A model generated the notes under the pieces. The model made no database searches. It was not told where the DNA came from and saw only the letters and a program-made list of their open reading frames with translations. Shown piece by piece: positions 1 to 54,978 of a DNA stretch of 54,978 nucleotides. A program made the translations under genes and the position numbers. Where the stretch lies: assembly GCA_031292035.1 (NCBI GenBank), contig JARLHX010000253.1:1-54978 (forward strand). The letters run 5' to 3'. Numbering within the stretch: the stretch's first letter is position 1; each line of letters begins with the position of its first letter. Source of the stretch: Negativicutes bacterium. GTDB taxonomy: Bacteria; Bacillota_C; Negativicutes; Sporomusales_B; JARLHX01.

Positions 1-908
1 ATCCGGGCGAACATGCCAGGCAACAATATTTTCTGCGGGTTTTCAAAAACCGCTTTCATGGTTAGGGTACCGGTATCCTGGGATAACCCCCGGTCAACCT
101 GTTCAATCCGCCCAGTGAGCGGATATTGCGAGCCGTCGCTGAGCACTAATTTCAATTGGCTGCCCCACCCGGAAGGGTCAGCGCCGCGGCCCAGTTGAGC
201 CAGGCGCAGATATTCGTTTTCGCTCATGCTGAACTGGATGAATACCGGATCAACCGAGGATATGGTAGCCATCACTGTTGTGCCGGCGGTGACATAGTTG
301 CCGACACTCAGGTCGTTGACGTCGATGCGCCCGCTGAAGGGAGCCAAAACCAATGTGTCTTGGAGGTCATTGGCCGCAGCCTGGACTCTCGCCTGGTTGG
401 CATCCACCAGGGCAGCGTTCTGCCGTTCGACCGATAGGGCGGTGTCTGTTACCTGCTGGGCGATGGCCTGCTGGTTAGCCAGCTTTTGGTACCGGAGGGT
501 GTCAAGATGGGAATTGCTCAGTGTGGCCTGTGACTGGGCCAGCTGGGCCTGAGCAGCCAGCAGGGCTGATTCATACTGGCGGCGGTCGATCTGAAAGAGC
601 GGCTGCCCTTCGGTCACGGTGGCGCCTCCAGTCACCATTTTGGCCATAATGTTGCCTGAAACTCGGGCCCGGATTTGCACTTCGTTTTTAGCGATGACCT
701 GGCCGACAAATTCATAGGTAACCGGCGTATCCCGCTGGATCACCTGCATGGTTTTCACTTCCACGGCTGCAGGTGCCGGGGCTGCCTGTTTACTGCAGCC
801 GGCTGATAGAAGGATCAAACAAATGGCAACCAAACTCCAGTAGATTTTTTTCTTCCGGATTAATGCTAATGAATATGTACCGCTGCCTTCCCGGTCTTTA
901 ATGTTCAT
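1..908 (-). CDS. RND efflux periplasmic adaptor (HlyD/AcrA family), C-terminus cut by window edge
   Basis: Reading the minus strand from the ATG at 908 gives an open frame to the window edge, about 302 residues. It starts with a basic N-terminus and a hydrophobic stretch ending in a lipobox (LLSAGC), so it is probably a lipoprotein. Then come a lipoyl/barrel-sandwich half (EFVGQVIAKNEVQIRARVSG), an alanine/glutamine-rich coiled-coil hairpin, the returning lipoyl half (LAPFSGRID) and a beta-barrel ending near LLPGMFAR, the usual order in AcrA/MexA adaptors. The family links an inner-membrane RND pump to an outer-membrane channel, which implies a diderm cell. GAGGTG lies seven bases before the ATG. 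The gene follows the TetR gene on the same strand; the pump gene should lie beyond base 1. Confidence 0.85.
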   Translation of the reverse strand, partial: MNIKDREGSGTYSLALIRKKKIYWSLVAICLILLSAGCSKQAAPAPAAVEVKTMQVIQRDTPVTYEFVGQVIAKNEVQIRARVSGNIMAKMVTGGATVTEGQPLFQIDRRQYESALLAAQAQLAQSQATLSNSHLDTLRYQKLANQQAIAQQVTDTALSVERQNAALVDANQARVQAAANDLQDTLVLAPFSGRIDVNDLSVGNYVTAGTTVMATISSVDPVFIQFSMSENEYLRLAQLGRGADPSGWGSQLKLVLSDGSQYPLTGRIEQVDRGLSQDTGTLTMKAVFENPQKILLPGMFAR

Positions 909-1025
909 TCTGTTGCACCTCAATATCATATATTTTTAGTGTGAAGGCCTAATATTCCCGTTTCCTTGGCACCTATCAGTAGGGATGCCAAAGGAAAGAA
1001 CTTCTTACCATCGCTACTCCCGACG

Positions 1026-1616
1026 CTAGATTGCCGTTTTCCCGATGAGTTTCCACAAATTATCCATTATCTGTTGCCTGATGTTTGGTGAGTTGGCACA
1101 GATCCCTGAACAACGTTGGCCTTGGAGTATCGAAAAAATAATTGCTGCGATAATGTCGGTATCCAGGTCATTGCGAATTTCTCCGCTGTCTTCGGCCAGT
1201 TTAAGCCTTTGCTCGATGGCGCAACAGACAGCAATTCGGCTGCGATCAAGTCTGTTTTGTATTTCAGGATAATTATCAATTGTTTCTAGAAATAGTCTGG
1301 CGAAATTGGCGCGAAGATCACCCTTAATGCCCAGTGTGTCATCAATATAGTGCTCCACCTGCTGCTCAACCAGAATGGCACTCAGATAATCCTTAAAGTT
1401 TTTTGAATCCCTGGATAATTGGTTGTGTTTTTCTTCAAGCCGGTCAAACAAATGTTGCGTTGCTACCCATAACAATTCTTCCTTGCTGGAGAAGTAATGG
1501 TATATCCCACCCTTGGTTACCCCGACTTCATTCGCAACATCGATAAGAGACACGTACTTATATCCCCGTAACACAAAGAGGCGAAGAGCGGCAATGATAA
1601 TATTACCTTTGGTCAT
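1026..1616 (-). CDS. TetR/AcrR family transcriptional regulator
   Basis: This 196-residue protein has the size and plan of TetR repressors. An N-terminal helix-turn-helix lies at about residues 5-50, with the family pattern VTKGGIYHYFSSKEELLW as recognition helix and start of helix 4. An all-helical ligand and dimer domain follows. GAGGAG precedes the ATG at about ten bases. It sits directly upstream of, and on the same strand as, the efflux adaptor gene, with 117 bp between them, so the likely role is autoregulation and control of the pump in response to a toxic compound. The palindrome at 1653-1674, just upstream of its start, is the probable operator. The ligand cannot be told from sequence. 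Confidence 0.9.
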   Translation of the reverse strand: MTKGNIIIAALRLFVLRGYKYVSLIDVANEVGVTKGGIYHYFSSKEELLWVATQHLFDRLEEKHNQLSRDSKNFKDYLSAILVEQQVEHYIDDTLGIKGDLRANFARLFLETIDNYPEIQNRLDRSRIAVCCAIEQRLKLAEDSGEIRNDLDTDIIAAIIFSILQGQRCSGICANSPNIRQQIMDNLWKLIGKTAI

Positions 1617-2020
1617 GATGCGACTACTCCTCTCTGCAATATAAGTGTCGTCACATACCTACCGGACGGTATGTTATCATTATTGCCTATCTGATTTTCC
1701 TTGTCAATAGCTTTTAGGGGTTTTCTGACTGGCTGGTCAGTGGGTCGTAGCCTAGCGATTATGCCGGATGATCGACGAATAGGCAATCTTGCGATTATTT
1801 TGTCATATAACAAAAGAAATTAGATTGTATTTTGGAGAATGAGCAGGAATAATGGCCAAAATTGTCAAAGCATGTAAAATCATAGCAAATAATTGTTGGC
1901 CTGATTTTCGATGGCTGTGGGCGTCGTTGGGCAGTGCGCTTTAATGTGTGGTAACTATTTTAAAGAGCATCATATCGTTTGGGGAAAAGCGTAAAATTTC
2001 AAGTGCAAGAGGGGAAAAGT
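1617..2020. other. Intergenic region between divergent TetR and HD-GYP genes
   Basis: About 400 bases separate the divergent operons. Apart from the operator at 1653-1674 and the ribosome binding site AGAGGGG at 2008-2014 I see no gene or confident promoter here. The stretch 1815-1975 is AT-rich and probably holds the promoter of the signalling operon, but no -35/-10 pair is convincing. Confidence 0.5.
1653..1674. promoter_or_regulatory. Probable TetR-family operator
   Basis: ACATACC at 1653-1659 and GGTATGT at 1668-1674 form a perfect 7-bp inverted repeat around 8 bp. A second, offset dyad (ACCG-GA-CGGT) lies inside it at 1661-1670. The element lies 37-58 bp upstream of the TetR gene start, where a repressor would block its promoter. 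Spacing and composition resemble AcrR/QacR-type sites. Binding is inferred, not shown. Confidence 0.7.
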
Positions 2021-3067
2021 GTGAAGACTACAATACTGCTAAACCGGGCCGAGCCCGGCATGTTATTGTTTTGTCCGATTGTCAACGAAATGGGCAAGGT
2101 CATTTTGGCTGAAGGGACGGTCCTCACCGAAATAATGATCGCACGGCTGCAGACGATGGGTGTGTCGTCGGTCGAAATTCAGTTGAATCCGGACCAAGAG
2201 TCCGATACTGATAAAGAACGGTTTGATAATTGTTATCACGAGACCTTGGCCCGTATCGCCGACTTTTTTGAGACGATACGGTATTTTAAGGAAGTGCCAC
2301 TGAACCAGATGCAAGAACTGGTTGATAAGTCGCTTGATCCGATGCTTGAGATACCGGGAATGGTCCACTATCTGAGCAATGTACAACAGGCTGACGACTA
2401 TACTTTTCATCACTCGCTGAGTGTCGCTGCCATTGCCGGAATCCTTGGCAAGTGGTCGGGTCAGCGGGGCGAGAAGCTGAAAAATATCATCCTGGCTGGA
2501 CTGCTGCATGACATCGGGAAGCTGAACATTTCGACTGCCATCCTCAATAAACCCAGCCGGTTAACGGCGGACGAACAAGATATGATGCGGCGGCACTCTA
2601 CGGAAGGGTATCGCATGTTGGCTGCGGCGCCTAATGTCAGTCAGGATGTATTGCTGGGAGTGCTACAGCACCATGAGCGCAGAGATGGCAGCGGCTATCC
2701 GATGGGGCGCGGGGAAGACAGGATTCATTATTTTGCGAAGATCATCGCAATTGCCGATATCTATACGGCGATGACGGCAACCAGGGTATATCGCGATAAA
2801 CAAACTCCATTTGATGTGGTGCGGGAAATTAACCGCGATATGTATTTGAAACTGGACCCGGAGTTGTGCCTGGTCTTTCTCAATAATATTCGCGATTCGT
2901 TGGTAGGCAATGTTGTGATGCTAAATGACGGCAGGAAGGCGAGAGTGATCAGCGCCGGTTCTTTTTCTTCTGAGGCGCCGGTTGTTATTACCGAGGATGA
3001 TGTGACCATTGACTTGGACGGCGACCTGGATCTCCGAATTGTGGATTGCTTCAGCGTTGTGGACTAG
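2021..3067 (+). CDS. HD-GYP domain protein, probable cyclic-di-GMP phosphodiesterase
   Basis: The HD-GYP family hydrolyses cyclic di-GMP (some members act on cGAMP) with a metal-dependent HD core. All hallmark residues are visible: FHHSLSV near residue 129, HDIGK near 163, then HHERRDGSGYP near 217. An N-terminal segment of about 110 residues (beginning LLNRAEPGMLL) matches the small beta-rich domain often preceding HD-GYP. The GTG at 2021 is chosen because AGAGGGG lies six bases upstream; an in-frame TTG at 1979 would add 14 residues without a good site. It is the first gene of a signalling run on the same strand, 38 bp ahead of the PAS/SpoIIE gene, suggesting that c-di-GMP turnover and partner switching are linked. 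Confidence 0.88.
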   Translation: MKTTILLNRAEPGMLLFCPIVNEMGKVILAEGTVLTEIMIARLQTMGVSSVEIQLNPDQESDTDKERFDNCYHETLARIADFFETIRYFKEVPLNQMQELVDKSLDPMLEIPGMVHYLSNVQQADDYTFHHSLSVAAIAGILGKWSGQRGEKLKNIILAGLLHDIGKLNISTAILNKPSRLTADEQDMMRRHSTEGYRMLAAAPNVSQDVLLGVLQHHERRDGSGYPMGRGEDRIHYFAKIIAIADIYTAMTATRVYRDKQTPFDVVREINRDMYLKLDPELCLVFLNNIRDSLVGNVVMLNDGRKARVISAGSFSSEAPVVITEDDVTIDLDGDLDLRIVDCFSVVD

Positions 3068-3105
3068 TCGTTTTATTGAAATAATAAGCCGTTAGGAGAA
3101 CGATC

Positions 3106-4965
3106 ATGCTTACTGGAAATAAAGCGGCGGAGGGCGCCTGTGTTGTCCCAAGTGATCAGATAGCCTTGGTTCAGGGGCTGATCGACGCCATTCCGACCCC
3201 GATATACTTTCGCGATGCCGATCGGACTTGTCTGTGGTGCAACAAGGCGTTTGAGAAGCTGATCGGCATGAGCAAGGAGGATATTGTCGGCCGAGAAGTG
3301 GACGCCATTCTATTTGCCGATGATCTGGAAGCGACGGCGATGCTGGATGAGGTGCTGGTTTCGCTTGGCGGGGAGCAAAATTTTGAGACAATCATTCGCA
3401 GTGCTGCCGGCAACGCTTACTCGGTCACTGTGTTTCGGACGTTGTATCACGATGCGGTGAGCGGCGTACAGGGCATTGTAGTTGGGGTTGTCGATGTAAC
3501 TTACCGCCGGCAGGTTGAAAAGTCAGTCAATCGGGCGCTGGCAATTTTGAACGGGGTGCTGGAATCGGCGCACGACGGTTTTATTGCTATCCAGAGAGTT
3601 AACAATGAGCTGGTTGTGGTGGCTAGTAACAACACGATAAACCAGATGTTCGGCCTGGCCGAGGGACTGGGGCAAGATATGGCGGATTTAGAGAGGATGG
3701 CGGACAGTGTGCTTGAGCCGCCTGACTACTGGGCAAGGTTCTTGCGTCAGGCGACGGACGGTGAGACACTGCTTCATGAGGAGATAGGGCTTCGCGGCGG
3801 ACAGATTTTTGAGGTGTACAGTCAGCCGTTTTACCATGGCATCGAAGTGGCCGGACGGGTATGGAACTATCGCGATATTACCGAAGAGCGCGCAATCCAG
3901 GCCCGGCTAAAGGAGAGCAATGACCGAAATCAAGCCCTGTGGTATCAATCGTCAGACTGTATCTTTCTTTTCGATCCCGAGGGGCTTCGATTGCTGGAGG
4001 CTAATGGAAAATGTCTAGAAAAGCTAGGCTATTCGGCGGATGATTTTTTGGAAAAGAAAATAACCGATATCATGGACAGTGATCCGGAGATGGTGGAAAA
4101 CGACGTCCATGAGGTCGTGAGCGCCGGCAGCCGCTTTCTTGGTCCGCGCCAGCTCAGAAGATTCAACGGCACCTTGCTGCACGCAGAGGTTGCGACATCG
4201 GTGATCATTTATCAAAACACCAAAGCGATTTTGGTAAACGCCCGCGATATTTCCGAACGGGTGCGGCTGGAAGACCAGATTTTGGCGGATGTGCATCTGG
4301 CAGCAAAGGTTCAGCGGCAGTTTCTGCCGATCAATTTGGAAAATGAATGGGCCAGGGTGGAGGGTATCTATACTCCGCATTATTCTATTAGCGGTGACAT
4401 CTATTCATTCCTTTGGGATCAAGATAAGCTGACATTGTCCGGTTTTTTGCTGGATGTGTCTGGTCACGGGATCGCCACATCGCTGCTGAACGCGGTGTTG
4501 TTGCCGTTGGCCAAAGAGGCTATGGAGCGAAAGGAGCCTTTGCACGAACGGGTTTCCTGGCTCAACAATCAGTCGCTGGTCTGGTTTGGCGATGGCTCTT
4601 TCGCAGTAGGCATTTTTTTTGAAATCGACTTTACCTGTGGTGTAATGACATATGTGTCAGCCGGAATCGGTTTTTTTCTGTTGGCAGAGCAAAAGAGTGT
4701 AAAGCTGGTGAAGGCCCCTGGTTTCATGCTGGGGATTTGGCCCCAGGCGGACTATGAGACAGAGTGTGTTTCCGTAAAGCTCGGCGACGCAGTTTTCTTT
4801 GTTACGGATGGAATTTCAGACCTTTTGCTTGCCGGCAAGCTTGACGCCTTTCCCAAAGAAGGTTTTATGCGGCAGGTGTCTTTTTTGCACGAGCTGGCCT
4901 GTGACAAGGCGCGCCAGGATGATGCGTCAGGCATCTGTATCCAAATCGGCAAGGTGGTGAGCTAA
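3106..4965 (+). CDS. Multi-PAS sensor with C-terminal SpoIIE/PP2C-type serine phosphatase
   Basis: The 619-residue protein has no obvious membrane segment. Two or three PAS-like sensor domains occupy about residues 20-145, 150-265 and 275-395 (typical phrases TPIYFRDADRTCLWCNKAFE and ILVNARDISERV). A short helical linker (LAAKVQRQFLP) leads to a PPM phosphatase domain. The metal-binding acidic residues of the SpoIIE class are present: SGDIYSF near 428, LLDVSGHG near 447, FVTDGISD near 564 and QDDASG near 604. The family dephosphorylates STAS anti-anti-sigma proteins. Three bases separate it from an RsbW-like kinase gene, and a STAS gene follows, so the substrate is very likely the STAS protein at 5394-5813. 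GGAGAACG precedes the ATG. The signal sensed is unknown. Confidence 0.88.
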   Translation: MLTGNKAAEGACVVPSDQIALVQGLIDAIPTPIYFRDADRTCLWCNKAFEKLIGMSKEDIVGREVDAILFADDLEATAMLDEVLVSLGGEQNFETIIRSAAGNAYSVTVFRTLYHDAVSGVQGIVVGVVDVTYRRQVEKSVNRALAILNGVLESAHDGFIAIQRVNNELVVVASNNTINQMFGLAEGLGQDMADLERMADSVLEPPDYWARFLRQATDGETLLHEEIGLRGGQIFEVYSQPFYHGIEVAGRVWNYRDITEERAIQARLKESNDRNQALWYQSSDCIFLFDPEGLRLLEANGKCLEKLGYSADDFLEKKITDIMDSDPEMVENDVHEVVSAGSRFLGPRQLRRFNGTLLHAEVATSVIIYQNTKAILVNARDISERVRLEDQILADVHLAAKVQRQFLPINLENEWARVEGIYTPHYSISGDIYSFLWDQDKLTLSGFLLDVSGHGIATSLLNAVLLPLAKEAMERKEPLHERVSWLNNQSLVWFGDGSFAVGIFFEIDFTCGVMTYVSAGIGFFLLAEQKSVKLVKAPGFMLGIWPQADYETECVSVKLGDAVFFVTDGISDLLLAGKLDAFPKEGFMRQVSFLHELACDKARQDDASGICIQIGKVVS

Positions 4966-4968
4966 GCG

Positions 4969-5397
4969 GTGGGATGGATGAAGATGGTGATACCAGCAGA
5001 GCGGTGTTGGCTCCAAGTGGTGGATGCAACGCTCGATGCGGCGTTCCAGTCCCTCGGGGTAAAATCGCAGCAGAGGCTGGGGTTTGCCGCCCGAGAAGCT
5101 TTGATTAACGCTATGCGGGTAGCAGAGGAGCTTGATGGCGAAGGGGTGGCGGAGATTGAAATACAGCTGACCACCGGAGGCGGTTGGACCGAGCTAAGGG
5201 TTATCGACCCGGGGCAGGGTTTGCCGGAAGGGTGGCAGCAAAAGCTCGAGGCTCAAGAGGTGAAAGATTCTGTCGTCAGCCTTTCGGGGCGAGGACTGAT
5301 GTTTATAAAGGAGTTTGTCGATGAACTGAGTTCGGTGCGCGATGCGGAAGGTCGCCATATCTTGATTATGAGGAAAAGGGAAGGAGACGGTAAATGA
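4969..5397 (+). CDS. RsbW-like ATP-binding regulator (HATPase_c_2)
   Basis: This 142-residue protein matches the size and motif order of RsbW/SpoIIAB-type kinases. An N-box (AAREALINAM) lies near residue 45, a G1-like motif (VIDPGQGLPEGW) near 82, and a G2-like glycine loop (SLSGRGLMFIKEF) near 105. The family phosphorylates a STAS partner and may hold a sigma factor or another target. The start is uncertain: GTG at 4969 is given, but ATG at 4978 or 4984 would also fit. The gene is squeezed between phosphatase and STAS genes and overlaps the latter by four bases, indicating translational coupling. No sigma factor is encoded nearby, so the output may not be transcription. Confidence 0.8.
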   Translation: MGWMKMVIPAERCWLQVVDATLDAAFQSLGVKSQQRLGFAAREALINAMRVAEELDGEGVAEIEIQLTTGGGWTELRVIDPGQGLPEGWQQKLEAQEVKDSVVSLSGRGLMFIKEFVDELSSVRDAEGRHILIMRKREGDGK

Positions 5398-5813
5398 TGG
5401 GTAGCAGCGAACAAAAGGATGCAGCCGAGAAAGTAGCCGAACAGGTAACCGTCCTGCAGGCGGTTTCAGGAGAGTATATGGTGCTGGCTCTCAGCGGAAA
5501 GATGGTATATGAAAACGCCGATCTCTTTGCCAAGGCGTTGGAAGCCAAAATTCAGAAAAAGGGTTGCTATATTTTTGATGTGGACAAGTTGGCGCGGCTG
5601 GACAGTACGGGTTTTGGAGTGCTGGTCATCATGGCTAAGAAAATTTCTTCGCTGGAAGGGCAGGTCGGATTTGTGGTCAGCAACGAGTTTCTCAAGGAAT
5701 TGTTCGATATCGCAAAATTTGACTACATCTTTCCGATTGCCGCCAGTCATGAGGTGGTCTGGCAGATAATTAAAGACGGCTTTCGCCCCCGGATTTCGTT
5801 AACGCAGTATTAG
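5394..5813 (+). CDS. STAS-domain anti-anti-sigma factor-like protein (RsbV/SpoIIAA type)
   Basis: The 139-residue protein carries a STAS domain at about residues 18-120. The phosphorylatable serine is Ser71, in the conserved setting [12 protein letters not shown]. In partner switching, a kinase phosphorylates this serine and a PP2C phosphatase removes the phosphate; both partners are encoded immediately upstream. The ATG overlaps the stop of the ATPase gene (ATGA). A short tail beyond the domain ([12 protein letters not shown]) and an N-terminal extension of about 17 residues are unassigned. The chemoreceptor gene starts 37 bp downstream. Confidence 0.85.
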
Positions 5814-5850
5814 TCGAAACTGGTATCTCAAACAGAAAGGGAGAGCGATT

Positions 5851-7836
5851 GTGCAAATCCTTAAATCATCACTGACGCTTTTGATATCCTTAGTTATTGT
5901 TGTCAGTTTGCTGCTTGTAGCTGCAATGAGTTACGTAAATCAGAGAGACATTATCCTGGGTAATGAAGACCAACTTTTTCGGTCGATCGAGACTAACTTT
6001 AATCAAAGCGTCGGGACTTATCTGGTTCAGGCCCAGTCCAACGCCGCTGCCATCGTTTTCAATCCGGAGGTGGCCAGGCTATTTTCCGAAAGAGATAGGG
6101 ACGGGTTGCTGCGTTTGACCGCGCCGGTCTATCAACAGCTGCGGACACAGGGGATTGTCCAGATGCAGTTCCATTTGGCGCCGGCGACTTCCTTTCTGCG
6201 GGTCAACGCACCTGCTCAGTTTGGGGATGATTTGTCCTCCTTCCGTCATACCGTTGTTCAGGCCAACCAGTCGCAAAAACCTGTCATAGGCATCGAGGAA
6301 GGCGTGACTGGGTGGGGGTTCCGTGCGGTTTTACCGGTTATGTATCAGAATGTTGTTGTCGGTAGCTTTGAAACCGGCATGAATTTTGATGTTCAGTTCT
6401 TAGAAAAGGAACTGAAACAAAAACAGCCGGGAGAATACGGGGTATATGCGCTGAATGCTGACGGCTCCGATAAATTGCTGGCAGCTACCATCAAGGAAGA
6501 TGTTGTTGCTGTACCGCCGGATACGATTAAAAAAGCGGTGTCATCGGCGACGATGATTGCTGGATACAGCGGGGATGGCACCAAGGCTTATGTCATCATT
6601 CCGGTCAAAGATTACTCCGGGAAGGTCAAGGCCTATGTCAAGGCGGTGCTTGATCGGACCGAAACGCTTGGAAAATTAAAGCGCAATATGATGAGTACGG
6701 CGGGGCTGCTGCTGGTAATACTGTTGGCATCTGTGGGAGTAATTTTGTTGGTTATGAATAGGCAGTTGATCAGGCCGGTGCAACAGATGATGGAAAAAAT
6801 GGAACTGGTGGCGGCGGGTGATTTGCGGACACGCTTTGATACCTCACAAAAAGGTGATATCGGGCGCTTGTCGACGGCTATTAACAAGACGGTGTCCCAA
6901 TTAAGGCAGCTGATCGGAACGATCGGTAGCTCGGCAGACAAGGTATCCAGCCATTCCGGTTCTTTGGCGGAAGCTGCGGAACAGACAGGGGCAACTGCCG
7001 GACAGGTGGCGGCAACTATTGCCCATATTGCCGAGGGGGCAGCAGAACAGATCGGCCAAGCTGAGCAGATCCGTAAAAAAATAGAGGAGACCAAAGAGCA
7101 GGTCCACTCCGGACTGGAAGAAGCGGGGTCGACATTAGAGGCGGCCAGTCGGACCTCGCGAGTGGCGACCGAAGGGATAAAATCGCTGCAACAGGCGATC
7201 GAGCAGCTTGGCAATGTACGTACGACTGTCAGATTTGCCACCGAATCGATTCATAATCTGGGGCGGCGTTCGGATGAAATTGGCAGCATCGTCGATGTCA
7301 TAACCGGGATTGCCGGGCAGACAAATTTGCTGGCACTAAATGCAGCTATCGAAGCGGCCCGTGCCGGTGAGCACGGCCGGGGCTTTGGCGTGGTTGCGGA
7401 AGAGGTGCGGAAGCTGGCGGAAGGATCGGCAGAAGCGGCGACCAAGATTGGCAAACTCATCCGCGATATTCAGGCTGAGACATCGGTAACCGTACGCACG
7501 ATGGAGAGCAATCTGGAACAGGTTGATGTTCAGGTGGGTGCCATTGAGTCGGGCGGGGCGTCGATGGGCGAGGTGACCAGAGCCATCGAGGTGACTGAAG
7601 AGAATGTCGGCAGCCTGCGCAACCGTTTGCAGACGCTGGATGCTCATTCGGACAGTGTGCAGGACGCTGTCGGCGGAATGACCCGGGTGGTGCAGGAAAC
7701 GGCGGCGGCGGCGGAAGAAGTGGCGGCTTCAGCACAGGAACAATCAGCGGCCACTGAGGAGATGGCGGCTCTGAGCAAGACAGTAGCCGAAATTGCCGAA
7801 GATCTGAAAAAAATGATCAATCAATTTCGCGTATAA
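5851..7836 (+). CDS. Methyl-accepting chemotaxis protein with periplasmic Cache-type sensor
   Basis: The 661-residue receptor has a membrane helix near residues 8-28, an extracytoplasmic domain of about 250 residues that looks like a Cache fold ([26 protein letters not shown]), a second helix near 279-300, a HAMP domain near 301-355 and a long coiled-coil signalling domain. The hairpin tip that binds CheA/CheW is intact ([19 protein letters not shown] near 489-507). Methylation helices are alanine/glutamate-rich; no C-terminal CheR-binding pentapeptide is seen. AAAGGGAGAG precedes the GTG start. Its place at the end of a PAS-phosphatase/kinase/STAS operon suggests that the receptor and the partner switch share an input or an output. 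Confidence 0.9.
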
Positions 7837-8010
7837 TGGCCAATCTCAGACGGCGATCTGAGTATCCGCGAAAATATAATGTGTCTTTGTCGCCAATTCA
7901 GGGCGTTGCCTTACGGCAATATAGAAGTTGTGGAGCATATAACATAGACAGGCCGAATTATCCAACTCAGATCGTAGTTTTTCTTTTGTGCAGCGATGCC
8001 TGCTGTAAAA

Positions 8011-8050
8011 AAAGCCAGCCTTTGTGAGTGTTGCTCATAGGGCTGGCTTT
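8011..8050 (+). terminator. Hairpin, probable terminator of the signalling operon
   Basis: AAAGCCAGCC (8011-8020) and GGCTGGCTTT (8041-8050) form a perfect 10-bp stem. The 20-base loop can fold further (TGAG/CTCA). The following T-run is weak (CCCTCATTTT), so termination may be partial. The rest of 7837-8224 holds no gene that I can support; a small TTGCC/GGCAA hairpin lies at 7906-7919. Confidence 0.6.
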
Positions 8051-8133
8051 CCCTCATTTTCCGTATTGTCGGGCCGGTGAAAAAATAGCCGATCATTAAT
8101 AGCGCCATTGGACAGATGACTAAGAAGCAACTT

Positions 8134-8187
8134 TTAGAACGAATAATTGTTTTAAAAGTAGTCGCAAAAACTTAAAAAAAGTTCTAA
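8134..8187. repeat. Inverted repeat upstream of sigma-54-type promoter, possible activator site
   Basis: TTAGAAC (8134-8140) and GTTCTAA (8181-8187) are exact inverse copies 40 bp apart in an AT-rich stretch. They lie about 40-90 bp before the -24 element at 8226, the usual range for enhancer-binding activator sites. The arms are short, so this is tentative. Confidence 0.3.
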
Positions 8188-8224
8188 TTATTACAGGAAG
8201 CCTGACAAAAGCGGCTATCTTTAG

Positions 8225-8240
8225 TGGTATGAAAGTTGCA
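8225..8240 (+). promoter_or_regulatory. Sigma-54-type (-24/-12) promoter
   Basis: The sequence TGGTATGAAAGTTGCA fits the consensus TGG-N8-TTGCW. The GG at 8226-8227 and the GC at 8238-8239 are exactly 10 bases apart, as sigma-54 RNA polymerase requires. It sits about 75 bp before the ferredoxin-like gene, and a sigma-54 activator is encoded at the far end of the same gene run, which supports the call. Confidence 0.7.
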
Positions 8241-8315
8241 TTAGTTATTAGTGCAGTTTTGCGGTCGGCGAAATGTTGACCGCTCCAGGCGAATAAATAC
8301 AGGGGAGGAACAAGA

Positions 8316-9047
8316 ATGGCCAGGATACATCAAGAAAAATGCACCGGGTGCAAAAATTGCCTCATCTACTGTCCGGATGGCGCTATTTCCTATAGGGATG
8401 GGAAATGTGTCGTCGATGAGGCTGTCTGTACGGAATGTTATGTTTGTCTCAGGAACACGATTTGCCCAGAAGGGGCGTTCGAAGCCACCGAATTGACCAC
8501 TTATATCAAACAATATCAGCATGTGATCAGTGACCCTGCCGAAAGCCACGGGATCAAAAAAGGGGTGTCAGGACGCGGGGCGGAGGAAGTTAAAACAATC
8601 GATGTAACAGGTCGTGTTAAGCGGGGGCAAATCAGTATTTCCATTGACATGGGCCGCCCGGGGCTGGGCGTATATCTCAGGGATGTGGAAAAAGTCGCCA
8701 TGGCATTGGTTGAATCTGGGGTGGAGATACCTCCTGGTGAAAAGTCTCCCTTGGGGTCTTTGATGCCGGACCGGACGACAGGGAAGTTGATTCCTGAATA
8801 TCTGGACTATCATTTTCACTCCCTGATCATGGAGGGGACCTTCAACTATAGTCAATTGCCTGACGTCATGAAAGGCCTACAAGCGGTGGAAGACAAGATT
8901 GAAACTGTATTTACCGTAGGACTGGTCATGCATGTTGATAAAAATTGCTACAATCCGGTGCTTGACTGCTTGGATGGTCTTGGTATCCCCAAGCCGCATC
9001 GCGGCAAGGTAAATGTTGGTCTGGGCCGGCCGTTGGCGGCAGAATAG
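8316..9047 (+). CDS. Ferredoxin-like protein with an unrecognised C-terminal domain
   Basis: The 243-residue protein begins with two cysteine clusters: C9, C12, C15 and C19-Pro, then C38, C41, C44 and C50-Pro. These are the ligands of two [4Fe-4S] clusters, although the last spacing (five residues between C44 and C50) is longer than usual, and C31 is extra. From about residue 80 the protein has a soluble domain that I do not recognise (phrases TGRVKRGQISISIDMGRPGL and VGLVMHVDKNCYNPVLDCLD). It should move electrons to or from a partner enzyme. GGGGAGG precedes the ATG. It leads an operon with the Cys-rich protein at 9067 and the DASS transporter at 9716 behind a sigma-54-type promoter. Its function is unknown. 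Confidence 0.75.
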   Translation: MARIHQEKCTGCKNCLIYCPDGAISYRDGKCVVDEAVCTECYVCLRNTICPEGAFEATELTTYIKQYQHVISDPAESHGIKKGVSGRGAEEVKTIDVTGRVKRGQISISIDMGRPGLGVYLRDVEKVAMALVESGVEIPPGEKSPLGSLMPDRTTGKLIPEYLDYHFHSLIMEGTFNYSQLPDVMKGLQAVEDKIETVFTVGLVMHVDKNCYNPVLDCLDGLGIPKPHRGKVNVGLGRPLAAE

Positions 9048-9066
9048 ATAAGGGAGGGAATAAGCA

Positions 9067-9678
9067 ATGACACATACACTACTTCGCACCGGGGACATTG
9101 AATCGCAAAAAGAAGAGTTCTGCTGGCTGGTGTATCAGACCAAAGGAGTTAATGATGCCGGCTTTGTCGATAAGGCGCTTGACTATATTGCCATTATCGA
9201 AGCGGTGGGCGGCGATAACTGGGGAGATACGAAAACCGGCTCTGTCTATCAGGTTGGTTCCGAGGTCGTCAAAGACGGACTCAAAGACAATTCGCGCATT
9301 CGCGGCGTTTTTTCCAGCCGGGATAAGGCGGTGGAGTTCCTAGAGGAGGTTGTGGCGAAAGAATTAGGATTGTCGGTCCTGATCGCCGGAGTTTTACCGG
9401 AGGTTGCCGAAATTTGCGCTGAAGTCGGCATTGTGCCTCATTCGGCAAATTTTTCTCTTGGTGTATGGGGGCGCAAGGATAAGCTTCCTACCGAGAAAAC
9501 TCTCTCCATCACAACCATGTGCGGTCATCACACCCTTCCCACAAAATTCGTGGAATCGGTTCAGGAAGAGGTCGCCGCAGGCAAAGTCACCCCGGAGGAA
9601 GGGGCGAAAAAGCTGGCCGCCTTTTGCTACTGCGGTGTCTTTAATCCTGTCCGCTGCGCTGATATTCTCTCAAAATAA
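9067..9678 (+). CDS. Conserved-looking Cys-rich protein of unknown function
   Basis: I do not recognise this 203-residue soluble protein. It has no signal peptide or membrane segment. The N-terminal two-thirds is rich in acidic residues (EEFCWLVYQTKGVNDAGF, EFLEEVVAKELGLSVLIAGV). The last third holds likely metal or cofactor ligands: MCGHH near residue 151 and FCYCGVFNPVRC near 187-198, plus single cysteines near residues 18 and 117. A metal site, iron-sulphur cluster or redox-active thiols are all possible. AGGGAGGG precedes the ATG. It lies 19 bp after the ferredoxin-like gene and 37 bp before the transporter gene, so the three are almost certainly co-transcribed and probably handle the transported anion. 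Confidence 0.65.
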   Translation: MTHTLLRTGDIESQKEEFCWLVYQTKGVNDAGFVDKALDYIAIIEAVGGDNWGDTKTGSVYQVGSEVVKDGLKDNSRIRGVFSSRDKAVEFLEEVVAKELGLSVLIAGVLPEVAEICAEVGIVPHSANFSLGVWGRKDKLPTEKTLSITTMCGHHTLPTKFVESVQEEVAAGKVTPEEGAKKLAAFCYCGVFNPVRCADILSK

Positions 9679-9715
9679 GCGGTGGTGGCAAAGATGCTAT
9701 TAGGGAGGGGTATGT

Positions 9716-11209
9716 ATGGCGATGTCTGAGACGAGAGAAACCGCGACTGTCACTGGACTGAAACCCAGCGGTATCAGGAAATTATGCTGGTTGGCTGCTG
9801 CTGCTGGCCTGGCCGCTTTGACGTTGATCATTGCGCCGCAAACGGGGCTACCACTGATCGGACAGCGGTTATTGGGGATCCTTGTTTTTACAGTGGTCGT
9901 GTGGGCCACCGAAGCGGTTCCCTACCCGGTGTCCGCATTGCTGCTGATTGTATTGATGACAGTGGGCGGCACTGATGAAAAGATCGCGCTGAGGCAGGCG
10001 TTCAATAATTCTTTGACCGGTTTTGCCGGCAGTGTCCCCATCGCTGTTATCGCCGGGACGGCTTTTGCCGGTGTCGCGCATACCACAGGGCTGACGCGGC
10101 GTCTCATCTGCACCATCATGAAGGCGGTTGCAGGAGCGAAAGAGACTGCGAAGGCAGAGCGGGTTCTTGCGGCGATGTTTCTTGCCGAGATCCCGCTGGC
10201 GTTCATGGTTCCGACGGCAAATGGCAGAACTGGTCTATACATTTCTTTAGCTGAAGGGCTAAAGAGCACTTTTAAATTCTCTTCTTCTGATGAAGGCGGG
10301 AAGGTCAACCCATTCCAAAAAGCGGTCTATATCGCATGTGGTGTCATTCCTTCGGTCATGGGGGCGGCCTTTTTGACGGCGGGAGAGTCGACGATGCTGG
10401 CCGGGCGGCTGATTGAGGAAGGAACCAAGGTACCTCAATATTGGGCGAACACAGCCATGTATCTTTTCCTACCGACTATTTTTATGCTGGGCATCGCATG
10501 GTATATCTTGAAGCGGACTTTCCCTTCCACTGTCGATAATATTCCTGTAGGATTTATTGATGAACAACTGCGAGAACTGGGGCCGCTGACGAAAAACGAA
10601 AAATATGTGATTGCTGTCCTGGCAGGAGCCATCCTGCTTTGGGCGACCGACCGGTTTCACCATATTCCGGCCGAGTGTATTCTGGTTTTGGCGTCGGTTA
10701 CGCTGTTCATTCCCGGGTTCGGAGCGGGAAACTGGAAACGGGACAGCAAATTTATCGCCTGGGGAGCGGCAATGGTTATCGCAGTGTCAACGAGTTTTGC
10801 CATTTTGTTGTCCAAACACGGTGTGATCAAACTGGTTGCCGGCTGGATCGGGAGTGCGGGGGTTGAAAGTTTTGCCGGGCTATCGATTATCATGGCATTT
10901 GCGATGGTATTCATGCGGCTCGGAGTGGCCTCGATCGGTGGCGCTGCCGCCCTCTTTATTCCGCTGGCTGTTGCCATTGGTCAGAATGCCGGATTTCCTG
11001 TCAACAAGGTGGTTGCCTTTGCCTGGCTGACCTATGTGTACTGTCGGGCCGGCTATCTGTTGCCGCAACAAACCGCCCAGCTGATTACCTGTTATGAATA
11101 TAATTACTTCAGCCGGGGCGATCTGCTCCGGGTGGGGGTGCCGTTAACGCTGGGCACACTGGTAGTTTATGGATTGTGGGCGATGTTTGTCATTCCGCTT
11201 TTGGTCTGA
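9716..11209 (+). CDS. DASS/SLC13-family anion transporter
   Basis: The 497-residue protein is almost entirely hydrophobic, with 11-13 predicted membrane helices. It has the DASS pattern: an early WATEAVPYPVSALLLIVLM segment, a central hairpin (PLAFMVPTANGRTGL) and a duplicated C-terminal half (VMGAAFLTAG, YLLPQQTAQLI). The family imports di- and tricarboxylates, tartrate, sulfate or related anions, usually with sodium, or exchanges them. The usual SNT-like signature is altered here, so the substrate cannot be named. AGGGAGGGG lies just before the ATG. Third gene of the sigma-54-controlled operon; the terminator at 11231-11258 follows. A different DASS transporter is encoded at 33930. Confidence 0.82.
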   Translation: MAMSETRETATVTGLKPSGIRKLCWLAAAAGLAALTLIIAPQTGLPLIGQRLLGILVFTVVVWATEAVPYPVSALLLIVLMTVGGTDEKIALRQAFNNSLTGFAGSVPIAVIAGTAFAGVAHTTGLTRRLICTIMKAVAGAKETAKAERVLAAMFLAEIPLAFMVPTANGRTGLYISLAEGLKSTFKFSSSDEGGKVNPFQKAVYIACGVIPSVMGAAFLTAGESTMLAGRLIEEGTKVPQYWANTAMYLFLPTIFMLGIAWYILKRTFPSTVDNIPVGFIDEQLRELGPLTKNEKYVIAVLAGAILLWATDRFHHIPAECILVLASVTLFIPGFGAGNWKRDSKFIAWGAAMVIAVSTSFAILLSKHGVIKLVAGWIGSAGVESFAGLSIIMAFAMVFMRLGVASIGGAAALFIPLAVAIGQNAGFPVNKVVAFAWLTYVYCRAGYLLPQQTAQLITCYEYNYFSRGDLLRVGVPLTLGTLVVYGLWAMFVIPLLV

Positions 11210-11230
11210 TTGGCATTGCGCCCGAAGTGG

Positions 11231-11258
11231 AGGAGCAGACACGTGCTGCTCCTTTTTT
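11231..11258 (+). terminator. Rho-independent terminator after DASS operon
   Basis: AGGAGCAG (11231-11238) and CTGCTCCT (11246-11253) pair perfectly around a 7-base loop, followed by a six-T run at 11253-11258. It ends the ferredoxin-like/Cys protein/DASS operon ahead of the activator gene. Confidence 0.85.
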
Positions 11259-11377
11259 ATTGTAGTTTACTCGCCGTAGGGTAGGCCGGATCATGCGGTT
11301 ATACGCTGATAAGCAGGCAGGTGTTTCACCTCCCAAAGTCAAATAGGGAAAATGATATGGCTAGGGGTGGGACGAAA

Positions 11378-13471
11378 ATGAGAAAAACGCTGTGTTTTAT
11401 CGGCCAGGGTGAAATTGTGTGTCAGACCATCTTGGGTCAGATGAAAAAATTCTTCGAAGATTATGTTGATATTGTCACCTGGTGTATTGATAGCGACACC
11501 CTTCCGCCTTTTGCCGACTGTGACTTGTATGTTGCCTCTTATATTTCGGCTTATCATCATGCCAAAATGCATCTGTCTGGCGACAGAAAAATACTCTCTG
11601 CCGAGCGAATTATTAACCCTGGTAATTTTGACAGGCTGCTTGACTTGGAAGCCGGCACCAAGGTGGTCGTTGTCGGCAATTCCAGAGACAGGGCTGAATT
11701 TGTGGTGCATTCGATCAGTGCGTTTGGGATTGATCATTTAGAGATGAAGGTACATTATCCCGGCAATCAGGCTGAGATTCCTGAAACAATCAAAATAGCG
11801 GTCATTGCCGGGCAAAACCGATTGATTCCAGACTGGGTTACCGAGGTCATCGACCTTGGAGTCAAAGATATTGCCCTTACGACTTATGTGGAGATCATCC
11901 AAAACCTAGGTATTCCTCCCGCCGTACTAAACGAAATTGCCAGCTACTATATGCAGGCGATATTTGATACTACATTAAAGCTGCATGATGTCGCCCGGAT
12001 AAACAGCGAGTTAAAGAAAAGCATGGAGATCGTCTTTCAAAATGTGGACGATCCGATTATCGCCGTTAATTTGCAGGGGGAAATTCAGATTGTTAATCCT
12101 GCCAGTGAGCGGTTATTTGACGTTGCTACCGGATTGGCGGGGGTTCCGGTGGGGAAAATCATTCCTGATCTCGATTTCCGGAGCTGCTTGGAGAAGGGGG
12201 AAAGCATTAATAACGAATTTTGCCGCATTGGGAATCAGTATTATTTGGTTGCGGCAAACCCCATAGAAAGCCAGGCAGGGGCAATTTTAGGTGCGGTCAT
12301 CACGATAAAGCCTGTCAGCAAAGTACAGGAGATGGAGAACAAAGTAAGACGGGAACTGAAACCGAAAGGCAATATCGCCCGCTATACCTTTAGCCAGATC
12401 ATCGGTGATTCAACAGAATTGAAAAAGGCGGTTGCGTTAGCGAAACGTTTTGCGAAAACAGACCTGACCGTCCTATTGGAAGGCGAGAGCGGGGTCGGAA
12501 AAGAATTATTTGCCCAGTCCATGCACAATGCTTCCGGACGATTTTCCAGTCCGTTTGTTGCCCTCAATTTTGCGGCATTGCCGGAACCATTGGCGGAAAG
12601 CGAACTGTTTGGTTATGAGGAAGGAGCCTTTACCGGAGCAAGAAAAGGCGGCAAAAATGGTCTTTTTGAAGAGGCCCATACCGGTACGCTTTTTCTGGAT
12701 GAAATCGGTGACGCTTCGCTTGAGCTTCAGGCCAGGCTGCTACGGGTATTGGAGGAGAAAGAGGTGCGCCGGATCGGCGGACGAAATGTCACCCCGGTTG
12801 ATGTCAGGGTCATCGCCGCCACCAATAAGAACATTGCCGATTTGGTAAAAGAGGGAAGATTCAGGACCGATCTTTTTTTCCGGCTGTGTGTCCTCCCGGT
12901 CTATATCCCGCCGCTGCGAAACCGCGGCGATGATTTATTTTTACTGGTCCAGAGTTTTGCCCGCAGCATTTACCAGAGAACCCTGGTGCTGAGCCCGGCA
13001 TTAAAAGAGTTGCTGGCCGCTTACGAATGGCCTGGCAACATCAGGGAAGTACAGAATGTAGTCAAATATATCTGTAATTTGGTTGACGCAGAGTCGGTTG
13101 TGAGCCCGGATGATTTGCCGCGATACCTGGTAGCCGGTCTTGCCGAGCCGGCTGGTATTGAGCAAAAAGAGCAAGACGAGTATCAGTTTGCAAGGCAGAT
13201 TGAAAGAAAAGGCCTGGTGCCACTGGTGATAGCGGTGTTGACAGAATTGCAGAAGGCTTTGATTCATAACAAGAATGCCGGTGGGGGAACGATCGCCCTG
13301 GCATTGGCGGACAAGGGGCTGCAAGTTCCCACCTATAAAATCAGAAACTGTTTGAAGATGCTCAGTCAGGAAGGTTTCTTGGATACTGGGGTCACGAAGC
13401 AGGGATCGAAGATAAATGCGCAGGGACAAGACCTTCTGCGTCAACTGACAGGCAAAAGTAAAAATGTTTGA
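11378..13471 (+). CDS. Sigma-54-dependent activator with N-terminal sensory and PAS domains
   Basis: The product is about 697 residues. The N-terminal 200 residues form a sensory domain reminiscent of the PrpR N-terminal fold (GTKVVVVGNSRDRAEFVV). A PAS domain lies near 215-315, then an AAA+ core with Walker A GESGVGKE near 368, the sigma-54 contact loop GAFTGA near 416, Walker B LFLDEIGD near 437 and EWPGNIREVQN. The C-terminal 100 residues lack the usual short Fis-type helix-turn-helix; instead they end in a segment resembling a winged helix (YKIRNCLKMLSQEGFLDTG). The ATG at 11378 is preferred because GGGGTGG lies about eight bases upstream; in-frame GTG 11321 and ATG 11357 are alternatives. 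The probable target is the promoter at 8225. Confidence 0.88.
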   Translation: MRKTLCFIGQGEIVCQTILGQMKKFFEDYVDIVTWCIDSDTLPPFADCDLYVASYISAYHHAKMHLSGDRKILSAERIINPGNFDRLLDLEAGTKVVVVGNSRDRAEFVVHSISAFGIDHLEMKVHYPGNQAEIPETIKIAVIAGQNRLIPDWVTEVIDLGVKDIALTTYVEIIQNLGIPPAVLNEIASYYMQAIFDTTLKLHDVARINSELKKSMEIVFQNVDDPIIAVNLQGEIQIVNPASERLFDVATGLAGVPVGKIIPDLDFRSCLEKGESINNEFCRIGNQYYLVAANPIESQAGAILGAVITIKPVSKVQEMENKVRRELKPKGNIARYTFSQIIGDSTELKKAVALAKRFAKTDLTVLLEGESGVGKELFAQSMHNASGRFSSPFVALNFAALPEPLAESELFGYEEGAFTGARKGGKNGLFEEAHTGTLFLDEIGDASLELQARLLRVLEEKEVRRIGGRNVTPVDVRVIAATNKNIADLVKEGRFRTDLFFRLCVLPVYIPPLRNRGDDLFLLVQSFARSIYQRTLVLSPALKELLAAYEWPGNIREVQNVVKYICNLVDAESVVSPDDLPRYLVAGLAEPAGIEQKEQDEYQFARQIERKGLVPLVIAVLTELQKALIHNKNAGGGTIALALADKGLQVPTYKIRNCLKMLSQEGFLDTGVTKQGSKINAQGQDLLRQLTGKSKNV

Positions 13472-13812
13472 GTCGCTGGTCGATGGCTGCGGCGATCAAT
13501 TCTTTCGCGACGCGTAAGACAGAGGAATAGCAAGCCCAGGCAATATTGTTGTTGCCTGGGCTTTTATTTGTCGTATTGCCTCAACGTGGTTCTGTTTCTG
13601 CACAATAGTTGGCGATTGCCCCCTGCTTTTACCAAACATTCGCTTTATCAGGATGGCCATAATAGTGTAAGGACGGGTTGGGCGTCAGGAAGGTCTTTGC
13701 CATATGCGCAATTGCGGCGATCATTATCAGATGGATGCCCAGCAGAGACCTTGTGTCCGGTCAAGCGATCAATGACTAGCAATGAGTCTGGGTATAAAAT
13801 GGAGGGATAGAC
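13472..13812. other. Intergenic region upstream of phosphoketolase
   Basis: These 341 bases hold the terminator at 13532-13563 and the ribosome binding site GGAGGG at about 13801-13806. No coding region is convincing. No strong -35/-10 pair, sigma-54 site or catabolite-response element was recognised. Confidence 0.5.
13532..13563 (+). terminator. Rho-independent terminator after sigma-54 activator gene
   Basis: AAGCCCAGGCAA (13532-13543) and TTGCCTGGGCTT (13552-13563) form a perfect 12-bp stem with an 8-base loop, followed by TTATTTG. Confidence 0.85.
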
Positions 13813-16203
13813 ATGGATAAAGCGCCAAGTCCCGCAGTGGGACCTCTTAGCGAGGAAGAAATCCGCAGCATCGACGCCTATTGGCGTGCCGCCCTTTATC
13901 TTTGCGTGGGGATGATCTTTCTGAAAGACAATCCCCTTTTGAAAGAGCCTTTGCAGTTTGACCATGTCAAAAAGCGACTTTTAGGGCATTGGGGAACAGA
14001 TCCCGGACAGGCCTTGGTCTGGGTTCACCTTAACCGGGTAATAAAAAAATATGATTTGAATATGCTTTTTATCTCCGGTCCGGGGCATGGCGCCCCGGCA
14101 TCTCTAGCCAACGCCTATCTGGAAGGGACTTATTCCGAGATTTATCCGGATAAGAGCGAAGACCAGACCGGAATGCAGAGTTTCTTTAAGCAATTTTCAT
14201 TCCCAGGCGGTATCGGCAGTCACTGTACACCGGAAACTCCCGGCTCCATTCATGAGGGCGGCGAATTGGGCTACAGTCTTTCCCACGCCTTTGGCGCGGC
14301 CTTCGACAATCCCGATTTGATTGTTGCCGCTGTGGTGGGGGATGGCGAGGCTGAGACCGGCCCCCTGGCTGCCTCATGGCATTCGAATAAATTTCTCAAC
14401 CCGATCAGGGATGGGGCAGTATTGCCTATCTTGCATTTGAATGGTTATAAAATTGCGAATCCAACGGTACTGGCAAGGATTAGCCACAGGCAACTGGAGA
14501 GCCTCTTTATCGGGTATGGCTATAAGCCCTATTTTGTCGAAGGCTCTGATCCGGCAGCCGTGCACCAGATGATGGCCCAAACCTTGGAAAGGGTGATCGC
14601 TGAAATCAAGAGAATTCAGCTTGATGCACGTACCAATGGGTTTAGGCAATTGCCTGAGTGGCCGATGATTGTACTTCAGACCCCCAAAGGCTGGACCGGT
14701 CCCAGGGCGGTGGAAGGGCACAAGGTGGAGGGCTTCTGGCGGGCCCACCAGGTGCCGTTTGATGTTGGCAATAACCCCGACCACCTGAAACTGTTGGCAG
14801 ATTGGCTGCAAAGTTACAAGCCCGGAGAATTGTTTGACGAAGATGGCAAACTGGTTAAGGGACTGAAGGAATTAGCCCCCACAGGGTCGCGCCGGTTGAG
14901 TGCAAACCCTGTTGCCAATGGCGGGATACTGCGCAAGCCGCTGAGCCTGCCGGATTTTCAAAAATATGCTGCACCAGTGACTGGGCCTGGTACCACCAAG
15001 GCCGAAAACACTCATGTCCTGGGGGTCTTCTTGCGGGACGTAATGGGCAGCAATATGACCAATTTTCGCATTTTCTGCCCGGACGAGACAGCATCCAACC
15101 GCCTTGCCGCCATATATGAAGCCACCGGCAAGACCTGGCTGGCGGAAACCAAGCCTGAAGATGCTGATGAGGGCGAATTGTCCCCTGATGGGCGAGTGAT
15201 GGAGATTCTCAGTGAGCATACCTTGGAAGGCTGGTTGGAAGGTTATCTTTTGAGTGGACGCCATGGACTCCTTGCTTCCTATGAAGCCTTTATCCATGTC
15301 ATTGATTCGATGTTCAACCAGCACGCCAAATGGCTGGCTAAATGCCGGGAGGTCTGCTGGCGGGTCCCCATTTCCTCGCTGAATATTCTTGTCACATCGA
15401 CTGTCTGGCGTCAGGACCACAACGGATTCAGTCATCAGGACCCCGGATTTTTAGATGTGGTCACAAATAAAAGTCCTGATGTTACCCGCATTTACTTGCC
15501 TCCTGACGCCAATTGTCTGTTGTCGGTGGCTGATCATTGCTTGCGCAGTACCGATTATGTCAATGTTATTGTTGCCGATAAAAAGCCCCACCTCCAATAC
15601 CTGAGTATGGACGAGGCTGTCCTGCACTGTACGAAGGGTATCGGTATTTGGGGGTGGGCCAGCACCGACCAGGGAAGCGAACCTGATGTAGTGATGGCCT
15701 GCGCCGGCGATGTCGCCAGTATGGAGGCGCTGGCGGCGACAGCGTTGCTGCGGGAGCATTTTTCGGGGCTAAAAATACGCTTTGTTAATGTTGTCGATCT
15801 GTTTAAGCTGATTCCCGAGAGTGAGCATCCCCATGGCTTGTCAGATACCGACTTTAACAGCTTGTTCACCACCGACAAGCCTGTTGTCTTTAACTTTCAC
15901 GGGTATCCGTGGCTTATTCATAAACTGGCCTATCGCCGCAGCAATCAACAAAATATTCATGTGCGCGGTTACAAGGAGCAAGGCAATATTAACACACCAC
16001 TGGAACTGGCCATGCTCAACCAAACCGACCGCTTTAATCTGGCGATTGATGTCATCGATCGGGTGCCGAAGCTCCAAGTCAGCGGAGCCCATGTCAAGGA
16101 GTGGTTGAAAAACCAGATCATCGCCAACACCAACTATGCCTATGAGTATGGTGTAGATACACCCGAGATCAGGGAATGGAAGTGGCCCTATGAACAGCAA
16201 TAA
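13813..16203 (+). CDS. xfp: Phosphoketolase (xylulose-5-P / fructose-6-P)
   Basis: This thiamine-diphosphate enzyme cleaves xylulose 5-phosphate (and often fructose 6-phosphate) with phosphate to acetyl phosphate plus a smaller sugar phosphate, feeding acetate and ATP formation. At 796 residues it has the full family length. Visible signatures are GPGHGAP near residue 90, [17 protein letters not shown] near 130 and the cofactor/Mg motif VGDGEAETG near 175. A transketolase-like second half ([14 protein letters not shown]) and C-terminal domain ([20 protein letters not shown]) follow. GGAGGG lies about six bases before the ATG. It is a single-gene unit between terminators at 13532 and 16256. 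The dihydroxyacetone kinase genes just downstream share the same triose/pentose theme. Confidence 0.95.
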
Positions 16204-16255
16204 AACCTGTATTTAGAGGCTGATGACAACCAGGGAAAAGACCATAAATTACAAT

Positions 16256-16302
16256 AATGACATTGGCAAAGCCGGTATCTTCGCGGGATTGCCAATGTCA
16301 TT
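16256..16302 (+). terminator. Rho-independent terminator after phosphoketolase
   Basis: AATGACATTGGCAA (16256-16269) pairs perfectly with TTGCCAATGTCATT (16289-16302), a 14-bp stem with a 19-base loop, followed by GTTTTTGT. Confidence 0.88.
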
Positions 16303-16362
16303 GTTTTTGTATTGGTGGGATAAGGGCACAGCCAAATTTTGCCCCGATCCCTGTCCTATTTT

Positions 16363-16395
16363 TTCGTTGTGATGAATAAGCTATAGCACAACGAA
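16363..16395 (+). promoter_or_regulatory. Inverted repeat just before dhaK, probable operator or leader hairpin
   Basis: TTCGTTGTG (16363-16371) and CACAACGAA (16387-16395) are perfect 9-bp inverse copies 15 bp apart, ending four bases before the dhaK ribosome binding site (GGGGGGAG). A repressor binding here, or an RNA hairpin next to the ribosome site, could control the dha operon. It lacks a T-run and so is not a terminator. Confidence 0.55.
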
Positions 16396-16410
16396 GATGG
16401 GGGGAGAAAA

Positions 16411-17406
16411 ATGAAAAAAATCATTAATGTTCCAGAAGAAGTGGTTGAAGAAATGCTCCAGGGAGCGGTGCTTGCCCATCCGCAATATCTTAAACGGGTG
16501 GAAGGGTTCAATGTTCTCGTGAGGGCGAACGGGCCTAAGGAAAAGGTGGCGCTGGTAAGTGGCGGGGGGAGCGGCCATGAGCCGTCGCACGGCGGCTTTA
16601 TCGGGCGCGGTATGCTCGATGGGGCGGTGGCTGGAGCGGTCTTTACTTCTCCTACACCCGATCAGGTATTTGAAGCAATTAAGGCTGTCAATGGCGGCAA
16701 AGGCGTCCTGCTGATTATAAAGAATTATACCGGCGACTTGATGAATTTTGAAATGGCGAGCGAAATGGCCGAAGCAGAAGGGATAAAAGTCGCTAGGGTT
16801 GTCGTCGACGATGATGTGGCGGTAGAAAACAGTACCTGGACAATCGGGCGGCGCGGTATTGCCGGAACGGTATTTGTGCACAAGATTGCCGGTGCTAAGG
16901 CCGAAACCGGGGCCGATTTGGACGAGGTCAGGCAGGTCGCCGAAAAGGTTATTGCCAATGTTTGGTCGATGGGTATGGCGTTATCTCCTTGTATCGTTCC
17001 GGCTGCCGGGAAATCCAGTTTTAGTCTGGACGAGAACGAAGTGGAAATCGGCATGGGAATTCACGGCGAGCCAGGCACCCACCGGGAAGCGATCCGGCCG
17101 GCCGACGAGATCGCAGCCCATCTTCTGGATAAGATCTTGGCCCAAAAAGGAGTCGCGGCAGGCGACGAGGTTGCCGTGATGGTCAATGGTCTTGGCGGAA
17201 CGCCGTTGATGGAACTTTATATCATTAACCGCAAGGTGGCGGAAATCCTCGCTGCAAAAGGAATCACAATGGCAAAAACCTATGTCGGAAACTATATGAC
17301 GTCTTTGGAAATGGCCGGTTTTTCGATTTCGGTGCTCAAACTGGACAACGAACTTAAAGAGCTGCTTTTGGCATCGGCAGATACGCCGTCGTTTGTCCAA
17401 TTCTGA
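16411..17406 (+). CDS. dhaK: PTS-dependent dihydroxyacetone kinase, substrate-binding subunit DhaK
   Basis: DhaK holds dihydroxyacetone as a covalent hemiaminal on a histidine and passes it to DhaL for phosphorylation to DHAP. The 331-residue length is normal. The phosphate-loop region SGGGSGHEPSHGGFIGRGM lies near residues 50-68, and the substrate histidine is in the conserved setting MGIHGEPGTHRE near 216. GGGGGGAG precedes the ATG. It is first in a dhaK-dhaL-dhaM-HPr operon (14 bp to dhaL). In this PTS form the phosphate donor is DhaM and ultimately phosphoenolpyruvate. An inverted repeat lies directly upstream. Confidence 0.95.
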   Translation: MKKIINVPEEVVEEMLQGAVLAHPQYLKRVEGFNVLVRANGPKEKVALVSGGGSGHEPSHGGFIGRGMLDGAVAGAVFTSPTPDQVFEAIKAVNGGKGVLLIIKNYTGDLMNFEMASEMAEAEGIKVARVVVDDDVAVENSTWTIGRRGIAGTVFVHKIAGAKAETGADLDEVRQVAEKVIANVWSMGMALSPCIVPAAGKSSFSLDENEVEIGMGIHGEPGTHREAIRPADEIAAHLLDKILAQKGVAAGDEVAVMVNGLGGTPLMELYIINRKVAEILAAKGITMAKTYVGNYMTSLEMAGFSISVLKLDNELKELLLASADTPSFVQF

Positions 17407-17420
17407 ATGGGGGTAGTATT

Positions 17421-18065
17421 TTGAGTAATACAGCAGTTGCGGCGGTGGAAGCCGTCGGTAGGGCAGTCGCCGAGAACAAGGAGTATTTAACTGAGCTTGA
17501 CGCCGCGATCGGTGACGCCGACCACGGTATCAACATGGCCAGAGGATTTGATGCCGTCCTTCGAAAACTGCAAACCCTCGCTCCTGAAGCTGATCTTGGG
17601 ACTGTGCTGAAAACAACGGCAATGACCCTCATTTCGACGGTGGGCGGGGCTTCCGGCCCGCTGTACGGCACGGCATTTTTGCGCGGCTCAGCTACGGTCC
17701 AAGGACAACAAAGCATGGATAGGGAGACCGCCGTCAACTTGTTTGCGGCTGCTATCAGCGGCATCAAAGAGCGTGGCAAGGCAGCCTGCGGCGAGAAGAC
17801 GATGCTTGATGCGCTGGAACCGGCCTACGCGGCTTTTGCCGCAAATATTGCCGGACAGAAGTCGTTGGCGGAGTGTCTGGAGGCGGCGTGCTTGGCAGCG
17901 CAGCAGGGTGTCGAGTATACCAAAACAATTATCGCAGCCAAGGGGAGGGCCAGTTACCTTGGGGAGCGGAGCCTGGGGCATCAGGATCCCGGAGCCACTT
18001 CGTCGTACATCATGCTGAACGCGTTAGCCGATTATTGCCGGCAGCATAATTTGGAGGTTAGCTAA
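17421..18065 (+). CDS. dhaL: Dihydroxyacetone kinase, ADP-binding subunit DhaL
   Basis: DhaL carries a tightly bound ADP/ATP that is recharged by DhaM and phosphorylates DhaK-bound dihydroxyacetone. The Mg-binding aspartate motif is visible near residue 30 (LDAAIGDADHGINMARGF), and the nucleotide-binding helices follow (TVGGASGPLYGTAFL). The 214-residue length is typical. The start is TTG at 17421, about 12 bases after a GGGGG tract. The stop is immediately followed by the GTG of dhaM, so the two are translationally coupled. Confidence 0.95.
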   Translation: MSNTAVAAVEAVGRAVAENKEYLTELDAAIGDADHGINMARGFDAVLRKLQTLAPEADLGTVLKTTAMTLISTVGGASGPLYGTAFLRGSATVQGQQSMDRETAVNLFAAAISGIKERGKAACGEKTMLDALEPAYAAFAANIAGQKSLAECLEAACLAAQQGVEYTKTIIAAKGRASYLGERSLGHQDPGATSSYIMLNALADYCRQHNLEVS

Positions 18066-18470
18066 GTGGTTGGCATAGTGATTGTGACTCATAGCGCAAA
18101 AACGGCGGAGGGAATTTGCGAGACGGCGGCGCAGATGGCGAGGCCGGGACAAAGAATTCTTCCTGCAGGCGGTTGCGGCAATGGGGAGATTGGTACCGAC
18201 GCTGTCAAGATTGCCGCCGCCATTGAAGCCGCTGATGACGGCAGCGGGGTTGTGGTTTTGGTTGATCTCGGCAGCGCGGTTCTCAGTACCGAGACGGCAA
18301 TGGAATTGCTTGAAGAGGAGCTCAGGCCTCTTGTCAGGATTGCCGATGCCCCGGTGGTGGAGGGGGCGATCGCTGCCGTCGTCCAGGCGTCGCTGGGCGG
18401 AACGCTGGCCGAGGTGCTGGAGACGGCGGAAGGGGTCCGGGATTTGAGTAAAACGGCAAAAGGTCGTTAA
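18066..18470 (+). CDS. dhaM: Dihydroxyacetone kinase phosphotransfer subunit DhaM (EIIA domain only)
   Basis: This 134-residue protein is the EIIA-Man-like domain that carries phosphate on a histidine (GIVIVTHSAKTAEG, His9) to the ADP on DhaL. The glycine-rich segment VVLVDLGSAVLSTETAMELL is also typical. Unlike E. coli DhaM, it lacks fused HPr and enzyme-I-like domains, so it must receive phosphate from separate HPr and enzyme I. Both are encoded in this window: HPr 48 bp downstream and PtsI at 47927. The GTG start directly abuts the dhaL stop. Confidence 0.93.
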   Translation: MVGIVIVTHSAKTAEGICETAAQMARPGQRILPAGGCGNGEIGTDAVKIAAAIEAADDGSGVVVLVDLGSAVLSTETAMELLEEELRPLVRIADAPVVEGAIAAVVQASLGGTLAEVLETAEGVRDLSKTAKGR

Positions 18471-18518
18471 GACCGCTCAATCAGCGGCGAATTTATTAAG
18501 GTGGGGAATGGAATAGGG

Positions 18519-18785
18519 ATGATTGAAGCCAAACTGACAATTACCAACGATCAAGGCCTACATGCTCGCCCGGCCGCCCAGTTTGTGCAAACCGCCGCCG
18601 GGTTTAAAAGCAAGGTCCTGCTAACTGGAAACAACAAGACGGTGAATGGCAAAAGTATTTTATCGGTGCTGGGCCTCGGCTTGGTGCGTGGAACCGAGAT
18701 CACCATTGCTATTGACGGTGAAGATGAAATCGATGGGCTGGCAACATTAAAGGCTTTGATTGAAGGCAATTTTGGCCAAAGGTAA
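18519..18785 (+). CDS. HPr family phosphocarrier protein
   Basis: HPr relays phosphate from enzyme I to PTS EIIA domains. With the ATG at 18519 the protein is 88 residues, the normal HPr length. The catalytic histidine then falls at exactly position 15 (QGLHARPA) and the regulatory serine at exactly 46 (GKSILSV). This numbering supports that start over the GTG at 18501, which would add six residues. A GGTGGGG tract ends about 12 bases upstream. As last gene of the dha operon it is probably the dedicated donor for DhaM, though a general PTS or catabolite role through Ser46 is possible. Confidence 0.92.
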   Translation: MIEAKLTITNDQGLHARPAAQFVQTAAGFKSKVLLTGNNKTVNGKSILSVLGLGLVRGTEITIAIDGEDEIDGLATLKALIEGNFGQR

Positions 18786-18807
18786 CTGGGATTGGGTGTG
18801 TGCTGAT

Positions 18808-18844
18808 AAAGGGTAAGCCTGCAAAATTGCCGGGCTTACCCTTT
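18808..18844 (+). terminator. Terminator of the dha operon
   Basis: AAAGGGTAAGCC (18808-18819) pairs perfectly with GGCTTACCCTTT (18833-18844), a 12-bp stem around a 13-base loop. The terminal T-run is only three bases. The 180 bases that follow, up to the transporter start, hold no supported gene. Confidence 0.75.
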
Positions 18845-19025
18845 GCGCGTTACAGCGGCTGTCGTCGGAGGTAGCAATGGTAAATTCTTGGCCGAAAGCA
18901 GGCTTTTTGCTGCAAGAAACGCAAAAATTAAAGGAGAGTCACGTATGTGCGTATAATACCTTTACGCAATTACCCCTTGTAATAAGCAGCGAAATGGGAA
19001 GAAAAATTGTCATTGGAGTGTTTTC

Positions 19026-19931
19026 GTGCGTAGTAGCAATGTTTTCATCGCCGAGGTCGCGTTATTATTTGTCGCGTTTTTTTGGGGAACCAACCCTGCT
19101 GCGATAAAAATAGGGTTATTGTTTATGCCTGTTATGGTATTCAACACGTTGCGGATACTGGTCGGACTTGTCGTGGCCTGGGTCGCCGTCCTGTGGACCA
19201 AGACCTATCGCCCGTTGGACAAAGAAGACCTGATGAAAATCGTGATGATCAGCGTTTTTGGCTTTAGCGCCTTTCAATACTTATTGGTGGTTGGGGCGCA
19301 ATATACGGCAGCCGGCAATGTATCGCTGATTTTGGCGCTATTGCCGATTAGCGTAGCCCTGATCAACCGACTGTGGCACAACGAGAAAATAGCAGCGGTG
19401 AACGGTCTGGGAATCGGGGTATCTTTGGGCGGGGTGATCTTGATTATTGTCGGCTCTGGCAAGGAACTGAGCCTGGCGAGCGACCATTTGATCGGCACTT
19501 GCTATATTCTCTTGGCACAGGGGGTATTCGGTTATTACACCGTTTTTTCAAAAGGCCTGCTGCAAAAATATTCGACTTACTATATTACTGTGTGTGTGCT
19601 GACTGTCACGGTATTGCTGTTTCTGCCGTTTGTCATTGCCGACCTGCCGCATATCCGCTGGAGCGAAATACCCCTTTCCGCTTGGCTGAGCATGGCTTTT
19701 TCCGGCATTTTCCCGCTCTGTGTGGCTAATTTCCTGTGGATATGGGGTGCCGGACAACTCGGCAGTACAAAAGCGTCACTCTATAATAATATCGGCCCCG
19801 TCTTTGCGGTCATCGCCGGATATGTACTTTTGGGTGAGGGCTTTGGCATGCTCCAGTTTCTTGGTGCAGTCGTCATTTTTGTCGGCCTTTACTTTACCCG
19901 GCTAAAACCGAGCCTATCACGGTCAAATTAA
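19026..19931 (+). CDS. EamA/DMT-superfamily transporter
   Basis: The 301-residue protein has about ten hydrophobic helices arranged as two EamA repeats, the first opening with FFWGTNPAAIKIGLL and the second with GVFGYYTVFSKGLL. Charged residues at the end (FTRLKPSLSRSN) fit a cytoplasmic C-terminus. The family exports amino acids, nucleobases or other small metabolites; the substrate here is unknown. TTGGAG lies seven bases before the GTG start. It stands alone between the dha terminator and the thiamine-enzyme gene (166 bp away). The neighbourhood of amino-acid-like enzymes makes export of a product of those enzymes possible. Confidence 0.85.
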   Translation: MRSSNVFIAEVALLFVAFFWGTNPAAIKIGLLFMPVMVFNTLRILVGLVVAWVAVLWTKTYRPLDKEDLMKIVMISVFGFSAFQYLLVVGAQYTAAGNVSLILALLPISVALINRLWHNEKIAAVNGLGIGVSLGGVILIIVGSGKELSLASDHLIGTCYILLAQGVFGYYTVFSKGLLQKYSTYYITVCVLTVTVLLFLPFVIADLPHIRWSEIPLSAWLSMAFSGIFPLCVANFLWIWGAGQLGSTKASLYNNIGPVFAVIAGYVLLGEGFGMLQFLGAVVIFVGLYFTRLKPSLSRSN

Positions 19932-20097
19932 GGGGGATCCCGGGCGAGGGCGGCGGACCCTTTTGCCGGTAACGGATTTTTTTTCCTTGGCATCGGGCCA
20001 ACCATAGACCACGGGAAATTTTTGTGATAGTCTGTTTTATATATATTCACCTTGTCCCATAGATTATGGAAAGCTTGCAGAAGCGGAGGAGAGCGTC

Positions 20098-21711
20098 ATG
20101 ACGACAGTAGCACAGCAATTGATAAAATCACTCCAGGCCATTGGGGTAAAGTATGTGTTTGGTATTCCCGGCGGCCCGTCCATCCCTTATATGGAGGCGA
20201 TGCGGAATAATGGGATAGAGTTTGTTTTGACGTCGAATGAGCAGAGTGCCGGGATGATGGCTGATGTTTGCGGGCGGTTGACAGGAGTGCCGGGGGTGTG
20301 CCATGCAACCTTCGGTCCGGGGGCGACCAACCTGGCTACCGGAATCGGCGGTGCTCTTTTGGATAGGTCTCCGCTGCTTGCTTTTACCACCGAGGTAAAA
20401 GATGCTGATGTCGGCCGAAGAGTCCAAATGAATATTGATCATCAGGCCCTTTATCAACCGATCACAAAATGGACGACGCGGCTGTCTAAAGACAATTTTA
20501 AAGAAACCATGACCAAGGCGTTTCGTGTCGCTACCGCCGAAATGCCGGGGCCGGTGCATATTGGGCTGCCCTCCAATATCGATGGCGACATTCTCGATTC
20601 CGGTAGCATGGTCGATACCATTGCCAAGGGGTCCATTCCTTTGCCTGATGCGTCGCTCTTGGAAGAGGCGGCAAAAATGATTCGGCAGGCGAAAAAGCCG
20701 ATCTTGGCGATCGGCCTGACGGCTGCCCGCCTTGGACTGCATCCCGCCATCCGGGAATTTGTCAATAAAAACAATATTCCCGTGCTCTTGACCCTGATGG
20801 CGAAAGGTATTATCTCTGACAGTCACCCCTGCTATGCCGGCGTCATTTTCCATGCCCAGAGCGATCTTGTCTCCCCGGTGTACAGGCAGGCCGATCTGGT
20901 GATTGGGATCGGCTATGATTCCATCGAGTTTAATTACGAGTCATGGATGCCCAATGTGCCGCTACTTCATATCGACACCGAACCGGCGGATATTACCGCC
21001 GAATATAAAGATGTCTGCGCCGTAACCGGCGATTTGGCGGCGGCGCTGGCCTACCTCAATTCGTTGACCCTGCCGGCGTACAGTTGGGATTTGGAAGAAA
21101 TAAAGCAAAACAAGGCGAAACTGTTTCAGGCGCTCAATCCCCGTACCGACGGATTCAACCCCTCTGAGCTGATTGCTGCTTTGCAGCAGGTCTTGCCGAA
21201 AGACGGGATCATAACCGGCGATGTGGGGGCCCATCTCCATTTGCTGGGACAGCTGTGGAAGATGGATGAGCCCAACCGCTTCATCATGACCAACGGCTGG
21301 TCGACAATGGGTTTTGGCATTCCCTCGGCCATTGGCGCCAAACTGTGCAGGCCGCAAAGCCAGGTGGTTTGTGTTACCGGCGACGGCGGATTCCTGATGA
21401 ACTGCGGCGAGCTCATGACCGCGCGGCGGCTGGGCATCAATGTCGTGGTTGTCGTGCTCTGCGATCGAAATCTCAGTCTGATCGAAGTCAAACAGAACTG
21501 GAAAGCAGTTGTTCCCTATGGCACCGACTTATACAAAGGCGAGTACTTCGGAGCCGATCAATTCCTCGGGGTGCCGATATTCAAGGCCAATGACCCCGGC
21601 GAAATGAAGGCTGCGTTGCAAAAAGCCTTTTCAACACAGGGCCCGGCCATCGTCGAAGCCTATGTCGACGGGGCGGTGTACCAAAATATGATCACAAGGA
21701 GTTACAAATAA
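20098..21711 (+). CDS. Thiamine-pyrophosphate enzyme, acetolactate-synthase-like
   Basis: The 537-residue protein follows the three-domain plan of the acetolactate synthase/benzoylformate decarboxylase family. The pyrimidine-binding N-domain has the conserved glutamate in TSNEQSAGMMADV near residue 47 and the FGPGATNLATGI loop. A central domain follows, then the diphosphate-binding C-domain with GDGGFLMNCGEL near 427 and IEVKQ. Family members join or decarboxylate 2-oxo acids. No small regulatory (IlvN-like) subunit lies nearby, which argues against ordinary valine/isoleucine synthesis. GCGGAGGAG precedes the ATG. Only one base separates its stop from the next gene, so the product is probably passed to or processed with the homoserine-dehydrogenase-like protein. 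The exact reaction is unknown. Confidence 0.82.
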   Translation: MTTVAQQLIKSLQAIGVKYVFGIPGGPSIPYMEAMRNNGIEFVLTSNEQSAGMMADVCGRLTGVPGVCHATFGPGATNLATGIGGALLDRSPLLAFTTEVKDADVGRRVQMNIDHQALYQPITKWTTRLSKDNFKETMTKAFRVATAEMPGPVHIGLPSNIDGDILDSGSMVDTIAKGSIPLPDASLLEEAAKMIRQAKKPILAIGLTAARLGLHPAIREFVNKNNIPVLLTLMAKGIISDSHPCYAGVIFHAQSDLVSPVYRQADLVIGIGYDSIEFNYESWMPNVPLLHIDTEPADITAEYKDVCAVTGDLAAALAYLNSLTLPAYSWDLEEIKQNKAKLFQALNPRTDGFNPSELIAALQQVLPKDGIITGDVGAHLHLLGQLWKMDEPNRFIMTNGWSTMGFGIPSAIGAKLCRPQSQVVCVTGDGGFLMNCGELMTARRLGINVVVVVLCDRNLSLIEVKQNWKAVVPYGTDLYKGEYFGADQFLGVPIFKANDPGEMKAALQKAFSTQGPAIVEAYVDGAVYQNMITRSYK

Positions 21712-21712
21712 G

Positions 21713-22753
21713 ATGAAAACAAAAAGACTGATATTATGCGGTTCGGGGAATGTGGGCCTGTCTTTTCTGAAACTGGTGGCCGAAAAGGGGGAAGACATCC
21801 GCAAAAAACACGGTCTGAATGTCGAAGTTGGCGGTGTGGTGGATATCGGGGGGGCGGCGATTGCCAAAGAGGGTTCTTTGCCGCTGGACGAGTTCTTGGC
21901 CTTTGTCAAAAATGGCGGAAAGCCGGAAAACTTCCCAGGCTATGGCTGTCCGGGGTTGTCTGGTGCTGAAGCCATCAAGACCAACGGGTTTGATCTTCTG
22001 ATTGAAACAACCCCGACCAATTTGAAAAATGGTCAGCCGGCCTATGGTTTTATTACCGCTGCCATCGAAAAAGGTATGGATATCGTTTCTGCCAACAAAG
22101 GGCCTTTTGTTCTCTATTTCGATCAACTGAAAAAGCTGGCTGACGCCAATAAGAGCCGGTTATTTATCAGTGCAGCTGTCGGGGCGGCGCTGCCCACCCT
22201 GGATGTCGGCAAATTCAGCACCGTTGGGGCGAGTGTGACTTTAATCGAAGGCATTCTCAACGGGACAACCAACTTTATTTTGACCAAAATGTATGTGGAA
22301 AAAAGCTCGTATGCCGACGCCCTGAAAGAAGCGCAGGCCATGGGTATCGCCGAGACCGATCCCACCCTGGATGTCGAGGGGTATGACACTAGGAACAAAA
22401 TCGTACTGGTTGCCAACACTCTGTTCAACACCGGTTTCGGGATCAACGACGTGCCGGTGAAAGGCATTACCCAGGTGACTTATGATGATATTGAAGGCGC
22501 GGTAAAGGAAGGCAAAGTTCTGAAGCTGGTGGCTACCGCCGCAATTAATGACGGCAAGGTAACGCTGGAGGTCGGTCCTAAGGCGATTGACAAAACCCAT
22601 CCTCTGGCGGCGATCAACTACTCGGAAAAAGGCATTACCTATACCACCGACACTATGGGGCAGATTACCGTTCTGGGCGGGAAAAGCTCTCCGGTCGGCG
22701 CCGCTGCCGCCCTGCTCAAAGATGTCATCCATACCCACATCTTTTCGGCCTGA
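21713..22753 (+). CDS. Homoserine-dehydrogenase-like NAD(P)-dependent oxidoreductase
   Basis: The 346-residue protein has an N-terminal Rossmann motif (LILCGSGNVGLSFLKLV), the homoserine dehydrogenase centre (SANKGPF near residue 125 and IEGILNGTTNFILTKM near 180) and a catalytic segment (AQAMGIAETDPTLDVEGYD). It lacks the C-terminal ACT domain that gives threonine feedback in many biosynthetic enzymes. Normal enzymes interconvert aspartate semialdehyde and homoserine. Pairing with an acetolactate-synthase-like enzyme rather than with threonine or methionine genes suggests a related but different 2-oxo or hydroxy acid substrate. GGAG precedes the ATG. A strong terminator follows at 22822. Confidence 0.8.
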   Translation: MKTKRLILCGSGNVGLSFLKLVAEKGEDIRKKHGLNVEVGGVVDIGGAAIAKEGSLPLDEFLAFVKNGGKPENFPGYGCPGLSGAEAIKTNGFDLLIETTPTNLKNGQPAYGFITAAIEKGMDIVSANKGPFVLYFDQLKKLADANKSRLFISAAVGAALPTLDVGKFSTVGASVTLIEGILNGTTNFILTKMYVEKSSYADALKEAQAMGIAETDPTLDVEGYDTRNKIVLVANTLFNTGFGINDVPVKGITQVTYDDIEGAVKEGKVLKLVATAAINDGKVTLEVGPKAIDKTHPLAAINYSEKGITYTTDTMGQITVLGGKSSPVGAAAALLKDVIHTHIFSA

Positions 22754-22774
22754 TTGCCGGCCAAATTGCCTGGA

Positions 22775-22814
22775 TGCGCAACCGAGGCGCAACACGTGAT
22801 GCGTTTTGTGCAAC
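22775..22814. repeat. Three GYGCAAC direct repeats at helical spacing, possible activator sites
   Basis: TGCGCAAC (22775), GGCGCAAC (22786) and TGTGCAAC (22807) share GYGCAAC and start 11 and 21 bases apart, about one and two turns of DNA. They lie about 75-110 bp upstream of the sigma-54-type promoter at 22886, a fitting distance for an enhancer-binding protein. The function is inferred. Confidence 0.35.
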
Positions 22815-22821
22815 AGATGGT

Positions 22822-22853
22822 AAACCTGCAGCATAAACTGCAGGTTTTTTTAT
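22822..22853 (+). terminator. Rho-independent terminator after homoserine-dehydrogenase-like gene
   Basis: AAACCTGCAG (22822-22831) pairs perfectly with CTGCAGGTTT (22838-22847), with a 6-base loop, continuing into TTTTATT. It separates the IlvD gene from the two genes upstream, so IlvD needs its own promoter. Confidence 0.88.
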
Positions 22854-22885
22854 TCATAAACCCTGCGCGCCAGGCCGTTGGCTGC

Positions 22886-22901
22886 TGGCATAATTCTTGC
22901 A
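22886..22901 (+). promoter_or_regulatory. Sigma-54-type (-24/-12) promoter for the IlvD-type dehydratase
   Basis: TGGCATAATTCTTGCA matches the consensus TGGCAC-N5-TTGCW very closely. The GG (22887-22888) and GC (22899-22900) are exactly 10 bases apart. It lies between a terminator and the dehydratase start (ATG 22995), where a separate promoter is needed. Confidence 0.75.
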
Positions 22902-22994
22902 ATATTAAGAAAGAGATGAATGTCCCTATCTGGAGACAGCCCGGAAAATTTTTATGGGCTTTATGCCGCAAATCAAATCGAGAGGATGGATATC

Positions 22995-24698
22995 ATGGAA
23001 AAAAGAGACTATTTTAAGGTGGATAAACCGTATCGCAGCAGCATTGTTGTTGCTAATCCGAATCGGGCCGGCCAAAGGGCCCATCTTCGGTCCCTCGGCC
23101 TGCTTGACGACGATTTTGTCAAACCGTTTATCGGTATCGCTAATTCGTGGAATGAGATGAACCCAGGTCATGTGCATTTGCGCCAGGTGGCGGAGGATGT
23201 AAAAAAAGGCATCCTGGAAGCGGGCGGTATTCCCTGGGAGTTTAACACCATCGCTATCTGCGACGGGATAACCCAGGGCCATATCGGCATGCGCTATGTA
23301 CTGCCCAGCCGGGACTATATCGCCGACAGCATCGAGCTGACGGTCGAAGCCCAGCAGCTTGACGGCATGGTCTATATCGGTTCCTGCGACAAAATCGTGC
23401 CAGCTATGCTCATGGCCCTTGCCAGGCTGAATCTTCCGGGGGTTATGGTCACCGGCGGACCGATGATGCCCGGGTTTTTTAAAGGTAAATCGGTGGCCAT
23501 CCCTGATATGCGCGAAGGGGTAGGCAAGTGGGTGGTCGGTGAGTACACCGATGAAGAAGTAAAAGAGCTGGAGTGCTGCGTTTGTCCCGGACCGGGATCC
23601 TGTGCCATGACCGGTACTGCCAACACGATGTCCTGTGTCGCCGAGATGCTGGGTGTGGCCCTCCCGGGCTGCGGCACCTCCCATGCCGTGGAGTCTAGCA
23701 AGAAACGGATCGCCAAGCAAAGCGGGCGTGAAGTGGTGCGCATGGTCAAAGAAAATATTAAGCCCAGTGATATTATTACTTACAATAGTTTTGAAAACGC
23801 GTTGAAGCTGACGGCTGCGCTTGGCGGCTCCAGCAATGCTTCCATCCATATCCCGGCTATCGCCAGTGAAATGGGTTTCAACATCACACTTGACGATGTC
23901 GAGAGAATCAGCTTGGTTACGCCGCATATCACCAATCTCAAGCCGGCCGGCCCGGATGCCTTTTGGGAGTTGCAACTGGCGGGCGGAATTCCGGCGGTGG
24001 TCAAGGAACTGCTGCCGATCTTACACGGGGCAGAAAAAAACGTCAATGGTCAAACCATCGCCGAGATCGCCGCTGCGGCCAAAAACAAAAATCCGGAGGT
24101 CATCCGTCCGCTGGATAATCCTGTTCACAAGCAGGGTAGCTATGCCGTACTGCGCGGCAACCTGGCTCCGCGCGGCTGTATCGTGAAGCAGACCGGGGTT
24201 GATCCGGCGATGATGGTGCATACAGGTCCGGCACGGGTGTTCGAATCGGAAGTCACCGCCGAAAAGGCGATTTACGCCGGACAGATCAAGCAAGGTGATG
24301 TGATCATTATTCGCTATGAAGGACCGAAAGGCGGACCAGGGATGCCTGAGATGCTGGTTGCCACCGCCGCACTGATGGGGGTGGGCCTTGGCAAGACGAC
24401 CGCCATCGTCACCGACGGGCGCTTCTCCGGCGCCACCCGCGGCCCCTGCATCGGCCATGTCGCACCTGAGGCAGCTGCAGGCGGCCCTATCGCCTATATC
24501 AAAGAAGGCGATCAGATCAAAATCGATATCCCCAACCGGGTCATCGACCTCTTAATCAGCGAGGAAGAAATGGCCAAGCGGAAAGTGGAGATGCCGATCA
24601 TGCGGCGAGAGATCAAAGGGCAGGTACTGAAACGTTATGTCAGCCTAGTCGGAGACGTATCTGAGGGGGCCACACTGACGAGGTACCGGGAAGACTAA
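22995..24698 (+). CDS. IlvD/Edd-family dehydratase (dihydroxy-acid dehydratase-like)
   Basis: The 567-residue protein belongs to the iron-sulphur dehydratases that convert dihydroxy acids or sugar acids to 2-oxo acids. Signatures are [12 protein letters not shown] near residue 50, the cluster-binding [10 protein letters not shown] near 130 and [16 protein letters not shown] near 200, and GGPGMPEM and [17 protein letters not shown] in the second half. Its N-terminal site (PGHVHL, no cysteine) resembles E. coli IlvD. The ATG at 22995 follows AGAGGA at eight bases. It has a separate sigma-54-type promoter, unusual for a housekeeping IlvD and more like a substrate-induced catabolic gene. Whether it makes a branched-chain 2-oxo acid or degrades a sugar acid cannot be decided here. 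Confidence 0.85.
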
Positions 24699-24756
24699 AG
24701 GCCGTCAGGTTCCGCCGCTAATCGGGGCAAATAGATGGTAATGAAGTAAGTTGGCA

Positions 24757-24793
24757 CAAGAAAGGCGACTGCCGTAGGCAGTCGCCTTTCTTG
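24757..24793. terminator. Long bidirectional terminator between ilvD-like and zinc-binding lipoprotein genes
   Basis: A perfect 17-bp inverted repeat (24757-24773 and 24777-24793) with a 3-base loop; the core is GGCGACTGCC. A-rich and T-rich flanks let it work for both converging genes. Confidence 0.88.
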
Positions 24794-24855
24794 CTGGGTA
24801 TGATCTATATAGACATAGGACTCAACCCGCTAATTTCAGATTTCTTTTACACCAG

Positions 24856-25815
24856 TTATTCGTTGAGGGCCTTTTGCAGATTGTGCAAGTTTTCGCGCAT
24901 GATGCTTAGATAGTTCTTGCCTTGGCGCAGTTCTTCCTCAGTCAGGCTCTCGACCGGATTGAGAACCAGCAACTTGGCCCCGGTCTCCTTGGAAATGGTT
25001 TCGGCAAGTTTGGGACTGATGAGGGTTTCAAAGAAGATATATTTGACGGTGTATTCGCGACAGAATTTAACCACTTGCGCCATTCTTTCCGGGGTGGGTT
25101 CGCTGTCTGGCGTCAGACCCATGATGGCTACTTGGTGCAGCTGATAACGGCGGGCCAGATAGCCGAAAGCAGCATGGCTGGTGATAATGTCCCGTCGGGT
25201 GACGGCAGCCAGGCCTTTTTGGTATTCTTGGTCCAACTGAGCGAGGTCGCTATTATAATTGGCGGCGTTTTTCTGGTAATAATCCCTGTTTTGCGGGTCA
25301 ACGGCCGCCAGGGCTGCGGCGATATTCGCCACCTCCTGTTGGGCATTTACCGGATCAAGCCACATATGTGAATCAGAATGCTCATGTTCTTTTGCCTGAT
25401 CGTCTTTCTGACCGGGCTCGGCAGCGGCGTTATTCAGGTCTGGGAGCAGCGGGGCGATTCCCTTGCTCACGGCGATTGCCTGGGTGGTACCAAGAGCATC
25501 ATTGGTCAATAACTTATCGATATTTTCAAAGCCTGCACCATGGTACAAAAAAAGCTTGGCTGAGCGGATCAGGAGAATCTCCTTGGCTGTGGGCTCCCAG
25601 TCATGCGGCTCGGCCCCGGCGGGAACAAGCAGGGTGACGTCGACTTTGTCGCCACCGACCTGGCGGGTAAATTCATAAACAGGATAGACCGAAGTCATTA
25701 CTTTCAGCTTCCCGCCTGAACTGGCGGTATTGGTCCGGTTGCCGCAGCCAGCTGAGAATGTTGCAAGTAAAATCAGTAACAGGATAACCACAGAAGTGAT
25801 TCGATTGAACCGCAT
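24856..25815 (-). CDS. Zinc/manganese ABC transporter substrate-binding lipoprotein (ZnuA family)
   Basis: The 319-residue protein is a cluster-9 solute-binding protein of the type that delivers Zn or Mn to an ABC importer. It has a lipoprotein signal peptide ending in FSAGC, then TSVYPVYEFTRQVGGDKV. Metal ligands are in PAGAEPHDWEP, a histidine-rich acidic loop (KEHEHSDSHMWLDP) characteristic of zinc binders, TSHAAFGYL and the late FETLISPKLAETI. The ATG at 25815 is preferred since GGAGG lies eight bases upstream; an in-frame ATG at 25830 overlaps that site. No permease or ATPase gene is adjacent, so it is an orphan in this window. Confidence 0.88.
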   Translation of the reverse strand: MRFNRITSVVILLLILLATFSAGCGNRTNTASSGGKLKVMTSVYPVYEFTRQVGGDKVDVTLLVPAGAEPHDWEPTAKEILLIRSAKLFLYHGAGFENIDKLLTNDALGTTQAIAVSKGIAPLLPDLNNAAAEPGQKDDQAKEHEHSDSHMWLDPVNAQQEVANIAAALAAVDPQNRDYYQKNAANYNSDLAQLDQEYQKGLAAVTRRDIITSHAAFGYLARRYQLHQVAIMGLTPDSEPTPERMAQVVKFCREYTVKYIFFETLISPKLAETISKETGAKLLVLNPVESLTEEELRQGKNYLSIMRENLHNLQKALNE

Positions 25816-26021
25816 GCTATCTGCCTCCATAAAATCAGAAAGTTACCATTGTTGCCGCCTGTTCGGGGCGGCAGGTGGCTGACAAGCCATAATCAGGTAT
25901 CCATATTATACTTCATGGAAACTTTTATTAACACCCCAAAGCAGGTGACTCTTTCATCGATACCGAAGAAGATTCTCGGGAAACTAAGTCGCCAAGCGAT
26001 GACGAACTATGGAGGAAGATT

Positions 26022-27350
26022 ATGCAAAAGGCTAGGAACATTACCGTGAAAGTACTGATCGCGTGGGTGGTGCTGGCGGCTTGGACGCTAACCGGGGCAG
26101 TATTGATGACCCAGCAATCGCTGGCCTATTTGCCAGTCGGCCTGCGCGCCGCGGCAGCTGAGGGAGACACCGCGCAGGTCGTCACAACGTCCCAAGACCA
26201 GATGGGACTCAATCCTGCGTCAACTGGCGTTGATGACAAGGGCGATACCCTCAGGGCGGCTTCGATCAATGAAATCAACTGGTACCTATCAAAGATGGAT
26301 GCTGCCGACGTTGCCTCCACCCTGAAACTGTTTCGGGTGATGCAGCTGATAAAAGCCGGCTATGTTGCCGATGTGGGGATGGATACCCTCTTGTCAGGGG
26401 CTGTAAAAGGGACCGTCAACGCGTTGGGCGACCCTCACTCCGTCTATTTGGATCCCAAGCTGTATAAGGAGCTGTCGATTGCGACCAAAGGATCTTACGG
26501 CGGCGTGGGAATGATTCTCGGCATCAAGGATAAATTGTTGACGGTGGTTGCTCCGATCGAGGGGACGGCAGCCGATAAAGCCGGCATTATGGGCGGAGAT
26601 TGGATTCAAAAGATCAACGGCCGCGAGACCAAAGATATGGTGCTGGATGAGGCGGTAAATATGATCCGCGGGCCGGAAGGCAGTCAGATCACTCTGACCA
26701 TCAGCCGACCGGGAGAAGAGGTCAAAGAATATCAATTGGTCCGCACGAACATTCAACTTAAGACCGTTTCCGGAAAAATGCTGGAAAATAATATTGGCTA
26801 TATCCGGGTTACCATGTTCAATGAAAATACCGGCGACGACTTTGATAAGAAAGTACGGGAACTGGAAGGACAAGGCATGAAAGCGGTTATTCTGGACCTC
26901 AGAAATAACCCGGGCGGCTTGGTATCGGACGGGGTCAAAGTAGCCGAACATTTTGTTCCAAAGGGCCGGATTGTGTCGGTTGTGACGCGGGACGGTACTC
27001 GGGACACCTATTTTTCTCAACTGGAAGCGCCAAAATATCCGCTGGTAGTACTGGTTAACGGCGGCAGCGCCAGCGCTTCGGAAATCGTAGCCGGGGCGGT
27101 GCAGGACACCGCTGTGGGGACCCTTGTCGGTACGAAGACCTATGGCAAGGGATCGGTGCAGCGGGTGGCCCGCCTGGACAATGATTCGGCGGTCAAGCTC
27201 ACGGTGGCCAAGTACTACACCCCGAAAGACCGGATGATTGACGGTGTGGGTCTTGAACCGGATATTGTAGTGGCAATGCCTGACCCCAAGGACAGTACTG
27301 ATGATTTGCAGCTGAATAAGGCGATCGAAGTTCTCAACGAAAAATTATAG
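26022..27350 (+). CDS. C-terminal processing peptidase (S41 family, CtpA-like)
   Basis: The 442-residue protein begins with a basic segment and a membrane anchor or signal helix near residues 8-32, so it acts outside the cytoplasmic membrane. A PDZ domain lies near 140-225 (GGVGMILGIKDKLLTVVAP). The protease domain has the catalytic serine in NGGSASASEIVAGA near 349 and the lysine in TKTYGKGSVQ near 375. Such proteases trim or degrade envelope proteins from the C-terminus. TGGAGGAAG precedes the ATG. It is a single gene, divergent from the zinc-binding lipoprotein gene and ended by a strong terminator. Confidence 0.93.
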   Translation: MQKARNITVKVLIAWVVLAAWTLTGAVLMTQQSLAYLPVGLRAAAAEGDTAQVVTTSQDQMGLNPASTGVDDKGDTLRAASINEINWYLSKMDAADVASTLKLFRVMQLIKAGYVADVGMDTLLSGAVKGTVNALGDPHSVYLDPKLYKELSIATKGSYGGVGMILGIKDKLLTVVAPIEGTAADKAGIMGGDWIQKINGRETKDMVLDEAVNMIRGPEGSQITLTISRPGEEVKEYQLVRTNIQLKTVSGKMLENNIGYIRVTMFNENTGDDFDKKVRELEGQGMKAVILDLRNNPGGLVSDGVKVAEHFVPKGRIVSVVTRDGTRDTYFSQLEAPKYPLVVLVNGGSASASEIVAGAVQDTAVGTLVGTKTYGKGSVQRVARLDNDSAVKLTVAKYYTPKDRMIDGVGLEPDIVVAMPDPKDSTDDLQLNKAIEVLNEKL

Positions 27351-27364
27351 GCGGATAATAGAAG

Positions 27365-27404
27365 CGGACAGGCTCTGCGCAGACTCAAGCGCAGAACCTG
27401 TCCG
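27365..27404. terminator. Terminator between converging CtpA and LysR genes
   Basis: CGGACAGG/CCTGTCCG and TCTGCGC/GCGCAGA form a 15-bp stem with one mismatch and an 8-base loop, followed by TATTTTC. It serves the protease gene and possibly the converging LysR gene. Confidence 0.85.
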
Positions 27405-27451
27405 TATTTTCAAGTGACTTATATATTGTCCGATAACCCCGCAAGGGTGTG

Positions 27452-28399
27452 CTAGGATCCGAAAAAAGCAGGAGGGAGGCCGCTATTTTGTTGTTTGGAT
27501 TCATACTCCACTTTTGCCGGATCGGCAAAATGGGCCGCAAAGTAAGCGATGACAAATGCTTTAAACCCTTGGGCGGTTTTTGATAAATATCTGCTTTTTA
27601 AGAGGGACAGGCTTATGGTACGGCTGCATTCCGGCTCTTCGATGCGGAGAAAGACGGCAGCATTGCGGTATAGGGCAGAGGAAGACTTGGAAATAAATTT
27701 GACGCCGCACCCCGCCTGCAGGAGCTCATAAGCCAACGGCGGATCGCCTTCGAAGATGACTTTGGGGGTAAAGCCCGCCTGGCGGCAAATGTTGTTGACG
27801 ATTTCCTGAAAACAATAGTTTTTGGTGAGAAAAATGAAGGAATCGTCCGCTAACTCGGTCAGCTTGACGCTGCCCCGGTCGGCGTAGCGGTGATTGGGCG
27901 GCACGCACAGCAGGATCGGGTCTTCCACCAGGGGAATGCACTCTATTTCCGGTCCTTCGACAGGCATCGAGGTGATGCAGAAGTCAATTTCACCGGCTTT
28001 CAAATGGTGTTGTATTTCATGCATTGCCGCTACGAACTGGCGAAATTTGGTCTCGGGGTGATCGAGCAAGAATTCTTTGAGCAGTCCCAGCAAAAAGCGA
28101 GAGTTGGTCACCGCCAGCGAAATATGATGATCGTTGCCGGTACTCAGTTCTTTGATCTTGCTTTTGGCATTATTCAGTTCCATAAATATTTGATTGACAT
28201 GGTGGAGAAAAACTTTTCCGGAAGCGTTGAGCTCGATGTTGCGGCCTTCACGGTTAAACAGCGAACAGCCGAGTTCTTTTTCGATCCGGGAAATCAGGGT
28301 GCTCAGCGCCGGTTGGGCAATATGGAGCTCTTTGGCCGCCTGAGTCATATGTTCATATCGGGCCACTGTCTGAAAGTATTTCAGTTGCAGGAGATCCAC
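27452..28399 (-). CDS. LysR-family transcriptional regulator
   Basis: The 315-residue protein has the standard LysR plan. A winged helix-turn-helix occupies residues 1-60 (MDLLQLKYFQTVARYEHMTQ, then PALSTLISRIEKELG), followed by a linker helix and a substrate-binding-like effector domain. The GTG at 28399 follows GAGGAGGGC. It is transcribed away from the CoA-transferase cluster across a 203-bp gap that holds a perfect 16-bp palindrome, the classic arrangement for a LysR activator of the neighbouring catabolic operon. The inducer would be the acid degraded by that cluster or its CoA ester. Confidence 0.92.
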   Translation of the reverse strand: MDLLQLKYFQTVARYEHMTQAAKELHIAQPALSTLISRIEKELGCSLFNREGRNIELNASGKVFLHHVNQIFMELNNAKSKIKELSTGNDHHISLAVTNSRFLLGLLKEFLLDHPETKFRQFVAAMHEIQHHLKAGEIDFCITSMPVEGPEIECIPLVEDPILLCVPPNHRYADRGSVKLTELADDSFIFLTKNYCFQEIVNNICRQAGFTPKVIFEGDPPLAYELLQAGCGVKFISKSSSALYRNAAVFLRIEEPECSRTISLSLLKSRYLSKTAQGFKAFVIAYFAAHFADPAKVEYESKQQNSGLPPAFFGS

Positions 28400-28431
28400 G
28401 CCAAGCCCTCCTCGGCTGTAATCATAAGAGT

Positions 28432-28447
28432 ATCAATATATATTGAT
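28432..28447. promoter_or_regulatory. Perfect palindrome, probable LysR operator
   Basis: ATCAATATATATTGAT is a perfect 16-bp palindrome 33 bp before the LysR start and about 155 bp before the CoA-transferase start. Its A/T arms fit the T-N11-A type of LysR sites. A second AT-rich stretch (TAATTATATATTGG) follows at 28451. Confidence 0.6.
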
Positions 28448-28602
28448 TACTAATTATATATTGGACGACAGCTAAACTCAAGGGTATTATGGAGGCGACG
28501 GTCGCTCTCTGCGCACCCGTTCAAAACCAAGAAAGAACTCTTTGGCGGAATAACTGAAAATTCTGGCATCGAAGAGCGAAATCGACAATGGGGGGTTTAT
28601 CA

Positions 28603-29787
28603 GTGAAAAATGGCAAAGCAGCGTTGCAAGGAATTCGCGTTCTGGATCTGACTCAGTTTTTGGCAGGTCCCTTTTGCACCATGATACTGGGGGATTTGGG
28701 AGCTGACATCATCAAAATTGAAAAACCGGGTACCGGGGACCCTGCCAGGGAGACGGCCATCAACATCAACGGCCAGAGTGTCTATTTTATGGGTCTGAAC
28801 AACAGTAAACGCAGCATGATCATGGATTTGAAGAATCCTCGCTATCAGCAGCTGTTTTTGAAACTGGCGGCAAAGGCTGATATTGTGGTTGAAAATTTTG
28901 CCCCTGGTACGATGGAGAAACTGGGACTGACTTATGAAGATGTCAAAAAGGTTAACCCCAAAATCATTTATACCTCAGTGTCGGGATTTGGCCAAACCGG
29001 GCCTTACCACGAACGGGGCGCGCTGGATATGATCATCCAGGCTATGTCCGGTTTTATGAGCGTTACCGGCGAGAAGGGCGGGCGGCCCCTCAAAGCCGGG
29101 CCGTCGATCGCTGATATCATTTCCGGTCTTTATGCCGCCATCGGTACCCTGGCCGCCCTCCATCACCGCGATGCGACAGGCGAGGGGCAACAGGTGGATG
29201 TGGCTATGCTGGATTCGATGTTTAGCATTCTGGCAAATCCGGTGGGAAATTATCTTGCAACCGGAAAGGTTCCCAAACCGGCTGGTAACCGGCACCAGAT
29301 ATCGGCGCCTTTCCAGCCCTTTGAGACCACTGACGGCGAGATCATCATCGCCGCGTCGACCAACAGGGCATTTTTGGATGTCTGTGAAGCCTTGGGGCGG
29401 AACGATCTGGGACAGGATCCCCGTTACGCCAACCGCAAGGGCAGGATCGATAACGTGGACGAACTGGCTGATGAGATTACTAAAACAACTAAAACCAAAA
29501 CGACGGCCGAACTGGCCCGTGATTGTGAAAATGCCAATGTGCCTTTTGCTACGGTGAATACCATTGATAAAATCGTTCAGGACCCCCAGATTGCGGCCCG
29601 TCAGATGCTGTTGAATATGGAGCATCCGGTGGCCGGCAATGTCAAAGTGATCGGTTCGCCACTAAAAATGAGCGAAACTCCGGCCCTCAAGCGCCGGGTC
29701 GCCCCGACCCTGGGGCAGCATACCCAGGAAGTGCTTGGTGAATGGCTGGGGATGAGCGAGGCGGACGTCAAGGCACTTGACGAGTAA
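28603..29787 (+). CDS. Class III (CaiB/BaiF) CoA-transferase
   Basis: Family enzymes move CoA between carboxylic acids (oxalate, carnitine, succinate/itaconate, benzylsuccinate and others). The 394-residue length is normal. It starts with LQGIRVLDLTQFLAGPFC, has the adenine-binding region KIEKPGTGDPAR, and the catalytic aspartate in GALDMIIQAMSG near residue 141, the position that forms the acyl-Asp anhydride. The GTG at 28603 is chosen because GGGGGG lies seven bases upstream; ATG 28588 is an in-frame alternative. It is first in the LysR-flanked cluster, 44 bp before the carboxyltransferase gene, so it probably activates the imported acid to a CoA ester for decarboxylation. Confidence 0.9.
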   Translation: MKNGKAALQGIRVLDLTQFLAGPFCTMILGDLGADIIKIEKPGTGDPARETAININGQSVYFMGLNNSKRSMIMDLKNPRYQQLFLKLAAKADIVVENFAPGTMEKLGLTYEDVKKVNPKIIYTSVSGFGQTGPYHERGALDMIIQAMSGFMSVTGEKGGRPLKAGPSIADIISGLYAAIGTLAALHHRDATGEGQQVDVAMLDSMFSILANPVGNYLATGKVPKPAGNRHQISAPFQPFETTDGEIIIAASTNRAFLDVCEALGRNDLGQDPRYANRKGRIDNVDELADEITKTTKTKTTAELARDCENANVPFATVNTIDKIVQDPQIAARQMLLNMEHPVAGNVKVIGSPLKMSETPALKRRVAPTLGQHTQEVLGEWLGMSEADVKALDE

Positions 29788-29831
29788 AGCGGGAATTTCG
29801 GATGGTGGCATAGAAGCAAGGAGGGTCAAAA

Positions 29832-31370
29832 GTGGGCGAAAAGCTGGCTAAATTTTTAGCGGAAAAAAGCAAGATCGAACTGGGCGGCGGCGTCGAAAAG
29901 ATTAAAAAGCAGCATGAGAGCGGCAAGCTGACAGCCAGAGAGCGGCTGGATCTGCTTTTTGATGACGACACATTTTCAGAATACGGCCTGTTCGTTAAAC
30001 ATCGTTGTCACAACTTTGGTATGGAAAAGGTAGATGTTCCCGCTGAGGCGATTGTGACCGGGTTCGGAAAAATTAATGGCCGCGGGGCTTTTGCCTATGC
30101 TCATGATTTCACCGTGATGGGCGGTGCCGCCGGCGAAATGCAGTGTAAGAAGATCGGGCGTATTCTCGAGGCGGCTCTAGAAGCGAAGGTTCCCTTTGTG
30201 GGATTAAATGACTCCGGCGGGGCGCGGATCCAGGAAGGCGTCCACAGCAGCTATGGCGACGTCTTTTATCATAATGTTCAGGCGTCGGGAGTCATTCCGC
30301 AGATTTCGGCCATTATGGGTCCCTGCGCCGGAGGGGCAACCTATTCGCCGGCCCTTACCGACTTTACGATTGCAGTGGATAAAGTCAGCCGCATGTTTAT
30401 CACCGGTCCGGAAGTAATCAAAGCTGTGGTCGGCGAGGAAGTGACCCCGGAGCATTTGGGAGGGGCCATGACCCACAACTCCGTATCAGGCGTGGCTCAT
30501 CTGCTGGCAGTCGACGACTATGATTGCATCAACCAGGTCAAGCGACTGCTTAGCTTTCTGCCGGACAACTGTTATGAAAAGCCGCCGCAGGTCGAGACAG
30601 GCGATGACCCCCGGCGCAGGGTGGAGGAGTTCAATGATTTTATTCCGGCCGACCCCAGGACTCCTTATGATGTAAAAGCGATGATCGCCCATCTGGTCGA
30701 TAATGGCGACTTTTTCGAAACTCAGCCCTATTATGCGCCGAATATTGTAATCGGCTTTGCCCGGATGAACGGCGTTTCGGTGGGGATTGTGGCCAATCAG
30801 CCGCTTTATATGGCTGGCTGCCTCGACATCAACGCCTCCGACAAGGCGGCGCGCTTTATCCGGACCTGCGACGCCTACAACGTGCCGCTGATTTCGCTTG
30901 TCGATGTTCCGGGATATCTCCCCGGTTCGCAGCAGGAACACGGCGGTATCATCCGGCACGGCGCTAAAATGCTTTACGCCTGGGCCGAAGCGACGGTGCC
31001 TAAGATCACCGTGGCAACTGGCAAGGTTTACGGCGGCGCGGTCAACGCCATGTGTTCCCGCGAGATGCGGGCTGACCTGATTTTAGCCTGGCCGACAGCC
31101 AATCGGGCTGTCATGGGTGCCGAAGGCGGAGTCAATATCATTTTTCGCAAGGAAATTAAGGCTGCCGAAGATCCGGAAGCAACCAGGAAAAAGCTGATCC
31201 AGTGGTATGAGGAGGAAATCCTGACTCCTTATCCGGCTGCCGGCAATGGGAAATTTGACGAGATCATCGAGCCGGCCTTGACAAGGCAGAAGATTATCGC
31301 CTGTCTGGAAATTATGAAGAACAAGCAATCCAATCGTATTCCGCGGCGGCACGGCAATATACCCCTGTAA
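29832..31370 (+). CDS. Biotin-type carboxyltransferase (methylmalonyl/malonyl/glutaconyl-CoA decarboxylase alpha-like)
   Basis: The 512-residue protein has both crotonase-like halves of the carboxyltransferase family: an N-half with GGARIQEGV and GPCAGGATYSPALTDF (oxyanion-hole glycines) and a C-half with DVPGYLPGSQQEHGGIIRHG and TGKVYGGAVNAM. Such subunits move a carboxyl group between an acyl-CoA and biotin in propionyl-CoA carboxylase or in sodium-pumping decarboxylases. AGGAGG precedes the GTG start. No biotin carrier, biotin carboxylase or membrane decarboxylase subunit is encoded nearby, so it must borrow these or work in an unusual way. Following a CoA-transferase, decarboxylation of a dicarboxyl-CoA is most likely. 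Confidence 0.88.
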   Translation: MGEKLAKFLAEKSKIELGGGVEKIKKQHESGKLTARERLDLLFDDDTFSEYGLFVKHRCHNFGMEKVDVPAEAIVTGFGKINGRGAFAYAHDFTVMGGAAGEMQCKKIGRILEAALEAKVPFVGLNDSGGARIQEGVHSSYGDVFYHNVQASGVIPQISAIMGPCAGGATYSPALTDFTIAVDKVSRMFITGPEVIKAVVGEEVTPEHLGGAMTHNSVSGVAHLLAVDDYDCINQVKRLLSFLPDNCYEKPPQVETGDDPRRRVEEFNDFIPADPRTPYDVKAMIAHLVDNGDFFETQPYYAPNIVIGFARMNGVSVGIVANQPLYMAGCLDINASDKAARFIRTCDAYNVPLISLVDVPGYLPGSQQEHGGIIRHGAKMLYAWAEATVPKITVATGKVYGGAVNAMCSREMRADLILAWPTANRAVMGAEGGVNIIFRKEIKAAEDPEATRKKLIQWYEEEILTPYPAAGNGKFDEIIEPALTRQKIIACLEIMKNKQSNRIPRRHGNIPL

Positions 31371-31415
31371 AAATGAGCCAGGTAGGTCCGAATATAAAAG
31401 TGGAGGAGTGTTCTT

Positions 31416-32321
31416 ATGTGTCCAGGAAATAGCGAAGAACTGCGATCCAGAGGAATGGACAGCTCGGTTGATGACATTGTTGCTGATTTGCTGCAGGGTG
31501 CGATCGAGATGCATGTGCACGGCTCCCCGGATATCGTCACCCGCAAAGCCAGCGATATTGGCATTTTGCGGGGGGCCAAGGCGGCGGGGATGGCCGGGGT
31601 TATGCTGAAAAGTCATGTGATGCCAACCACAGCTAGGGCGATATTGGCCCAGGAGGCGGTGGAGGGTGTGCAGGCCTTCGGCGGAATTGTGTTGAATCAA
31701 CCGATGGGCGGGCTTAATCCTCTCGCGGTGGAGACTGAACTGGCTATGGGGGCAAAGGCTGTTTGGCTTCCTACCCAGTCGGCGGTCAATGATATCAAAT
31801 TTCACAATCGCGTATCGCTTGGCACCGTGCCGCTGTTTGATGATAACGGTAAATTTTTGCCGGCACTACATGAGATCATGGAACTGGTTGCCCAAAAGGA
31901 CGTCGTTTTGGGTACAGGCCATATTTCGTCGCAAGAGAGTGAAAAGATTGTGGCGCTGGCCAAGGAAAAAGGAGTCAAGAAAATCGTCATAACCCATCCT
32001 GAGGCTCCGCGGATTGCCATGCCTCCCCAGGTGCAAAAAGAGTTGGCCCGGCAGGGGGCAATTTTCGAGTGGGTAGGTTTTAATATGACTACCCTGACCG
32101 GCGGTAGAGGGAAAGTGCCGCCAGAGGTATACGCCAGCTATATCATGGGGATTGGGGCGGAATCTTGTATCATGGCGACAGATTTCGGTCAGGCCAACAA
32201 TGATGAGCCGGCTGTCGGCCTTGGCAACTTTATCAGAGTCATGCTGGAGCACGGCGTGTCTCCGGCGGAGATCAGGATGATGGTCCAGACTAACCCGCGA
32301 AAAATGCTGGGCCTGTCCTAA
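31416..32321 (+). CDS. DUF6282-like amidohydrolase-fold protein
   Basis: This 301-residue protein looks like a metal-dependent TIM-barrel hydrolase. An HxH motif on the first strand (HVHGSPD near residue 34), further histidines in LKSHVMPT, GTGHISSQE near 166 and THPEAPR near 193, and a late aspartate in MATDFGQ near 252 match the metal ligands of the amidohydrolase superfamily. I assign it to the DUF6282 type by overall pattern; no reaction is established. TGGAGGAG precedes the ATG. It sits between the carboxyltransferase and the transporters, so it may open a lactone, imide or ester to give the acid that is then CoA-activated. Confidence 0.75.
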   Translation: MCPGNSEELRSRGMDSSVDDIVADLLQGAIEMHVHGSPDIVTRKASDIGILRGAKAAGMAGVMLKSHVMPTTARAILAQEAVEGVQAFGGIVLNQPMGGLNPLAVETELAMGAKAVWLPTQSAVNDIKFHNRVSLGTVPLFDDNGKFLPALHEIMELVAQKDVVLGTGHISSQESEKIVALAKEKGVKKIVITHPEAPRIAMPPQVQKELARQGAIFEWVGFNMTTLTGGRGKVPPEVYASYIMGIGAESCIMATDFGQANNDEPAVGLGNFIRVMLEHGVSPAEIRMMVQTNPRKMLGLS

Positions 32322-32490
32322 AAATGCATAGAAAATGAATAGGCCGGATATTGCAGCACCAGCCATACCAGCAGATACAACATAATTTCAGCAGTAGGAT
32401 GTCACCCTAGTTATGCCTGTCCGTCTTCATTTATCGTCGTCGAATCGTCTGATAGGAGCAAGCGTAGAAGAAAAGGCGAGAGAGGAATTA

Positions 32491-33900
32491 ATGATGATAC
32501 TGTCTGCAGGTCATATTGTAGGAATTGTAGTCACCCTTGCCCTGCTTACCGGGGTAGGGGTATATGCCGGACGCAAGGTGAAATCGGCAGCAGATTTTTC
32601 CACCAGCGGCCGCAAGGCCGGCTGGGGAGTGGTGGCCGGTACCATCATGGGGACACTGATCGGCGGTTCGTCGACCATCGGCACCGCCCAGTTGGCGTTT
32701 GAATTCGGATTTTCCGCCTGGTGGTTTACGCTGGGGGCGGGAATCGCGCTGGTTATCCTGGCACTGGGGATGGTTCGTCCCTGGTACGAAAGCTCGGCTG
32801 AGACCATCCCGCAGTTTCTGGTCAAAACTTATGGCAGCGGTGTCGGCCCCATCTCAACGGTGTTTACCACCGTCGGCATTCTGATCAACACTGTCGGCAA
32901 TGTTTTGTCTTTCGTAGCGGTGATGGTTGCGATGTTTCATATTGGGCCGGAAGTAGCTCTGGTCTTGGGAGTTTTCTTTGTCTTATCCTACGTCATTTTT
33001 GGCGGCGTATGGGGCGCGGGGCTGACCGGCATTCTGAAAGTCGGCTTGCTATACATCACTATGATTGCCTGCGGCCTTATGGCCTACATTTTTATGGATG
33101 GAGTCGCCGGTATGACAGCCGCCTTTCCGGCCTTTCCCTGGTTTTCGCTGTTTGGGCGCGGTGTGGCCAAAGACGCGGCAGCCGGTTTTTCCCTACTAGT
33201 CGGTTTGGTTTCTACCCAAATTTTTTTCCAGGCCATTATATCTGGGGCGAGTGTCGGCGCCTCCCGTAAAGGTGCTTTGGTTTCGGCGTTCATCACTCCT
33301 ACGGTGGGTCTGGGCGGCATTATGGTGGGATTGTTCATGCGGGCTCATTTTCCCGGCACACCATCGAGCGAAGTTCTGCCGGTATTTATTCTCAATTATC
33401 TGCCGCCGGTACTGGCTGGGGTGGCCCTGGCGACCCTGTTGATCACGCCGATCGCCAGTTGGGCGGGGCAGACCCTTGGCATATCGACAATGTTTACCCG
33501 CGATATTTACCAAAAATTTTTCCGGCCACTGGCGACAGGAAAAGAGCGCCTGTTGGTCCAACGAGTATTGATTGTCGTTATTTGTGTGGCACCGGCGCTG
33601 GTTGCCAACGGCAATTTTGGTTCACTTATTTTGGGCTGGGGATTTTTGTCGATGGGATTGCGGGGCTGTACTGTCATGTTCCCTCTGATCGGGGCCATGT
33701 TCTTCCCGCGGTTCGTCACTCCGGCCGCCGGAGTTGCCGCTACTTTGCTTGGCCCGCTGGCCAATTTTATGTGGTACCTGGCATATCCTAAAGGCATGGA
33801 TCCGCTCTATCCGGGATTGGCGGTCAGTCTGGGCACTTTGATTCTGGTCAGTCTGATTACCAAACGCAAGACTCAGGAACCGTCAATTGCCGATAAATAA
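32491..33900 (+). CDS. Sodium:solute symporter family (SSS) transporter
   Basis: The 469-residue protein has about 13 hydrophobic helices. It opens with a periplasm-facing first helix and the family segment ADFSTSGRKAGWGVVAGTIM followed by GGSSTIGTAQLAF, as in SSS/SLC5 carriers. The core IFFQAIISGASVGASRKGAL and TPIASWAGQTLGISTMFTRD is also typical. Such carriers import acids, sugars or amino acids with sodium. The ATG at 32491 follows AGAGG at five bases; an upstream in-frame ATG at 32413 has no good site. It lies in the LysR cluster between the DUF6282-like gene and the DASS gene, 29 bp before the latter, and probably brings in the cluster's substrate. Confidence 0.85.
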   Translation: MMILSAGHIVGIVVTLALLTGVGVYAGRKVKSAADFSTSGRKAGWGVVAGTIMGTLIGGSSTIGTAQLAFEFGFSAWWFTLGAGIALVILALGMVRPWYESSAETIPQFLVKTYGSGVGPISTVFTTVGILINTVGNVLSFVAVMVAMFHIGPEVALVLGVFFVLSYVIFGGVWGAGLTGILKVGLLYITMIACGLMAYIFMDGVAGMTAAFPAFPWFSLFGRGVAKDAAAGFSLLVGLVSTQIFFQAIISGASVGASRKGALVSAFITPTVGLGGIMVGLFMRAHFPGTPSSEVLPVFILNYLPPVLAGVALATLLITPIASWAGQTLGISTMFTRDIYQKFFRPLATGKERLLVQRVLIVVICVAPALVANGNFGSLILGWGFLSMGLRGCTVMFPLIGAMFFPRFVTPAAGVAATLLGPLANFMWYLAYPKGMDPLYPGLAVSLGTLILVSLITKRKTQEPSIADK

Positions 33901-33929
33901 AACGACAAAGGCAACAAGGGAGGAACAAA

Positions 33930-35438
33930 ATGCCCGGAGTCAAACAAGGTAAGAAAAAATACTGGGGTTTTACATCGACTCAGCTCGCCGGATTGGCAGC
34001 AGCTGTCTCGATCTGGCTTATTATGCACTATATTGTCCCTGTCCCCAAAGAATTGTCGCAGCCGGCCTGGTCGGCGATCGCCGTCATGCTGATGATGCTG
34101 GCCATCTGGCTGACTGACGCCTTGTCAGCCGGTACATCGGGTTTTTTGGTGGTGGTCTTGTTGGTGCTCACCAAAGCGGGGGCTTGGGGCAAAGCAACTT
34201 CGCCATCCGACCTGATCGGCAACGCCTTGAGCGGTTTCGCTCAGGCTGAGACATGGCTGATTGCGGCAGCTTTTCTGCTGGGGATCGCGCTGGTGGAGTC
34301 CGGCCTTGGTCGCCGCATAACCTATGGCATCATGTCCATGGAGTTTATCGGTAAATCCTTTTCCCGGATTATTCTCGGCTTCAGTCTTGCCTCCGGCGTT
34401 CTCGGGCCATTTGTGCCCTCTTCTACAGCAAAGACCGGGATCTTTATCCCGCTGGCCCAGGGGGTACTTAATACCCTGGGAATCAAGCCGTATGCCGAAA
34501 CCGGCAAACACAGCAATAACGCTTCGGCGCTGATTATTAATACCGCCTGGATGGGCAATACCGCGGCGACGGCTTTTGCCACCGGGTCGGCAGGGGTGGT
34601 GAGCGGACTCGGCATTCTGTCGTCGGTGAGCAAGGTGTCGGTGCCGTGGATCGAATACGCCTATGCAATGTTTTTGCCGTCGCTGGTTCTCGTTTTTGGA
34701 GCTTGGTATTTGGTGATCAAAATGTTTCCGCCGGAAATCAGCGAGGTGCCGGGTGGCGTAGTGGAAGCGAAAAAACGCTACCAGGAACTTGGCCCGGTAA
34801 CAACAACCGAAAAGCGGGTCTGCGCTATTTTTGCCCTTACCCTGCTGCTTTGGATTTTTGAACGCCAGGTCGCACTGCACACTACTTTTACCGCCATGCT
34901 GGCCTGTTTTTGCCTGCTGGCTCCGGGGTTGGGGCTGGGAATGAAGGACAAGGATATCCTGAAGAAGATGAGCTGGGACGCCATCATTCTCTTTGGCGCC
35001 AGCATGTCGCTGGCCGGGGCGATCAGTAAAACCGGGGCGGCCGACTGGCTGGCCAAGGCGATATTCGGCGGAATCCAGATGCAAGGCTGGCCGCCGGTGA
35101 TGATTGCCGGTTTCTTTGTGGTCTTTATGTTTATTACTCATCTGGGCTTTGCCAGCGGCACGGCTCACAAGATGACCTTTATGCCGATTATCCTGGCCTT
35201 TTGCGGACCGCTGGGCATCAACCCGGTGTGGATCGGTATTCCGTTGGTCGCGGCGTCGAGTAATGCCTTCATGCTTCATACCATTACGCCATCCAACGTC
35301 ATTGCCTTCGGCACCGGTCATTTTCCCCTGAGCGATATGATCAAGTCGGGGGCGATCATGACGGTATTTGCCTCGATCGTGCTGACTTTATTCGCGGCCT
35401 ACTGGTTTCCGCTGGTCGGTATCCCGGTCTACAAGTAA
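33930..35438 (+). CDS. DASS/SLC13-family anion transporter
   Basis: The 502-residue membrane protein has the DASS layout, with duplicated hairpin signatures GPFVPSSTAKTGIFIPLAQG near residue 155 and SSNAFMLHTITPSNVIAFG near 445. These resemble the substrate- and sodium-binding SNT motifs of dicarboxylate carriers better than the paralogue at 9716. AGGGAGG lies before the ATG. It is the last gene of the LysR cluster and is followed by a strong terminator. Two unrelated carriers in tandem (SSS and DASS) suggest either substrate import plus product or precursor exchange, or two related substrates. Confidence 0.87.
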   Translation: MPGVKQGKKKYWGFTSTQLAGLAAAVSIWLIMHYIVPVPKELSQPAWSAIAVMLMMLAIWLTDALSAGTSGFLVVVLLVLTKAGAWGKATSPSDLIGNALSGFAQAETWLIAAAFLLGIALVESGLGRRITYGIMSMEFIGKSFSRIILGFSLASGVLGPFVPSSTAKTGIFIPLAQGVLNTLGIKPYAETGKHSNNASALIINTAWMGNTAATAFATGSAGVVSGLGILSSVSKVSVPWIEYAYAMFLPSLVLVFGAWYLVIKMFPPEISEVPGGVVEAKKRYQELGPVTTTEKRVCAIFALTLLLWIFERQVALHTTFTAMLACFCLLAPGLGLGMKDKDILKKMSWDAIILFGASMSLAGAISKTGAADWLAKAIFGGIQMQGWPPVMIAGFFVVFMFITHLGFASGTAHKMTFMPIILAFCGPLGINPVWIGIPLVAASSNAFMLHTITPSNVIAFGTGHFPLSDMIKSGAIMTVFASIVLTLFAAYWFPLVGIPVYK

Positions 35439-35468
35439 ATAGCCGGCCATTCCCGTTACGGGTACTGT

Positions 35469-35499
35469 AAAAGCAGGGGCAAAATGGCCCCTGCTTTTT
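35469..35499 (+). terminator. Rho-independent terminator of the CoA-transferase cluster
   Basis: AAAAGCAGGGGC (35469-35480) pairs perfectly with GCCCCTGCTTTT (35487-35498), a 12-bp stem with a 6-base loop and five Ts. Confidence 0.9.
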
Positions 35500-35516
35500 C
35501 GTGTGGCGGGTCTGGA

Positions 35517-35546
35517 TTGACACTTTTTGTCGGCCATTGGTATAAT
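35517..35546 (+). promoter_or_regulatory. Consensus sigma-70/SigA-type promoter of the xanthine dehydrogenase operon
   Basis: TTGACA (35517-35522) and TATAAT (35541-35546) are both perfect consensus hexamers, 18 bp apart. Transcription would begin around 35553, about 12 bases before the purine riboswitch. A promoter this strong fits control after initiation by the leader RNA. Confidence 0.9.
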
Positions 35547-35564
35547 AAATCGTTAAATGTATGT

Positions 35565-35630
35565 CTCGTATATTTTTGGGGATAAGGCCCGAAAGTTTCT
35601 ACAGGCAACCGTAAATTGCCCGGCTACGAG
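35565..35630 (+). ncRNA. Purine riboswitch aptamer, guanine/hypoxanthine class
   Basis: The full three-way junction is visible. P1 is CTCGTA (35565-35570) with TACGAG (35625-35630). P2 closes on the 7-base loop GATAAGG. The core strand GTTTCTAC follows. P3 is GGCAA/TTGCC around loop CCGTAAA. The two loops match the kissing loops of the class. The base just before P1's 3' strand is C (GGCTACGAG), the position whose C selects guanine-type ligands and U selects adenine. It leads a xanthine-dehydrogenase-type operon with a purine permease, so the ligand matches the pathway. Whether it turns expression on or off cannot be read with certainty. Confidence 0.93.
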
Positions 35631-35640
35631 TGAACGATAC

Positions 35641-35800
35641 CGCAGGTTTCCCACCGCAAGAAAAGGGTTGGCAGAATGATGCCGGCTGTGGCTCGGGACC
35701 GAGTGGTACCGGTGTGCAAAACACCGCTCCGAGGGGATAAACCCTGGCGGGGTTCGCTCATTCTGAAGCGAATCTTTCTGCCGGGCTTTATTTTTGTCTT
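35641..35800 (+). ncRNA. Second structured leader RNA, possible molybdenum-cofactor riboswitch or expression platform
   Basis: Between the purine aptamer and the first gene lie about 200 bases dense in complementary segments. These include AGGGTT/AACCCT, GGCA/TGCC, CTCGG/CCGAG, the hairpin CGGTGT-GCAAA-ACACCG (a GNRA-like GCAA loop) and TTCGCT/AGCGAA at 35753-35772. GGCAGAA near 35670 can pair either with TTCTG near 35761 or with TTTCTGCC near 35775, which precedes a TTTATTTTTG tract and so could switch a terminator. The genes downstream need molybdenum cofactor, so a Moco-type aptamer is a reasonable guess; I cannot confirm the family consensus by eye. It could be only the purine switch's expression platform, although it is long for that. 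Confidence 0.4.
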
Positions 35801-35846
35801 TTTGGAAGGAATTCTTATGATTTGAGCCGGAGAATGGGGGAGCTTT

Positions 35847-36644
35847 ATGTATACATTAACCGAGCTGGTACAGCCGAATACCCTTGAAGAGGCTTATCGC
35901 GCCTTGATGGCAAAAGGCAACAACACCCTCCTCGGCGGCTGCGCTTTTTTGCGCCTGACCAGCAAAAAAGTCGGGACAGGTATCGATCTGTCAACACTTG
36001 CGCTAGACGATATAAAAGAGCAGGACGGATATATCGAAATCGGGGCGATGGCCAGCTTTCGGGCGGTGGAGACCAGCCCTGTTTTGCAGCAATATTTTAC
36101 TGCGGTTCTCTCACAGGCGGTCGGTGGCGTTATAGGGGTCCAGTTTCGCCAGGTTGTCACCGTCGGGGCGACGGTCTTCGGGCGATACGGTTTTTCCGAC
36201 CTGATCACGCCGCTGCTGGTCTTGGATACCGAGGTGGAGTTATACAAGCAGGGGCGGATGACGCTTGCAGCTTTCTTGGACAGTCCCCGGAAGAAGGATA
36301 TTTTGACAAAGGTATGGATCAAGCAAGATCAAAGTAGGGCTGTGTACCGGAGTTTGCGCAATTCGGCCGGCGATTTCCCTATTCTCAATGTGGCTGTCGC
36401 GAGGCTGGCTGAACGGTGGCGGATCGCCGTGGGCGCCCGGCCCCTCCGGGCCAAACTCGCTACGAAGGCAGCGGCCTTGTTGTCGCAGGGCGCGCTAAAC
36501 ACCGCAGCCATCGCGCAGGCAGCTACACTGGCGGCGGAGGAGCTGTCGTTCGGTACCAACGCCAGGGGCTCGGCGGAGTATCGCCAGGCCCTGTGCCGGA
36601 CACTGGTCAAACGGGCTGTGACGGAGGTGCTGGAGTGCAAATAG
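35847..36644 (+). CDS. Xanthine-dehydrogenase-type FAD-binding subunit
   Basis: The 265-residue protein matches the FAD subunit (CoxM/XdhB type) of molybdenum hydroxylases, which passes electrons from the iron-sulphur subunit to NAD or another acceptor. The order is right: LTELVQPNTLEEAYRAL, a flavin loop (LLGGCAFLRL, diverged from GGGTDLL), a second flavin segment (VTVGATVFGRYGFSDLITPL) and a C-terminal domain. GGGGGAG precedes the ATG. It overlaps the next gene by 10 bases. The altered glycine motifs suggest a divergent branch, so the physiological electron acceptor is open. Confidence 0.85.
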   Translation: MYTLTELVQPNTLEEAYRALMAKGNNTLLGGCAFLRLTSKKVGTGIDLSTLALDDIKEQDGYIEIGAMASFRAVETSPVLQQYFTAVLSQAVGGVIGVQFRQVVTVGATVFGRYGFSDLITPLLVLDTEVELYKQGRMTLAAFLDSPRKKDILTKVWIKQDQSRAVYRSLRNSAGDFPILNVAVARLAERWRIAVGARPLRAKLATKAAALLSQGALNTAAIAQAATLAAEELSFGTNARGSAEYRQALCRTLVKRAVTEVLECK

Positions 36645-37084
36645 AAATCATCCTCAATCAGAAAAAGGTTGTCCTGACGGTCGGGGCGGAGGACTGTTTG
36701 GCTGATGCCCTCAGGGCTCATGGCAGCATGAGCATTCGTAAAGGCTGTAATACGGCCTGCTGCGGTCTTTGCACCGTCTGGATCGAGGGTAAGCCGGTGC
36801 TATCGTGCGTTGTTCCGGCTTTTCGGGCTGAAGGCAAACAGATTACTACCATCGAAGGAGTTCCGGCCGATGCCGAGGCCTTTGCCCGGGTGCTGGTGGC
36901 TGAAGGGGCTGAGCAATGCGGCTTTTGCAGTCCGGGATTCATTATGACGGTACTGGCCATGAAAAACGAACTGGAAAATCCGACAGAAGAGGATATCATT
37001 CATTATCTGACAGGCAATCTGTGCCGGTGTACCGGGTATATGGGTCAGCTGCGGGCAATCAAGAACTATCTGGGGGTAAAATAA
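36635..37084 (+). CDS. Xanthine-dehydrogenase-type [2Fe-2S] subunit
   Basis: The 149-residue protein has the two [2Fe-2S] domains of molybdenum hydroxylases. The plant-type N-domain ligands lie in GCNTACCGLC and VLSC; the usual glycine after the first spacer is replaced by alanine. The helical C-domain ligands are QCGFCSPGF and NLCRCTGY. It relays electrons from the Mo site to FAD. The GTG at 36635 is fixed by GGAGG seven bases upstream, inside the end of the FAD-subunit gene. Its stop overlaps the next start (TAATG), showing tight coupling of the three subunits. Confidence 0.93.
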   Translation: MQIEIILNQKKVVLTVGAEDCLADALRAHGSMSIRKGCNTACCGLCTVWIEGKPVLSCVVPAFRAEGKQITTIEGVPADAEAFARVLVAEGAEQCGFCSPGFIMTVLAMKNELENPTEEDIIHYLTGNLCRCTGYMGQLRAIKNYLGVK

Positions 37085-39390
37085 TGAGGATTGTTGGAAC
37101 CGGAGTGCCCAAGCTTGACGGCATGATGATCGCGACAGGAAAGCCGGTATATACCGACGATTTGGCCCCGGCCCAAGCTTTGGTGATCAAGATTCTTCGC
37201 AGCCCCCATGCCTTTGCCCGCATCAAGTCGATCGACACGGCGAGGGCGGCGAAGCTCGATGGGGTGGAGTGCATTTTCACCTATAAGGATGTCCCCAAAA
37301 CAAGATTTACGCTGGCCGGGCAGTCCTATCCCGAACCATCACCCTACGACCGGCTGATTCTGGATGAGATTGTCCGCTATGTGGGCGACGAAGTGGCCAT
37401 TGTGGCCGCGATGGACGAGGCGACCGCAGTTCGGGCGATGAACCTGATTCAGGTAGAATATGATGTCTGGGAACCGGTGCTCGATTTTGAGACAGCGTCG
37501 GAGCATCCATCTACCGTCCATCCCGAGGACGATCTTCACTGCAATTATGATATCGGTATGCAGAAAGAACGAAATATTGTTTCATTGCAGAAGGTGGAAG
37601 CAGGCAAGGTCGAGGAGGAACTGGAAAAGTGCCCTGTCGTTGTGGAAGAAACCTGTTATACTCAGGCTCAGGCCCATGCCATGATGGAGACTTACCGGGC
37701 CTTTAGCTATCTTGACCACAACGCCAGGCTGGTGGTGGTGAGTTCCACCCAGATCCCCTTTCATGTCCGGCGGCAGCTGGCACTGGCCCTTGGCATCCCG
37801 GCAAGTAAGGTCAGGGTCATTAAACCGCGGATTGGCGGCGGGTTTGGCGGCAAGCAAACCGCGGCGGTGGAAATTTTCACGGCGCTGGTGACCTGGAAAA
37901 CCGGCAAACCGGCTAAGATTGTGTATGATCGCCAAGAGACCTTTTGCTGTACGACAACCCGCCACGCCATGCGAATCAAGGTCAGGCTTGGTGCCGACAG
38001 GGACGGCTTCATCCGGGCCATCGACATTCAGGCCCTATCCGATACCGGGGCCTATGGTGAGCACGCCCCAACAGTGTGCGCGGTGACCGGCGCCAAGACC
38101 CTCCCCCTGTACAATAAGACGCGGGCCGTCCGCTTCACAGGCAAGGTAGTCTACACCAATAAAGTGCCGGCAGGAGCGCTGCGGGGCTATGGGGCGACCC
38201 AGGGGACCTTTGCTCTCGAAACAGCGGTCAACAAACTGGCCGAAAAGCTGGCGATGGACCCGGCGGAACTCCGGCTCAAGAATCTGATTCAGGCTGGCGA
38301 AACCTGCCTGACCCATGCCGACAGTTTGCTGGGAAGCTCTTGTCTGCCCAGATGCATCGAAATAGGCCGGGAACTGATCGGCTGGCAGGAAAAATACACG
38401 CCGCGCGCTGTGGGCAACAACAAAGTCCGCGCCGTTGGCATGGCGGTGACCATGCAGGGGTCGGGAATCGCCGGAGTCGATACTGCGTCAGCGGAAATCA
38501 GGCTGAATGATGACGGCAACTATACCCTGCTCATCGGTTCGACCGATATGGGGACAGGCAGCGACACCATTCTGGCCCAAATGGCGGCCGAAGTGCTGGC
38601 GACTTCCCTGGAAAACATCATCGTCCATGCTGCCGATACCGATATTTCGCCGTATGATCCGGGGTCATATGCGTCAAGCACCACCTATGTCACCGGTATG
38701 GCGGTGGTGCTGGCGGCCGAAGATCTGAAACGGCAGATTATTGAGGCTGGCGGGGCTGAACTTGCCGCGACGGCCGGTGAAGTAGAATTCGATGGGCAAG
38801 CGGTGCGGAAGGCCGCTGGCGATCAGGCCGTCAGTCTGAAAAAACTGGCCGAGCGAGCGGTAGTCGGGCCAGGCCGGCGGCAACTAGTCGGTAACGCCAC
38901 ATACGGCAGTCCCGAGTCGCCGCCCCCCTTTGTGGCCGGCTTTGCCGAGGTGGAAGTGGATACAGAAACCGGTAAGGTCGACCTGATCGAATATGTGGCG
39001 GTGGTGGACTGCGGCACGGTAATCAACCCCAAGCTGGCGCGCATTCAGACCGAAGGCGGTATAGCCCAGGGCATTGGCATGGCGCTGTACGAAGAGGTGC
39101 GTTTTGACGGGCAGGGGGGGCTGACGACCGATTCCTTTCTGCAGTATAAAATCCCCTGCCGCAAAGATGTTGGGAAGATCACAGTGGCGTTTGCGGAAAG
39201 TTTTGAACCGACGGGGCCTTTTGGGGCAAAATCGATTGGTGAAGTGGTCATCAACACTCCGGCACCGGCCATTGCCCATGCGGTCTATAATGCGACCGGC
39301 GTGAGGGTGACCCGGCTTCCCATCACCCCGGAGAAGGTATTTACAGGGATGCACAGCAGCCAGGCAAATACAGCAAAAAGTGGAGAGTGA
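37084..39390 (+). CDS. Xanthine-dehydrogenase-type molybdopterin-binding catalytic subunit
   Basis: The 768-residue protein is the molybdenum hydroxylase large subunit that hydroxylates purines or other N-heterocycles or aldehydes. Visible sites are KPRIGGGFGGKQ, the arginine segment ALRGYGATQ (the position of the purine-orienting Arg in xanthine dehydrogenases), GSTDMGTGSDT, and the catalytic glutamate in GPFGAKSIGEVV near residue 720. The ATG at 37084 overlaps the previous stop. Purine substrate is inferred from the riboswitch and the NCS2 permease at 39395. No XdhC/MocA-type maturation factor lies in the window. Confidence 0.93.
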   Translation: MRIVGTGVPKLDGMMIATGKPVYTDDLAPAQALVIKILRSPHAFARIKSIDTARAAKLDGVECIFTYKDVPKTRFTLAGQSYPEPSPYDRLILDEIVRYVGDEVAIVAAMDEATAVRAMNLIQVEYDVWEPVLDFETASEHPSTVHPEDDLHCNYDIGMQKERNIVSLQKVEAGKVEEELEKCPVVVEETCYTQAQAHAMMETYRAFSYLDHNARLVVVSSTQIPFHVRRQLALALGIPASKVRVIKPRIGGGFGGKQTAAVEIFTALVTWKTGKPAKIVYDRQETFCCTTTRHAMRIKVRLGADRDGFIRAIDIQALSDTGAYGEHAPTVCAVTGAKTLPLYNKTRAVRFTGKVVYTNKVPAGALRGYGATQGTFALETAVNKLAEKLAMDPAELRLKNLIQAGETCLTHADSLLGSSCLPRCIEIGRELIGWQEKYTPRAVGNNKVRAVGMAVTMQGSGIAGVDTASAEIRLNDDGNYTLLIGSTDMGTGSDTILAQMAAEVLATSLENIIVHAADTDISPYDPGSYASSTTYVTGMAVVLAAEDLKRQIIEAGGAELAATAGEVEFDGQAVRKAAGDQAVSLKKLAERAVVGPGRRQLVGNATYGSPESPPPFVAGFAEVEVDTETGKVDLIEYVAVVDCGTVINPKLARIQTEGGIAQGIGMALYEEVRFDGQGGLTTDSFLQYKIPCRKDVGKITVAFAESFEPTGPFGAKSIGEVVINTPAPAIAHAVYNATGVRVTRLPITPEKVFTGMHSSQANTAKSGE

Positions 39391-39394
39391 ACCG

Positions 39395-40708
39395 ATGCAA
39401 GAAAAAAATAAGACCCACCTAGTTGATGAAATTCTGCCGAAGGGGCAGCTATTCGCCTATGGCCTGCAGCATGTTATGGCCATGTACGCTGGCTGTGTGG
39501 CTGTGCCGCTGATTATTGCCAATGCTATAGGCCTGCCGAAGGAGCAGCTAATTTACCTGATTAATGCCGACCTGTTCACTGTCGGGATCGCCACCATCAT
39601 ACAATCCCTGGGCCTGTTCAATATGGGGGTACGGCTGCCGGTTGTCCAAGGGGTGTCGTTTGCTGCAGTCATGCCTATGTTGTTGATTGGCAAAAATTTT
39701 GGCATTCAGGGCATATTCGGTTCGACCATCGTCGCCGGCGTGATCGCCTACCTGATCAGTCCTTATTTTAGCCGTTTGATCCGTTACTTCCCGCCTGTAG
39801 TCACTGGTACCATTATTACCATGATCGGCGTTTCGCTGCTGCCGGTCGGGGTGCGCTGGGCAGCCGGCGGAGTACCGACCGCGCCCACTTTCGCCAGCAT
39901 GTCCAATATTCTGTTGGCTTTTGCGGTACTTGTACTGACTATTGTCTTTTATCGAGTCCTGCGCGGTTTCTGGAGCAATATCGCAGTACTGCTCGGGTTG
40001 CTTGTCGGCACCTTTTTGGCCCTGTGTCTGGGGATGACAAATTTCGCCCAGGTGTCCACCGCCGCATGGCTGGGCATTCCTACGCCCTTCGCCTTTGGTT
40101 TGCCGACCTTTGATTTATTGTCGATTATCACCCTGACTCTGGCAATGCTGGTCATTATGACTGAAACCACCGGCGACATCATCGCCGTTGGTGAAATCGT
40201 CGGCAAGCCGGTGACCCAGCCTGATTTGGTTCGGGGATTGCGGGCTGACGGGTTCGCCACCATGCTGGGCGGGATCATGAATACCTTCCCCTATTCGGCC
40301 TTCGCCCAGAATGTCGGCCTGGTAAGCCTGACTGGCGTCAAAAGCCGGTTTGTGGTGGTAACCGCCGGCGTGATCCTGATGGTTCTCGGACTATTTCCCA
40401 AGGCGGCGGCTATCGTGGCAGCCATTCCCAACCCGGTTCTGGGCGGTGCCGGCATCGCCATGTTTGGGATGGTGGCTGCCAGCGGCATCCGAGCGCTGAG
40501 CAAGGTCAATTTTGAGGGCAACAGCAACGCAATGATTGTGGCCATCAGCCTAGGTGTAGGTTTGATTCCCCTGGCGGTACCGACCTTTTATCACAACTTT
40601 CCCGGTTGGGCGCAGATGATCCTAAATAGCGGCATCACCATCGGCAGCCTGGTGGCAGTGGTGATGAATTTCTGTTTTAATGAAGTCGGCGCTCGGAAAG
40701 GAAAGTAG
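39395..40708 (+). CDS. NCS2-family purine permease (xanthine/uric acid type)
   Basis: The 437-residue protein has about 14 hydrophobic helices and NCS2 landmarks: FAYGLQHVMAMYAGCVAVPL, VQGVSFAAVMPM, and the binding segment TETTGDIIAVGEIVGKPV followed by NTFPYSAFAQNVGLVSLTGV. The glutamate in TETTGD and the asparagine in FAQNVG mark the xanthine/urate branch rather than uracil carriers, by family knowledge. The ATG at 39395 follows GGAG at nine bases; GTG 39380 is an alternative and would overlap the large-subunit gene. It imports the substrate of the enzyme encoded just upstream. Confidence 0.92.
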   Translation: MQEKNKTHLVDEILPKGQLFAYGLQHVMAMYAGCVAVPLIIANAIGLPKEQLIYLINADLFTVGIATIIQSLGLFNMGVRLPVVQGVSFAAVMPMLLIGKNFGIQGIFGSTIVAGVIAYLISPYFSRLIRYFPPVVTGTIITMIGVSLLPVGVRWAAGGVPTAPTFASMSNILLAFAVLVLTIVFYRVLRGFWSNIAVLLGLLVGTFLALCLGMTNFAQVSTAAWLGIPTPFAFGLPTFDLLSIITLTLAMLVIMTETTGDIIAVGEIVGKPVTQPDLVRGLRADGFATMLGGIMNTFPYSAFAQNVGLVSLTGVKSRFVVVTAGVILMVLGLFPKAAAIVAAIPNPVLGGAGIAMFGMVAASGIRALSKVNFEGNSNAMIVAISLGVGLIPLAVPTFYHNFPGWAQMILNSGITIGSLVAVVMNFCFNEVGARKGK

Positions 40709-40816
40709 GCGCTAAACCATCGATTTTCTTTCATGGAAGCAGGGGATTTCCTCTTTGCGACGAAAAAAGTAATATTATGTCGTTTTGCGCAAGAAATAGG
40801 TTGGAGGAGCCGATTG

Positions 40817-42076
40817 ATGAGTATAGCATCTGATGTCAAGCCTCAGGTTGTCATTGTCGGAGCGGGGTTTGGCGGTGTTCAGGCCGCCCAAGCATTGGTT
40901 AAGGCCGACGTCCAGATAACTATCATCGACAAACATAATTATCATTTATTCCCGCCGCTCTTATACCAGGTAGCTACCGCCGGACTGTCGGAAAAAGATA
41001 TCGTCTGTCCGGTGCGGTCTATCTTCCGGGAACAGAAGAACGTAGAATTTTGTATGGATGAATTTGTCGATGTCGATTTCGCCAATAAACGGGCCATCAC
41101 CAAATCGCGACAGGTCGCCTTTGACTATTTGCTGATCGCCACCGGCAGCACGAGTAATTTTTTCGGCCTGCAGACTCTGTCGGAGCATGCTTTTGCGATG
41201 AAATCGCTGAGTGAGGCGGTGTCCATCCGCAATCATATTATCCAGATGTTCGAACTGGCGGCATATGAACAAGATCAAGACAAGCGCCGGGCACTCCTCA
41301 CATTTGTCGTTGTCGGCGGCGGTCCGACAGGCGTCGAATCGGCCGGGGCTTTGTCCGAACTGATTTACTTTGTTCTGACCAAGGAATATCACCATCTTAA
41401 TTTTAAAGAAGTGCGGATCGTGCTAGTCGAAGCGTCAGACACGTTGTTGCCGGTCATGCCGCCTGATCTACAGGAGGCGACAATCAAAACCCTGAGCCAG
41501 AAGAAGGTTGAGGTTCGCCTGCTGGTCCAGGTCAGTGATTATGACGGCACTGCCCTCTCCCTCAAAGGTGGGGAAATTATCCCGACGAGGACCGTCATCT
41601 GGGCGGCGGGCGTCCGGGCCCACGACCAGCTGGACAAGTTGGGGGTGGAGCAGGACCGGGGACACCGGGTCATGGTTAACGACTACCTGCAGCTTTCTCG
41701 TGATCCGGCGGTTTTCGTCATAGGGGACGCAGCCCATTTCAAACAAGACGGCGTCCCGTTGCCGATGGTTGCGCCGGTGGCGGTCCAACAAGCTGTTGTT
41801 GCCGCTGACAATATTCTCAACTTAATTCATGAGCGGCCGCTACGGAAATTTGTTTATAAGCCGCTGGGCGATGTGGCCACCATCGGGCGCAACGCGGCGG
41901 TTGTTCATATTGGCCGCTTTAAGGCGAAGGGGTTTATTGCCTGGGTGATCTGGTCGGTCGTCCATATTATGCGCTTGGTGCGGTTCCGTAACCGAACGGT
42001 GGTTTTTATGAAATGGATGTGGGAATACCTGACCTATGACCGGATTGAGCATGCGATCAGCCGGGATGATGAATAA
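40817..42076 (+). CDS. Type II NADH dehydrogenase (NDH-2)
   Basis: The 419-residue flavoprotein oxidises NADH and reduces quinone without pumping ions. It has an N-terminal FAD-binding motif (VVIVGAGFGGVQAAQALVK), the NADH-binding motif (FVVVGGGPTGVESAGALSEL) near residue 165, the quinone-side AVQQAVVAADNI segment, and a C-terminal amphipathic tail (FMKWMWEYLTYDR) for membrane attachment. ATG 40817 follows GGAGGAG at seven bases; an in-frame start at 40733 lacks a good site. It is a single-gene unit 108 bp after the purine permease, ended by the palindromic terminator at 42077. It may reoxidise NADH made by the xanthine dehydrogenase, but that is inference. Confidence 0.93.
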   Translation: MSIASDVKPQVVIVGAGFGGVQAAQALVKADVQITIIDKHNYHLFPPLLYQVATAGLSEKDIVCPVRSIFREQKNVEFCMDEFVDVDFANKRAITKSRQVAFDYLLIATGSTSNFFGLQTLSEHAFAMKSLSEAVSIRNHIIQMFELAAYEQDQDKRRALLTFVVVGGGPTGVESAGALSELIYFVLTKEYHHLNFKEVRIVLVEASDTLLPVMPPDLQEATIKTLSQKKVEVRLLVQVSDYDGTALSLKGGEIIPTRTVIWAAGVRAHDQLDKLGVEQDRGHRVMVNDYLQLSRDPAVFVIGDAAHFKQDGVPLPMVAPVAVQQAVVAADNILNLIHERPLRKFVYKPLGDVATIGRNAAVVHIGRFKAKGFIAWVIWSVVHIMRLVRFRNRTVVFMKWMWEYLTYDRIEHAISRDDE

Positions 42077-42108
42077 AAAAGACCTCGCGAATATTCGCGA
42101 GGTCTTTT
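42077..42108. terminator. Symmetrical bidirectional terminator between NDH-2 and bioB genes
   Basis: The 32 bases are a perfect palindrome with core GACCTCGCGA and A/T ends, so the hairpin has A-rich and T-rich flanks in both directions and can stop both converging units. Confidence 0.9.
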
Positions 42109-42133
42109 ATTTCAGGGGTAGGCCCGACTTGGT

Positions 42134-43129
42134 CTATTGTGCTTTTGGGCACAGGGGCTTGAGACCGAGGCCGGTTACGGTGGACAGATCGCTGGCCGCA
42201 CCGCGCCCGGTGGTGGTCAGGTAGTTGCCGATCAGCATGCCGTTTACGCCAGACAAAAAGCCCAGCGGCACCAGTTCGCCGAGGCCGTGTTCGCGGCCGC
42301 CGGCATAGCGGATAATTTTGGTGGGAAGAATGAGGCGGAAAAGGGCGAAGGTTTGGAGGATTTCCATTGGCTTCAGCCGGGGTTGGCCTTCCAGGGCGGT
42401 GCCGGCCACCGGATTAAGGACGTTGACAGGAATGGAGTCGACATCCAGTTCTTTCAGGGCGAAAGCCAGTTCCATCCGTTGCCGCCAGGTCTCACCCATG
42501 CCGATAATGCCGCCTGAGCATACCTGGAGTCCTGCGGCCTTGATCCGCTTGATGGTCTGAATCCGGTCCTGGTAGGAGTGTGTGCTGCAGATGTTCGAGA
42601 AGAAGCTTTCGCTGGCTTCCAGGTTGTGGTGGTAACGGGTGATGCCGGCGGCTTTCAGCGACGCTACATGCTCTTCAGTCAAAAGACCCAGCGAGCAGCA
42701 GCGGTTCAGCGCGGTTTCGCGGCCGATTCTTTCAATGGCGGCGGTAATGCGGGCGAAATCGGTGTCGCCCTCCATTCCGCAGCCGGCAGTGACGATGCAG
42801 AATCGGTAGGCCCCGGCGCTCTCAGCCTTTTTCGCGGCCTCGATGATCGCGTCTTCGCTCATCAATGGGTAAACGTCCAGTTGGACCTCGTGATGGGCCG
42901 ACTGGGCGCAAAATTTACAGTCCTCCGAGCAGTTTCCCGAACGGGCGTTGACGATTTGGCAGGTGTCAACATAGTCACCGGTAAAGGTCTGGCGGACCTT
43001 GTTGGCAACACCCAGCAGAATGGGGATGTCGGCATCCTCGATGGCAGTGAGGGCCAGGGCTTCATCAAATGTGACGCTTTCGCCGGCAAGAATCTTTTTG
43101 CCTACGGAAAAAATCAGATCATAACTCAT
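42134..43129 (-). CDS. bioB: Biotin synthase paralogue 2 (radical SAM)
   Basis: Biotin synthase inserts sulphur into dethiobiotin using a radical SAM cluster and an auxiliary cluster. This 331-residue copy has the radical SAM cysteines C67, C71 and C74 (CSEDCKFCAQS), the auxiliary-cluster cysteine at C111 (YRFCIVTAG), then RCCSLG and QVCSGGIIGMGE, and the arginine segment IRYAGGRE. It also has C57 (VDTCQIVNA), absent from E. coli BioB. GGAGG lies before the ATG. It is second in a two-gene unit behind two BirA sites, 29 bp after its paralogue. All classical ligands are present, so it is the likelier standard biotin synthase of the pair. Confidence 0.93.
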   Translation of the reverse strand: MSYDLIFSVGKKILAGESVTFDEALALTAIEDADIPILLGVANKVRQTFTGDYVDTCQIVNARSGNCSEDCKFCAQSAHHEVQLDVYPLMSEDAIIEAAKKAESAGAYRFCIVTAGCGMEGDTDFARITAAIERIGRETALNRCCSLGLLTEEHVASLKAAGITRYHHNLEASESFFSNICSTHSYQDRIQTIKRIKAAGLQVCSGGIIGMGETWRQRMELAFALKELDVDSIPVNVLNPVAGTALEGQPRLKPMEILQTFALFRLILPTKIIRYAGGREHGLGELVPLGFLSGVNGMLIGNYLTTTGRGAASDLSTVTGLGLKPLCPKAQ

Positions 43130-43158
43130 AAAAATCCTCCGTTTTATGTAGGGTGATA

Positions 43159-44139
43159 TTAAAGCGGACGCAGCCCGGCGTCCTGGACCATCCGGAAATC
43201 GGCGGCGGCATCGCGGCCGCCAAAGGTCAGGTAGTTGCCGATAATCAGGCCGTTGGCCCCGGCCAGCATCAACCCGCCCTGCATGTCGCGGAGATTGATC
43301 TCCCGACCGCCTGCCGGGCGAATGATTTTATCTGGCAGGATGAGGCGGAAAATAGCAAAAGTCTGGATGATCTCCAGCGGCGGCAGAGGCGAGTGTCCTT
43401 CAAAGACGGTGCCTTTGATGGGGTTTAGAATGTTGATTGGTATTGATATCGGATCGATGTCGCGCAGAGCAAAGGCCATGTCCAACCGGTCCTGCCAGGT
43501 TTCGCCCAGTCCGATGATTCCGCCGGTGCACAGTTCCATCCCGGCGGCCTTGGCAGCGGCGACCGTCCCCAGACGTTCGGCATAGGAATGGGTGGTGCAG
43601 ACGCTTGGGTAATATCGTTGGCTGGTCTCCAGGTTGTGGGCATAGCGCTTGACGCCGGCGGCGGCCAAGGCCTCGGCCTGGACTGGTGTGATGGTGCCGA
43701 GGTTGGCGCAGACCTTCAGGCCGGTCTCGGCGATAATCGTCTCGATGGCGGTCAAAATAGCGGTAAAGTCAGGGTCGTGCTCCATCCCTTTGCCACTGGT
43801 AACCACGCTGATTCGTTTGGCCCCTTCGGCTTGCGCCTTGCGGGCGGCGGCGACCATTTGGCCAGAGTCGAGTAACGGATAGACCGGGGAGGCTGTCGTG
43901 TGGTATACCGACTGGGCGCAGAATTTGCAGTCCTCCGAACAGCGGCCGGAGCGGGCGTTGACGAGGCCGCACATATCGACACCTTCGCCGGCGAAGTGAT
44001 GTCTGACTTTATTGGCGTAAGCCGCCAGCAGAGGAATGTCAGGCCGGGCCACCTGGCTGAGAGCCAGGGCGTCATCGGCAGTAAGACGATAGCCGGCTAA
44101 GACCTTTTCTCCCAGAGTAACGATGTGGTGCGCGTTCAC
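43159..44139 (-). CDS. bioB: Biotin synthase paralogue 1 (radical SAM), one auxiliary-cluster Cys replaced
   Basis: This 326-residue copy aligns without gaps at its N-terminus with the downstream paralogue, down to C57, C67, C71 and C74. At position 111 it has serine (AKRISVVTSG) where the paralogue and E. coli BioB have a cysteine ligand of the auxiliary cluster. The other ligands are kept (KVCANLG, LCTGGIIGLGE, IRPAGGRE). The GTG at 44139 is chosen because GGAGG lies eight bases upstream; an in-frame TTG at 44154 overlaps that site. The nearest BirA box is 17 bp upstream, so repression by BirA is likely. It may be a variant biotin synthase with another auxiliary cluster. Confidence 0.9.
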   Translation of the reverse strand: MNAHHIVTLGEKVLAGYRLTADDALALSQVARPDIPLLAAYANKVRHHFAGEGVDMCGLVNARSGRCSEDCKFCAQSVYHTTASPVYPLLDSGQMVAAARKAQAEGAKRISVVTSGKGMEHDPDFTAILTAIETIIAETGLKVCANLGTITPVQAEALAAAGVKRYAHNLETSQRYYPSVCTTHSYAERLGTVAAAKAAGMELCTGGIIGLGETWQDRLDMAFALRDIDPISIPINILNPIKGTVFEGHSPLPPLEIIQTFAIFRLILPDKIIRPAGGREINLRDMQGGLMLAGANGLIIGNYLTFGGRDAAADFRMVQDAGLRPL

Positions 44140-44155
44140 AAGAGTTTCCTCCAAA

Positions 44156-44185
44156 CGTTAACATGATGTTGATGGTTGGTTAACA
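44156..44185 (-). promoter_or_regulatory. BirA (biotin repressor) operator, promoter-proximal copy
   Basis: CGTTAACA (44156-44163) and GGTTAACA (44178-44185) hold two GTTAAC cores 16 bases apart, the spacing of bacterial BirA sites. One arm differs by a base from perfect symmetry. It ends just before the ribosome binding site of the first bioB gene. Confidence 0.8.
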
Positions 44186-44200
44186 ATGATAACAAAAGAG

Positions 44201-44230
44201 TGTTAACCTAAAAAATGTTTAAGGTTAACA
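44201..44230 (-). promoter_or_regulatory. BirA (biotin repressor) operator, distal copy, perfect
   Basis: TGTTAACC (44201-44208) and GGTTAACA (44223-44230) are perfect 8-bp inverse copies around 14 bp, an ideal BirA operator. It lies 45 bp from the first copy, centre to centre. Confidence 0.9.
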
Positions 44231-44343
44231 ACGCCATTATACTATGCCGCCTGGGAATTGTAAACAGGTCTTGAGCCTAGCGCGGGAGGAGGATCTTTGT
44301 CGGCGGGTGTCGGTCAATGCAAAAAGGTTGAAGGCTGTTTTGG

Positions 44344-44652
44344 GTGCCAGCCAGAAAGGAGTGTGCGGGAATTGCCTGGAGCGGCACCGGCAGGATTGTC
44401 AGGGTCACAGTCAGCTTGGACGGAGGCAGTACCTGGCAGGACGCCCGGTTGACCAACAGCCAGCATAGCGAATCTACATGGACCTTTTGGGAATTCCAGT
44501 GGAATGCCGACCGACCCGGGCGGTATGCTATTATGGTCAAAACCGAGGACGCGGAGGGCACCCGACAGCCGTTGCAATCGCCGTGGAATGTCAAAGGGTA
44601 TGGTAACAATGGCATTCATGCAGTCGCTATTACCGTTCCCCGGCCCGAATAG
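44344..44652 (+). pseudogene. Remnant of a sulfite-oxidase-family molybdoenzyme (C-terminal dimerisation domain only)
   Basis: The 102 residues match the Mo-co oxidoreductase dimerisation domain of sulfite oxidases almost from end to end: GIAWSGTGRIVRVTVSLDGG, then WTFWEFQWNADRPGRYAIMV and PWNVKGYGNNGIHAVAITV. The molybdopterin-binding domain that should precede it is missing; a TGA lies in frame 15 bases upstream (44329), and the other two frames upstream do not encode it. No convincing ribosome site precedes the GTG. It therefore looks like the tail of a gene lost by deletion, lying between the BirA sites and glgC. Expression as a small stand-alone protein is possible but less likely. Confidence 0.75.
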
Positions 44653-44940
44653 GTGTTTTGGCCGATTACTAAACCGCAAAAGAGCGGGTTTTTCTTTTGC
44701 TCAGGGTCAGTACAGGGTCATGGTTTTTGCCGGATAGGCATATGTTTTAAAAAGGACGATCTTTCTGGCGAAAATATCCTCTGTTGGCAGGAGAATAGCG
44801 AAAATTCGGTAAAGTTATAAAAGAGGAAAATGAGCTGGGTTATGGCTATTTCTGCCCAGGGACCACGATTGAGACGTAGTTTTGACGGTATTACGCTTTG
44901 TTTGGGAGAAGACTCGGAATTTTAGGAAGGGGGAGACGAA
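44653..44940. other. Intergenic region before glgC
   Basis: About 290 bases with no supported gene. A weak hairpin (CCGC/GCGG at about 44674-44687) followed by GTTTTTCTTTTG may be the old terminator of the lost molybdoenzyme gene. AGGAAGGGGGAG at 44924-44935 is the glgC ribosome site. Confidence 0.45.
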
Positions 44941-46176
44941 GTGAATGTTCTAGGTAATGTTACGCGCAATACGATTGCCATGGTCCTGGCGGGCGGCAAG
45001 GGAGAACGGCTTAGCCCCATTACGATGAACCGGCCGAAGCCTGCTGTTTCTTTTGGAGGAAAGTACAAAATCATTGATTTTGTATTAAGCAATTTGTTCA
45101 ATTCCGGTATCAAAAAGGTGTATATCCTAACCCAATACCGGGCATACCCCTTAAATAAACATATCAAGGAATCGTGGGCCCGCTGGACCGGACTCGGCGA
45201 GTTTTACGACACCATCTCACCGGAAACCAGCAGTGCCAGTGAAGAGTGGTTCAAAGGCACTGCAGATGCCATATTTCAGTTTTTACGTTTTATTGAGTCT
45301 TCTGACGCCGATTATGTGGCGATATTTGGTGGTGACCATATCTATAAGATGGATGTCAGTCAGATGATCAGCTATCATATTTTGAATAAAGCCGATATCA
45401 CGCTGGCGGCGCTAGAAGTTCAGGTGGAAGAGGCCAGGCGGTTCGGTATTTTTTCGGTAGATGAAGATTTCCAGGTGACGGCTTTCACCGAAAAGCCCCA
45501 GGAGCCGGTGACCATTCCCGACAGGGAGACTTGTTTTGCTTCAATGGGCAATTACATCTTTTCCACCCGCAAACTGATCGAAGTGCTGAAAGAGGGCCGG
45601 AAAAAATACGCCGATCTCGACTTCGGCAAGCATGTCATACCGATGATGCTGGACAAGGGCGACCGGGTTTTTGCCTATAACTTTATTGACAATCTGATTC
45701 CGGGTATGAAGCCGGAAGAGAAGGGCTACTGGAAGGACGTCGGCACGATCGACTCTTATTATGATGCCAATATGGATTTGATCAATGTCGTCCCTCAGCT
45801 CAACCTGTACAACTACAAGTGGCCGATCATCACGAATCAGGGCAATTTTCCGCCGGCCAAAACCGTCTTTGACGAGGACGGTCGCCGCGGCCAGAATCTC
45901 AATTCTTATATTTGCGGCGGCTGCATTATCAGCGGCAGCACGGTGCGGCGCTCGATCGTCGGCCCGCGCTGCAAGGTCAACAGCTTCAGCCTGGTGGAAG
46001 ATTCCATCCTGTTTGACAATGTGGAAATTGGCCGTCATGTAAAAATTAAGCGGGCCATCATTGACGAAAATGTCAAAATTCCTGACCGGGCCGAAATCGG
46101 CTACGATCATGACGAAGACCGGAAAAAAGGATATACTGTCACCGATTCCGGGATTGTAGTGGTGACGAAATTATAG
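44941..46176 (+). CDS. glgC: Glucose-1-phosphate adenylyltransferase
   Basis: GlgC makes ADP-glucose from glucose 1-phosphate and ATP, the committed step of bacterial glycogen synthesis. The 411-residue length is standard. The nucleotide-binding loop is [14 protein letters not shown] near residue 16, followed by [20 protein letters not shown], the catalytic aspartate in [10 protein letters not shown] near 136, substrate-binding FTEKP near 182, and a left-handed beta-helix C-domain. GGAAGGGGGAG precedes the GTG start. It is first in a run with phosphoglucomutase (55 bp downstream); glgA, glgB and glgD are not in the window. Confidence 0.95.
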
Positions 46177-46231
46177 TGCTCTCAAAAAAGTAATTTTCGG
46201 GATTAGCCCTGGAATGTGGAGGTGTATCATT

Positions 46232-47884
46232 GTGCCCATTCATCCTTTGGCCGGAAAGAAAGCCCCCCAGTCCATTTTGGTCAACATACCCCGCCTGATT
46301 AGCGCCTACTATATCAACCGGCCGGATAGTAGCCAACCGTCGCAGCAAGTCGCCTTTGGCACGTCGGGACACCGCGGCAGCTCGCTGAAGGGCAGTTTTA
46401 ACGAAGACCATATCTACGCCATCACCCAAGCCATCTGCGATTACCGCCGCGAGCAGAAAATAACCGGCCCGCTCTATATCGGCTTTGACACCCACGCCTT
46501 GTCCGAGCCGGCGTTCATCTCGGCGCTGGAGGTGTTGGCAGCTAACGGCGTAGAGACCCGGATGGCCAAGGATATGAACTATACGCCGACGCCGGGAATC
46601 TCCCGGGCGATTTTAGCGTACAACCAAGGCCGGCGCGAGGGCTTTGCCGACGGCATCGTGATTACACCGTCTCACAATCCGCCTGACAACGGCGGTATCA
46701 AGTACAATCCGCCCAATGGGGGGCCGGCAGATACCGGTGTCACCAAGTGGATCGCCGACCGGGCCAACGCATTTTTGAAAGTGGGCAATCGCGACGTCAA
46801 GCGGATGATTTACGAAAAAGCTCTCAAAGCCGCCAATGTTCGCGAATATGACTTCGTCACTGCCTATGTCCAGGAACTCGGGAATATCCTCGACATGGCA
46901 GCTATTAAAGCCGCTGGTCTTAAATTGGGGGCCGATGCCCTTGGCGGAGCCGGTCTCGGCTACTGGGAACCGATCGCGGCAACCTACGGCATTAATATCG
47001 AACTCCTCAACGGCTATCCTGACCCCACCTTCAGCTTCATGAATGTGGACAGCGACGGCAAAATCCGCATGGATTGCTCATCACCTTACGCCATGGCTGG
47101 GCTAATTGATTTAAAAGACAAATATGATCTTGCCTTCGGCAACGATCCTGACTTTGACCGGCACGGCATCGTTACCCGCAGCGCCGGATTGATGAATCCC
47201 AATCATTATCTGGCTGTCGCCATTCATTATCTCTTCCAGGACCGCAGTGGCTGGAGGAAGGATGCGGCTATCGGCAAAACGCTGGTCAGTTCCTCAATGA
47301 TCGACCGCATCGCCGTGGCTCTCGGCCGGAGACTGGCTGAGGTTCCGGTGGGCTTCAAGTGGTTTGTCGACGGTCTGGTGGATGGGTCGCTGGGGTTTGG
47401 CGGCGAAGAGAGCGCCGGGGCATCTTTTCTCAAAAAAGACGGGACGGTCTGGACTACCGACAAGGATGGGATTATTCTTTGTCTGCTGGCGGCGGAAATC
47501 ACGGCAAAAACCGGGCGGGACCCAGGGCAGCATTATCAGGATTTGACGGCGCGATTCGGGACACCGGTTTATGAACGCATAGACGCCGTCGCCAATTCCG
47601 ACCAAAAGGCGGTGCTGGCAAAGTTGTCGGCTGAGCAGGTAACGGCAGATACACTGGCCGGGGAGGCGATTACCGCCAAGCTGACCAAAGCGCCGAGCAA
47701 CCAGGCTGATATCGGCGGTCTGAAGGTCTGCACCGAAAATGGTTGGTTTGCGGCCCGTCCTTCCGGCACGGAGGACGTATATAAGATTTATGCCGAAAGT
47801 TTTAGAGGCGAGGTCCATCTGAAACAGATTCAAGAGGAAGCAAAGAAAATTGTGAGCGATACATTTGCCGCCGCCGGGGTGTAA
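46232..47884 (+). CDS. pgm: Phosphoglucomutase (alpha-D-glucose type)
   Basis: It interconverts glucose 6-phosphate and glucose 1-phosphate, the substrate of GlgC just upstream. The 550-residue length fits the E. coli Pgm type. The phospho-serine loop is GTSGHRGSS near residue 45, with [19 protein letters not shown] substrate segment ([19 protein letters not shown] near 150), the Mg loop DPDFDRHG near 306, the sugar-recognition GEESAG near 391 and the phosphate clamp [10 protein letters not shown] near 508. GTG 46232 follows GGAGG at nine bases; an in-frame ATG at 46214 overlaps that site. The ptsI gene follows 42 bp later. Confidence 0.95.
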
Positions 47885-47926
47885 CTCCGCTTGTGCGGGG
47901 GCATTGCAAGCAGGGGAGGACTAGGA

Positions 47927-49663
47927 TTGATCATCAGCGGAATCCCTGGTTCGCAGGGAATTGCGATCGGTAAGGCGGTTATCTATGCCGGGGGCAGACC
48001 GGTGATTGACAGGCAGGCAATTTCGCCGGACCAGGCGGAGGGCGAACAGCAAAAATTGCTGCAGGCGGTAGAAGCATCGAAAGAACAATTAAGCTGTATC
48101 CGCTGCCAGGCAATGCAAGAGGCTGGTGAGGAATCTGCTGCCATTTTTGACGCCCATATCGCGATGCTGGATGATCCGGCGTTGTTAGATGATATCAAGG
48201 GTTTGATTGAGTGCGAATGCTGCACGGCGGCGTGCGCTGCCGAGACGGTCATCGCGCAGTTCAGCGAATTGTTTGAGGCCATGGAAGACGAATATATGAA
48301 GGAAAGGGCAGCCGATATCAGGGATATCGGCAATCGGCTGCTGCGCAATCTCACGGGGAACGGCCCTGAAAATTTGGACGCGATGGAGGGCGAGGTCATC
48401 GTGATTGCTCATGATCTGACTCCTTCGGATACTCTTGCTATGGATAAGACCCATGTCCGGGGGTTTGCGGCCAACATCGGCGGCAAAACCTCGCATGCGG
48501 CCATCCTTGCCAGAACACTGGGAATCCCGGCGGTGCTGGGACTGGGCGATGCGACAGAGAAAGTAACCAGTGGCCAAGTTGTTGTGCTCGATGGGACCAC
48601 CGGCGTCCTGATCGTAGCGCCTGACGAAAGCCAACTGGCCGAATACCGGCAGCGGCAAAAAGCAAGCTGCGACAAAGAGCAGCAATTACAGCAACTCATT
48701 TCACTGCCGGCAGTCACCACTGACGGGAGACGGGTGGAAATCGCCGCCAATATCGGCACTCCGCAGGATGTGGCGGCAGTGATCGCCAACGGAGGGGAAG
48801 GGGTCGGCCTTTTTCGCACCGAGTTTTTGTACATGGGTCGCGCGCATCTGCCAAGCGAAGAGGAGCAATATACCGCTTACAAGAGCGTCCTCGAGGGATT
48901 GGACGGGCGTCCGGTTATTATTCGTACGCTGGATATCGGTGGCGACAAGGAACTGGCTTGTTTTTCATTTCCCCGGGAGGCAAATCCTTTTCTGGGATGG
49001 CGGGCCATCCGCTTTTGTCTGGCAGAACGGGACATTTTCAAAACCCAGCTTAAAGCCATTCTTCGAGCCAGCATTTTCGGCAATGCGCTAATCATGTATC
49101 CGATGATTTCCGGCGTTGATGAAGTGTGGGCGGCCAACGCCGTTTTGGCAGAGGCGAAAGAGGAGCTCCGCGTAGCCGGAGTGCCTTTTGCCCAAGACAT
49201 TCCGGTCGGCATCATGGTGGAAATCCCTTCGGCCGCGATCACTGCCGATATCATCGCTCCGCATGTCGACTTTTTCAGCATTGGGACCAATGACTTGTGC
49301 CAGTATACCCTGGCGGTCGACCGAATGAACGAAAAAATCGGCGATCTCTACCAACCACTCCACCCCGCAGTGTTGCGCCTGATAAAAAATGTCGTGGAGG
49401 TGGCAAGGCGAAACGGTAAATTTACCGGCATGTGTGGCGAAATGGCCGGAGACCCGATGGCAACCATCATTCTCTTGGGACTAGGGTTGGATGAATTTAG
49501 TATGAGTGCTTCGGCCATGCTCAGGATCAAAAAAATTATTACCAGTGTTTCTTATCAGCAGGCCCAGAAGATTGCGACTGAGGCGCTGGCGATGGCGACA
49601 CCGGCCCAAATCAACGAATACGCTGCAAAAAAGTTGTGCGAACTGGGGCTGAGCGACCTCTAA
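47927..49663 (+). CDS. ptsI: Phosphoenolpyruvate-protein phosphotransferase (PTS enzyme I)
   Basis: Enzyme I takes phosphate from phosphoenolpyruvate and passes it to HPr. With TTG 47927 as start (GGGGAGGA six bases upstream) the protein is 578 residues, near the family norm; an in-frame GTG at 47891 would add 12. It begins with ISGIPGSQGIAIGKA. The phospho-histidine is in GGKTSHAAILARTLGIPAV near 189, the PEP-binding arginines are in GVGLFRTEFLYM near 295, and the catalytic cysteine is in GMCGEMAGD near 502. No HPr or sugar EII gene lies beside it; the HPr at 18519 in the dha operon is the only one in the window, so this enzyme may energise dihydroxyacetone phosphorylation. Confidence 0.94.
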   Translation: MIISGIPGSQGIAIGKAVIYAGGRPVIDRQAISPDQAEGEQQKLLQAVEASKEQLSCIRCQAMQEAGEESAAIFDAHIAMLDDPALLDDIKGLIECECCTAACAAETVIAQFSELFEAMEDEYMKERAADIRDIGNRLLRNLTGNGPENLDAMEGEVIVIAHDLTPSDTLAMDKTHVRGFAANIGGKTSHAAILARTLGIPAVLGLGDATEKVTSGQVVVLDGTTGVLIVAPDESQLAEYRQRQKASCDKEQQLQQLISLPAVTTDGRRVEIAANIGTPQDVAAVIANGGEGVGLFRTEFLYMGRAHLPSEEEQYTAYKSVLEGLDGRPVIIRTLDIGGDKELACFSFPREANPFLGWRAIRFCLAERDIFKTQLKAILRASIFGNALIMYPMISGVDEVWAANAVLAEAKEELRVAGVPFAQDIPVGIMVEIPSAAITADIIAPHVDFFSIGTNDLCQYTLAVDRMNEKIGDLYQPLHPAVLRLIKNVVEVARRNGKFTGMCGEMAGDPMATIILLGLGLDEFSMSASAMLRIKKIITSVSYQQAQKIATEALAMATPAQINEYAAKKLCELGLSDL

Positions 49664-49689
49664 CATTGGGATCGCTGAAAAGGGTTTCC

Positions 49690-49711
49690 AGCCTCTCCGA
49701 AGGGAGAGGCT
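49690..49711 (+). terminator. Terminator after ptsI
   Basis: AGCCTCTCC (49690-49698) pairs with GGAGAGGCT (49703-49711) around a 4-base loop, followed by TTCTTG. Confidence 0.8.
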
Positions 49712-49858
49712 TTCTTGCTGTTATGGCTAATCAGGCGGGCGGGCGACAGGGCGTAGCAGGTAATGAAATTATTGACAGTAATGTGTCATATAGGGAGGGC
49801 TTTTGTAAACAAATAGCGAATTTCGTCTAAGGGATACCAACAGGATGGCGGTGGATGG

Positions 49859-50746
49859 ATGGGCCACAGGACAATCGCAGTCTGCATACTATGTCTGCTC
49901 CTGGCAACAACCTTGCTGGGCTGCGGCCAAAATACAACGCCGATCACGGCCAAAACGGTCTTTGACGGTGACTTTGATTTCACCGGTGCCAATCCGCCGC
50001 AAGTCAAGGTGGGTGAGCGGATTCCAGTTTATTTTAACTTCGCCAACAAAGGGCTGAGCCCGGTGCTCGCCCTGAATGTGCGCTTTTTAAATCTCCCTGT
50101 TGGCAGCAAAGTGATTCCTGCTGAGGACTGGGGTGTGATGGAGTTTGCTCCGCAAGTGGGTACTCTGCTGACCAGTACGACCATTAATTTGAAAAGAAAT
50201 ACCAGTCTAGGCTGTCGGTTCGAAATGTCGTTCGACCTGCCTGGCGTATACCAGATTCAGTTGCAGCCGATGGTGCTGACAGACGCCTGGAAAATCAGCG
50301 GCACATACATCCTGAATATTGTTGTGGAAGATACTCCCGAAGCTCAGGCTAACCGCTGGCAGCAGTTGGACCGTCTGCAAAAGCAGGGGCTTGTTGCCGA
50401 ACTGAGTGCCAAGATCAACAAGAATGATTTTGAACGAGACAGCCTGTCGGCTGAAATATCCGACCTCAACCGGCGGATAGAAGGCGAGAAGGCGGCCCTG
50501 GCGGGCCAGGAGAATGAGCGTGCCCGCGTGGCCGCATTGAAAACCAGTCAAAAAGGCTCGAACGGAGCAGCTTCTACTGATTATGACGTAGATACCAAAA
50601 GCTATGAACAGGATAGTAAAAATACCAGAGACCGGATCGTGCAATGGCAGCAGACTGTGACCAAAGATCAGCGGCGGCTGCAAGAGTTGGCGGTGGAAAA
50701 AGAAGGATTAGTCAAACAAAGAAAAGTCTTGGAACCCGGTCAGTAA
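49859..50746 (+). CDS. Putative lipoprotein with C-terminal coiled coil, unknown function
   Basis: The 295-residue protein starts with a lipoprotein signal peptide (LLLATTLLGCG, lipobox cysteine near residue 22). Residues 40-155 look like an immunoglobulin-like beta domain of the kind that mediates extracellular contacts (VGERIPVYFNFANKGLSPVL, FEMSFDLPGVYQIQLQPMVL). Residues 170-295 are highly charged and helical (DSLSAEISDLNRRIEGEKAA, RIVQWQQTVTKDQRRLQELA), a probable coiled coil. I do not recognise the family. The ribosome site is weak (GGTGG). It is a single gene between terminators at 49690 and 50778, so its neighbours say little; an envelope-spanning or adhesive role is possible. Confidence 0.7.
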   Translation: MGHRTIAVCILCLLLATTLLGCGQNTTPITAKTVFDGDFDFTGANPPQVKVGERIPVYFNFANKGLSPVLALNVRFLNLPVGSKVIPAEDWGVMEFAPQVGTLLTSTTINLKRNTSLGCRFEMSFDLPGVYQIQLQPMVLTDAWKISGTYILNIVVEDTPEAQANRWQQLDRLQKQGLVAELSAKINKNDFERDSLSAEISDLNRRIEGEKAALAGQENERARVAALKTSQKGSNGAASTDYDVDTKSYEQDSKNTRDRIVQWQQTVTKDQRRLQELAVEKEGLVKQRKVLEPGQ

Positions 50747-50777
50747 ATAAAGATGGCTGTCTGATTGGCATAACATG

Positions 50778-50807
50778 CTCCCGCCCTTGTTGCTGCGGGA
50801 GTTTTTT
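50778..50807 (+). terminator. Rho-independent terminator after lipoprotein gene
   Basis: CTCCCGC (50778-50784) pairs with GCGGGAG (50795-50801) around a 10-base loop, followed by six Ts (50802-50807). The 170 bases from there to the glf start hold no supported gene. Confidence 0.88.
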
Positions 50808-50980
50808 CATGACCGATATTTTTGTGGCAAGACGGGGGCGCGATCCAAGACAACCTGCGGAGATGCCGCTGAGGGCCGCTTTTGTCGGGAGAGGGAGTAG
50901 CCGGAAAGGGCATATTCAGAAGGAACTTGCCATACGAATCGAGAAGAGTTTATAACTAACTTATAAAAAGCAGGGGTATA

Positions 50981-52099
50981 ATGTCAGATTACGATGCTAT
51001 TGTTGTAGGAGCCGGTTTGGCCGGCGCTACGGCGGCCAATCTTTTGGCCGACCGCGGTCTTCGGGTGCTGATTGTCGAAAAACGCCAGCATCTTGCGGGG
51101 AATTGCTTTGATTTTAAAAGCGCTGATAATATCACGATTCATCGCTATGGGCCGCACATCTTTCATACTGATGCTGCTGCTGTTTGGCAGTACCTGAACC
51201 GCTTTGGCCGGTTTCATGATTATCAGCACCGGGTCTTGAGCTATGTCAACGGCGAATATCTGCCCTTCCCGATTAATTTAGATACTGTCAACCATGTATT
51301 CGGGACCAACTTGACTTCATCGGAGCTGGCCGAGTTTTTTCGTTGTGAAGTAGAAAGCGCGACGTTTAATTTGCCGGTTCAAAATTTTCGCGACGCGGTG
51401 GTTTCACAAGTCGGCGAAAGGCTGTATGAACTATTCTTCAAAAACTACACCCGCAAGCAGTGGCAGGAAGATCCTGAAAAAATCGCCGCTGAGGTGGCGC
51501 TCAGAATTCCGGTCCGGTTTGATCGGGATGACCGCTATTTTGGCGATCGGTTTCAAGGGATTCCCCAGGAAGGATACACTCAGCTTGTGGCAAAGATGCT
51601 GGAACACGACAATATTACCTTGTCGCTGGGGGTCGATTATCTTGCCGTGAAGGAGCGCTGGCCGACCGCTTTGGTTGTTTATACCGGGAAGCTGGATGCT
51701 TTTTTCGGTTGCCGCTATGGCGAGCTTGGCTACCGTTCGGTCGCCCTGCGGTTTGAAAACTTGGACTGTGAGTACTACCAACCTGCCGCGGTTGTAAATT
51801 ACCCCAATGATTATGAATGGACACGAACAACAGAATTCAAGTATTTTCTCGCTGAGAAGGCCGCGAAAACTACGGTGTTGTTCGAACATCCTTCCGCCGA
51901 GGGGGAGCCCTTTTATGTTACGCTGACCGCAGAGAATATCAGGAAAAGGGCATGTTATCTCGAGGATGTGCGCAACCTGGAAGCAACGGGAAGGTACTTG
52001 TTTGTCGGGCGGCTTGCCGAATACAGATATTACAATATGGATCAAGTGGTTGCTGCCGCCATGGAGAAAATTGCTGCTTGGAGTAGAGTATATGGATGA
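50981..52099 (+). CDS. glf: UDP-galactopyranose mutase
   Basis: This flavoenzyme interconverts UDP-galactopyranose and UDP-galactofuranose, the donor for galactofuranose in surface glycans. The 372-residue length is normal. The FAD-binding motif is VVGAGLAGATAANLLADRG near residue 6, followed by the diagnostic HRYGPHIFHTD near 55. Later family segments include YTRKQWQEDPEKIAAEV near 155, QGIPQEGYTQL and GRLAEYRYYNMDQ near the end. AAGCAGGGG lies before the ATG. Its end overlaps the GtrA-like start by eight bases, so it heads a four-gene glycan operon. Confidence 0.95.
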   Translation: MSDYDAIVVGAGLAGATAANLLADRGLRVLIVEKRQHLAGNCFDFKSADNITIHRYGPHIFHTDAAAVWQYLNRFGRFHDYQHRVLSYVNGEYLPFPINLDTVNHVFGTNLTSSELAEFFRCEVESATFNLPVQNFRDAVVSQVGERLYELFFKNYTRKQWQEDPEKIAAEVALRIPVRFDRDDRYFGDRFQGIPQEGYTQLVAKMLEHDNITLSLGVDYLAVKERWPTALVVYTGKLDAFFGCRYGELGYRSVALRFENLDCEYYQPAAVVNYPNDYEWTRTTEFKYFLAEKAAKTTVLFEHPSAEGEPFYVTLTAENIRKRACYLEDVRNLEATGRYLFVGRLAEYRYYNMDQVVAAAMEKIAAWSRVYG

Positions 52100-52493
52100 G
52101 GTTCGGGCTTTGTATGCGAAAAACGAACATTTTATAAAATATTCGCTGATCGGTTGTGTAGGGGTAAGCTTGGATATGGTTTCTTTTGTCGTTCTGAGCC
52201 ATATACTTTTTTGGCCCTACCAGTTGGCAAATGCCGCCAGTGTTAGTGTGGGCATAACGAATAATTTTTTTTTCAACGCCTTTTTTAACTTTGGAACTAC
52301 CGACAGATTGCTGAAGCGGTATTTTCGTTTTTATTCGGTCGGTATGATCGGACTGGTGTTGAGCGCCGGTTTGCTATACATCTTTATCGAAATGGCCTTG
52401 TTGAACAAAGTGCTGGCAAAGGCTTTGTGCATTGTGATCGTGGCGCTGGTCCAGTTTAATTTGAACAAAAAATACACGTTTAAGGAAGTCTAA
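52092..52493 (+). CDS. GtrA-like membrane protein
   Basis: The 133-residue protein has four hydrophobic helices and the GtrA pattern: an N-terminal FIKYSLIGCVGVSLDMVSFV, a second-helix region with NNFFFNAFFNF, and a C-terminal basic NLNKKYTFK. Family members are thought to flip polyprenyl-phosphate-linked sugars across the membrane. ATG 52092 overlaps the glf stop (ATGGATGA), and its own TAA is directly followed by the ATG of the GT2 gene. The order GtrA-GT2-membrane glycosyltransferase recalls the gtrABC glucosylation cassettes of phage and bacterial serotype conversion. Confidence 0.9.
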   Translation: MDEVRALYAKNEHFIKYSLIGCVGVSLDMVSFVVLSHILFWPYQLANAASVSVGITNNFFFNAFFNFGTTDRLLKRYFRFYSVGMIGLVLSAGLLYIFIEMALLNKVLAKALCIVIVALVQFNLNKKYTFKEV

Positions 52494-53231
52494 ATGGATA
52501 AATTATTTATTGTTATACCGGCTTATAATGAAACGGAAAATATCTGCGCCGTTGTCGAAGAGTGGCACCCAGTCGTGGCGGGGGCCGGGGCGGAGAGCAG
52601 GCTGGTTTTATTTAACGACGGCAGCAAAGATAATACTTATGCCATTGCCGTCAGCCTGAAAGAACGCTATCCACAGCTTGAGGTTGTCGACAAACCCAAT
52701 TCCGGTCATGGCCCGACCTGTCTTTATGCGTATCGCCATGCGTTGGCCGCCGGGGCGGACTATATTTTTCAGACCGATTCGGACGGGCAGACCTGCCCGG
52801 AAGACTTTGGACGGTTTTGGCAGCTGCGTTCCGAGCATCCTTTTATTATTGGTACAAGGCAGGGCAGGCAGGACGGTTTTTCGCGAAAGGTGGTTACGGT
52901 GGTACTGCAAATGGTGCTGCTGGCAATATTCGGCGCCTATGTCCGGGATGCAAACACGCCTTTTCGGCTGATGAACGCAAAAGTTTTACCGCTCTATCTG
53001 GCTCAAATCCCGCCAGACTTCTTTTTGGGGAATGTGCTCCTAAGTGTTGCTGCTGTCAAACGGGGCGAGAATATAAAGTGGCTGCCGATCACCTTCAAAC
53101 CACGGCAAGGCGGGGAAAATTCACTGAATTTGCGTAAAATATTTTTGATAGGGATCAAGGCGGTGCGCGAGCTCAGACACTTTATGCAGGATAACAAGGC
53201 ATTTCTCAAGCGGGGCCGATTGGAATGTTAA
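52494..53231 (+). CDS. Family 2 glycosyltransferase (DPM1/GtrB-like)
   Basis: The 245-residue GT-A enzyme has IVIPAYNETENICAVVEEW at the N-terminus, the nucleotide-binding LFNDGSKDNT near residue 40, and the metal-binding DSD motif in FQTDSDGQTCPEDF near 98, followed by GTRQGRQDG. A hydrophobic stretch (VLQMVLLAIFGAYV near 140) could touch the membrane, but the two C-terminal membrane helices of classical GtrB are absent. Such enzymes load a sugar onto polyprenyl phosphate. It abuts the GtrA-like gene and overlaps the next gene by seven bases. The sugar could be galactose or galactofuranose, given glf, but this is inference. Confidence 0.88.
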   Translation: MDKLFIVIPAYNETENICAVVEEWHPVVAGAGAESRLVLFNDGSKDNTYAIAVSLKERYPQLEVVDKPNSGHGPTCLYAYRHALAAGADYIFQTDSDGQTCPEDFGRFWQLRSEHPFIIGTRQGRQDGFSRKVVTVVLQMVLLAIFGAYVRDANTPFRLMNAKVLPLYLAQIPPDFFLGNVLLSVAAVKRGENIKWLPITFKPRQGGENSLNLRKIFLIGIKAVRELRHFMQDNKAFLKRGRLEC

Positions 53232-54793
53232 CTTCACGAGCACGATGGGCCGGCCTGATATGTTTGCTGGCAGCCGTGATTTTAACGGCGCCGCTGGCTT
53301 ATCATAATTTGGCTGAGCCCGATTTTTGGTTTGATGAGAGTGGGCAATTTTGGCTGGCCAAAGGGCTGAATCATTTTTCGCCCCCGCTTAGTGCTGCCGG
53401 GTCGTGGCGTGACGTTTTGGAGAACAATCGGCAATACAACCTTGACCCGGGGGGCTTTACCCTGCTGCTCCATTATTGGACGGCATTCGGCGAAGATCCT
53501 GGTTGGCTGCGGGCCCTGCCGTTTGCATTTTTGGTGATTGCCGTTTTCCATTTCATGCTGATTGCCTGGAAATTGTCTGGGTCGAAAGTTATTGCGGTAT
53601 TGGCCTCTGTCGTGGCGCTGCTGCCCTTTCCCATGATTCTGGATTACGGCTTCGAGCTGCGTGCTTATAGTATGGAAGTCGCCGGGATTGTCGCTTCGCT
53701 CTTCTGGCTGATCAAAACGCTTGAGCATCCAACCCGCAGTAATCTGGCGGCATTAGGAGTGACGGCCGCTTTTTTTCTGGGTTCGCGCTACAGCTTTGTC
53801 ATTGCAGTAGTGGCGATCGGGGTGGTGTTACTGTTTCAGGTTTATCGCCGGTCACTCAAGCAATATATCACCCGCGGCTGGGGATTTTATCTTCCGGTGG
53901 CAGCAGGGATGGTTTATATCTGGTTGTCCATGCTAAGATACCAGGACCCGGGCGGGGTGCCGCCTGGTCATGTCACAACCCTTATTCTGCGTTTCCAAAG
54001 CCTGCCGGAAATAATCGGCCGGATTTATACGAATCTTTTTTCGTTTCAGTATAGCTCCTTTTTATTATTCATCCTGGCTGTTCCGCTAATCGGGGTAATC
54101 AGGCCGGACTTTCTCGGCCCTGAGCGGGGCAGATACTACTGGGGTGTATGGCTTTGGGCCCTTTCCTTCCAAGGCGTTTCGATTGTGCTCTCCGCCCTTG
54201 GTAAATATCCTTGGGCCGTCAACAGCCGCTGGAATCTCAACCTGCAGAGTGTGGCCGCTGTTTCGCTTTGCCTGCTGCTGCTGCTGGCTATTGATTATTT
54301 ACGGCAATTGTCCTGGGTTATCGGGAATAAACGCTGGCTAAAAGTAGTCGCGGTCGGCTGCTGCTTAGCGCTGGTTTTGATCGGTTTTAACAGGCAGGTT
54401 CATCATTCCCAGGATGATACAACCTATGCCAACCTCCAACTTCTCGGTGACGCGCGACTGTCTTCCGCCCGCGTTTTCGTGGGCTATTACGCCGGGCCCA
54501 GTGTTCGTTATCTGTTTGAATACGGTCCCCTGAGACATCGCGGCGATATTTATCCGCAGGCTTTCTACTTTGAAGGTCGACAGGAATATTTATCGCAAAG
54601 TAAAATCGATGCCGACCAATTTGATATTATGCTCCTGGCCCTGGCTGATCCGGAAATGGTTGCCAAATATCGACAACGCTCCGGCAGTAGGTTTGATGTT
54701 TTTCCCGGCCCTCCCAGGCCCTATCTTTTGGTAAAGGAACAGCAGCTGGGTGGGCGTTCTGGGGAGACGACTAGCGAAATCGTTCGCCCCTGA
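53225..54793 (+). CDS. Polytopic membrane glycosyltransferase (GT39/ArnT-like, GT-C fold)
   Basis: The 522-residue protein has 9-11 hydrophobic helices followed by a soluble C-terminal domain of about 100 residues. The first periplasmic loop has the acidic motif EPDFWFDESGQFWLAKGL near residue 32, where GT-C enzymes keep their catalytic Asp/Glu pair, and a second motif (DPGGFTLLLHYW) follows. Such enzymes move a sugar from a polyprenyl-phosphate donor to a surface acceptor outside the membrane. It would use the lipid-linked sugar made by the GT2 enzyme and flipped by the GtrA-like protein. The acceptor cannot be told from sequence. Confidence 0.82.
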   Translation: MLTSRARWAGLICLLAAVILTAPLAYHNLAEPDFWFDESGQFWLAKGLNHFSPPLSAAGSWRDVLENNRQYNLDPGGFTLLLHYWTAFGEDPGWLRALPFAFLVIAVFHFMLIAWKLSGSKVIAVLASVVALLPFPMILDYGFELRAYSMEVAGIVASLFWLIKTLEHPTRSNLAALGVTAAFFLGSRYSFVIAVVAIGVVLLFQVYRRSLKQYITRGWGFYLPVAAGMVYIWLSMLRYQDPGGVPPGHVTTLILRFQSLPEIIGRIYTNLFSFQYSSFLLFILAVPLIGVIRPDFLGPERGRYYWGVWLWALSFQGVSIVLSALGKYPWAVNSRWNLNLQSVAAVSLCLLLLLAIDYLRQLSWVIGNKRWLKVVAVGCCLALVLIGFNRQVHHSQDDTTYANLQLLGDARLSSARVFVGYYAGPSVRYLFEYGPLRHRGDIYPQAFYFEGRQEYLSQSKIDADQFDIMLLALADPEMVAKYRQRSGSRFDVFPGPPRPYLLVKEQQLGGRSGETTSEIVRP

Positions 54794-54869
54794 CAGGGAA
54801 AGACCATCAAAGGGCCGAATTTTAGCGAAACTAGTTATTTTAGCCACAAAAAGCAATGGAGGGTGAAAG

Positions 54870-54978
54870 ATGGAAGAACTAAGTAGTTTAGCAGGCGGGA
54901 AAAAAGCATTAGTGCTCGACCAAAAGGACAATGTAGCAGTAGCGTTAACCGACCTGAAAAACGGCGATAGTTGCCTAG
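54870..54978 (+). CDS. UxaA-like SAF-domain protein (altronate dehydratase N-part), 3' end cut by window
   Basis: The first 36 residues are visible. After ten leading residues, KKALVLDQKDNVAVALTDLK matches the start of the SAF domain of altronate dehydratase small subunits and related UxaA-family sugar-acid dehydratases. TGGAGGG precedes the ATG at 54870 by seven bases. The gene continues beyond the window; a large UxaA subunit would be expected downstream or fused. The substrate (altronate, galactarate or another hydroxy acid) is undecided. Confidence 0.75.
   Translation, partial: MEELSSLAGGKKALVLDQKDNVAVALTDLKNGDSCL

What the first reader, a model, noticed from the sequence alone, without database searches (positions are those of the whole stretch)
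8225..13471. Unrecognised redox/transport operon under its own sigma-54 activator
A two-cluster ferredoxin-like protein with an unassigned C-terminal domain, an unrecognised Cys-rich protein (CGHH and CYCGVFNPVRC motifs) and a DASS anion carrier lie in one operon behind a sequence with exact -24/-12 geometry. A sigma-54 activator with sensory domains follows. Seen: gene order, promoter, motifs. Known: DASS carriers import organic acids or oxyanions; such activators control single catabolic operons. Inferred: the two unknown proteins carry out or energise reduction of the imported anion. No classical catalytic enzyme is present, so one of the unknown proteins may be the enzyme.
Basis: partly seen in the sequence, partly recalled or inferred. 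Interest (0 to 1): 0.8.

Follow-up and report, generated by a model that had tools for sequence, protein, structure and literature searches.

The report
Unknown iron-sulfur enzyme pair with acid carrier
Two neighbouring genes of unknown function, one an iron-sulfur electron carrier and one with a conserved possible metal site, travel together across many anaerobic bacteria and archaea, often beside carriers for organic acids, so they are probably the two halves of an uncharacterised enzyme that works on those acids.

Summary
FD8316 (8316-9047), P9067 (9067-9678) and a DASS carrier (9716-11209) are tightly spaced behind a -24/-12 element (8225-8240); a terminator-like hairpin and a sigma-54 activator follow. 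Alone the promoter match is weak. Comparatively it is strong: a high-scoring site lies upstream of 13 of 14 pair operons (window included) beside a full-length sigma-54 activator, against 2 of 74 others (counting shorter activator-like ORFs, 13 of 17 against 2 of 71).

FD8316 and P9067 form an old two-gene unit: 119 of 125 P9067 relatives have FD directly upstream, and distance matrices correlate at r = 0.916 over 113 pairs. P9067 has no family assignment. In 113 of 113 it keeps three Cys (152, 187, 189), His154, His3 and Arg7; FD keeps eight Cys and Arg/Glu/Lys residues in an unassigned domain.

Operons with the pair hold TTT carriers most often, otherwise DASS, CitMHS, TRAP or MFS. Best reading: an unrecognised two-subunit iron-sulfur enzyme, probably a ferredoxin-linked oxidoreductase of small (tri/di)carboxylates. 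Substrate, reaction and direction are unproven; "reduction" is one option only.

The parts
8130..8159 (+). imperfect inverted repeat ACTTTTAGAAC-N8-GTTTTAAAAGT, candidate activator-binding site upstream of the -24/-12 element
   Evidence: 10 of 11 pairs; L015 has a similar dyad. The relatives' shared half-site TTAGG/CCTAA is absent from the window, so this is inference
8225..8240 (+). -24/-12 (sigma-54 type) promoter-like element TGGTATGAAAGTTGCA
   Evidence: comparative support
8316..9047 (+). FD8316: 2[4Fe-4S] ferredoxin domain plus unassigned C-terminal domain, predicted alpha/beta; proposed electron-transfer subunit that also carries invariant Arg/Glu/Lys
9067..9678 (+). P9067: unassigned 203-aa protein, predicted alpha/beta N-terminal domain and helical C-terminal part with invariant Cys152, Cys187, Cys189 and His154; proposed catalytic subunit
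9716..11209 (+). DASS/SLC13-family anion carrier (PF00939)
11229..11255 (+). terminator-like hairpin with T-rich tail between carrier and activator genes
11321..13471 (+). sigma-54-dependent activator; about 220-aa N-terminal region, PAS and C-terminal region shared with activators beside the pair in other genomes

Best explanation
FD8316 and P9067 are the two subunits of one uncharacterised iron-sulfur enzyme that acts on a small organic acid brought in by the carrier beside it. Electrons pass through the two [4Fe-4S] clusters of FD8316. P9067 holds the working metal site: three invariant Cys and an invariant His, either a [4Fe-4S] cluster with one non-Cys position or another metal. Invariant Arg/Lys/Glu of both subunits bind the carboxylates. 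A dedicated activator senses the acid and turns on carrier and enzyme together through a -24/-12 promoter. Shown: the genes, their constant pairing, the invariant residues, the carrier neighbourhood, the promoter-activator link. Inferred: complex formation, the metal site, electron flow, that the substrate is a (tri/di)carboxylate or hydroxy acid. The direction of the redox reaction is open.
For: Pairing: FD in 107 and P9067 in 106 of 109 loci (108 of the 109 are the window or were chosen by a P9067 match, L133 by the DASS, so the FD figure is the informative one); FD directly upstream of 119 of 125 P9067 relatives, median gap 12 nt; tree-distance correlation 0.916 over 113 pairs, largest of 1000 permutations 0.095 (6 of 119 pairs dropped for length). 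Residues: P9067 H3, R7, C152, H154, C187, C189, N193 in 113 of 113; FD all eight Cys and R87, E91, K93, R114, E173, K231 in 113 of 113. The scan used a pattern containing H3 and R7, so these two are partly selected for; in the 38 entries not found by that scan H3, R7, C152, H154, C187, C189 and N193 are still 38 of 38. Context: TctA in 58, CooF-like in 25, CODH-like in 19, FNOR in 19, 6PGDH-like in 16, aconitase-like in 13, IPMDH-like in 11, AOR in 7 of 113 entries (representatives profiled). The slot FD-P9067-X-activator holds DASS in the window and a citrate:proton symporter in L135 (TIGR00784, 485 bits against cut-off 260). The pair is the only non-transport, non-regulatory gene in 20 of 113 entries, 15 of them (14 operons) with a carboxylate-carrier gene (contig ends and unnamed ORFs under 130 aa are not counted). 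Pair with CooF-like/CODH-like/FNOR genes and no other enzyme in 5 entries (two are one L014 operon, two also hold a MetQ-like lipoprotein gene).
Against: No activity, metal content or complex has been measured. Fold searches gave no match at E up to 0.001, and I had no coordinates to test whether the Cys and His come together. The electron-transfer neighbours occur in a minority of entries and not in the window. Neighbouring dehydrogenases and aldolases differ widely, so it may not be one reaction. TctA is common (147 of 180 genomes of one class, 1-9 scored copies in those listed), so part of the association may reflect abundance. Distance correlation partly reflects shared species history, and some entries come from closely similar loci.
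Confidence: 0.5

Rival explanations
1. The pair is a non-redox iron-sulfur lyase or isomerase (dehydration, hydration or isomerisation of hydroxy acids), with the P9067 site acting as a Lewis acid as in aconitase, and the FD clusters serving for stability or redox sensing.
For: Three Cys plus a free position is the pattern known from aconitase-type hydro-lyases (recalled). Neighbours include aconitase-like, IPMDH-like, DHDPS-, HpcH- or PrpD-type genes, which fit before or after a dehydration or isomerisation.
Against: Eight invariant ferredoxin Cys in 113 of 113 FD relatives are costly for a non-redox enzyme. CooF-like, FNOR, CODH-like and AOR neighbours point to electron transfer.
Confidence: 0.22
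2. The pair activates or repairs the iron-sulfur enzymes encoded beside it (aconitase-like, AOR, OYE-like, CODH-like) by delivering electrons or clusters.
For: Several neighbours belong to families that carry iron-sulfur clusters (families; cluster content recalled).
Against: In 20 of 113 entries there is no other enzyme gene in the operon, and many neighbours (IPMDH-, 6PGDH-, PdxA-, HIBDH-like) need no cluster as far as known (recalled).
Confidence: 0.1
3. The pair is a sensor/regulator of the carrier: P9067 has a PII-like alpha/beta domain and controls transport, as SbtB does for SbtA.
Confidence: 0.07
4. FD8316 is a subunit of a known 2-oxoacid:ferredoxin oxidoreductase, as database names suggest.
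For: Some public records name FD relatives 'indolepyruvate ferredoxin oxidoreductase subunit alpha'.
Against: The protein is 243 aa with Fer4-type matches only (plus one weak LdpA Fe-S domain row) in Pfam and no TPP-enzyme domain; TIGR03336 IOR_alpha scores 18.5 against a cut-off of 650.9, over the ferredoxin motifs only.
Confidence: 0.02

Closest known systems
Sigma-54-controlled catabolic operons with a dedicated activator (NCBIfam PrdR and PrpR as nearest models)
   Same: -24/-12 promoter, AAA+ activator with PAS-like region encoded beside the operon, carrier and enzyme candidates together
   Different: The enzyme candidates match no known catabolic enzyme. The activator scores 344 bits against PrdR's cut-off of 795 and has its own N-terminal region.
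DASS/SLC13 family (closest solved by sequence: 6wu1, DASS family sodium-coupled anion symporter)
   Same: PF00939 over residues 35-489; distant match to 6wu1, E 2e-5
   Different: Below the TIGR00785 cut-off (125 against 198.6 bits), so a divergent branch; substrate unknown
2[4Fe-4S] ferredoxins and ferredoxin-domain subunits
   Different: About 180 further residues with invariant R87, E91, K93, R114, E173, K231 and no assigned domain
Ni-CODH operons with CooF and FNOR
   Same: 19 of 113 pair entries have a CODH-like and 19 an FNOR gene, 25 a CooF-like gene
   Different: The CODH-like protein is about 480 aa and below the TIGR01702 cut-off (171, 142 and 53 against 478 bits for three members). 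The paper on Ni-CODH genomic contexts that I searched for passages (PMC6344411) showed no such pair in the 12 of 48 places displayed.

Membership tests
sigma-54-dependent operon | -24/-12 element with GG and GC in register upstream of the first gene | tested here: met
   window score 26.5 of 30; 13 of 14 operons beside full-length activators against 2 of 74 others at 26 or more
sigma-54-dependent operon | AAA+ activator with sigma-54 interaction domain nearby | tested here: met
   PF00158 E 3e-65; GAFTGA is visible in the translation
sigma-54-dependent operon | transcription that depends on RpoN and the activator | not testable with these tools
   needs a bench test; the window's genome is not held
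DASS/SLC13 carriers | family profile over most of the protein | tested here: met
   PF00939 137 bits against cut-off 27
DASS/SLC13 carriers | NCBIfam 'dass' subfamily cut-off | tested here: not met
   TIGR00785 125 bits against 198.6; hence a divergent member of the Pfam family only
2-oxoacid (indolepyruvate):ferredoxin oxidoreductase | TPP-enzyme domains besides the ferredoxin motifs | tested here: not met
aconitase-type or other known Fe-S hydro-lyases | family profile match of P9067 or FD8316 | tested here: not met
   the Pfam lists at E up to 1 are shown whole (13 and 1 families) and hold no hydro-lyase; none in the NCBIfam rows shown (25 of 67 for FD8316, 1 of 1 for P9067)
aconitase-type or other known Fe-S hydro-lyases | shared fold | tested here: inconclusive
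PII-like proteins | PII-like fold of P9067 N-terminal domain | tested here: inconclusive
three-Cys [4Fe-4S] enzymes in general | three invariant Cys that can bind one cluster | tested here: inconclusive
   C152, C187, C189 in 113 of 113, H154 too; geometry not testable without coordinates, so zinc is not excluded

The most novel reading that the evidence does not exclude
FD and P9067 define a new class of two-subunit iron-sulfur enzyme, spread through anaerobic bacteria and archaea. A new catalytic fold places a site-differentiated cluster (C152, C187, C189, H154) next to a dicluster electron carrier, to carry out ferredoxin-linked chemistry on polycarboxylates or hydroxy acids that no known enzyme covers.
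Probability: 0.4. Interest if true: 0.85.

Novelty: new variant of a known kind. Interest (0 to 1): 0.68.

Why it matters
The regulation is of a known kind, but the enzyme candidates have no family assignment although relatives run to hundreds of sequence clusters (602 for P9067; 1174 for FD8316; only the best 120 of each were seen, and the tail of the second may hold other ferredoxins). If they are an enzyme, a whole class of anaerobic organic-acid metabolism has no name in present annotation, and FD is misnamed in some public records. The window is a convenient test bed: one promoter, one carrier, and two unknown genes as the only enzyme candidates. Deleting two genes and testing a short list of acids could identify the reaction.

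Tried and rejected
Own genome: not held, so RpoN and the rest of the genome could not be checked. Taxonomy: no relative above 61% identity in 380 genomes of one class; some DASS relatives carry Negativicutes, Sporomusa or Anaerospora names, which suggests but does not prove that group.

Homology between the FD C-terminal and P9067 N-terminal domains: hhalign gave P 0.0036 and the real score beat 200 column shuffles, but the reversed profile scored higher (26.3 against 25.7). I drop the claim.

Shared chemoreceptor: an MCP gene precedes the operon, and MCP genes lie near the pair in L143 and L148 and near the DASS relative in L133. The ligand domains are unrelated, so no link is claimed.

DASS as a constant partner: rejected as a general rule. 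In the one genome with a 56% relative (L133) it lies near an aconitase, a fumarate-reductase-like flavoprotein and CoA-transferase genes, without the pair. L134's DASS-family gene is only 25% identical and is not counted as the same carrier.

PDB sequence matches of the P9067 profile to XPA (E 0.0025) cover about 25 residues around a CGH motif and are taken as chance. No solved fold passed Foldseek E 0.001 for P9067 or FD8316. A reading as an aconitate reductase or tricarballylate enzyme was considered from memory and not adopted for lack of a test.

Literature: eight searches in the open PMC library showed me no paper on this pair. Their terms were around ferredoxin/4Fe-4S, tripartite tricarboxylate, homoaconitase, DASS/sigma-54, AOR, CooS/CooF/FNOR, tricarballylate/aconitate, OYE, indolepyruvate oxidoreductase and conserved gene pair. 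I saw listings with abstract starts (15 of 122 papers, 12 of 26), and searched for passages in PMC13056359 (no hits), PMC6344411, PMC10838667, PMC12366334 and PMC12290011. Subscription papers are not held, so this is not proof of absence.

Rows dropped: 6 of 119 pairs by length before trees and conservation, which removes L137 from the promoter table. Operons with under 120 nt of upstream sequence were left out of the promoter counts (1 of 8, 0 of 7 and 11 of 85). The 113 entries come from 98 loci, and tandem pairs share an operon. Gene calls in the relatives are my own ORF picks, with some start sites misplaced. Clusters were named from one or a few profiled representatives, not member by member.
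Full report
WHAT IS THERE. On the + strand lie FD8316 (8316-9047), P9067 (9067-9678) and a DASS carrier (9716-11209) with gaps of 19 and 37 nt. A GGGAGG stretch precedes each start codon. A hairpin with a T-rich tail (11229-11255) follows the carrier gene, and a sigma-54 activator gene (11321-13471) comes next. An inverted repeat (8011-8050) lies between the preceding chemoreceptor gene and the operon. FD8316 has ferredoxin motifs and about 180 unassigned residues; P9067 has no family.

PROMOTER. The element at 8225-8240 alone is no better than chance for a loose pattern in 55 kb (3 found, 1.39 expected). I therefore scored the region upstream of the pair's operon in the relatives. Of operons beside the window's activator subfamily with readable upstream sequence, 7 of 7 (window included) score at least 26 of 30. 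Beside other full-length sigma-54 activators it is 6 of 7. Of the rest it is 2 of 74: L008, whose contig ends about 2 kb after P9067 and whose counterpart in gene order, L017, has the activator just beyond that point, and L002. Three loci among the 74 (L032, L049, L065) have a shorter activator-like ORF and no such site; counting them with the activator group gives 13 of 17 against 2 of 71, p about 2e-10. Weights and threshold are mine, and relatedness is not corrected for. Upstream of the element in seven relatives (six with the activator, and L008), CCTAA/TTAGG is the most over-represented of the 5-mers seen eight times or more (29 found, 5 expected, present in all seven, though L001, L022 and L135 are weak singly). 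The window has none; it has TTAGAAC/GTTCTAA twice, noticed after the fact, and a dyad at 8130-8159. The activator's binding motif may have shifted in this lineage.

ACTIVATOR. The window's activator matches those in L001, L013, L015, L017, L019 and L022 at 42-45% over nearly the full length. Its N-terminal 220 aa are shared with these and L135 at 29-36%; no match at E 0.01 to the other sigma-54 activators near the pair. So one activator subfamily stays with the pair while the carrier changes.

THE PAIR. One pattern-based scan of 84,980 named species genomes gave 68 loci. I took 40 longer regions from these and from the DASS search. In 109 loci including the window, FD is present in 107 and P9067 in 106, and 119 of 125 P9067 relatives have FD directly upstream on the same strand. 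Over 113 pairs the two distance matrices correlate at 0.916. Named sources include Negativicutes, Clostridia, Synergistota, Desulfobulbaceae, Chloroflexi, Bathyarchaeota, Lokiarchaeota and Aminicenantes.

CONTEXT. In 113 entries the operon holds TctA in 58, GntR in 33, CooF-like in 25, CODH-like in 19, FNOR in 19, 6PGDH-like in 16, aconitase-like in 13, IPMDH-like in 11, AOR in 7 and OYE in 6. One representative per cluster was profiled: TctA, TctB, TctC, DctP, DctM, MFS, AOR and isocitrate/isopropylmalate dehydrogenase match their Pfam families, and the CooF-like one is a multi-Fer4 protein; others. The names CooF and FNOR are recalled by resemblance. L135 has the window's layout with a citrate:proton symporter in the DASS position. 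As a control for abundance, TctA occurs in 147 of 180 genomes of one class, 1-9 scored copies in those listed. A 51% same-operon rate is far above what a few copies among some 2,000-3,000 genes would give (my estimate). In 15 entries (14 operons) the pair is the only non-transport, non-regulatory gene beside a carboxylate-carrier gene.

HOW IT PROBABLY WORKS. An imported acid reaches a FD-P9067 complex; electrons move through the two FD clusters; the P9067 Cys/His site does the chemistry; the activator, sensing the acid, controls carrier and enzyme. Shown: gene pairing, residues, promoter-activator link, carrier company. Inferred: the rest. Direction is open: FNOR-CooF-CODH-like neighbours would suit electron supply, while dehydrogenase neighbours would suit oxidation of the acid. 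Neighbours of the kinds that act on citrate-, isocitrate- and hydroxy-acid-like compounds make (tri/di)carboxylates and hydroxy acids the first substrates to try, and they may differ between branches.

AGAINST. There is no biochemical evidence. The DASS link is window-specific as far as held genomes show: contig-length matches (42084, 3320, 3481) are indirect, and the one whole-genome relative lacks the pair. The non-redox iron-sulfur lyase remains a serious rival.

NOVELTY. The operon type and regulation are known. The enzyme candidates are unassigned in Pfam and NCBIfam, and eight searches (listed under Tried and rejected) showed no paper on them. Hence a new variant of a known kind, with a real chance that the enzyme class itself is new.

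Noticed in passing
L136:10788-12236; also L138, L139, L145, L148, L165, L169, L172, L003, L004, L010, L014, L048: A short (about 480 aa) CODH-like protein with a CooF-like ferredoxin and an FNOR-type flavoprotein recurs beside the pair. In L136 it aligns to solved CODH in two stretches (residues 6-98 and 146-447), is much shorter than the solved enzymes, and scores well under the CODH family cut-off.
   Followed up: partly
window 5851-7836: A methyl-accepting chemotaxis gene lies just upstream of the operon. An MCP gene also adjoins the DASS relative in L133, but the ligand domains are unrelated.
   Followed up: partly
L001, L008, L013, L015, L017, L022, L135 upstream regions: CCTAA/TTAGG half-sites are enriched upstream of -24/-12 elements of the pair's operons, a likely binding motif of this activator subfamily; the window lacks it.
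   Followed up: partly
L018, L009, L134 and L003, L004, L010, L014, L048: Several operons carry two tandem FD-P9067 pairs of different subtypes (CGHH with CGHG or CGHA), around an Ldh2-type gene or, in four of them, before a 6PGDH-type dehydrogenase gene, which may mean two steps in series.
   Followed up: no
L133:12429-17528: A DASS relative (56%) lies beside an aconitase gene and a fumarate-reductase-like flavoprotein gene, without the pair; a lead to the carrier's substrate class.
   Followed up: partly
public records of FD relatives: FD relatives are named 'indolepyruvate ferredoxin oxidoreductase subunit alpha' in several NCBI records, which the domain content of the window's protein does not support.
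   Followed up: partly
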